NCBI RefSeq assembly: GCF_000313135.1
Contig: NW_004457589.1
Location: 1-26,428 of the forward strand
DNA from: Acanthamoeba castellanii str. Neff
Taxonomy: Eukaryota; Discosea; Longamoebia; Acanthamoebidae
Direction of reading: 5' to 3'
Length of the DNA stretch: 26,428 bases
Within the stretch, counting starts at the first letter, position 1, and each line of letters begins with the position of its first letter. A program made the translations under genes and the position numbers. Below are positions 1 to 26,428 of this stretch, piece after piece. The notes under the pieces were generated by a model, which saw only the letters and a list, made by a program, of their open reading frames with translations, made no database searches and was not told where the DNA came from.

Positions 1-1545
1 AAGCGCAACGAAGAGGAGCAGCTCGACCTGCTGCTGCACACGCGCAGCCGATACCTCCCGCGCGAGCTCCGAGCCGCACCGCTCGAAACCAACACCTCTC
101 TTGAGGGCGACGGGTTCATGATGGACATCGGTGCGTTTTGCACACGCACACGCACCACCGCACACGCACCACCGCACACGCACACGCACCACCGCACACG
201 CACCACCGCACACGCAGTTGAGTAGAACGGTGCTTCCAACCTTTTTCCGTGTGCTCTGCGTGCAGAGACGCTTCTGAGCGGGGTGAGCGGGGTGCCTCCG
301 CTTCAGTCGACCCTCCATTCCGTCGCCGCCGCGGGTATGCCCGCGGAGCTCACCAGAACCTCGGACTCCGCCGCCAAACGAAAGCGAGCGGACGATGGCC
401 ATGGTAACTCTACCAATCTTTGTGAGTGTCGTGTGCGTTGCATTGTGTCGTGTGTGCGTGTGCGTGTGCGTTGCATTGTGTCGTGTGTGCGTGTGCGTGT
501 GCGTGTGTCGTGTGTGTGTGTCGTGTCCCGATCGTTAAGGGGTCTGTTGATTGGTCTGCAGGCAAGGACTCCAAGCAGCAGCAGAAGAAAATGAAAAAAG
601 AAGAGACCACGGAGACCAAGAAGAAGAAGAAGACCGCCGGAGGCAAGGACTCGGAAGAGGAGAACGCCACGTCGTCGTCGTCGACGGAGCTCGACTTTGC
701 CAATCTCATCAAGCACAAGCTGGTCGACCTCCGCAACTTCTGCCGAGAAAAAGGGATCGCTGTCCGCTCGCGAAACAAGCAGGGCTACGTCGACGCCATC
801 GAGGCATGGCAGAAACAGCAGCCCAAACCATCGGGTACCACTACACGCACACGCACACGCACACGCACACGCACACGCACACGCACACGCACACGCACAC
901 GCACACGCACACGCACACGGTTCTGATTCGCTCGCGACTTTGTGCCTGCGCAGCGGCGGCCAAGCGCACAGAAGCGGCCAAGGCAGCGGCGACAGCAACG
1001 GCGGCAGCGCCACCCAGCGAAAAGCCGGCGGCGACGCAGGACAAGGGCAAGGAGAAGGTGGGAGACGCTGCGCCCACCACCAAGGCGGGTGAGGCGGAGG
1101 CCAACGGCGGCAAGCTGCCGCGACCACTCGACCGCATCACCCGCCTTGCCCTTCTCGAAGAGGAAGGAGCGGTACGCCGCCTCAACACCCACCAGTGGCG
1201 CGTTCATGGTCGTCACTCGTATCTCCTTCTTATGCGTGTCGTGTGCTGTGTCGTGTGTGTCGTTGTCGTGCGTGTCGTGTAGGAGGAGGACGAGGAGGAG
1301 CAGGAACGTAACAAGAGCCGAGTGTTGAACGAGGACGACGAGGAGGACGAAAACGACTACAACGAGCGATACGACAGCGAAGCCGAGGAGGAAGACGACG
1401 ACGACGATGACAACGGTACCATCGCCCGCCTTCTCTCCGCTTTCGTTGTTCTTCTGTCTTTCTTTCTCTTTCTCTCTCTCCTGTACACATCCATACGCAA
1501 ACTGACGCGTGTGCGCTGGTACCGCCAACAGAGCCGACGTTCTAG
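1..1545 (+). CDS. SAP-domain, acidic-tailed nuclear-type protein (5' partial)
   Basis: The gene enters from the left edge in frame 1. Modelled exons are 1-130, 266-403, 562-834, 954-1171, 1283-1415 and 1532-1545; phases join without stops. The third exon has a lysine-rich stretch (several KKK runs, a likely nuclear localisation signal), then a SAP motif at 694-810 (pattern LIKHKLVDLRNFCREKG followed by YVDAIEAW). SAP is known as a helix-extended-loop-helix DNA/RNA-binding module of chromatin and RNA-processing proteins. An Ala/Pro/Lys linker follows, then an E/D-rich tail with YDSEAEEE and a run of six Asp. The end is uncertain. Using the GTACC donor at 1416 the protein stops at TAG 1543-1545; a weaker donor at 1445 would instead give a basic tail ending at 1609. 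The specific function is not recognised; nuclear nucleic-acid binding is inference. Confidence 0.65.
141..216. repeat. CACACG/CACCACCG simple repeat in intron
   Basis: Irregular tandem units of CACACGCAC and CACCACCGC fill the intron between exons 1-130 and 266-403. No coding frame of the host gene crosses it. Confidence 0.85.
424..523. repeat. GTGTGCG-type simple repeat in intron
   Basis: The intron 404-561 holds two near copies of a unit containing GTTGCATTGTGTCGTGTGTG plus GTGTGCGTGTGCG runs. On the opposite strand it reads as the same CACACG family seen in the neighbouring introns. Confidence 0.8.
843..919. repeat. (CACACG)n hexanucleotide satellite in intron
   Basis: About 13 uninterrupted copies of ACACGC occupy most of the intron 835-953, just after the SAP-domain exon. 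Translations through it give artificial Thr-Arg or His-Ala or Val-Arg runs and are not real proteins. Confidence 0.95.
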
Positions 1546-1676
1546 GCCCGCGCCCAAGCGAACCAAAGCGAAGACGTGGCGAGCGCACAAAGAGCGAACT
1601 CGCGCATAGAATTGAAATGCAGAGCACAGCACAACAACAGCAGCAGCAACGACGCAACGCGGTACCTACGGTCGGC

Positions 1677-2591
1677 TTAGGTGTCGGAGTTGATGGGGTG
1701 GTAGCCGGCGTTGAAGGCGTGGAGTCTCCTCCTGTAGAGCCAGACAGCGATGAGGCTCACGATGATGAGCGCCGTCAGGCCCAGGCCGAGACCGAGGCCC
1801 AGGAACAGGACGCTGCTGTCGTCGTCCTCCGGCTGGGCGGCGGGCGAGGGCGACGCCGAGTGCATGGTGGGCGAGGGCGATGCCGTGGTGTTGGCCGGGT
1901 GCGGCGAGGGCGACGCGGTCGCGTTGGTCGGATGGTGCGGCGACGGGCTGGCTGACGCGCCGACCGGCGAAGGCGACGCTGTCGTGTTGGCTGGGTGGTG
2001 CGGCGAAGGGCTGACGGAGGCGCTGGCCGGCGAGGGCGACGCTGAAGCGTTGACGGGGTGGTGAGGCGAAGGGCTGACGGACTCGGCGACGGGCGATGGG
2101 CTGGCCGGCGAGGGCGTGGCCGAAGTGTTGGCTGGGTGGTGCGGCGAAGGGCTGACGGAGGCGCTGACTGGCGAGGGCGACGCAGAAGCGTTGACTGGCT
2201 GGAGGGGCGATGGGCTGACCGACGGGTCGACAGGCGAAGGGCTGGCAGACGCGCTGACGGGCGAGGGCGTGGCGGAGGCGTTCTGGGGCGGGGGCATGAC
2301 AGAGGGAGAGGGCGAGGCTGTCGAGTTCACCGAGGGCAGCGGCGACGGGGGCTCCTGACGCTGCAAAGACGAAGTCTCAGAGTCGGAGAGCCGCACACAC
2401 GACACACAACACTCCACCGCACACGCTCACACCGCACACACGTAAAAAAAGGTACGCCCAACACAGAAATCTACTGATTTCAGAGGAGAGAGAAAGAGAG
2501 GTGGTACCTTGTGGATGGTCGCCGCGCTGGCCAAGCACACCGCCGCCACCAGCAACAGGGCGGAGAGCAGAGAGAACGAAATCCACTTCAT
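1677..2591 (-). CDS. Small type I membrane mucin-like glycoprotein
   Basis: Two exons on the minus strand, 2591-2508 and 2360-1677, joined in phase 0 with donor GTACCAC and acceptor TTTGCAG, give 255 residues. Exon 1 alone encodes a signal peptide (MKWIS, then a Leu/Val/Ala-rich core, likely cleavage near ASA). Residues about 40-201 are a Pro/Ser/Thr/Ala repeat with 16 copies of SPSP or TPSP and eight N-x-S/T sequons (NST, NAS, NTS, NTT, NAT). A short acidic spacer EDDDSS precedes a hydrophobic helix at about 212-237 (LFLGLGLGLGL then TALIIVSLIAVWLY), a basic stop-transfer YRRR and a 17-19 residue cytosolic tail. Such proteins are usually heavily O-glycosylated surface coat or adhesion molecules; that role is inference. 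It converges with the SAP gene; the stops are about 130 bp apart. Confidence 0.8.
1842..2327 (-). repeat. Coding tandem repeat of the mucin stalk
   Basis: Degenerate units of about 24-33 bases encode N-[AST]-[ST]-A-[ST]-[AP]-S-P and [AS]-S-[AV]-S-P-S-P-H-H-P modules. Pairs alternate between a sequon-containing unit and an SxSPSPHHP unit. Copy number is likely to vary between strains because the units are nearly identical at nucleotide level. Confidence 0.8.
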
Positions 2592-3026
2592 GGTTCAAGT
2601 GTTGAGGGAGTGGTGAGGCGGTGTACACGGGCTCCGAACCAGGGTCGTCTTTCCGTGAGGGGGCAGAGAGAAAAGAGAGAAAGAGCTGAACACTTGTCCA
2701 CCGTGGACTTGACTCCAGCAGCAGCCGCGTGGAGTTTGTTTCATTTACCATAAAGCGTAAAATTATAACGAAAAAGGAAAAATGAAATACTTGGTGAAAA
2801 AAGGAAAATGATGAAGGAGAGGAAGATGAAGGAGAAGAAGATTACAAAGTGCTGGCGTGTATTTGCCAAACAAGCGGTGAATATGATACGATGGAGAGAA
2901 AACCGGAAAAGGGGTTCTGGGCTTGGGCTGGCCCAACGAACCCAGAAGCCGGGACAAAACTGTTGAGGGAGGGAGAGAGAAGGGGGTTGTGGCCAGCCAC
3001 CGCGGGACGTTGGGCGCGCAGAGCCT
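2592..3026. other. Intergenic region between myosin stop and mucin start
   Basis: This 435-bp stretch carries the 3' flank of the myosin gene and the upstream region of the mucin gene, both on the minus strand. It is AT-rich at 2750-2850, with a TATA-like TTATAATTTTA on the minus strand near 2759-2769, about 165 bp before the mucin ATG. It also contains the nested inverted repeat at 2915-2947. I see no gene in it. Confidence 0.5.
2915..2947. repeat. Nested inverted repeat
   Basis: Outer arms TTCTGGG (2915-2921) and CCCAGAA (2941-2947) are perfect complements and enclose inner arms TTGGGC (2923-2928) and GCCCAA (2931-2936) with a 2-base loop. It lies about 80 bp beyond the myosin stop codon on the transcript side and about 325 bp upstream of the mucin ATG. 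It could be a 3'-end hairpin or a pair of TGGGC-type promoter elements. Confidence 0.6.
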
Positions 3027-3866
3027 TTAGATGGGTCGGGTGTAGTTGATCGGGTAGAGGCCCACCTGGCCGTCATCCGTCGAACCATAGGCCCAGCCCT
3101 CGTACTCCTTGATGACGGTGATGATGGCGCCCTTCACCAGCACCAACCTATGGCCGGACAAACAAACAGACAAGACAAGACATCAGCAAAAGCAAAGAAG
3201 AGAAGAGAAGAGAAGAAGTGTGGCGCGCGTACCGCTGGGCGTCTCCGCCGCCATCGTAGTCGTACACGACCTCCACCTGCTTGTACTCTTCGGTCGGCTC
3301 GGCCGGCAGGTCCTGCTGCTGCTGCTGCTGGCCGTAGTCGGCGCCGCCGCCATAGGCCTGCTGCTGCTGGTCGTAGCCCTGCTGCTGCTGTTGCTGCTGC
3401 TGGCCGTAGTCGTAGGAGGCGGTAGCCGCAGCGGCCTGCACGGGCGCGGCGGCCTGTTGCCGGGCCGCACCGGCGGGCTGAGCCTGCTGGCCGGGCTGAG
3501 CGCGCGCCTGCGCCGGACGGGAACCCGCACGGATCACGCCCTCCGTGTCGTCGGCGATCAGCTTCTCGGGCACGAAGCCCTGCGGCACCACCGACGTGTC
3601 GACCTGGGTCGACTGGTTGAGGTCGATCTGTTGGTGGTGGTGGTGTCGGAATCGAACGTCAGTACATTACAATCGCTTGAGCACATGCGCGCGCGCGGGT
3701 GTCGAGAATGGCGTACCCGAGTCACATATTGCTTGGCGGCGAGGATCTGCTCCACATTAGGCGCCGACGTGCGCTTGTCGCCATACTGCGTGTCGTGCAA
3801 CATCTGAAGAGAGAACAAGGAATGAGTACTCGTGCGCACACAGTGTTACGCACACGCCGCACACGC

Positions 3867-3918
<52 letters not shown>

Positions 3919-6900
3919 CACACACAGAGAGAGAAGGTCGGAGCGGGTTACCTCGATGTACTTGTCGTCCTTGCCCTTGGCGGCGAGGAACATCTCGAGG
4001 TAGTTGGCGAACTCCTCCGACGGCGGGAAGGTCTGAAGGCAGCACCGCATGAGCTGCCAGCCCTTGGTCACCGACTGCGGCGACGGGTTCTCGGTCAGCT
4101 GCTTGATGATCTGGCAGTACACCTCGTTCCTGAGCTCCGGCGCCGCCAGGCACTGCTCCAGCAGGTCCTGCGCCAGCGCATTCGGGTACGGCAGCGGCCT
4201 AGTAACACAGACGCGCGCGCGAGTGAGTTCGCATTGAAGCTGAAGCGGGTGTGCGGCTGCTGGATTGGGTTTGATGTGTACCTGTCGCCCATGAAGCCGA
4301 GCACGTTCTTGAAGAGGCGGGTGGCGCTCTTGACGGCGAGCTGGTCCAGGGTGGTGAGCGAGGTGGGGATCGGGCTCTTGGTCCACTTGAACATGCCCAG
4401 CTTGAGGGCCTCCCTGCCCAGGAGCTTGGCCTTGGCAAAGTCCTCGGGCTTGCGCAGGCCGCCGAACTGCTCGAAGACGAACATCTTGCCGAACTGGCCG
4501 AAGAAGATCTCCTTGAGCTTGATGTTGAGTCGAATGGCCCTGGCCTGATCGCCCAGCCTGCAGCCAAGCAAGTTGAACGAACGTGTGAGTTTCCATGGGC
4601 GCCACATCGATGGCGCTGAGGCAACCGATTGTATTACCTGTTGGCAGTCTTGAGCTGCTCCTGGATGAACTTCTGCTCGTCGTTGGCCAGAACGTTCCTG
4701 ACCTCGTCGATCTGCGCGGTCTTGAGGTTGATCTCTTGCGCGCCCTGTTCAACCGCCCCGAGCAATCACCAGTCAACAACCACAAAACAACAACAACAAC
4801 AGCGATGATAGAGAGTGAAATGTATAAGTACCGCCCAGGCGCGCTCGAGGGGCTCCTTCTCCATGTAGTAGAGACCGACATCGGCGTCGTGGTTGATGAC
4901 GTAGATGCGGTCCAGAAGCTGCTGGGCGGTGGGCACCTCCTCGCGGGTGTAGGCGAAGGAGGCGGCGTCGGCGAGGGCCGTCTCCAGCTGGGCCTGGTCG
5001 ACGTTGGTGATACCCTCGCGCAGCAGGGCGCGCGCGTTGACGATCCTGTTCAACAGCTCGGCAGCTGCAACAGCAACACACCACCCGTCAGCATTCTTGT
5101 CATTGTCATGGTCATCGTTGTCGTAGTTCGTGCGGGGGTGGGCGTACCCTGCATCATCTCTGGTCGGTCGGTGATGCGCAGGGAGTCAGCCTGCTGGACG
5201 CCGTAGTCGAGCATCTCCTGGTCGTGGTCCTGGATGGCCTGCACCACCTTCTCGATCAGGTCGTTCACGGCCGTGTTGTGCGACAGCTCCTCGTAGGCCT
5301 CGTCTGTACGACGACACCGCACGACCGGTCAGCACAGCCGAAGTTGAAACATACGCTCGGCGTGCGTGCGTGCGTGCCAAAGGCGGGCGAGGGGTGCGTA
5401 CCGATCTCGGTCTTGGTCGACTGGGACATGCTGTTCTTGTTGAGGGTGGTGGTGGCCTTCTTCAGGGTCATGGACAGCGACTCGTAGTCGTCGGCGGCCA
5501 GGTGCTGTCGCACCTCGACGATGACCTTGGCCTCGTCAAGGGTGAGCCGGCCCTGCTCGGTGCGGAAGCCGAAGGACTCGGCGGCGTAGATGGCCGACCC
5601 GAGCGTGTGGGCGTCGATCGCGGCGTGGTCCCACGTCGTCTCGCTCGTGCGCATGGCCATGCCGACGGCCAGCGCGTTGAGGAGCTCCGCCACCAGCTCC
5701 TCCTCTCTGTAGATACGCTGCAGCTCCTGCCGGCCGGCCGCCAGCGTCGGCTCGCTCTCCTCGAGTCCGATCTGCTCGGCCCTCGCGATCGCCGCCTCGA
5801 GGTCGACGCGCACGGCGCCATCCACGGCCTGCTTGAGCTGCTCCCTGGTCTCAACGCGCTGGGCGATCATGTACTTGATCTGCTGACCGGTCTCCACGAG
5901 CGGGGTCGAGTAGTTGATGCTCTCGGCTTCGGTGAGCACCGCGCACAGCTGGGCGTAGAGCGGCTCCACTTGCAGGTAGGTCTGATGATAAATACCGATA
6001 CAGACGAGTGAGCCGTGTGTGTGCGCGCGCGCGCGTATGCGTGCGTGCGTGTACCTTGTGGTTGGGCGGGGCTCCGATGTAGTCAGTGAGCTTCTTGGTG
6101 ATTTCCATCTCCTTCAAGATGACGCTCCTGAGCTCCTTGCAGTCGCGGATGAGCTTCATGTCGAACTCGATGTCCTTGGCGGCATCGATGGCCTGCTCCA
6201 GCACGCTGAGCGAGCGCGACTTGATGGCGTTGAGCAGCACCGGCTTGATGGCGCGCATCCTCTTGTAAAGGCGCCTGGCGAACATCCGCCGCACGCCGGC
6301 CTGAATCTGGATGGTGACTCGCTCCACCGCAATGTTGCGCTGCAGCTCGAGACCCCGCTGCTCCGGCGCTCTGTACAGCACCCTCGTCTTACCCACTGCA
6401 CACCAACCGCACCCCAGTGAGTTTCCAACACCACACACACACACACACACACACCCCGACGTTCGTACCCTGAACCTTGGACCAGTCGCCCTTCATGCTC
6501 TTGAGGAGGAGGTCGCAGTTCTGCTTCAGGTTGGGGCCGTATCTCTTGTGGATGTCCTTGACGAGGAAACCATACCGCTTGAGGAAGTTCTCGTGCGAGT
6601 AGCGGAACGGGTAACCGGTCTGACGGATGCGGACGGCCTCGAACACACCGGCGTAGCGGAGCTGCTGCAGCGACATGAAGCCGTGGAAGAGATCGGCCTG
6701 CTTCTCCGAGTTGGGCTTGATGCACCTGTGGCGACGACATAGCTAATGCATTAGCACACGACACACAAACAAGGCTGAAGACACGACACGACACGCGACA
6801 CGCGACACACGCATGGAGAAGAGCTAGACCTGATGTAGTGGGGCTCGGTGGCGTTGAGGGCGGTCATGAGGCTGTCGAGTTGCTTCCTGAACTGACCACC

Positions 6901-9583
6901 GAGGGTCACCTTGGAGGTCTTCTGGTCGCCCTCCGAGGGCGGGAAGAGGACGTTCATCAGCTTCTGCTTGCTGCTCTCCGAAAGGACCAGCAGATCCTTC
7001 TGCAGGGTGTCCTTGTTCTTCTCGAGCATGCCTGGCGACGCGATATCGACGAGCCTTGTTAGCTGTGGTGTGCTAGCACAAGAATGTGGGAGGGAAGATG
7101 TACCTGTGGAGTCGTAGATGACGTCACCGGCGTAGTGCTTGATGATGAAGTCGGTCCTGCTGGTCCTCACCTCCTCGTAGTTGGCGTGCTTCTTGCCGCC
7201 GTGGGTCTGGTTGGCCTTGATGAAGAAGGTGGCGTCGCTGGACTTGGGGATGGAGATCTGCTCATCGAGGACGAGCATGAGGCCCTGCGGCTGCTTCTTC
7301 TCGATCAGGTCCAGCACCGGCTGGTTGTCGATGAAGGTGATGTGCTCGTATTTGACCTCCTCGGACTGGTACAGCTTCTCCTCGAGCTTGAACGTGTACT
7401 GGTTGAAGTGCTGCTGCAGCTTCTCGTTGGTGAAGTTGATGCAGAGCTGCTCGAAGCTGTTCTTGTCGAAGATCTCGAAACCGAAGATGTCGAGCACACC
7501 GATGGTGGTGGTCTTGGCGCCCTTTTGCGGCTCCATCGACTCGTTAATCTTCTTCACGAGCCAATCGAACAGCTTGGAATAGATGGCCTGTGGAGAAAGG
7601 TGGTGTTAGCAATCAGCTCTGCGTTGCGCTGCGCTGCGTTGCGCTTACCTTGGCCAGGGCGTTGGTCGCGTCGGTGGCCTGGACGGGCGTGAGAGGAATG
7701 CGGGTGGGATCGCAGCCCTTGATCTCCATCAGCTTGCTGGTCACGTTCTGCTCCAGGGTGGCCGGATCCACCTTGAGCAGCGTCGCGACGATCTTCACCT
7801 CCTCCCTGTTGGCCACGGTGGAGGTCTCCACGTTCTTGCCCTGGCCCGACACGAACTCGAAGTTGCCCAAGTGCAAGATGGCCGAGATCAGCTCCATGCA
7901 GTTGTTGATGTCGTCTTCCGAGAACCTGTCACAGTACACAAGTGTTGGTTAGCAAGTCGAGATGATTGAAGTGATGAGGACTGCACGCGTACCCGAGCTT
8001 GCCCATGGCAAAGAACACTTCCTCGAATTCCTTGACGTCGTCGACTCCCTCGACGTCAATGCAGCCCGACTGGCTGAGGAACTTGAAGGATTCGGGCGGG
8101 CCGGAGACGAACCACCTCCGCCTCTGCTCCGCGGTGGCGCCCTTGACCAGCTGGTAGAAGATGTGGAAGTTACGCTCGCCCTTGATCTGGTACACGACGC
8201 GCGACTTCTCGAGCAGATAGTTGATCGTCGAGGCACCGCAGATGGAGCCCTTCTGATCGAAGTGGATCTCCACCCACTTACCGAAACGCGAGGAGTTGTT
8301 GTTGCGCAGCGTTTTGGCGTTACCTGATCGATGTGAAGAAGAGGAGGCATGAGGCCATGTACGAAGATAGAATGTGGAATGTGATGACGCATACCGAACG
8401 ATTCGAGAATGGGATTGGCGAGCAGAATGTTCTGTTCCACTCCATTGGTCGAGCCAGCCAACTCGGCGAAGTAGGTCAAGCACTGCTTGGTGCACTCGGT
8501 CTTACCAGCGCCAGACTCGCCGGAGATCAAGATGGACTGCGCGCCATACACGCATCGTTGTCAACATTCGATCATCTGAGCTTCACGCGCAGAGCCAGGC
8601 AGGCGAAGTGGTGTGGTATGCACCTGATTCATACGATTGTCGATCATGGCCCTGTAGGCGTCATCGGCGATGTTGTAGGTGTGCGGAGGCATTTCCTTGG
8701 TACCCTTGTGCATGTACTGGTCCATCACCGTGGGGGTGTACAGCGGCAGACGCTTGAAGGGATTCACAGAGATCAAGATCGTACCAATGTTGGTCTGCAC
8801 ACCGCGAGGAGGAAGGCAATCGATTAAAAATCAACAAAAAAGAAAATAATAAATTTAATATAATTTAATTTATGAGAAATTAATTAATATTTGAAATAGA
8901 ATGACAATCAATCGCGCAAAAGAAGCCCGGTAACCGATGAAGGGGAGGCGTACATAGATTTGATCGTTCTTGAACCTCTTCCTCAAGTTGTGGACGATCA
9001 TAGCCTCGTTAATGTCGTCCATTTGCACGAGATCGTCCACACTCTTGTCCAGTACAGACTTGGCGACCTTGGCCAGCTGTGAGGGCGCACACGCCACGCT
9101 CAAGGACTGGTGTGTTGTGCATGACACCACGCAAAGGCCATGAGTGAGTGAGCGAGCACAACCAAAAAGCAGAGAGCCGTAATCAACGTTGTGATAATCC
9201 GCGCTACTCAAAATGAATCAAGGGCTCCTCACCTCGCCCTCTTCGGTCTGGCAGTAGGAGGTGCCACCGTAGTCCTCTTGAATGAACTTGCCTGTGATGT
9301 AGCCATGGACAGGGTGGGGAATCCACACGAACTCAGCCTGAGGGCATTTTAATGATAGAAATTGGCGATTAGCAAAAAAAACAAAAAATGCATGAGAATG
9401 CGCTCGACTTGGGCAGGCAACGGGGATGAGGGGAAGGGAGCTGGAAGAAGGGAGGCTTACGTTGTAATCATGGCTCTGCAAAGAGCTGGGAGGGTCCCAA
9501 GATGTCTCTCCCGACACTTCATTGTAGTAGTAGGCGTTGCCCTCAGCAGTGAAGTACTGCTTCCAACCATCTACTGACGCCAT
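3027..9583 (-). CDS. Class IV myosin heavy chain (WW-motor-IQ-MyTH4-SH3)
   Basis: Twenty exons on the minus strand: 9583-9461, 9337-9233, 9076-8954, 8794-8624, 8536-8395, 8323-7993, 7925-7649, 7587-7104, 7031-6830, 6725-6469, 6395-6055, 5981-5402, 5303-5148, 5064-4832, 4744-4638, 4557-4282, 4198-3952, 3803-3726, 3627-3233 and 3147-3027. All phases agree; the product is 1582 residues. Domains: WW at about 3-35 ([21 protein letters not shown]); motor about 75-745 with P-loop GESGAGKT (180-187), switch I NNNSSRFG (229-236), switch II DIFGFE (457-462) and actin-interface RCIKPN; one IQ near 765-785; a long helical tail about 785-1200; MyTH4 about 1245-1390 ([24 protein letters not shown]); Gln/Gly/Tyr-rich linker; C-terminal SH3 about 1525-1578 ending NYTRPI. 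This matches the Acanthamoeba high-molecular-weight myosin, the founder of class IV. It is an ATP-driven actin motor, cortical or vesicular location inferred. The TEDS position, 16 residues before NALAK, is Asp (about 404), so heavy-chain phosphorylation there is not expected. Confidence 0.95.
3869..3919. repeat. (GCAC)n tetranucleotide repeat in myosin intron
   Basis: About 12 perfect GCAC/CGCA units fill the intron between the exons at 3952 and 3803, following a CACGCCG-type stretch. Confidence 0.95.
6432..6454. repeat. (CA)n dinucleotide repeat in myosin intron
   Basis: Eleven or so CA units lie in the intron 6396-6468, between the converter-region exon and the IQ-containing exon of the myosin gene. 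Confidence 0.9.
8795..8953 (-). other. AT-rich intron 3 of the myosin gene
   Basis: This intron is 159 bp. Its centre (8818-8890) is almost pure A/T (AATAATAAATTTAATATAAT and similar), in sharp contrast to the GC-rich flanking exons. Donor GTACGC and acceptor TGTGCAG on the minus strand. No open frame of interest is seen. Confidence 0.7.
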
Positions 9584-10368
9584 CTTATGAGCTGCGCTTG
9601 ATTTTGGTTCGGTTGCCGGGTGGGCTCTATGTGTCCTAGTGTACAGGAAAAGATCTTGTGTGCTCTCAAATCTAGATTGGCTGCAGATTTCTAATCGTTC
9701 GTTGGCACCAACGCAGAAGAAGATGAGCAGAGATTGAAGATGAGAGAAGAGCTGCCGTGATGATTGTCAATCGTGTGTGGCGTTCGCTGTTGTGGCGGCG
9801 AGTTTAGTGGTAGGACGCAGGCCAGTTGGTGTCCAGGTACCGGAGTCATAACTAGCCAACCCGAACTATCGTAACGACGGTGAAGAAGTGGTGGCCGATT
9901 GGTCCGTACAACACACGCCCAAGAACCACCAAACCAAACACCGCTGCCTCTGTGCGACATCGCGCAGCAGCCGCATGTGTGGGTCGCCCGAAGAAAGTTG
10001 TGGTGCATACCAGCTATGATCTGGGACGGGTCCTGCACGGAGCAGGTACCACAATCCCACCACACACCAAGCAGCCCTTTCCAGCTCAGCTTTCGAGCGT
10101 TGCCGAGGGTGCCGCTGAATTAAAAGTGAAAAAGAGAAAATAGACGAAATATATCATTGGTTTCTTTTAATTTTTGCGACGATCACCACAAGCACGGTTG
10201 CCCGCAGCAGAGAGCGTCGGTCGCACCACAACACAACAGCACCGACGACCGTTACGGTCTCCGCGAGAAGCTGTTGTCAGTGTCCGCTGAAAAACCAAAC
10301 ACCCCACAACGCGCGGAGAAGGCGTGTGTGCGACGAACGAACGCGAAAGGCCGACTGCAGCGCGCAAG
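9584..10368. promoter_or_regulatory. Divergent (head-to-head) promoter region of myosin IV and BAR-protein genes
   Basis: The myosin ATG (9583, minus) and the BAR-protein ATG (10369, plus) point away from each other across 785 bp. A TATA-like AATATATC lies at 10147-10155 on the plus side, about 215 bp before the BAR ATG, in an AT-rich patch (10125-10180). A short minus-strand open frame (9691-10065) has no family features and sits where the myosin promoter should be. No binding site can be assigned with confidence. Confidence 0.55.
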
Positions 10369-12724
10369 ATGGAGGGAGGGAATGGAAAGGACAACCAGGA
10401 GGAGTTCGAGTTGGCTCGGGCCAACTTTGAAAAGACGTCGTCCGTCCTCGAGAAGCTCATCAAATCCATCGCCAAAATCTCTGACTCATTCAAGGGTTCG
10501 CAAAGCTTAATCCCCCCTTGCGCGATTGATCCCCCCCCGGCTCATACCACACGTGCCCTGTGCGCAGTGTCGATGTGGGCCGTGATCGACCTGTCGGAAG
10601 TGATGAAAGAATTCCTTGGGGCCGGTCCCTCCATCGAGCTCGAGGACTCCATGAACGAATACATGGTTCCTTCCTTCCCTTTGCGCTGCACTTTTGTCTC
10701 GGCAGCAACAATCTTTTTGAGCGTCGCTCTTCGCTCTTTTTGGCTGTCGCTTTCGTTCTCTTCTTCGCTTTCGCGTTCGCTTTCTCTCAATTTTTTTCAT
10801 GCACACCTCACTTGCGGGCTTCTTTTGCGGTCCGCGACTTCGACTTGCTCACCCCTGCGCTTCACTTCATGTGACACAGAAAGAGGTCGCCGATCAGGTG
10901 AACAGCATGAATGTGTTCTACGAACAGCACAAGGCGTTTCGAGTGCGTGTCTCCTCGCTGCCCCTATCCTTTCTTCGCCGTACAGGATCCCATTCATCCG
11001 CCTCACACCCACAACACACAGACGAAGATCGAGCACCGCGAGAAGCTCAACCAACAAAACAAAACCGCTAGCAACGCCAATGGAGTGAAGGTGACACCCG
11101 CCTTCTTAATCGAGCGTGGCGAAGCGGCTCTCTCACAATCAATTGATGTTTGTTATGTGTGCGGCATATAGACTCGTGCGGCGCTGGACGAGTTCGACAA
11201 GCAGCTGAAGGACGACTTGGTGAGCCACCACTACTCCCGATACCGGCGAGTCGCTCCTGAGCTTCACAAGGTTTGCTCCAATACGTGCCTTGAGGTGCAA
11301 ACCAGGAGGGGCGTCGAGTTGACGCCGCCTCTCTCTCTCTCTCTCTCGCACTCTCTCCAGTATGTCCAAACGCAGATGAAGCTCTTCAGCCGCATGAACG
11401 AAAGCCTGAGCGGAATGAGCGAGTTCTTGGCGAAGAAGTGCAGAGGTGAGGAGGACTTGGATTGGTACGGCGCTCCATACATTCTCTGCATGTTTGGCAT
11501 TCCTAGCTCACCCGTATTGCCCCACCTACAGGACGGTGGGCAGGAATTCGCTCAAGAAGAGCTCGCGGCGAGACAAGAGCCTGGGAAACTCCGGCGGCGC
11601 GGTGCCCACCACCTCGCTATCGTCCTCGCGCTCGGCCACGTCTCACTCCCCGCCGACGCCCTCGTCGCCCGTGCCTCCGCCTCGTGTGCGCCCGGGGACC
11701 GTGAGCGCCCGCGACCCGCCGCCCGTTCCGCCCAAGAACCGGTCGGCGACGACGGCCAGCCGCAGCCACATCGGTGGCAAGACGGCCACCGTCCCGTCGT
11801 CGCTCGCGAAGATCTACCGTCGGTCGGTGTCGCAGCAGAACCTGGTGAACAAGAAGCTGAGCGAGCTCGGCGACGACGAGCCAGACAAGGAGGAGCGATC
11901 ACACTCGGTGGACGACGGCGAGAAAATCGGCGACCTCCGCAGCATGCTCGTAGACTCTGGCGTCTCTTCTTTGTCAAGTGCGTACCCATTGATGGTCGTG
12001 TGTGTCGTGTGTGATCGTCATCACTTACCGTCATCATCTTCATGCAGGCTCAGAGAAGAAAGTGACAATTCCTGCACCCTCATATCCGCGTCCTCAAGGC
12101 GTCGCGCCTCCTCCATCGCGGCCCGTCTCCACACAAGGTTCGCAACTTCTCCCACATAGGAGACCGTAACGTTTTCGTGAGACTCGCCAGCCACCAACTC
12201 AGTATGCTGACTCGCTCACTTCCCATTCGCAGTGACCAAGGAGGACGTTGAGGCCGAGCGCAAGAAGGACCCGACCAAGTTCAGGCGGCAACCGCCGCCG
12301 CCCGGTGGCCCGAGGGGTCCTCCCACCTCCGGTCCCTTCGGCCTCCCCTCTTCGCCTTCGCTCTCTTCGAGTCTCATCTCCTCGGTCGCCATTCCCTCGC
12401 TATCCGGCACGGCATCGGCCCAGTCGTCGGAGGAGCACGGCGGCGGCTCGCCGCCGGTGTCCGCCTCTCCGCCGCCCATTCCGTCGGCGCTCAACAAACC
12501 AAAGAACACGCTCTCGCACGCCCTGGCAAGTTCAGCTGATTCCGATTGGGCGCTCCAGCCTAGGTTCGTCCCCCAATCCACTGTCGCTTTCGTTCTTCTG
12601 GCCTGGCCTCACACCACCCGTGTGACTGTGCAGAAAGGCCAAGGGCACTACCGGAGTGCAGCCCACGGTGGTGGCCGAGAGGCGGCAGTACTGGAAGTCC
12701 TTGGACGGCAGGCCCACCCTCTAG
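10369..12724 (+). CDS. BAR-like domain protein with proline-rich C-terminus
   Basis: Ten exons: 10369-10495, 10568-10665, 10880-10942, 11022-11090, 11172-11270, 11361-11464, 11532-11977, 12048-12137, 12233-12563 and 12634-12724, giving 505 residues. The start is the first ATG in this frame (MEGGNGKDNQEEFELA). Residues about 10-180 are a long amphipathic helical region without Gly/Pro, with the layout of BAR/AH-superfamily proteins: VFYEQHKAFRTKIEHREKL, a second helix rich in Asp/Lys, then LHKYVQTQMKLFSRMNESL. Such domains dimerise and bind curved membrane. The rest is low-complexity Ser/Pro with class II SH3 ligands (PPPVPPK at about 249-255, also PSSPVPPPR) and a Pro-rich block PPPPGGPRGPP. 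The protein ends WKSLDGRPTL. Exon 6 must use the GTACGG donor at 11465: the nearer GTGAGG at 11446 breaks the frame. The family call rests on pattern only. Confidence 0.6.
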
Positions 12725-13025
12725 ACCCGCCGCTTTGTTTCTTTCTCACCTCTGCGCGGTCCTTTCCTCTCAATATTCGTTCTATTGTATTCGTAACCCC
12801 CTCCTCCTCCCAATTCTTTCTCTCTTTCCTCTCTTCGCTGGCAGTGCTTGTGTGGGTGGCGAGGCCCGTGGACGCGTGCTGCATGTTTACATGTATGCTT
12901 TTCATTTTCATATATATAAAGTGATTATTAACAGCATCTTCGTCGTTGCGCGTGTGCGCGCGACACTCCCTCTCTGTACATTCGTCTTCAAGAAGGTGGC
13001 CAGACTCGTTCGTTCGTTGGTTCTT
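12725..13025. other. Convergent intergenic region
   Basis: This 301-bp gap lies between two stop codons on opposite strands (12724 plus, 13026 minus). It is pyrimidine-rich on the left, then has TATATATAAAGTGATTATTA at about 12910-12930, a plausible 3'-processing or polyadenylation area. No gene is seen. Confidence 0.5.
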
Positions 13026-13592
13026 CTAGTGGCGCGCGACGTGCCTGCTGGAGCGGCGACGAGCTCCCTCGTGGCTGAGCGAGTCGTAGACCGAGTTCTT
13101 GTCGAGCAGGATCGTGGCGCCGCCGCCGCAGTGCTCGTTGTTCTGGAGCTCGACGGGCACGAGCCAGTTGGGCACGCCCTGGGCGCGACGCTCGGCCTCG
13201 GAGGCGAAGAGCAGGTCGGCGTGCTTGCGGTACTCCTCGTTGGGCTCGCTGAACTCGAGGCGGATGTAGTCAGGCGTCAGCTCGACGTGGCGGAGGGCCG
13301 ACCGCTCGTTCGAGTTGAAGAAGATGTTGCGGTACAGGTCGCGGCTCACCGGGGCCAGGCCCACCCCCTCGCTCTTCTTGCCCGCTGCACGCTTTCGGTC
13401 GCGCTGGGGCTGGTCGTGGGTGATCAGCTTTTCTCGCAGGAAGCCGAGGGTGTTGGTGTTGACGGCGCCGAGGAAGGTCGAGAAGGAGGAGCGCTGCTGC
13501 GAGGCCAGCAGGGACGCGGCACGAGATGAAGACGTCGCTAGGTTGCCCATCGAGCTGGAGCGGGCAAGCGAAGCAGTCGGCACTCGTTGCAT
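13026..13592 (-). CDS. Unrecognised single-exon protein, 188 residues
   Basis: An uninterrupted minus-strand frame with an A-rich context before ATG (ACACAACAATG) and codon use like the neighbouring exons. The N-terminal 45 residues are Ser/Ala-rich and resemble a disordered or targeting segment (MQRVPTASLARSSSMGN). The middle is basic (DRKRAAGKKSEG). Residues about 80-165 look folded: RDLYRNIFFNSNERSALRHV, ELTPDYIRLEFSEP, RKHADLLFASEAERRAQG, VPNWLVPVELQNNEHCGGG. It ends in an Arg/His-rich tail (RRRSSRHVARH). No catalytic motif, membrane helix or family is recognised. The codon periodicity and structured centre favour a real gene, but the opposite strand also has a long frame here, so the call is moderate. 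Confidence 0.55.
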   Translation of the reverse strand: MQRVPTASLARSSSMGNLATSSSRAASLLASQQRSSFSTFLGAVNTNTLGFLREKLITHDQPQRDRKRAAGKKSEGVGLAPVSRDLYRNIFFNSNERSALRHVELTPDYIRLEFSEPNEEYRKHADLLFASEAERRAQGVPNWLVPVELQNNEHCGGGATILLDKNSVYDSLSHEGARRRSSRHVARH

Positions 13593-14223
13593 TGTTGTGT
13601 GTAGTGAAGAAAAAAAGATGTGTTGTAGTTGATGTGGAAGGAAGATGGAGAAGAGTCGAAGTGGAAGGTTGTAGTGTGGGGTGGTGTGTGCTAAACGAAA
13701 GTTGCAAAGATTCGAGTTGTAAAGAGTGCAATAGCGGAGCTGGATGTGTTGCTGAGTGAAGTTTCAATGGGTGTGGGTTGGGCAGCCGATGGTTGGTGTT
13801 GACTTCCTTCCAAGCTCGGTGTGTACGTGTGAGGTCGCGTGCAGTTGGGACGAGTCCGTGGGTGAGAGTGCTGAGAGTGCGGTGAGGTGGGTGGATGGAA
13901 GAACAGAAAGGACAATCGGTTGGGGGTCCAGTCGCGGTGGCGCCTCCCCATAAATACCTGCCGCCTGACACACATCACAGCGCCTCTTCCACACCACTTC
14001 CTGAAGGAGGTTTGGGCCAACTCCGATCCCAAGTTATGGGATTTCCCAAGTCCAGGCCATCCCAGGCATCACTGACCGTCTCCTCCGCCCTCCTTTCCTT
14101 GATCAGTTCTCCTTCTGCCGCCCACACCTGGCGAGTGGGCTCCGCTTGGGCTATTCCGCAGACAGCGGACCGTTCCGTGGTGGCGATGGCGCATTCTTGG
14201 GATAAGATGGCAGAGTGTGACCA

Positions 14224-14235
14224 CACTTGCAAGTG
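14224..14235. repeat. Perfect 12-bp palindrome CACTTGCAAGTG
   Basis: The 12 bases read the same on both strands. Flanking GTGTG (14215-14219) and CACAC (14237-14241) are also complementary. Its core CTTGCAAG is shared with the 18-bp palindrome in the first intron of the downstream kinase gene. Confidence 0.7.
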
Positions 14236-14467
14236 CCACACATTCCTGTGTGCGCCTCCGGACGTTGCCAGAGAGGCCAAGCTGTTGGTGCTCACAGCGC
14301 ACCCTCCTCACAGATGTTGCTTGCCCTTGTACAGCTTTCTTGTGCAGCTTCAGAGCCGGCATGTGCACAGTTTAAGCCAATACAATTCATAGCAACCACC
14401 ATGATTGAAGAGTGTGAACAGCCAGTTAGTCGAAGGGGTGTGGTGGCAGGATGAAGGCTGGTCATTT

Positions 14468-14539
14468 CGGAGTCTGCTGGTTGCACAGGGGAGTTTCAGA
14501 CCAGGATCTGAAATTTCAATTTTCATAACAGCTACTCCG
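14468..14539. other. Structured 72-nt intergenic element
   Basis: Arms CGGAGT (14468-14473) and ACTCCG (14534-14539) are perfect complements and enclose a second hairpin, TTTCAGA (14494-14500) with TCTGAAA (14507-14513) and a 6-base loop. The length is tRNA-like, but no B-box (GGTTCGANNCC type), no CCA-type end and no 7-base anticodon loop can be made out. It may be an unannotated structured RNA, a remnant, or chance. Confidence 0.35.
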
Positions 14540-14933
14540 TGCTGGCCAACCGCGTCGTTTGTACAACGCGAGGCGAGGCAGCAGAGAAGCGAAGCCAGCG
14601 AGGCGCGAGCTAGCCGTTCATCAAACGAGGGTAGAGGACGCGTTAGTTGAAAAGAACGACGCGAAGAAAGGGAACCTCTTCATCGTTTTTCATTCTTCGT
14701 TCGCGTAGAGAGGAGAAAGAAAAAGGAGGAAAAAGAGGGCCTAGAGAAAACGAGACCTACAATCTGTCAACCAGCCTCGCCATCCTTACCCTTCCTCTTA
14801 ATCTTTTTCCTTTCTCCCTCCTCCCCTTCTCTGCCCATTCCTCGGCCGATTAGATTGACTTCAGCAGTCAATTAATTACTTCATCGAGAACCCTCAATTT
14901 CATTCGACGTCGTCGTTGTCGAAGGCAAAGACA

Positions 14934-17900
14934 ATGGCAGACCAAACAACGAAAGGAGGCCAGCAGCGACTGAAAATCGTGTGCATTGGCGAAGCTCGCA
15001 CGTCCTACAAATCGGAAATCTTGCGGCGCTACCTGCGCACCAATGCGGCCCTCAAGCAAAAGCTCTTCACCGCCGAGGTCGGCGCGTCTGCGACGGCGGC
15101 TGCACCGACGCTCACCAATACGACCGATCCGCACAAGAACGTGGTCTTCGAAGGCGACGTGGCGGCGGCAGAGGGGAGTGCCAAGGCCGTCTCCGTGGCG
15201 GTCGAGATCGTCGATGCCGCACCAGAAGATCACAACCGTCTGTTTGCCTACCCCAGGACCGACCTCTTCCTCATCTTCTTCTCCATCGACGACCACGAAG
15301 CCCAGAAGCACCTTCTCACCCGCGTACGTAGGATCTCACCCTATCATTATTCTTGTGTTTTCTGTTTTCTGTTTTTACAATTGATAATGCGAAGATTATT
15401 TCCTTACTTTTAAATCAAAATAATCAAGTATGTGCTTGCAAGCACATTTTCAAGATATATTACATTGCTTCTATATTGCTATTGATTTGACGTTGCGTTT
15501 TTTTCAATTTTAACTTGGTGCTCTACCCCTATAGTGGATTCCCGAGCTGTCGCAGCACTGTCCTGGCACTCCCTACGGCCTCGTGTGCACGAGCACAGTC
15601 CTGCGCACCGCGCGCTCCAATCACATGACCCTCGTTCAGGTGCGTTCTTTCTCTCCCATCCATGCACCTCTGCACCCGCGCGTCGACCCAACACAATTAC
15701 TCACTTGTAACGTGCACAGGGCAAGGAATTGGCCAAGAAGCTGAAGGCCCACCGATACTGGGAGCTCGGCTACGGCGCCAAGCGCAGGGCGATGACACTC
15801 ACGCCGCAGATGATCGCGCAGCACCAGCAGCAGCAACAGGCGGAGGGCGAGGAGCCCGATGGAGGCGTGGAGGCGACCAAGGACGAGAAGGCGCTCGATG
15901 AGGAGATCCGCGTGCTCTTCGCCGAAGCGACGGCGTCGGTGGCGTTCCCGTCGTCGAAGGAGGCCAAGGACCTCAACAAGCGCAAGAAGATGATGGAGAA
16001 GGTGAAGAACGAAGTGTCGACGGCCGTGAGCGAGGGCAAGACGGAGATCTCCTTCCGCAAGCGCGGACTGGACAACACCCACGTCCCCAAGAACATGGGC
16101 AAGTACATGAAGGAGGTCAAGAAGCTGGTGCTGAGCGACAACAAGCTCTTCTTCTTCCCGATGGCCGTGCTCGACATGGTCAACCTCCACACGCTCGAGC
16201 TCAAGAACAACGCGCTCACGCACCTCCCCAAGGAGATCACCCGCCTCACCAACCTCAAGAAGTTCGACCTCGAGAACAACCAGCTCACCTCCCTGCCAGG
16301 TTTCTCCCTCCCTCACCAATCGCGCACAGTCTTCGGAGACTGACCGCTGAGCGCGCGCGTGTGTGTGTGTCCAACTAGGCGAGATGGGCAGCATGACGCA
16401 GCTGGAGGAGCTGAAGCTCAAGGGCAACTTCCTCGACGGCTTCCTGCCGCCGGAGGCATTGGGCAACATGACCCGCGGCATCCTCGCCTACCTGAGGGAT
16501 CTGCACAAGGGCGCCGAGCGCTGCTACCGGATGAAGCTGATGTTCGTGGGCAAGGAGGCCGCGGGCAAGTCCTCCCTCTCCTACTACCTCATGAACAACA
16601 AGCGCATCGAAAAGGCCCCGCTCTCCACCGACGGCATCGACATCAACAACTGGGACATCCCCGTCCCCGAGTTTGCCACCGAGTTTGCCGGTTCGTTCTC
16701 TCTTTCTCTCTCTCTCTTCTCTCTTTCAGTGTCGCTTATCGCTTTCGTTCTTTTTGTCTGCAGAAATCGCGGACAAGCTGATGAAGGACAACTGGGGCAA
16801 CAAGCCCGTCACCTTTGCCGTGTGGGATTTTGCCGGCCAGGAGGTCTACTACAGCACTCATCAGTTCTACCTGTCTCGGCGGTCGCTCTACCTCTGCGTC
16901 TTCGATCTCACCGATCCCGACATCACCTCTGGTACCCCTCCTCTCTCCCTGGGCTTCGTTCTTTCGCGACGAATGGTTAGTCGCTTACCTTTTGCCTTCG
17001 CTCTTCTGCAGGCAACTTCCATCGCGTGTCGTATTGGCTGCAGAGCATCAACGCCAAGGCCAAGGGCGCCCCGATCATCTGCGTCGGCACCAAGCAGGAC
17101 CTGTGCTCGCCCTCGCAGATCAACGAGACCTTCCTCAAGATGCAGGACCAGTTCTCCAGTTTCGGTGTCAAGGAGTTCATGCCCGTTAGCTGCATCTCCG
17201 GCAAGGGCATCAAGGAGCTCAAGATGGTCATCATGAAGGCCGCCCTCAAGCAGCGGACCATGGGAGAGCAGATCCCCAAGATCTATCTCGAGCTGGAGAG
17301 GATGGTCGAGCGCAAGAGGGTCGAGCTGGCCTACCTGAAGAAGCCGCCCACCGTCTACTTCGAGGAGTTCCGGGTCATGGCCATGAACATTCCCAAGCTC
17401 GAAGACGAGGTAGGCACACATGCAGCTACTAACACATGCACCGCACGCATCACGCGCACCATCGTCGCTGCGACTCACACTTATCTTTCCTTCGCCTTTT
17501 ACAGGAGGAGTTGATTCGTGCCATGGAGTTCTTGAACGAGCTGGGTTCGCTCGTGTACTTCCGCAAGGCCGGCCTCTCCGACATCGTCATCCTGGACCCG
17601 AGGTGGCTCACCGAAGTGATGGTACATTGTAGCGCCGCGCCCGTGCGTTGTCTGCTAGAGGAGAGCCCAGGACCCTGGGCTAACCTCTTCAATTTTCGTG
17701 TTGCCGCCTCACCCTTCAGGCCACGGTGGTGTCTTCGAAGACGATGCTCGAGAAGGGCATCCTTCAACACAAGTTCCTCTTCAACCACATCTGGAAGGGC
17801 GACCAATATCCCGCCTACCTCCACCCTCACCTCCTCCTGCTCCTTGGTGCGTACATGGTTTGATCTTTATTATTATTATTCTTGTTATTACAATTATTGC

Positions 17901-18399
17901 CGATTATTACTTATTCACAAATACGACCAAATGTTGAAAATTAATTGATGTTTGTCTTTGGTTGTGCAGAGAAATTCCAGATCACGTTCCGCCTGCGACG
18001 GAAGCGTATCGTGTTGCGTGCGGTGGAGGACGTCACCGGCCGCACCCAGAACCAGCTCTCGTTCAAGGTGGGCGACAAGATCATGCTCCTCGAGAAGCCC
18101 AAGGTCGGCCGCTGGTGGAAGGGCATGCACAACGGACAGACCGGCTACTTCCAGGCCAACCACGTGGAGGACACCGGCCAGCCGCCCGAGTTCACCCTCG
18201 AGGACGAGTCGCTGGTGCCGTGCCTGCTCACGCCCGAGCCCCCGCCCGGCCTCCTCGAGAAGGAATGGCCCCTGGCCGACGAGACGGCGCCGCTGCAGAT
18301 CGGCCGCGTGTGGCGCTTCAGCTTCCTTCCGCTGCCCTTCTTCCCCCAGGTCATCGTTCGCCTGCTCCACAGCGGCGAGAGTCGGTTCGTGCTAGCTCC

Positions 18400-18463
<64 letters not shown>

Positions 18464-21400
18464 ATTTGCTGTGACTCACCACGCACACGCGCGCCGCGCA
18501 GGTTGCACTGGAAGCATGGCATGGTGGTGGAGAACATTCGAGGTGATGCGTGGAGCTTGATTCAGGTGGACCACGGCCAGGGCACCCTCTCCGTCCACGT
18601 CCGATCGGCCAGCCCGACGGCCCTCCAAGGTACGCCGCTCATCTCAGTGCGGCTGCGGTGGTCGGTGGACGTTATTGTTGATGCATTGTATGTTATGAAT
18701 CTTAGACATGATCTCGTCGGTCGAGGAGGAAGTGGACATCCTGCGCGATTGGTTTGGCGTCACCTTCACCGAAATCAAGGTCCCATGCACCCACTGCATC
18801 AGGGAGAAAAAGGTACCTACCCTTCTTGCTTGCCCACTTCTTTTCTGCGCCTCCGAGTAGATGGGCTAACCTACGCTCTCTCTATACTCCTTTAGAAGGA
18901 CGTATATTTATTCACCCTCGATGAGTGCGAGTTGGCGTCGGCCGAGGACAGGAAAGTGCTCATCTGTCAGAGCGTACGTTCATTCTCGAGAGATGAGAGC
19001 TGCAAGCTAATGGGTTTGAGTGATCGACCATACACTTGAACTCACCAACTCGCCAAACTCGTACAGGGCGTCATTGGTCGAATTGAGGTGCCGCTGACCG
19101 AGATCGTGCCCGACATCGCCATGGCGCAGTACAAGAAGGTCGCCTTCTCGAAAATCGAAATGGGTCCAGTCATCGGCCAGGGTAACTCTCGCTGACCGAA
19201 ATTCTTTCCCCCCTTCCCGCGGTCTTGTTCCGTTGACCGCTCACTTGCCCATCCTCGCTACGACACACACACACACACCACAACACACCGTACTAGGTGC
19301 CTATGCGGATGTATATAAGGCCACGTACGATGGCAAGACGGTGGCTGTAAAGAAACTCAACAACGCCAAGGGCTTCAAGGAATTCCGCGCGGAGGTCAAG
19401 TTCATGAGCGTGGTGGATCACCCTAACATTGTGCTCCTCAAGGGCATCTGCCTCAACCCACCCTGTATCATAACCGAATTCATGGAGCTCGGTACGGACC
19501 CGACACCAGCTCACCAGCTGGCACCAGCACTGAACTTTTTTTATTTTCATTTTCATTCAGGAAACCTCCACTCGTACCTGGACGACGCGAACAACAAGCT
19601 GACGTGGCAGCAGAGCATCAAGATCGCCGAGGATGTGGCCAAGGGCATGCACTTCCTCCACTCCCAGTCCCCCGCGCGAATCCACCGCGACCTCAAGTCC
19701 CCCAACATCCTGGTACGTCGCCCGCAGTCCTCATTTCGCGTTTCGTTCTTTGTCATCTGGGTTCTCTCTGACCTGTTCTTACGGATCTCCTTCTTTCTTT
19801 CGATCGCAACAGCTTTGCCTGGACAGCGAAGGCCGCATCATGGCGAAGGTGGCCGATTTCGGTACGGCGCGCTCGCTGGCACCCACCATTGCCGGCCGCA
19901 CGGTCGACAACCCCATCTGGCTCGCGCCCGAGGTCATGCGAAACGAGGAATACACTGAAAAGGTACCCTCTCTCTATAGTGTCATTCACTTTCCTGGCGT
20001 CTCAAGCCATCAGAATTGCTGACTGCTGCAAATGTCTCAGGCGGACGTGTACTCGTACGGTATCATCCTGTACGAGATCTACACGCGCAAGTTCCCGTTC
20101 GGCAAGAAGACCCGCTTCCAGATCGAGCTCGAGGTCGTCGACGGCAAGCGGCCGGACCTCCCCGACGATTGCCCGCCGTTCTACATGTGCGCGGCTCTCT
20201 TCTGTGTGTGTGTGTGTGTGTGTGTGCGTGTGTGTGTGTGTGTCATACTCAAGCTCGATCACACAGGGACCTGACGACATCGTGTTGGTCGGGCATCCCG
20301 TCGGAGCGGCCGGCCTTCCAGACGGTGCTGGAGAAGCTCAAGTCGTCCCTGCCCGTGACCTATCGCGCCCTCGCGCCGTTCAGTGCCGAGACGCCGATCA
20401 GCGTGCGCGTGGACGTGGGCGACGTGGTCTACCTCGAGCCCGACAGGAAGAAGCCTCTCAGCAGCGCCGACGTCATCAGCGTCAAGTGCACCCACCGCGC
20501 GCAGACCATCTTCCTCCCCTCGGACTTCCTGCAGACCCACTGCGAGTGTGTGCCCTTCGAGGACTACTTCTTCAACACCTACCAGCAGCTGCAGACCGCC
20601 CCGCTGGTGCGGACGTCGTCGGCGACTATGCCCTCGTCCCCACTGTCGTCTACCTCCTCGCCCATCTCCTCGCTGAACTCGAGCACCGACAAGAGCAGGT
20701 ACACATATCACATTCTATATATGCTCTATATTTCTATGTTGTGTCTATATGTCTATATGTACAGCAGCATAGCAGTATGTACGGTATCCAGGCAAGCTTC
20801 GGATTCTATCCAGGTCTATATATCCGTATATACATCGATCTATATATATATAGGTGTCGCCTGAGTGGCTCATCACTTGAACGCCGGCATGGGCCACAGT
20901 CCGCTGCTGCCCTCGGCGTCGGTCTCGCTCCCGCCACCGCTCGTGCTGCCGCCACTCGGCAGCATGAACACGACCGACGGCGCGGTGGAGCTCTTGCTGA
21001 GCCCGCTGTCGAACACCGGCGAGCGGAGCGTGAGCTTCATCACCAGCGCCGGGCCGATCCTCCTCGGCAAGAAGGCCGCCGCGGTCCTCCTCTCGCCTCG
21101 CGTACTCCACTACGAGCGAGTCGAGCGCATCACCGCCGAACGCGAGCGGAGCGGCGGCTCCGCTGGCGGCCTCTTCGGCCTCCACAAGATGGAGCAGGAC
21201 AAGAGGTACACCATGAGCGCATACGCGTGCGGCTATCCATCCATAAGCCGACTAACCACTGACCCACTGCTAATTTTCTCTCCCTCTTCTCGAGCGTGTG
21301 TGAGTGATTGCGTGCGTGCGGGAGTGGTGGTGTCTCATCATTTTATAAGAGCTATATTTTATTAAGATAAATATTGCTCGCATGCTGCCTACTGACGTGG

Positions 21401-23009
21401 ACTTGTCCGGGTGACAGCAGGTCGGCGTCGTACCGGCTGATGCAGAAGAACAACATCCCCAAGAAGCCGGAGGACAAGGATCGTGAAGGGCGCGAGCGCG
21501 AGCTCAAGGAGGAGCAGGACGACGAGACCAAGTCGCGCCTCGACGACGTGTCCGAGGAGACCATTCTCGCCGAGTACGGCTTCCACCGGATCATCGACGA
21601 AGAGGAACAGGTACCAGCGCTGCCCCCTCTCAAGCATTCTTGACATTCTTGTGCAGCTGGGCTCATGTGTCTTGTGGCGCGTGACAGCCGAACACGATAC
21701 TGCCCCACTTTGCCAAGCGGCTGGACAACAACCCGACGCTGCTCAACCCGCACGAGGTGTTGATCGCGGTGCAGCTCATCTTCCTGCCGGAGCGCAACCT
21801 CGTTCTGTCGCTCAAGAAGCAGGGCGCCGACAACCTCGGCCAGGGAATCACCAAGGCCATCACCGAATCGGGCAAGATCTGCGCTCCGCCCGGCGAGGAC
21901 GCCAAAGAGAGGTCAGTCTCCGTTTTCGTTTTTCGTTTTTGTATTTGTTTTCGTTCGTGTGCTGACGACGTCTGTTATTTTTGTGCAGAGGGTGGTTGGT
22001 CGGAACGGTGCAGCAGATCGGTGCTGCGCTCCAGGGCAAGCTCGACATCAAGGAGGGCGACAGAGTCATCCCGATCTACTCGCTCTCGTCCATTCCCATC
22101 AAGCTCACCTCCATCGACAACGTCATGGGTACGCACGCAGCACGCGAGTGTGCGAACACAATCGTGCAGTGGCTCATCACCACCTCCGGGGGGTTCTGTG
22201 TGGCGTGACCACAGGCGAGCGGTTCATTTTTGCCAAGGGCACCGCCGTGGCTTTCGCGCGCTCCACGTTCGCGCTGCCCCCGCCCGAGTTCGAGATGGAC
22301 GTGGCCGCCGTGGCGGTCGACGTCGCTTCGTGTCTCTCCCAGATCGAGCGTGCTGCCACGACGGGCACCATGGTGATCATCGGACTGGGCAAGCTGGGCC
22401 TCACGGCTCTGTGCTTCCTCCGCAAGGTGGTCCCCGCGGCCAGGATCATCGCCATCGACAAGGACGACGCCCGTCTTGATGCCGCTCGCGCCCTCAAGAA
22501 GGCCGACATTGTGCAGAAGATGTACGATATCAATCACCTCGTGCGTGTGCTGCGCGTGCTGCGCGTCAGGCTCATCGTTTTGTGAACGAACGTGTGTCGA
22601 ACAGAAACGCGCGGAACTCGGCCGAGGTGCTGTCCTTCGTGCGACAGTCGAGCAGGGGCGGAGCCGACGTCGTGCTCCACTGCACCAGGGCCGTGGGCCT
22701 CGAGTCGTCCGCCATCCTCTCGGCCAAGCGGGGCGGCTCGGTGCTCTTCTGCCGGCAGAACGCCGACCCCGGCCGAGTGTCGCTCCTGGCGCCCAGCAAC
22801 GACGTCAGCCTCGTGACCACTGGTACTCACCCTGACCTCTCCCCCTTAGCCTCTCTTGCTTCGACTGATGATGATTGTTGTTGTTGTGTTGCACGGAAGG
22901 TGGAGCGGTGTCGAACGCTCACGTGCAACGCGTGTTTGAGCTGCTGCGAGCGGAGATGGAGCTGCGAAAGCACTTCATCGCCTATGCCCGTTCCACAGTC
23001 GTCAAATGA
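14934..23009 (+). CDS. Roco-type multidomain kinase fused to a KDD-like dehydrogenase
   Basis: Modelled exons: 14934-15323, 15535-15639, 15720-16299, 16379-16690, 16764-16931, 17012-17409, 17505-17621, 17720-17846, 17970-18384, 18502-18629, 18706-18812, 18896-18973, 19067-19181, 19297-19491, 19561-19712, 19813-19962, 20041-20186, 20267-20698, 20900-21205, 21421-21610, 21688-21911, 21989-22128, 22215-22521, 22605-22822 and 22900-23009; 1869 residues, in phase throughout. Domains: degenerate Rho-like fold about 1-190; LRRs about 297-405; Roc with P-loop GKEAAGKSS (416-424), DFAGQ (484-488) and TKQD (545-548); COR about 600-960 with an inserted SH3 (746-800); kinase about 1003-1255 with Gly-rich loop GQGAYADVY, Lys 1032, HRD 1120-1122, DFG 1144-1146 and LAPEVM; SH3-like domain about 1258-1318; Ser/Thr-Pro linker; KDD-like enzyme about 1525-1869. 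Roco proteins (LRRK2 relatives) use GTP-controlled dimerisation of Roc-COR to set kinase output. The kinase keeps all catalytic residues and is of TKL type. The join at 20698/20900 is least secure. Confidence 0.75.
15430..15447. repeat. Perfect 18-bp palindrome in intron 1 of the Roco kinase gene
   Basis: ATGTGCTTGCAAGCACAT reads the same on both strands. It sits in the unusually long (211 bp), AT-rich first intron (15324-15534). Confidence 0.85.
18401..18463. repeat. (CAT)21 trinucleotide repeat in intron
   Basis: Twenty-one perfect CAT units occupy the intron 18385-18501 inside the COR-coding part of the kinase gene. If the intron were retained it would read as poly-His or poly-Ser-Ser in two frames; the splice signals GTTCGT and CGCGCAG and the reading phase support removal. 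Confidence 0.95.
20203..20243. repeat. (TG)n repeat in kinase-domain intron
   Basis: About 20 TG units, with one CG interruption, fill the intron 20187-20266 that splits the C-lobe of the kinase. A donor GTGCGC and acceptor ACACAG flank it. Confidence 0.9.
20699..20899 (+). other. AT-rich intron 18 (or intergenic gap) between kinase and KDD-like module
   Basis: The donor at 20699 is GTACAC, typical for this genome. The proposed acceptor CCACAG at 20894-20899 lacks a strong pyrimidine tract. A second acceptor CGGCAG at 20957-20962 gives the same phase. The interval is AT-rich and ends in a TATATATATATAG run (about 20841-20853), 36 bp before an in-frame ATG at 20889. That could be a core promoter if the KDD-like part is a separate gene. 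Without splicing, the kinase frame stops at TGA 20862-20864, inside this region. Confidence 0.5.
20900..23009 (+). other. KDD-like dehydrogenase module (part of the preceding CDS as modelled)
   Basis: The module covers protein residues about 1525-1869, close to the full length of L-erythro-3,5-diaminohexanoate dehydrogenase. Family-like features are YGFHRIIDE at its start, a charged linker before it, GWLVGTVQQIG, the sequence DRVIPIYSLSSIPIKL, a Rossmann motif GLGKLG (1715-1720) with Asp 1740 after strand 2 (favouring NAD), GGADVVLHC, and an ending HVQRVFELLRAEMELRKHF. KDD oxidises 3,5-diaminohexanoate to 5-amino-3-oxohexanoate in bacterial lysine fermentation. It belongs to the medium-chain dehydrogenase fold but lacks the usual zinc ligands, and none is seen here. 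The upstream exon 20900-21205 (Ser/Pro-rich, then VLHYERVERI) has no recognised family. Confidence 0.65.
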
Positions 23010-23042
23010 GCTCGGCCGGCCGGCACCGACCAGCTCCCCTCC

Positions 23043-23060
23043 AAAGAGATTGATCTCTTT
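23043..23060 (+). other. Hairpin in 3' flank of the Roco gene
   Basis: AAAGAGAT (23043-23050) and ATCTCTTT (23053-23060) are perfect 8-bp arms around a 2-base spacer, 33 bases after the stop codon and followed by a T/C-rich stretch. It may be a 3'-UTR element. A second weaker inverted repeat, CTGATT...AATCAG, spans 23108-23133 in the same 134-bp gap before the next ATG. Confidence 0.5.
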
Positions 23061-23143
23061 TCCTTGTCCCTGTCTCAATATTTAATGCAACGTTACCCCC
23101 AAGCTTCCTGATTTATTTATTTATTTTAATCAGAAAGAGCAAG

Positions 23144-24824
23144 ATGGAAACCAAGCCTCAATTCATTGGTAACGCCTCTCATCTTCACAGAATTTTGTAC
23201 TCGCGAAGCGTGAGGCACTGACAAAACTCGGCTGTGGAGCAGATATTGGTGCCAATCTAACTGGTACGAATAAAATCGTGAATCTTGATTATAATTCTGC
23301 GCAGCATGATTTGATAGACTGGCTCTGCTCGCAGATGAATCCTTTCGTGGCCACTACAACGGCAAGCAGTACCATCCAGATGACTTCGAGGCCGTACGGC
23401 GCCTTCCCGCCACAGCAGTTCAGCTCTTCGCCGCATGCATCACTCTGAGGTGTGGTTGCCGTGGCACAGGTGCTCGGGCGAGCCTGGGAAGCAGGTGTGG
23501 AGCGGGTGATGGTCACCGCTGGCCGGCTGCAGGAAGTCAAAGAGGCCCTGCAGCTCGTCGACAAGCACGGTACGGAACACATCAACAATCACCGCACACA
23601 CGCCACACACGTGCGGCACCAACACTTGCACATCTGACATGATTGTACAGATCGACTTTACACGACTGTGGGCGTGCACCCGACGCGCTGCGATGAGTTC
23701 GAGGCGTGGGAAGGCGGCGCGGAGGACTACCTCCAGCAGCTCCTGGCGCTTGCTCTCCCCGAGGGGAAGCCGCACCCCAAGATCGTCGCCGTGGGCGAAT
23801 TCGGACTCGGTACGCGCAGTGCAATCGATGTGCGACGCGCATGTTTTTTGACTCTTCGCGAGCTCTCGCCGTAGACTACGACCGGCTGCAGTTCTGCTCC
23901 AAGGAAACGCAGCTCAAGTACTTCGAGGCTCAGTTCGAGCTGGTGGAGAAGACCGGCCTGCCGCTCTTCCTGCACATGCGCAACGCTTGCGATGACTTTA
24001 TCGAAGTCGTGAAGCGGAACCGCCACAAGTTCTCGTACGCGCAACTACATCCACATCAGCAGCCTCGGCTCTACAGTCATGCTCTCTCTCGCCGCTCACA
24101 AAATCGCGCGCTGATGTGCAGGAATGGTGTGGTCCACTCGTTCACTGGCACGATGGAGGAGATGCAGGCCCTAGTGGCGTTGGATCTCTTCATCGGCATT
24201 AACGGTTGTTCGCTCAAGGTACAAGCCTGCGAGCGGGTGGTGTGGGCTATGTGCGTGTGCCGCGCTCTCTCACCCAGATGAACTCCACGCAGACCAAGGA
24301 GAACCTGGACGTGGTTTGCGCCATCCCCGAAGACCGAATAATGATCGAAACAGGTGCACAGCCTCCTCCCTCGTATTCATGCACCCGGCCTCAACAGCTC
24401 AACCACACGCTTGTGCTGACGATCCGTGCCCGAACGGCACCACCTCAGATGCGCCCTACTGCGACATCCGAAACACGCACGCCGGCGCAAAGCTGGTGAG
24501 CACCAAGTGGCCGAGCGTGGTACTTGCTTCCGTCTCACTGGTGTTCAGGCAAGGCAGTCTCTTACGCCCTGAATTGCAATTCAGGACCGGAAGAAACACG
24601 ACACCAACAAGATGGTGAAGGGACGCAACGAACCCTGTGCAGTCAGGTGCGTGATTGTGCCGGTCTGCGCTTTGGTGTGGGTCGACCCACAGGGCGTCAC
24701 TCACGTTTCGTGTGGCGACTATCCTAGACAGGTGATGGAGGTCGTGGCTGGCGCGCGAGGCGTAGGGTTGGAGGAGCTGGCTGCCAAGATCCACACCAAC
24801 ACCAGGCGCGTGTTCTTTCCCTGA
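23144..24824 (+). CDS. TatD-family metal-dependent deoxyribonuclease (TATDN1-type)
   Basis: Eleven exons: 23144-23168, 23243-23263, 23335-23393, 23470-23569, 23651-23809, 23875-24034, 24122-24218, 24278-24353, 24449-24519, 24585-24646 and 24728-24824; 308 residues, the usual TATDN1 length. The start METKPQF is the only ATG giving the conserved FIDIGANLTD. Metal and active-site residues are in place: His 78 (VGVHPTRC), Glu 118 (VGEFGLDYDR), His 155 (LFLHMRN), His 180 (VVHSFTG) and Asp 233 (IETDAPYC). The eukaryotic signature RNTHAGAKL and the end RVFFP are also present. TatD enzymes form a TIM-barrel amidohydrolase-like fold and act as 3'-5' exonuclease or AP endonuclease in repair and apoptotic DNA degradation. 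Exon 2 is only 21 nt. The last acceptor must be TAG at 24727: the CAG four bases later puts a TGA in frame. Confidence 0.93.
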
Positions 24825-25003
24825 ACGAACCAACCAAGAACTGATCTGTTAGCCCAAAGTCCCAATCCATCAGCTGCCACGGGAGTGGTTGCAGACCACA
24901 TACCAAAAGAGTTCTCGTTGTGAACCAGAAATAGTTCGGAATTTGTTTCACTAAAAATTAAGAAACAAAAAATCAAGAATCAAAACAAATCGAACCTACA
25001 CTG
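24825..25003. other. Short tandem intergenic gap
   Basis: A 179-bp gap lies between the TatD stop and the next start, both on the plus strand. It is A-rich just before the next gene (24951-24990), with no TATA-like box I would trust. Confidence 0.5.
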
Positions 25004-26428
25004 ATGGAGAAAGGAGACAGGAACAAGAGGGTTCGAGCGGGAGGAGGATCTGCAGCCCCCAGAGGGCGGGGTGGTGGAAAGGCTAAAAGCGTTTACGTCG
25101 CTTCCGTTCCTTCCACGTCCTCTACGTCTTCGTCCTCTACTCGAGAGATTACCGCTAAGTCTTCAGCCACGGCGTTCGGCGTGGGTCGCCAGGTGGTCTT
25201 GGCCACCACCGACACCGGCGTGGGTACTCTTCGCTCCACTTATATTTATTTTATGGTTTATTTTCTCATTTTCTCCTTTCTCATTTTTATTAAATAGATG
25301 CCTACGAGCTGAGGCAGAGTCCTCCGGTCCTGCTCTCCGATGAGCTCGTGCGCCAGTTCATCGTCGAGGGCTATCTCATGCTCCAGCCCTCGGCCCTCCC
25401 CGCCAGCTTCCACAACAACCTCTACGCCCGGGTACTGCTTTGCGAGCCAACCGTGTGCTGTGCTTGAGGTCCCACCTTCTTCCCTGACTTACACCCCTCT
25501 TGCTCCCCCCAACCAATGGTGGTCGCCAGGTGGATGCCCTCAACTCCAAATGGAAGGACAATGTGGGCAACAACATCCTGCCCACGATCCCCGAGCTGGA
25601 TCTCGTCTTCGAGGATCCCACAGTGCGAGGTCCGGCCAACGACGTTCGCTTGCTATCATCACCAGCGCCAATCCTCACTCTTACTTTCTCTGGGGTATCC
25701 AGGCGCGCTACAGAGCGTGTTGGGTCAGGGCTACATGATGCACGCACACAGGCATTGCCACGACCGGTATGTGAGCTCCCCGCTCCCTCGTTTCGTAGAC
25801 GCCATTCTTGCTTGACTGTAGCGGTCGTTCGGTGTGACAAAGGCGCCCCGGATCGCGAGCCCAAGATTGGCACAAGGACAGCTACTGGGGCTTCAACACG
25901 ATACGACACCACTACCCGCGGTTCGTCTTTTATTCCGCCAAGCACGTAGATGTCTTGCTGGGATGATTCAAGCTAACGAGACGACTCTCACGCAGGTGGG
26001 TCATGGCCATGTACTACCCCCAGGACACAACCATGAGCATGGGTCCGACGGGCCTGTTGCCAGGTAACACTCGTTCTCACTCGTCCGATCTGCTCCTTGC
26101 CATCTTTTGGATGCGTGCCGCAGTCAGCTCACCTCCACTCGGTTTACCCTGGTACTCGCGCAGGCACGCAGTACAACTCGTTGCCTGTTGAAAAGAATCG
26201 CCACCTCAAGTCGAGCGAGATTCCAGCTGCATGGGACACAGGCGAAGTCGCCGCCACATGCCCAGCTGGTACTGCTCTCCTCCTTCTCTACAAATTACAA
26301 GACGGCTAAGCACTGTGTTGGCCATCCTTGGGCGGCCTCACCGTTTTCCCGTAACCAGGAACTGTGGTATTGATCCACTACGACCTGTGGCACGCCGGGC
26401 TGGAGAACTACAGCACAGACCCCAGCCA
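25004..26428 (+). CDS. Phytanoyl-CoA dioxygenase-like Fe(II)/2-oxoglutarate oxygenase (3' partial)
   Basis: Exons 25004-25223, 25298-25431, 25530-25629, 25703-25766, 25843-25920, 25996-26063, 26164-26268 and 26359 to the window end; about 279 residues so far. The first 60 residues are a Gly/Arg/Ser-rich disordered segment (MEKGDRNKRVRAGGG). The PhyH-type fold then begins (LSDELVRQFIVEGYLML). The iron site is His 183 and Asp 185 in DWHKDSYWG, and the distal His is probably His 268 in HYDLWHAGLENYS. The 2-oxoglutarate-binding Arg should lie beyond the right edge. WVMAMYYPQDTTMSMGP is typical of the core strands before the distal His. PhyH-family enzymes hydroxylate diverse small molecules, so the substrate cannot be named. 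Exon 5 needs the acceptor AAAG at 25839-25842: the earlier TGTAG leads to a stop. Confidence 0.85.

Follow-up and report, generated by a model that had tools for sequence, protein, structure and literature searches.

The window analyzed here, the whole 26,428-nucleotide stretch of Acanthamoeba castellanii str. Neff contig NW_004457589.1, carries on its forward strand a chain of 25 exons (14934-23009) in which the parts of a Roco kinase are followed by a domain resembling L-erythro-3,5-diaminohexanoate dehydrogenase (KDD), a bacterial enzyme of lysine breakdown (fermentation). Rebuilt by hand from its splice sites, the chain joins in phase into 5613 nt with a single stop at the end, giving 1870 residues, and agrees in coordinates and residue range with the preliminary description, which had claimed 25 in-phase exons on one strand. 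Use of an alternative acceptor for exon 20 (21420) would shorten the protein by one residue. The pair of donor 22541 and acceptor 22626 was dropped in favor of donor 22522 and acceptor 22604, to which a paralog and the protein fragment P0001 (both described below) point. The Pfam and NCBIfam searches were repeated with the latter model, and the PDB and own-genome protein searches used the KDD-part query of the former, which differs by a few residues. A TatD-like exon lies less than 1 kb downstream of the locus.

The predicted protein consists, in order, of a degenerate Rho-like domain, LRR, Roc, COR-A, SH3, COR-B, kinase, a linker, and a 346-residue dehydrogenase domain (residues 1525-1870); the Pfam matches follow along it as LRR_8, Roc, COR-A, SH3_2, COR-B, and PK_Tyr_Ser-Thr. 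Exons 1-2 (14934..15639) encode the Rho-like domain (PF00071, E 1.4e-5), whose residues of about 36-187, extending slightly into exon 3, resemble structures of Cdc42, Rac, and RhoA (best E 1e-11). The position of its P-loop reads GEARTSYKS, without GK, and by eye the P-loop has been lost. Exons 3-4 (15720..16690) contain a linker, the LRRs (residues about 312-377; LRR_8 at 320-375, E 1.7e-10), and the start of Roc. The Roc GTPase itself (residues 411-548; exons 4-6, 16379..17409) scores 84 bits against PF08477, with a cut-off of 27, and its translated P-loop is GKEAAGKS. Exons 6-12 (17012..18973) supply COR-A (607-743; PF16095, 82.4 bits, cut-off 35.3), an SH3 domain inserted in COR (749-799; PF07653, 33.2 bits), and COR-B (843-990; PF25497, 72.4 bits, cut-off 27), the end of which reaches exon 13. 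The kinase (1006-1252; PF07714, 199 bits) is encoded within exons 13-18 (19067..20698) and retains the motifs VAVKK, HRDLKSPN, and DFG; its exons end, in translation, with a tail that looks SH3-like by eye, with zero Pfam matches at E up to 1, and the start of a Ser/Pro-rich linker. Pfam and structure matches thus bear out the earlier assignment of a degenerate Rho-like domain joined to LRR-Roc-COR-kinase.

Roc followed by COR, with Pfam scores above their cut-offs, identifies a Roco protein, and the kinase C-terminal of COR together with LRRs before Roc places it in group 2. The LRR-Roc-COR-kinase core, the Roc P-loop, and the kinase motifs are common to LRRK1/LRRK2, the Dictyostelium Roco kinases of the same group, and the window protein, whereas the Rho-like N-terminal domain and the SH3 between COR-A and COR-B are additions of the window protein. 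It also differs at the C terminus: LRRK1/2 are described as having a C-terminal WD40 (PMC6337361), and it is in this place that the window protein has the KDD-like domain. No WD40 family was matched at E up to 0.001 in a Pfam search of both protein parts, which sets the protein apart from LRRK1/LRRK2.

The dehydrogenase domain begins in exon 20 (21418..21610), which holds the end of the linker and the first KDD-like residues (AEYGFHR...) and across which the fragment P0003 is similar. Its remainder, including GLGKLG and the stop, is encoded by exons 21-25 (21688..23009: 21688-21911, 21989-22128, 22215-22521, 22605-22822, and 22900-23009), as supported by PDB and NCBIfam matches, alignment, and translation. 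Among PDB structures, KDD 7dl3 ranks first (E 2.3e-20), aligned along chain residues 7-346, against E 7e-5 for the best alcohol dehydrogenase, and the NCBIfam KDD model NF052381 matches at E 1.8e-20. The Rossmann half alone weakly resembles medium-chain alcohol dehydrogenases (TIGR02818, E 2.4e-8, far below cut-off; PF00107, 22.2 bits, below cut-off), whereas the N-half matched the KDD model alone in NCBIfam at E up to 0.01. In PDB as in NCBIfam, KDD surpasses every other match by many orders of magnitude, which favors a tail derived from KDD. The domain aligns over its full length with the bacterial KDD structures (7dl0, 7dl1, and 7dl3), the N-half and Rossmann core being alike, but it is 25-31% identical to the 27 bacterial KDDs chosen for comparison, has its pocket motifs and the Glu310 position replaced, and is joined to a kinase.

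The position of Glu310, occupied by Pro in the window and aligned with a gap in the paralog, is one of several losses among residues that we scored as invariant, meaning identical in 27/27 chosen bacterial KDDs (27 used from 80 loci). The window keeps 35 of 70 such positions (Rossmann 6/8, N-half 21/41, C-half 8/21); the changed ones include most of IDSASF, TGSGGM, and MATSF. The Rossmann glycine motif is retained, with G1716, G1718, K1719, and G1721 matching all 27. Against NF052381 the domain scores 73.6 bits (72.6 with the earlier exon model), below the curated cut-off of 200, while two bacterial KDDs score 235.1 and 258.5 bits. Where the preliminary description proposed a full-length KDD-like NAD enzyme to be checked against the family profile, the fold, the glycine motif, and a highly significant profile match were recovered, but with half of the invariants changed and a score under the cut-off, the sequence lends no support to a functioning KDD enzyme. 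It is unlikely, in our estimate, that the fused protein contains an active KDD or a related amine/alcohol dehydrogenase through which lysine or another catabolite is coupled to GTPase/kinase output; the full-length fold match and intact glycine motif are what such an enzyme would display, but the 35 altered invariants, Glu310 among them, and the low score tell against it, as does, more weakly, the lack of any genome match to lysine 5,6-aminomutase alpha (PF09043) or KCE (PF05853) in an exon-by-exon search, which is less sensitive for intron-split genes. In controls, PF09043 matched 0/14 control genomes and two of three KDD-bearing bacteria, and PF05853 matched 1/14 control genomes. The tail may be active on another substrate.

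The KDD domain alone matched three fragments, P0001, P0002, and P0003, among 7998 candidates scored (source codes lgn and jgi; P0003 is from lgn), and P0003 was the sole match of a 325-residue junction query (7993 scored). P0002 repeats part of P0001, P0001 and P0003 are read as containing translated introns, and none of the three is a fused protein; P0003, searched whole, matched nothing in Pfam at E up to 1 or in NCBIfam at E up to 0.01. The search for the fusion elsewhere, as a whole protein with region 1370-1870, gave zero matches at E up to 0.001 among 7985 candidates, which is weak evidence of absence because this search and the junction search consider only those candidates that have exact 5-residue words in common with the query. 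FLPERNL and APPGED are preserved in P0003 (71% over the part compared) and LFCRQNADPGRVSLLAPSN in P0001 (96%), suggesting that motifs of the amoeba type are being conserved and are not in decay.

Kinase and dehydrogenase are separated by a 201-nt intron (20699..20899, + strand) with a strong donor and a weak in-phase acceptor. The donor of the kinase exon (20699) scores 9.05, ranking 9 among the 1593 + strand GTs in the window. The acceptor at 20899 scores 1.94, a value that 24% of all window AGs equal or exceed; of the 23 other acceptors, 7 score no better. It is outscored by six AGs located between 20764 and 20853: three of these are in phase but run into a TGA at 20862, and the remaining three do not fit the KDD phase. 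The intron also contains a TA run (20841-20852), the in-frame TGA (20862-20864), and an ATG at 20889 in the KDD frame. By codon usage, 20766-20861 appears non-coding (-0.73 per codon, GC3 0.41), while the 25 exons score -0.03 or more with GC3 of 0.69-0.96, the training set having included every exon except 18 and 19. Exon 19, a 306-nt linker exon (20900..21205, + strand) recognized by codon usage, resembles coding sequence when read in the KDD frame (0.45 per codon, compared with -1.02 and -0.76 in the other frames), and when it is skipped the frame stays open. In-phase joining requires either the weak acceptor or skipping of exon 19.

On contig C67 of the same genome, whose profilin is identical to PDB 1f2k over 125 residues, a protein query revealed another, divergent Roco gene that has the same domain order along its length; a genome search with NF052381 showed just one exon of the window. 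The N-half of the paralog's dehydrogenase independently matches the KDD model at E 3.6e-17, the only model matched in NCBIfam at E up to 0.01. One exon of the paralog (rc 11627-12023; C67:18374-17978, minus strand) covers the linker from the tail behind the kinase to the start of KDD, and its sole ATG, at rc 11645, lies in a different frame from the linker and KDD. Both copies share a KDD intron, at the same place by eye and in phase 2. Other features of the paralog tell against the fusion: to pass from the frame of the kinase tail to that of the linker, either a GC-AG intron (rc 11529-11626) or a GT-AG intron of greater length (11463-11626) must be assumed, two ATGs (rc 11372 and 11384) share the frame of the tail, and in this assembly the reading frame is broken at the Rossmann loop. 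It is mainly this gene, with the same order and a linker-dehydrogenase exon lacking an in-frame ATG, that makes the fusion well supported. The proposal of a fusion in one gene is thus strengthened by the paralog, and the weak acceptor at 20899 tells against it; a single transcript across kinase and dehydrogenase is something that we infer.

Alternative splicing would yield both a tailless kinase ending at 20862 and a tailed one, making the module optional. The strong donor, the several competing acceptors, and the frame kept when exon 19 is skipped suit this arrangement, which is compatible with a single fused gene, but the last exon of the tailless form looks non-coding, and we rate the arrangement as unlikely. 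Two adjacent genes, a Roco kinase ending at TGA 20862 and a KDD-like gene starting at ATG 20889, seem less probable still: although splicing to the better-scoring acceptor at 20764 (7.82) would end at that TGA, a TA run and a KDD-frame ATG sit immediately upstream of the coding signal, and the nearby TatD-like exon indicates that genes here can be close, the required last exon (20766-20861) has non-coding character, the stop-to-start gap would be just 24 nt, and the paralog has the same order with no in-frame ATG in its linker/KDD exon.

Both homologies, their order and phase, and the same arrangement in the second gene are direct observations. The explanation that we favor, and hold with reasonable though far from complete confidence, is one gene for a Roco kinase with a KDD-derived tail, a dehydrogenase fold in two parts, that has given up KDD catalysis and acts as a cofactor-binding regulatory module. 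In two related Roco kinases of LRRK2's family the C-terminal domain seems, from their sequences, to derive from bacterial KDD, and a Roco kinase with a KDD-like tail is best read as a new architecture within a known family. The tail would have lost the KDD reaction, an oxidative deamination of L-erythro-3,5-diaminohexanoate, and would probably serve as an NAD(H)-binding regulatory module, perhaps forming dimers. From the position where LRRK1/2 have WD40, it could adjust the Roc-COR-kinase core: cofactor occupancy would alter packing of the tail on the kinase/COR dimer and, in turn, kinase output. A sensor role of the tail is compatible with its sequence. More tentatively, and with the balance somewhat against it, a Roco (LRRK-like) kinase lineage in Acanthamoeba may have acquired a bacterial-type KDD and converted it to an NAD(H)/metabolite sensor covalently joined to the GTPase-kinase core, such that redox state directly gates Roco signaling.

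Roco kinases have been studied chiefly for LRRK2, the Parkinson's kinase, and how the Roc-COR-kinase core is controlled by its surrounding modules is a live question. If the favored explanation is true, a natural Roco kinase with a cofactor-binding C-terminal fold would offer a tractable comparison, as the domain is small and its ligand testable by simple binding, and the fold of a bacterial catabolic enzyme would have been taken into eukaryotic signaling.

The exon chain of the gene, assembled by hand from splice sites on the forward strand, runs through exons 1 to 18 (14934 to 20698) as 1371 stop-free residues, and seven further exons ending at 23009 bring the total to 5613 nt and 1870 residues with a single terminal stop. 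This hand-built model reproduces the 25 exons and the residue range of the preliminary description. Pfam domains in the predicted protein are LRR_8, Roc, COR-A, SH3_2, COR-B, and a tyrosine/serine-threonine kinase. The Roc P-loop reads GKEAAGKS, and the kinase motifs VAVKK, HRDLKSPN, and DFG are present. The SH3 domain lies between COR-A and COR-B at residues 749 to 799 (17970–18384; PF07653, 33.2 bits), an insertion that is not known from other Roco proteins. The N terminus (14934–15639) resembles Cdc42, Rac, and RhoA structures, with a best E of 1e-11 (best 60 of 164 distinct sequences, E ≤0.01), and matches the Pfam Ras family at E 1.4e-5. Because GEARTSYKS stands at the P-loop position, where the P-loop is lost, this Rho-like domain is probably a pseudo-GTPase. 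A long (CAT)n run occupies 18401–18463 within intron 18385–18501. Myosin head exons are located on the minus strand at 6754–7948 (PF00063), and a TatD-like DNase exon follows the Roco gene on the same strand at 23697–24278 (PF01026).

The closest PDB match to residues 1525 to 1870 is 7dl3, an L-erythro-3,5-diaminohexanoate dehydrogenase (KDD), at E 2.3e-20 over chain residues 7 to 346, while the best alcohol dehydrogenase reaches E 7e-5. The NCBIfam KDD model NF052381 matches with 73.6 bits (E 1.8e-20; curated cut-off 200). The Rossmann half also resembles alcohol dehydrogenase models, all far under their cut-offs (best TIGR02818, E 2.4e-8), and Pfam gives sub-threshold Rossmann matches only. 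Since 73.6 bits fall below the cut-off, the domain is, by profile score, a KDD relative that lies outside KDD by the curated standard. The KDD-like enzyme proposed earlier at residues 1525 to 1869 thus holds as homology but not as curated membership.

Exon 18 and the linker exon 19 (20900–21205) are separated by the junction intron 20699–20899. With a matrix built on the 23 other introns of the gene, the donor at 20699 after the kinase exon scores 9.05 (rank 9 of 1593 forward-strand GTs), and the only in-phase acceptors scoring above 0 within 20860–21210 are 20899 (1.94) and 20962 (1.42). The 20899 score is a low one; although 7 of the other 23 acceptors do no better (leave-one-out), it is equalled or exceeded by 24% of the AGs across the window. 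Six AGs between 20764 and 20853 outscore it; 20772, 20813, and 20853 (the best, at 9.57) do not fit the KDD phase, and 20764, 20767, and 20791 are in phase, with a frame that runs into a TGA at 20862. Splicing to 20764 would therefore allow the kinase to end in a last exon at 20766–20861, closed by that TGA and followed by a separate KDD-like gene. We regard this arrangement as improbable, however, because the exon it needs is noncoding-like by codon usage (−0.73 per codon, GC3 0.41; the 25 model exons have at least −0.03 and GC3 0.69–0.96) and it leaves 24 nt from stop to start. Exons 18 and 19, kept outside a codon training set that contained the other 23 of the 25, score 0.46 and 0.45 per codon, and the alternative frames of exon 19 score −1.02 and −0.76. 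A single gene can be reached by two splice routes, as acceptor 20899 works in phase and skipping exon 19 (306 nt) also keeps the frame open (1768 residues). Fusion of the Roco kinase and the KDD-like domain in one gene is, in our judgment, very probable.

A profilin ORF of this amoeba's genome (38.4 Mb, 250 contigs) is identical across all 125 residues to profilin II of A. castellanii (PDB 1f2k). Protein search of the same genome gave eight matches, seven in the window and one on contig C67 (C67:17277–17507, minus strand), near a same-strand Roc match at C67:22164–22292. In tblastn of the whole window protein against C67:14001–30000, the domain series appeared in the same order on the minus strand, with 30% identity in the Rho-like region, 52 to 77% in LRR, Roc, COR, and kinase pieces spanning window residues 302 to 1231, 35% at the kinase end, and 33 to 35% in KDD. 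The kinase tail and linker can be aligned between both genes, weakly in the low-complexity part. In reverse-complement (rc) coordinates of this segment, the exon at rc 11627–12023 (C67:18374 down to 17978) leads from the post-kinase tail QYYVSRHVVVE to the KDD start SEFGLARVLEGP...RLDN. This exon is not likely to start a gene by itself, judging from its reading frames, since the KDD frame is the best of three in all three stretches scored (−0.05, −0.65, and 0.08; in the second, the margin over −0.83 and −1.31 is narrow) and its sole ATG, at rc 11645, lies in another frame. However, several observations count against this. Open frames are cheap in GC-rich DNA (73%), and to get from the frame of the kinase tail into that of the linker, splicing has to remove a GC-AG intron at 11529–11626 or, starting at 11463, a longer GT-AG intron. 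In the tail exon, two ATGs (11372 and 11384) are in the tail's frame, and a gene may start there. Moreover, the reading frame is interrupted in the glycine loop of the Rossmann region, where GCGWG is followed by two stops and resumption in another frame; an assembly error within a G run could explain this, as could decay. The paralog seems to have introns of the GC-donor type: within its conserved kinase domain, too, the best reading uses a GC donor, although a GT at 10976 or 10978, further along, may serve instead. The N-half of its KDD, searched on its own, matches NF052381 with 62.9 bits (E 3.6e-17), the only NCBIfam match at E ≤0.01, and the two genes share a KDD intron (QKI/NARN in the window, QMYA/DAKEW in C67) of identical phase, its place matched by eye. 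One protein query found KDD-like matches in two places only. COR-A gave 35 matches, which we group into about 22 separate locations, so the Roco family of A. castellanii str. Neff is large.

For residue comparison, 27 bacterial KDDs were chosen out of 80 loci, and of the columns that are invariant across all 27, 70 are also occupied in the window protein. Half of these (35/70) are kept, namely 21/41 in the N-half, 6/8 in the Rossmann region, and 8/21 in the C-half. The Rossmann GxGKxG is retained. Bacterial NIDSASF is replaced by FLPERNL, TGSGGM by GEDA...GW (one G retained), LTPL by SIPI (P retained), GAPAQ by SCLSQ (Q retained), YFFSMATSF by LFCRQNADP (one F retained), and GAE by LAP (A retained). 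The Glu of GAE is residue 310 in the 7dl3 alignment; it is Pro in the window protein, also in the PDB alignment, and falls in a gap in the C67 paralog. A review states that substrate scope is significantly affected in the variant E310G (PMC9902596). Among KDD-like protein fragments, P0003 (71% identity in the compared part) retains the amoeba-type FLPERNL and APPGED, and P0001 (96% identity) retains LFCRQNADPGRVSLLAPSN; on this comparison, the amoeba-type motifs are maintained features. P0003 searched whole, with its translated introns, gave no Pfam or NCBIfam match at the limits used, and its database entry lists PF26370.1.

Profile search of the genome found neither lysine 5,6-aminomutase alpha (PF09043) nor KCE (PF05853), at a sensitivity lowered by the splitting of genes into exons; the same search found the PF09043 gene in two of three KDD-bearing bacterial genomes. 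A literature search covering main texts and few subscription papers found no paper joining Acanthamoeba with diaminohexanoate; by title, none of the listed papers describes a Roco or Roc-COR kinase-dehydrogenase fusion, and none of those listed on diaminohexanoate dehydrogenase is about Roco. The main texts of a Roco review (PMC6337361) and an architecture survey (PMC11378527) contain neither "dehydrogenase" nor "Acanthamoeba", and PMC7003747 says on this subject only that A. castellanii has numerous LRR kinases, including some Roco kinases. As no report was found in the literature searched, the Roco kinase with a KDD-like tail is, to that extent, a new domain architecture in a known family.

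Two genes have a fusion-compatible structure, with Roc and kinase motifs in place. In the window copy, the cofactor-loop motif is kept and the substrate side remodelled. The tail probably binds NAD(H), or a ligand akin to it, with no KDD turnover, and acts on the Roc-COR-kinase core; LRRK1 and LRRK2, by comparison, carry WD40 at the position of the KDD-like tail. Given the fusion, we consider this regulatory reading likely.
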